From Candidatus Chloroheliales bacterium (GTDB lineage Bacteria > Chloroflexota > Chloroflexia > QHBQ01), in the NCBI GenBank assembly GCA_003243865.1, contig QHBQ01000329.1, forward strand, positions 1-6,303: 6,303 bases of DNA, written 5' to 3'. Made by a program: the position numbers and the translations under genes. The stretch's first letter is position 1. Each line of letters opens with the position of its first letter. Below, piece by piece: positions 1 to 6,303 of this stretch. Under the pieces are notes generated by a model. The model did not search any database and was not told the DNA's origin. It saw only the letters and a program-made list of their open reading frames with translations.

Positions 1-2
1 CC

Positions 3-713
3 ATCGTTGGTACTCTGCTACAGGCGGCTATCCTCCCCTTCACCAGCCCTCAGCAGCTAGTCTACTCCAACGCTGGGGCAATGTCGTGGATGACCTCCAG
101 CGTGCTGATGAACACCAACACTGGCGGCGGACTGGGCAAGATGTTTGGCCGGATGGTCTCCGGCAGCAGCGCGTTCGTGGTTGACTATAGTGCGCCGCAA
201 GGGCCTGGCACCGTGGCCTTCACCGCCCGCTTCCCTGGCAAGATCGTGCCAATCCTGCTCGCGGCGGGACAGAGTATTATCATGCAGAAGCAGGCTTTCC
301 TGGTCGCTGAGAAGAGCGTCGAACTGAGCATCGCTTTCAACCAGAAGCTGGGCGCGGGCTTCTTCGGCGGTGAGGGCTTCATCCTGCAGCAGTTCACCGG
401 CCCCGGCCTCTGCTTCGCCGAGCTTGATGGCGAGATTGTCGAGTACACGCTCGCCTCTGGACAGGTGATGAGCATCAAGGCCGGTCACGTCGCTATGTTC
501 GAGCCGACCGTTAGCTTCAACATCCAGATGGTCAAGGGCTTCACCAATATCCTGTTCGGCGGCGAAGGCCTATTCCTCGCCACCCTGACCGGCCCTGGCA
601 AAATATGGCTGCAGACCATGCCGATGATGGAACTGGCCGAGCGCATCGCTCACTACCTGCCGCACACTGGCGGCGGTGGCGGCGAACCCGGCATCCGCCT
701 CAACTTCGGCTAA
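3..713 (+). CDS. AIM24 family protein (DUF124/TIGR00266-like), 5' end missing
   Basis: The reading frame is open from the first bases of the window to the TAA at 711-713, so the start lies upstream; the ATG at 81 is internal. Visible are 236 codons. The segment YSNAGAMSWM followed by TGGG is the N-terminal hallmark of the AIM24 family (compare 'AEAGAM' and 'TGGG' in bacterial members). Two copies of an FGGEG-F/L-x-L-x-x-x-TGPG unit occur, at about 360-407 and 555-599, as expected for this beta-rich fold, which resembles TRAP-like barrels. A Gly-rich tail (HTGGGGGEPG) ends the protein. No signal peptide or membrane helix is seen in the visible part. The yeast namesake is a mitochondrial inner-membrane organisation factor; the bacterial role is not established and I assign none. 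It is separated from the next gene by 130 bases and is probably not part of a tight operon with it. Family call is firm; function is unknown. Confidence 0.88.
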   Translation: MVGTLLQAAILPFTSPQQLVYSNAGAMSWMTSSVLMNTNTGGGLGKMFGRMVSGSSAFVVDYSAPQGPGTVAFTARFPGKIVPILLAAGQSIIMQKQAFLVAEKSVELSIAFNQKLGAGFFGGEGFILQQFTGPGLCFAELDGEIVEYTLASGQVMSIKAGHVAMFEPTVSFNIQMVKGFTNILFGGEGLFLATLTGPGKIWLQTMPMMELAERIAHYLPHTGGGGGEPGIRLNFG

Positions 714-843
714 TCTCACTCCCTATCATTATTATTAACCGCCAACGCGATCCCGGCAAAATCTTACTTTATCCGCCGGTGAGCAGCGGCAAATCATTCA
801 TCCATCATGCGCCTCGGCGCACGCAATATTAGGAGGTTCCCAA

Positions 844-1929
844 GTGAATATCGAGTTCGTCCTCCGCATCGTGGGAGCGGCGACACTTGGCGTGCTAGCC
901 TGGTTCTTTGCTGCCATCTATTACCCCGATAAGATACTCGGCAACTACCCGGTCGGCTACCCGCTGGCGCTCGCTGCTGCCATCGCTGGCTTGCTCGGCA
1001 CCCCTTACCTTACCACCCGCCCGTTCCGCTGGCTCATCACCCGTCTGCGCCAGCTTGCCACCGCCGATATTCTCGCCACTAGCCTCGGCCTGATCATCGG
1101 GCTGGTGGTCGGCGCGTTGCTGGCCGGACCGCTCTCCGTTTTGCCTGGCCTGATCGGGCGGATTGCCCCCACTGCCGTCAGCATCTTCTTCGCTTATATC
1201 TTCGCCTGGCTGATGGTGCAGCGCAAGCGTGACCTCAGCGACTTCTTTGGCCGGATTAGCCGCCCTTCGCTGATGCCTGCTGCCGCCAGCCCCGGCCTGA
1301 TTGGAGCCGAGGGATTGCAACCAGCCGCGCGTTACTTCCTGGTGGACACCAGCGCGGTCATTGATGGGCGCATCGCCGACATCAGCCTGACCGGATTCAT
1401 AGATGGCACTCTGCTCGTTCCCCGCTTCGTCCTCAACGAGCTTCAGCACATTGCCGATTCCGCCGATGCCCTGCGCCGCAATCGCGGGCGGCGCGGCCTG
1501 GAGATGCTCAACCGCCTGCAGAAAGATGCGATAGTGCCAATCCAGGTTACCGACATAGACGCTGAGGGCGTGGCCGAGGTGGACAGTAAGCTGATCAAGA
1601 TCGCCCGCCAGAACCGCTACCCGATCATCACCAACGATTACAACCTCAACCGCGTCGCTGAGCTACAGGGCGTCAAGGTGCTAAACATCAACGAGCTTGC
1701 CAATGCCATCAAGCCGATCGTGCTACCCGGCGAAACGATGGATGTTCACCTCGTCTCCGAGGGCAAGGAACTGGGCCAGGGCATCGGCTACCTCGACGAT
1801 GGCACGATGGTGGTGGTGGAGAACGGCAGGCGGTATCTCGGTCAGGATATTGAAGTGCTGGTCACCCGCGTGCTGCAAACCACCCAGGGCCGCATGATCT
1901 TTGCCCAGATGCCGGGCAACAATTCCTAA
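844..1929 (+). CDS. Membrane-anchored PIN/TRAM domain protein (YacL-like putative RNase)
   Basis: This 361-residue protein starts at GTG 844, seven bases after the Shine-Dalgarno AGGAGG at 831-836. The N-terminal third has four likely membrane helices (about residues 8-27, 40-57, 78-95 and 107-125), followed by a basic QRKRD segment and a linker. A PIN domain runs from about 163 to 290. It starts with FLVDTSAVIDGRI and carries the four acidic residues expected for metal-dependent nuclease chemistry: D168, E199, D247 and D265 (in ITNDYNLN). A TRAM domain, a small RNA-binding barrel, covers about 296-353 (GETMDVHL, GIGYLDDGTMVVVENG). This order matches the YacL family of Firmicutes and relatives in other phyla. 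From family knowledge it is probably a membrane-tethered ribonuclease, with the PIN and TRAM parts in the cytoplasm; its substrate is unknown. Unlike free PIN toxins it has no adjacent antitoxin gene. A small hairpin (808-821) lies just upstream of the ribosome binding site. Confidence 0.93.
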   Translation: MNIEFVLRIVGAATLGVLAWFFAAIYYPDKILGNYPVGYPLALAAAIAGLLGTPYLTTRPFRWLITRLRQLATADILATSLGLIIGLVVGALLAGPLSVLPGLIGRIAPTAVSIFFAYIFAWLMVQRKRDLSDFFGRISRPSLMPAAASPGLIGAEGLQPAARYFLVDTSAVIDGRIADISLTGFIDGTLLVPRFVLNELQHIADSADALRRNRGRRGLEMLNRLQKDAIVPIQVTDIDAEGVAEVDSKLIKIARQNRYPIITNDYNLNRVAELQGVKVLNINELANAIKPIVLPGETMDVHLVSEGKELGQGIGYLDDGTMVVVENGRRYLGQDIEVLVTRVLQTTQGRMIFAQMPGNNS

Positions 1930-1951
1930 AACGTTCAGCGTTCATCAGTGT

Positions 1952-2001
1952 CACCGCCCCCATCTCCGCCACAGAACGATAACGTGGAGATGGGGGCGGT
2001 G
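1952..2001 (+). terminator. Perfect 16-bp inverted repeat, probable terminator hairpin
   Basis: The left arm CACCGCCCCCATCTCC (1952-1967) is exactly complementary to 1986-2001. One G-T and one C-G pair can extend the stem inward, leaving a loop of about 14 bases. It begins 22 bases after the stop codon of the PIN/TRAM gene and precedes the sigma-factor operon, which is where a terminator would be expected. The stem is very stable (five consecutive G-C pairs in the middle), but the following bases (GCCTATCGGG) contain no T-tract, so it is not a textbook intrinsic terminator. It could act as a Rho-assisted terminator, a 3'-end mRNA stabiliser, or a member of a dispersed repeat family. Confidence 0.6.
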
Positions 2002-2087
2002 CCTATCGGGCGAGGAATGCTTTCAAGGGCATAAAGAATGAACATTTCAGCCATGATCTGCTACTAATGAGGTGATAGAACAATAAT

Positions 2088-2094
2088 GGAGGAG
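2088..2094 (+). promoter_or_regulatory. Ribosome binding site for the GTG start of the sigma factor
   Basis: GGAGGAG lies just before GTG 2099; counted from GGAGG (2088-2092) the spacer is six bases. A second strong site, GGAGGTGA at 2158-2165, sits upstream of the in-frame ATG 2177, but its spacer is 11 bases after the motif, which is long. The first site supports the longer protein; the second leaves the shorter form possible. Confidence 0.55.
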
Positions 2095-2098
2095 TACG

Positions 2099-2731
2099 GT
2101 GATTGGCAAGCTCTGGGCAGACTGCGCACACTTCGGGCCAAGCAGCATCGAGCAGACGGAGGTGAGTCCGCTAGCGATGGCTGACGAGTATGATGTGCAA
2201 CTATTGCGGCGGATGGCGGATGGCGACGAGGCCGCCCTCGACGACCTCTACGCCCGCCACGCTCCCGCCCTCTTTAGCTACCTGCTGACCCTGACCGATG
2301 ACCGCTTCGAGGCGGAAGAGGTGCTGCAGGATACGCTCGTCGTAGCCTGGCGCTCTGCCCGCCGCTTCGAGGGCCGCGCCAGAGTGAGGACATGGCTGCT
2401 CGCCATTGCTCATCGCCAGGAGCGTGACCGCCGCCGTCGCCACGCGATCACCATCGGCCCTGAAGCCGAGCTGGACCGCCTCACTGACGTGGCGCGGGGG
2501 CCGGAGGAACTGGCGCTGGCCCACGAGGAGGTCGTCGAGCTTGGCGCACTGGTCGCGCGGCTCAACCCCAGCCAGAGAACAATACTGGCGCTAGCCTTCG
2601 TCCACCAACTTTCCTACGCTGAGATTGCCGCCGTGCTTGATCTGCCAATCGGCACGGTGAAGAGCCGCCTCAACAATGCGAGGAACGCCTTGCAGTCGCT
2701 TCGTGATCAGCAGCAGGAGGTGCCTGAATGA
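2099..2731 (+). CDS. ECF-type sigma-70 family RNA polymerase sigma factor
   Basis: The longer form has 210 residues from GTG 2099; starting at ATG 2177 it has 184. Region 2 spans about residues 32-115: a DGDEAALDDLYARHAPALFSY helix, then AEEVLQDTLVVAWRSARRF (the core-binding and -10 recognition part) and RTWLLAIAHRQERDRRRR. Region 4 spans about 148-201, with the helix-turn-helix LSYAEIAAVLDLPIGTVKSR that contacts the -35 element. Regions 1 and 3 are absent, as is normal for the extracytoplasmic-function type. In this family, conserved homology usually begins near residue 27, so the first 26 residues may be untranslated or a poorly conserved extension. Its stop overlaps the start of the anti-sigma gene as ATGA (2728-2731), the classic sigma/anti-sigma coupling. 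It probably directs transcription of its own operon, which is inferred and not shown. The role call is firm; the exact start is not. Confidence 0.93.
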   Translation: MIGKLWADCAHFGPSSIEQTEVSPLAMADEYDVQLLRRMADGDEAALDDLYARHAPALFSYLLTLTDDRFEAEEVLQDTLVVAWRSARRFEGRARVRTWLLAIAHRQERDRRRRHAITIGPEAELDRLTDVARGPEELALAHEEVVELGALVARLNPSQRTILALAFVHQLSYAEIAAVLDLPIGTVKSRLNNARNALQSLRDQQQEVPE

Positions 2732-3597
2732 CGCTGTTTTTGGAACATAGTGAAGCTGCCGACCTGCTCGCAGCTTACGTGGCAGGTACGCTTACCGAGG
2801 CCGAGCGCAAGGTAGTGGCCGCGCACATCGGCGTCTGCCCTAGCTGTGAACAGAGCGTTGCGCAATGGGCGGCGGTACGAGATGCAGTACGGGTCGCCGC
2901 CCCAACTTCAGCCCCTCACCCGCAGGTTCTGGAGCGCATCCATAAACTGATTGCTCCCGCCTCTGCCAGCCTCCAGCTCGGCTTTGTCTGGCAGTTGCTG
3001 CTGGCGCAACTGCCACTGGTGCGGCGGCAGATTTGGGCCGCTTCCGCGCTGGTGATGGGTCTGGGCGTGGCGGTAGCGCTCACTTTCGAGCGCGGCTCAG
3101 GCACGGTGCTGGCTTTGCTTGCGCCTATTGTTGCCGCCGCTGGCATTGGCTTCATCTACGGCCCTGATAACGACCCTCCGCTGGAACTGGTGCTGGCAAC
3201 CCCGACCTCGCCCCGCCTTGTGCTGCTCACCCGTCTCAGCCTCGTGTTCGGCTACAATCTGCTCCTTGCCTTGCTGCTATCTGCACTGGTCACCGTTCTG
3301 GGTCAGGCACCCGCCGGGTTGCTGCAACTGGTCTGGCGCTGGCTCGGCCCGATGCTGCTGCTCTCCGCCATCAGCCTGGCGCTGTCGCTGCGCTTCGGTT
3401 CTGCCCCAGGCGTGGCGGCAGCCCTCAGCCTATGGGCGGTGAGTGTGGGGCTGTTGAATCAAATTGATCAGCCGAACGTCCCCGCTGCCCAGGCGCTCAC
3501 CTTGCTCGGTTCGACTAACCTTCTCACCCTGCTGCTGGCGATGGTTATCGGCACGGCGGTGGTCATCTGGTTGCCGCACCAGGAGTGCCTGGCATGA
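2728..3597 (+). CDS. Zinc-finger (zf-HC2) anti-sigma factor with a six-helix, ABC-2 permease-like membrane domain
   Basis: The 289-residue protein starts at ATG 2728, overlapping the sigma stop by four bases; AGGAGG (2715-2720) precedes it by seven bases. Residues 1-55 form an anti-sigma zinc-binding domain: a short helix (DLLAAYVAGTL), then H33-x3-C37-x2-C40, the standard ZAS/zf-HC2 ligand set. Family knowledge says this cytoplasmic part grips the sigma factor. After a linker (about 56-85) come about six hydrophobic segments: 102-120, 125-144, 170-192, 205-221, 227-243 and 263-282. Typical anti-sigma proteins have a single helix and an outer sensor domain; this one has almost no extracytoplasmic domain. 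The loop ELVLATPTSPRLVLLTR (153-169) resembles the early cytoplasmic loop of ABC-2 permeases and matches the same place in both following proteins. I infer a regulator whose sensor is permease-like. It could instead be a true transporter subunit. The anti-sigma domain call is strong; the permease kinship is moderate. Confidence 0.87.
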   Translation: MTLFLEHSEAADLLAAYVAGTLTEAERKVVAAHIGVCPSCEQSVAQWAAVRDAVRVAAPTSAPHPQVLERIHKLIAPASASLQLGFVWQLLLAQLPLVRRQIWAASALVMGLGVAVALTFERGSGTVLALLAPIVAAAGIGFIYGPDNDPPLELVLATPTSPRLVLLTRLSLVFGYNLLLALLLSALVTVLGQAPAGLLQLVWRWLGPMLLLSAISLALSLRFGSAPGVAAALSLWAVSVGLLNQIDQPNVPAAQALTLLGSTNLLTLLLAMVIGTAVVIWLPHQECLA

Positions 3598-4274
3598 ACC
3601 ACGAACTGTGGCGCTATGAACTGCGGCGCATTGGCTGGCTGGCGCTGGTCGGCCCGCCGCTGGCGCTAATGGGGATTGGCCTGCTCGCCCTCGTCGCTAA
3701 CCAACTCGGTCATGCCGACCAAGTGGCCCGCATTCTCACCACCAGCCTCGATGTGCTGCCGTTGGTCGGTGGGGTGGCCGCAGCCACGGCGGTGAGTGCT
3801 GATGAGGCGCTCGAGTTGCAATTGAGCCTGCCGACCACCTTTCGCACCACGATCATACGCAGGCTGGCTCTGAGCCTGGGTTGGACAGGCCTGCTTGCGT
3901 TCGCTTCCACTCTGGCCTTGAGCGTGAACGGCAGCCTACGAGGGGCGAACTCGCTGCTTGGCGACCAGTTGACCTGGCTTGCCCCGCTGCTGTGGCTGGT
4001 GGGAGTAGCTACCGCTCTCAGCCTCGGCTTGCGGGCGGCAGTAGTCGGCAGCGGCCTGATTGCGGTGCTGTGGGTAGTCGAGCAGGTGCTGAAGGATTTG
4101 TTCGCCGCCATCCCTTGGCTCGAACCGCTCTGGCTGTTCGAGCGCTGGCAGCCGCAGCAAGCGATGCAGTGGGGCTTCAACCGCTTCGTGCTGCTTGCTT
4201 CGGCTGCTGCGCTGCTGGGGCTGGCCTATTGGTTGCTTGGTCGTCCTGAGCGGCTACTCAAAGGAGATAATTGA
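3594..4274 (+). CDS. ABC-2-like membrane protein (putative permease subunit A)
   Basis: The chosen start is ATG 3594, which overlaps the anti-sigma stop as ATGA and follows AGGAG (3581-3585) by eight bases; a GTG at 3585 is in frame but lies inside that ribosome binding site. The 226-residue product is very hydrophobic, with about six helices (13-35, 52-68, 90-111, 128-146, 148-166, 197-215) and a basic cytoplasmic-looking N-terminus (WRYELRR). The loop DEALELQLSLPTT (70-82) followed by RRLALSLG is the conserved early loop of ABC-2 permeases, where large families read E-L-L-L-x-x-P-x-S. No large outer domain is present. With the neighbouring permease and the ATPase it probably forms an export channel; the substrate cannot be inferred. 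The gene ends one base into the next start. Sequence divergence from well-known permeases leaves the call resting on topology, motif and context. Confidence 0.72.
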   Translation: MNHELWRYELRRIGWLALVGPPLALMGIGLLALVANQLGHADQVARILTTSLDVLPLVGGVAAATAVSADEALELQLSLPTTFRTTIIRRLALSLGWTGLLAFASTLALSVNGSLRGANSLLGDQLTWLAPLLWLVGVATALSLGLRAAVVGSGLIAVLWVVEQVLKDLFAAIPWLEPLWLFERWQPQQAMQWGFNRFVLLASAAALLGLAYWLLGRPERLLKGDN

Positions 4275-5047
4275 TGACCTCCACTCTAAACTGCTTCGCG
4301 GGCGCGTTGCGCTACGAGTTTCGTATGCAACTACGCCGCCCCGCCGTCTGGACCCTGATCCTGGTGGTGGGCGTGCTGCTGGGTATCCTCTACTTGCTCC
4401 CTGACCCGACCGACCCGGCCTATGTCACGGTGGCGGAGCGAACCCAACTTTTCAACGGCTTCCTGCCGATTGCTTACGGCATCTTGCTGGCTGACCGGCT
4501 AGCGCGCGAGCGCCGCTTGCACACCGATGAGCTACTCGCCAGCCTGCCAGCGAGCGTTGACTCACGGCTGTGGGGCAAGTATCTGGGCGCAGTTGCCGCT
4601 ACAGCTATCCCTGCCGCGCTTGTCTACCTGATGGAGATTTCCTTCATCGCCATTACGCGCCTCGACGCCTCGCTGCTACCGCTGGAAGTTCCTGCCTTCG
4701 CGGCGATCGTCTTGCCCACCTTGCTCTTCGTCGGCGCCTTCTCAATCGTCTGCACCGCGGTCCTCCCACCGCCCTTGTACTCGATTCTGTTCATCGGCTA
4801 CTGGTTCTGGGGCAACGAGGTCACCCCTCAGCAGATACCCACCCTCAACTGCTCACTGCTCACCCCCAACGGCCTCTACGCCAGGGTTGGCATCCTGGGT
4901 GGCGACATGACCCCCACCTGCCGCAACAGCATTGCCCATATTAGCGTGGCCCAGGCATGGGCGAGCATTGGCTTGCTGCTCGGCCTAGCAACGCTGGCAA
5001 TGGCCATCGGCCAGTTTTACCTGAACTGGCGGGCCGCCCGCCGCTGA
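4274..5047 (+). CDS. ABC-2-type transporter permease (subunit B)
   Basis: The start is ATG 4274, which shares its A with the previous TGA stop (TGATG). AAGGAG at 4261-4266 precedes it by seven bases, better placed than for the in-frame TTG 4271. The 257-residue protein opens with a basic amphipathic stretch (LRYEFRMQLRRPAVW) typical of ABC-2 permeases, then helices at about 24-42, 59-74, 103-128, 140-163, 168-180 (weak) and 228-250. Between helices 2 and 3 lies LARERRLHTDELLASLPAS (76-94), the conserved E-R ... E-L-L-x-S-x-P-x-S loop that contacts the ATPase. A longer loop (about 181-227) is predicted to be outside the membrane and contains C193 and C216, which might form a disulfide. It is likely the partner of subunit A in the exporter powered by the downstream ATPase. 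Substrate unknown. Confidence 0.82.
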   Translation: MTSTLNCFAGALRYEFRMQLRRPAVWTLILVVGVLLGILYLLPDPTDPAYVTVAERTQLFNGFLPIAYGILLADRLARERRLHTDELLASLPASVDSRLWGKYLGAVAATAIPAALVYLMEISFIAITRLDASLLPLEVPAFAAIVLPTLLFVGAFSIVCTAVLPPPLYSILFIGYWFWGNEVTPQQIPTLNCSLLTPNGLYARVGILGGDMTPTCRNSIAHISVAQAWASIGLLLGLATLAMAIGQFYLNWRAARR

Positions 5048-5054
5048 TCGGCGA

Positions 5055-5061
5055 TAAGGAG
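5055..5061 (+). promoter_or_regulatory. Ribosome binding site fixing the start of the ABC ATPase
   Basis: TAAGGAG stands six bases before ATG 5068. This decides against the upstream in-frame ATG at 4957, which would overlap the permease gene by about 90 bases and add 37 residues without family resemblance. Confidence 0.75.
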
Positions 5062-5067
5062 ATCGAG

Positions 5068-5958
5068 ATGAACATCGAAATACGCAACCTGACCAAGACC
5101 TTCGACGCAGGGGTGCTTGCGCTCAAAGGTGTCAATCTTACTATCCCCACCGGGATGTACGGGCTACTCGGCCCCAATGGGGCGGGCAAGACCACCCTGA
5201 TGCGTATCCTGGTGGGCATCATGCGACCAAGCAGCGGGCAGTTGCGGGTTGGCCCCTACGACCTCGCCACCAGCGCGGGGCGGCTGGCGGTCAAGCGTAT
5301 CCTCGGCTATCTGCCCCAGGAACTGGGTCTCTATCCCGACCTCAGCGCCGCCGAGTTTCTCGATTATGTGGGTATCCTCAAAGGCCTGGATGATCGCCAG
5401 AAGCGGCGAATGCGGGTCAGCGAACTGCTAACCACCGTCGGCCTCGCTGATGTCGCTGGCCGCAAGCTGAAAGGCTTCTCCGGCGGGATGCAACGGCGGG
5501 TTGGTATCGCCCAGGCCCTGCTCAACGACCCGCAGTTGCTCATCGTAGACGAGCCGACCGCTGGCCTGGATCCCGAGGAGCGGATTCGCTTCCGCAATCT
5601 GCTGGTCAGTCTGGCGGGCGACCGCAGCGTGCTGCTCTCCACCCATATCGTCGAGGATGTCGCCCAGACCTCGTTGCGTCTGGCGGTGCTAGCCGCAGGC
5701 GAGGTGGTCTTCGAGGGCGAAACCGCGCAGTTGCTCACCGCTGCTCGCGGGCAGGTCTGGACCATGGACACTACCGGGCCAGTGCCAACTGGTGACCTGA
5801 CAGTGGTCTCCGCGTTCAATACCGGCGCAGGGATGCACTATCGGATCGTCTCCAGTGTACGGCCCGGCGCTGATGCTGAACCCACCGAACCCAGTTTGGA
5901 GGATGGCTACGTGGCGCTGATGCGCGCGCGCACAGTGTCGTTGCTCACTGCTGCCTGA
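5068..5958 (+). CDS. ABC transporter ATP-binding protein
   Basis: From ATG 5068 the product has 296 residues. It begins MNIEIRNLTKTF, with F12 at the adenine-stacking position. All nucleotide-binding motifs are intact: Walker A GPNGAGKTT (35-43), Q-loop Q84 in LGYLPQELG, signature FSGGMQRR (137-144), Walker B LLIVDEP with catalytic E162, D-loop around GLDP (166-169) and switch H193 (STH). The order and the YLPQ/LYPDLSAAEFLDY segment are those of ATPases that energise ABC-2 exporters. Residues from about 205 onward form a C-terminal extension ending in EPSLEDGYVALM, the usual tail motif of this subfamily ('P-S-L-E-D-x-Y'). The gene lies 20 bases after permease B, as last member of the sigma/anti-sigma operon. 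It presumably works as a dimer on the cytoplasmic face with the two permeases, and perhaps with the permease-like anti-sigma protein. The substrate is not deducible. Confidence 0.95.
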   Translation: MNIEIRNLTKTFDAGVLALKGVNLTIPTGMYGLLGPNGAGKTTLMRILVGIMRPSSGQLRVGPYDLATSAGRLAVKRILGYLPQELGLYPDLSAAEFLDYVGILKGLDDRQKRRMRVSELLTTVGLADVAGRKLKGFSGGMQRRVGIAQALLNDPQLLIVDEPTAGLDPEERIRFRNLLVSLAGDRSVLLSTHIVEDVAQTSLRLAVLAAGEVVFEGETAQLLTAARGQVWTMDTTGPVPTGDLTVVSAFNTGAGMHYRIVSSVRPGADAEPTEPSLEDGYVALMRARTVSLLTAA

Positions 5959-6015
5959 CCTTTGATTGGGAACTGGCTGGATGATACTGGCGAAAACCCA
6001 CCTTACTTGCTCTCC

Positions 6016-6039
6016 TCTAATGGTTAGAACTTGGTTAGA
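6016..6039. promoter_or_regulatory. Operator-like repeat: inverted TCTAA/TTAGA plus an 11-bp-spaced direct repeat
   Basis: TCTAA-TGG-TTAGA (6016-6028) is a 5-bp dyad. TGGTTAGA at 6021-6028 recurs exactly at 6032-6039, an 11-bp period, so the half-sites lie on the same face of the helix. It sits in the 154-base gap between the ABC operon and hflX. The layout suits a dimeric or tandem-binding regulator, but the repeats are short and could be chance. Confidence 0.3.
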
Positions 6040-6064
6040 TACATCTTCAGAAAGTGGCGTAATG

Positions 6065-6085
6065 CCAACCATTGTTGGTACAATG
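6065..6085. promoter_or_regulatory. Overlapping dyads and weak -10-like box upstream of hflX
   Basis: Two inverted repeats overlap: CCAAC-CATT-GTTGG (6065-6078) and CATTGT-TGGT-ACAATG (6070-6085). The second covers TACAAT (6079-6084), one base from the TATAAT consensus, which would give a transcript start near 6091 and a leader of about 20 bases. No good -35 box is seen at the right distance, so a repressor site over a promoter is an inference. Confidence 0.33.
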
Positions 6086-6098
6086 CAGTATATACACT

Positions 6099-6105
6099 AA
6101 AGGAG
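6099..6105 (+). promoter_or_regulatory. Ribosome binding site pointing to an ATT start of hflX
   Basis: AAAGGAG is followed after seven bases by ATT 6113, in frame with the HflX-like sequence. No ATG, GTG or TTG lies at a usable distance in that frame. The frame is closed just upstream by TAA 6098-6100. Confidence 0.5.
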
Positions 6106-6112
6106 CAAACAT

Positions 6113-6303
6113 ATTAACGCTAACCCTAATGGCAACAGCCAACTTAACGGCCACCTTGACGGCATAAGCGCGCCCGCTGATAACCTGCTTATGCGCGAGA
6201 TGTCGCCCTACCCCACCAGAAATCCCCGCGAGAAGGGGCTACTGGTCGGCGTCGAACATGGCGGCAAGCAGTTGTGGGATATTAGCGACTCGCTTGACGA
6301 ACT
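6113..6303 (+). CDS. hflX: HflX-like GTPase, N-terminal part, runs off the window
   Basis: The visible frame gives 63 codons plus two bases. The segment NPREKGLLVGVEHGG (37-51) followed by ISDSLDEL resembles the opening of HflX proteins ('ERALLVGV' then 'SLEEL'), ribosome-associated GTPases that split stalled or heat-damaged 70S ribosomes. The GTPase domain lies beyond the window, so the call rests on this short N-terminal match. The start is unusual. A strong AAAGGAG precedes an ATT codon at 6113, giving an Asn/Gly-rich leader (NANPNGNSQLNGHLDG). The first ATG codons in frame are 6191 and 6200, and neither has a visible ribosome binding site. If one of those is used, the protein starts MREMSPYPT or MSPYPT. 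It is a separate transcription unit from the ABC operon, judged by the 154-base gap with operator-like repeats. Identity moderate, start uncertain. Confidence 0.65.
   Translation, partial: MNANPNGNSQLNGHLDGISAPADNLLMREMSPYPTRNPREKGLLVGVEHGGKQLWDISDSLDE

Follow-up and report, generated by a model that had tools for sequence, protein, structure and literature searches.

The operon and its genes

The analyzed window, a stretch of 6,303 nucleotides from Candidatus Chloroheliales bacterium (contig QHBQ01000329.1), contains on its forward strand a compact operon of five genes (2099-5958). These encode, in order, an ECF sigma factor, a fusion of an anti-sigma domain with an ABC-2 permease domain, which we term AsPerm, two permeases (A and B) and an ABC transporter ATPase (Table 1). 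Neighboring genes overlap by 1-4 bases at three of the four junctions, which suggests coupled synthesis of the products; the last junction, between permease B and the ATPase, is a 20-base gap. An AGGAG-like stretch precedes the start of every gene. The sigma factor matches the Pfam models Sigma70_r2 (E = 5.7e-14) and Sigma70_r4_2 (E = 1.1e-14) as well as TIGR02937 (90.9 bits, cut-off 42.9), and scores 100.7 bits against the SigY equivalog NF007216 of NCBIfam, short of that model's cut-off of 194. Permease B hits the Pfam model ABC2_membrane_2 with E = 0.0011, which falls below the cut-off, and some of its relatives among the matches listed carry PF12679, PF12698, PF12730 or PF13346. Upstream of the operon a Pfam scan identified the genes of an AIM24 protein and of a PIN-TRAM protein, the N-terminal third of the latter being hydrophobic by eye. 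A long GC-rich inverted repeat (CACCGCCCCCATCTCC ... GGAGATGGGGGCGGTG, 1952-2001), perhaps a terminator, follows the PIN-TRAM gene and precedes the promoter of the operon.

Table 1. Features of the window, and HEAT-headed relatives of AsPerm in two other loci (last row, in the numbering of those loci).
Feature	Position	Strand	Details
AIM24 protein gene	81-713		upstream of operon; Pfam scan
PIN-TRAM protein gene	844-1929		upstream of operon; Pfam scan
ECF-type operon promoter	2039..2068	+	-35 TGAACATTT (2039-2047), -10 TGCTACTAAT (2059-2068)
ECF sigma factor	2099..2731	+	start GTG 2099 behind GGAGGAG; alternative start ATG 2177
AsPerm, anti-sigma domain fused to ABC-2 permease domain	2728..3597	+	ATG, 289 aa; start overlaps sigma stop by 4 bases
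Zinc anti-sigma domain of AsPerm	2743..2901	+	residues 6-58; H33 2824-2826, C37 2836-2838, C40 2845-2847
Elbow (connecting) helix of AsPerm	2977..3018	+	residues 84-97, AF2 model; alignments to ABC exporters begin at 78-90
AsPerm TM1 (100-119), TM2 (124-141)	3025..3150	+	AF2 model
AsPerm coupling helix (150-156) and motif E153-x5-P159-x9-R169	3175..3234	+	AF2 model, motif alignment, entropy
AsPerm TM3 (162-190), TM4 (198-223), TM5 (225-244), outer helix (251-261), TM6 (265-281)	3211..3570	+	AF2 model
Permease A, ABC-2 fold	3594..4274	+	226 aa; ATG 3594 overlaps AsPerm stop
Permease A coupling motif E74-P80-R90	3813-3863	+	
Permease B	4274..5047	+	257 aa; ATG 4274 overlaps permease A stop
Permease B coupling motif E86-P92-K102	4529-4579	+	
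ABC transporter ATPase	5068..5958	+	296 aa; ABC_tran 5.2e-31 (Pfam)
HEAT-headed AsPerm genes behind ECF sigma genes	L016 7521-8627; L046 1060-2229		Pfam HEAT_2

Domain architecture of AsPerm

A sequence-only reading of the window had placed a sigma-binding zinc motif (H33, C37, C40) in residues 1-55 of AsPerm. This assignment is borne out, in that the protein matches the Pfam model zf-HC2 with E = 3.2e-8 (33.9 bits, cut-off 22.2), the triad of the motif H33-x3-C37-x2-C40 is invariant in an alignment of 28 rows (A2), and the fold of the domain matches the structure of RslA (3hug). By sequence and fold AsPerm carries a class I zinc anti-sigma domain, which is predicted to bind and inhibit the sigma factor. 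Seven shorter homologues in alignment A1 (P0053, P0067, P0076, P0083, P0085, P0090 and P0092) align without this domain, possibly through truncation or a wrong start.

In the AF2 model of AsPerm (28-row alignment, mean pLDDT 83.9, pTM 0.67) four N-terminal helices are followed by the elbow helix, six long helices and two short ones, with the boundaries given in Table 1. Model and alignments together display the anatomy of an ABC-2 exporter, namely an elbow, six transmembrane (TM) helices, a coupling helix between TM2 and TM3 and an outer helix before TM6. The six-helix bundle claimed earlier reappears here as the six TM helices, with the elbow and coupling helices as additions, and no outer sensor domain is seen in the model. 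Profile comparison of AsPerm with permease A of its own operon gave 97% (3e-11), and that of permease A with permease B only 36%. A derivation of the AsPerm membrane domain from permease B was considered and rejected (hhalign 0.3%). We further constructed a tree by a quick method from 95 of 151 membrane domains (24 of 29 zinc AsPerm proteins, 27 of 27 non-zinc ones, 26 of 44 permeases A and 18 of 51 permeases B), with three long rows flagged and with hits under 170 aa and one fusion protein (L078) left out. In this tree AsPerm forms a single clade (SH-aLRT 97), as does permease B (100), and permease A occupies one side of a branch with a value of only 55. Based on the hhalign result for permease B, the profile match to permease A and the tree, we assign the AsPerm domain to the permease A lineage.

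As judged from the profiles and the predicted structure, the membrane part of AsPerm is homologous to ABC-2 permeases, with permease A as its nearest paralogue. Both the fold and this match support the earlier claim that an anti-sigma domain had been fused to a permease paralogue. Pfam models of ABC-2 families gave a divided result: for AsPerm itself (P0001) none was found, only zf-HC2 appearing among the matches at E ≤ 5, but such models score above cut-off in the relatives P0061 and P0047 and reach E ≤ 0.01 in 7 of 36 members.

Anti-sigma factors of the DUF1109 kind, with which NrsF is counted, share the six TM helices with AsPerm. Another of them is CarR, described in the available part of PMC8156234 as a six-TM membrane anti-sigma factor classified as DUF1109, and AsPerm might be one more, with the transporter genes as incidental neighbors. 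We disfavor this explanation as highly improbable: DUF1109 was not matched by P0001 at E ≤ 5 nor by any of the 36 members at E ≤ 0.01, and the AsPerm membrane part differs from that kind in its ABC-2 fold and homology to permease A, and in traveling with a transporter, linked to both sigma and transporter genes.

The loop ELVLATPTSP of AsPerm had been equated with segments of both permeases; the residues quoted for it are right, and the three proteins share one frame, E-x5-P-x9-[RK] (Table 1). This motif is present in 33 of 36 aligned AsPerm members, in 8 of 8 permeases A and in 23 of 25 permeases B, compared with 2-4% of residue-shuffled sequences. In an ungapped projection onto one Pfam profile its glutamate falls on positions 99, 100 and 100 in P0049, P0085 and P0003 (permease B), and on positions 113 and 156 in P0047 and P0061, whose matched stretches exceed the profile range by 10 and 46 residues. 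The coupling helix of ABC-2 exporters contacts the ATPase. Residues 142-162 of AsPerm have the lowest entropy of 14 segments (0.92 bits), the anti-sigma domain having 2.01 bits and the outer segments 2.36 and 2.81 bits (the latter for residues 245-264). We count the superior conservation of the coupling stretch, together with the lack of an outer sensor domain, in favor of sensing of the transporter's state.

The permease domain might instead be an inherited anchor that no longer contacts the ATPase, in which case the anti-sigma domain would pick up the signal by zinc or redox chemistry, or proteolysis would convey it. The invariance of the zinc triad in A2 agrees with this, as does the capacity of zinc anti-sigma domains to act as redox sensors, reported in the available part of PMC7406223. 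However, the best conserved segment of the protein is the coupling stretch, and a mere membrane anchor would need no conserved ATPase-facing helix; moreover, 28 of 58 relatives lack HxxxCxxC and still have the membrane domain and a sigma neighbor. We regard the anchor explanation as rather improbable.

Occurrence and linkage

A protein search that scored 7999 candidates recovered 88 proteins at E ≤ 0.001, one of them from the window itself. A locus scan of one genome per species, using two peptide patterns from the membrane domain, yielded 17 loci, 16 in Chloroflexota-group records and one in Kutzneria. The sigma factor, AsPerm and permeases A and B are present in all 17, and the ATPase was detected in 15; in the other two (L001 and L005) the sequence stops at the end of a short contig. 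A complete module of sigma factor, AsPerm, permease A, permease B and ATPase (L010 7157-11180) is found in the actinomycete Kutzneria buriramensis DSM 45791. Whole genomes were also sampled, some of them known to carry AsPerm from the earlier searches, with up to six candidates scored per genome, so that the counts are lower bounds. In these samples AsPerm occurs in at least 21 of 400 genomes from the phylum of a Levilinea record (G008) at E ≤ 1e-20 and in at least 5 of 396 from the phylum of Kutzneria at E ≤ 1e-16.

The set of distinct AsPerm genes (E ≤ 1e-9, identical copies removed, window included) numbers 58 from Chloroflexota and Actinomycetota, not all of them independent, as three Ktedonobacter copies are near-identical. 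The sigma gene precedes AsPerm in all 58, in 57 by script and in L014 by inspection; in this last locus the AsPerm ORF is extended upstream (sigma 2983-3630, AsPerm match from 3627). Two further loci outside this count (L076 and L087) also have AsPerm behind a sigma gene. Permease A or B was detected in 52 of the 58 loci, the exceptions being L059, L060, L066, L067, L073 and L082, of which L066 and L073 have another multi-TM gene there. The ATPase was detected in 34 of 58, many of the flanks being only about 1.5 kb. The architecture recurs, and it is a conserved operon feature rather than an oddity of a single genome.

Varied heads and partners around one membrane core

The motif HxxxCxxC is present in 30 of the 58 AsPerm proteins. 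Among the long non-zinc proteins, both that were tested (L016 and L046) contain HEAT repeats (Pfam HEAT_2, 2e-11 and 3.3e-20), the other rows called HEAT in the tree being labeled by a length above 350 aa and the absence of HxxxCxxC; the remaining non-zinc proteins have a short head. Profile comparison of the non-zinc heads with the zinc domain revealed no link (0.2-4%), and that these heads bind sigma factors is a guess from gene position.

Where an ATPase was detected, both permeases accompany it in 13 of 15 zinc loci (not in L074 and L082) and in 6 of 7 long non-zinc loci (not in L075). The short type includes operons of the form sigma-AsPerm-permease B-ATPase with permease A undetected (L063-L065, L068, L071, L072 and L076), which suggests that AsPerm can be the sole partner of permease B; in L068 a further six-TM ORF lies 217 bases beyond the operon. 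In L078 (5146-7035) a single frame of 629 aa encodes both AsPerm (residues 20-325) and permease B (367-628); permease A comes next, and no ATPase was found within the 10.5 kb examined. The locus is from a single MAG, and the frame could reflect a real fusion or a lost stop. Conversely, L077 (2974-5427) encodes permease A, permease B and ATPase with no sigma factor or AsPerm detected, that is, a plain transporter and a candidate for the ancestral one. From the operons without permease A, the L078 frame and the plain transporter we infer that AsPerm replaced permease A as the partner of permease B.

These gene contents also bear on the alternative that AsPerm stands outside the working transporter and vies with permease A for association with permease B and the ATPase, such that the sigma factor would read stoichiometry, i.e. 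a free or missing partner, and not the transport cycle. AsPerm is a paralogue of permease A, the five-gene operons retain both permeases beside it, and the overlapping starts and stops point to coupled synthesis, all of which would suit such a competition; yet in operons of the L063 type no permease A was detected that could act as competitor, and we consider this alternative unlikely.

Promoter and probable autoregulation

A conserved ECF-type promoter precedes the operon, with the layout TGAACATTT-N11-TGCTACTAAT between the PIN-TRAM and sigma genes of the window. A strict pattern, which like the looser one was written after inspection of the sequences, is present before the sigma gene in 31 of the 56 loci with at least 220 bases of upstream sequence, against none of 56 control stretches inside sigma genes and a mean of 0.6 (maximum 3) in 100 Markov-shuffled sets. 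For the looser pattern the corresponding figures are 34 of 56 regions, no controls and a mean of 2.5 (maximum 6) in the shuffles; several of the 25 misses of the strict pattern show variants by eye. In the 31 strict hits the -35 box tracks the type of head, being TGAAC in 16 of 16 zinc loci, TGCAAC in six long non-zinc loci, CGAAC in eight short ones and TGAAC in L076, a correlation to be read with the clustering of head types by kinship.

In whole genomes these patterns were found as follows: 1) Five genomes contain four exact matches to the zinc pattern, each of them at the operon, and no further one when a single mismatch is allowed; in the fifth genome the contig begins inside the sigma gene. 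2) Across nine genomes the Anaerolineae pattern has four exact sites, each at the operon, and five of the genomes lack a match; one mismatch adds one site, away from the operon (L089). 3) The short pattern has nine exact sites across five genomes. Eight of them are at operons (that in G015 by position only) and one is elsewhere (L088); one of the eight belongs to L087, an operon absent from the protein search (cut-off 1e-20, six candidates scored). Overall, of the 17 exact sites 16 belong to operons of this kind, and as the patterns were built from these very promoters, this demonstrates rarity elsewhere rather than the full regulon. The sigma factor probably reads the operon promoter (TGAAC-TGCTACT), and the rarity of the promoter elsewhere in the genomes points to a compact natural circuit.

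A proposed mechanism and its relation to known systems

We propose, with a probability of roughly 0.55, that the operon encodes a self-contained, autoregulated ABC-2 exporter, in which a permease paralogue binds the sigma factor and sets it free depending on the state of the transporter. AsPerm would descend from a duplicated permease of the A lineage that acquired a cytoplasmic anti-sigma domain immediately ahead of its elbow helix, the part of the fold next to the ATPase. In the resting state this domain would keep the ECF sigma factor at the membrane. With AsPerm assembled with permease B and the ATPase, substrate or ATP turnover would drive a conformational change, and movement of the coupling and elbow helices would reach the anti-sigma domain and cause the sigma factor to be let go. 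The freed sigma factor would transcribe its own operon from the TGAAC-TGCTACT promoter, more transporter being made for as long as the load persists. Membership of AsPerm in the transporter complex is quite likely; that release of the sigma factor follows the transport state we advance tentatively, at a little short of an even chance. More generally, there is about an even chance of a class of sigma-coupled transporters, in which an ABC-2 permease subunit would itself be the anti-sigma factor, with the transport cycle wired to RNA polymerase in one protein and the sigma factor mainly targeting the transporter's own promoter. In the evolution of such a class the sigma-facing domain (zinc, HEAT or short) would have been exchanged while the permease core stayed.

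AsPerm is like the class I zinc anti-sigma factors of the RslA, ChrR and RsiW kind in its Hx3Cx2C domain and in the position of its gene directly behind an ECF sigma gene. These factors are usually soluble or possess one TM helix with an outer part, whereas the remainder of AsPerm is an ABC-2 permease domain. Exporters of the NosFY and KpsMT kind share their fold and coupling-helix anatomy with AsPerm and permease A, but we know of none with an N-terminal anti-sigma domain or a sigma factor as partner. In the SigY-YxlCDEFG system of Bacillus subtilis, in which the SigY anti-sigma proteins are small, an ECF sigma gene stands beside ABC transporter genes, and in this adjacency both SigY and the group ECF257 resemble the AsPerm operon. 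The available sections of PMC8999054 report ABC transporter neighbors for ECF257, list it among the groups without an anti-sigma factor and mention no permease fusion for it. Likewise, the available sections of a class I survey (PMC7406223) and of PMC8103513 mention no ABC-2 fusion. A literature search at the level of titles and abstract starts returned no description of an anti-sigma/ABC-2 permease fusion, with a mention in supplements or in the 2021 NAR reclassification of ECF sigma factors being possible.

In flux sensing by BceAB-BceRS the activity of an ABC transporter is signaled by the transporter itself, which in this way induces its genes (PMC6978683, available part). By analogy the AsPerm module would work like this system without being a member of its kind: BceAB-BceRS employs a separate histidine kinase and response regulator as relay, whereas in the AsPerm operon the proposed relay consists of a permease paralogue and a sigma factor, and a Pfam scan of the five genes found no histidine kinase among them. 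If the proposal is true, the module would parallel BceAB flux sensing, but with a sigma factor and a smaller set of components. In place of an outer sensor domain AsPerm would use a transporter core whose fold and ATPase-driven motion are known, which would render the signal step testable.

Neighboring genes

We also compared the neighbors of 26 loci. Among the 15 largest sets, those widely shared consist, by inspection, of reverse-strand or shifted-frame ORFs over the operon genes, and of a protein of 679-724 aa. This membrane protein precedes sigma-AsPerm-ATPase in L059 (327-2429), L060 (376-2550) and L067 (800-2839), has five TM segments by hydropathy and begins like an ABC-2 permease by eye. 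By appearance AsPerm would be the only permease of these three loci, an interpretation that we rejected because the upstream membrane-protein genes may belong to the operon. In L067, whose large protein has no Pfam match, a 238-aa protein is also encoded upstream, with all frames overlapping. Small sets of neighbors shared by two or three loci exist as well, e.g. signaling proteins in L008, L061 and L077.
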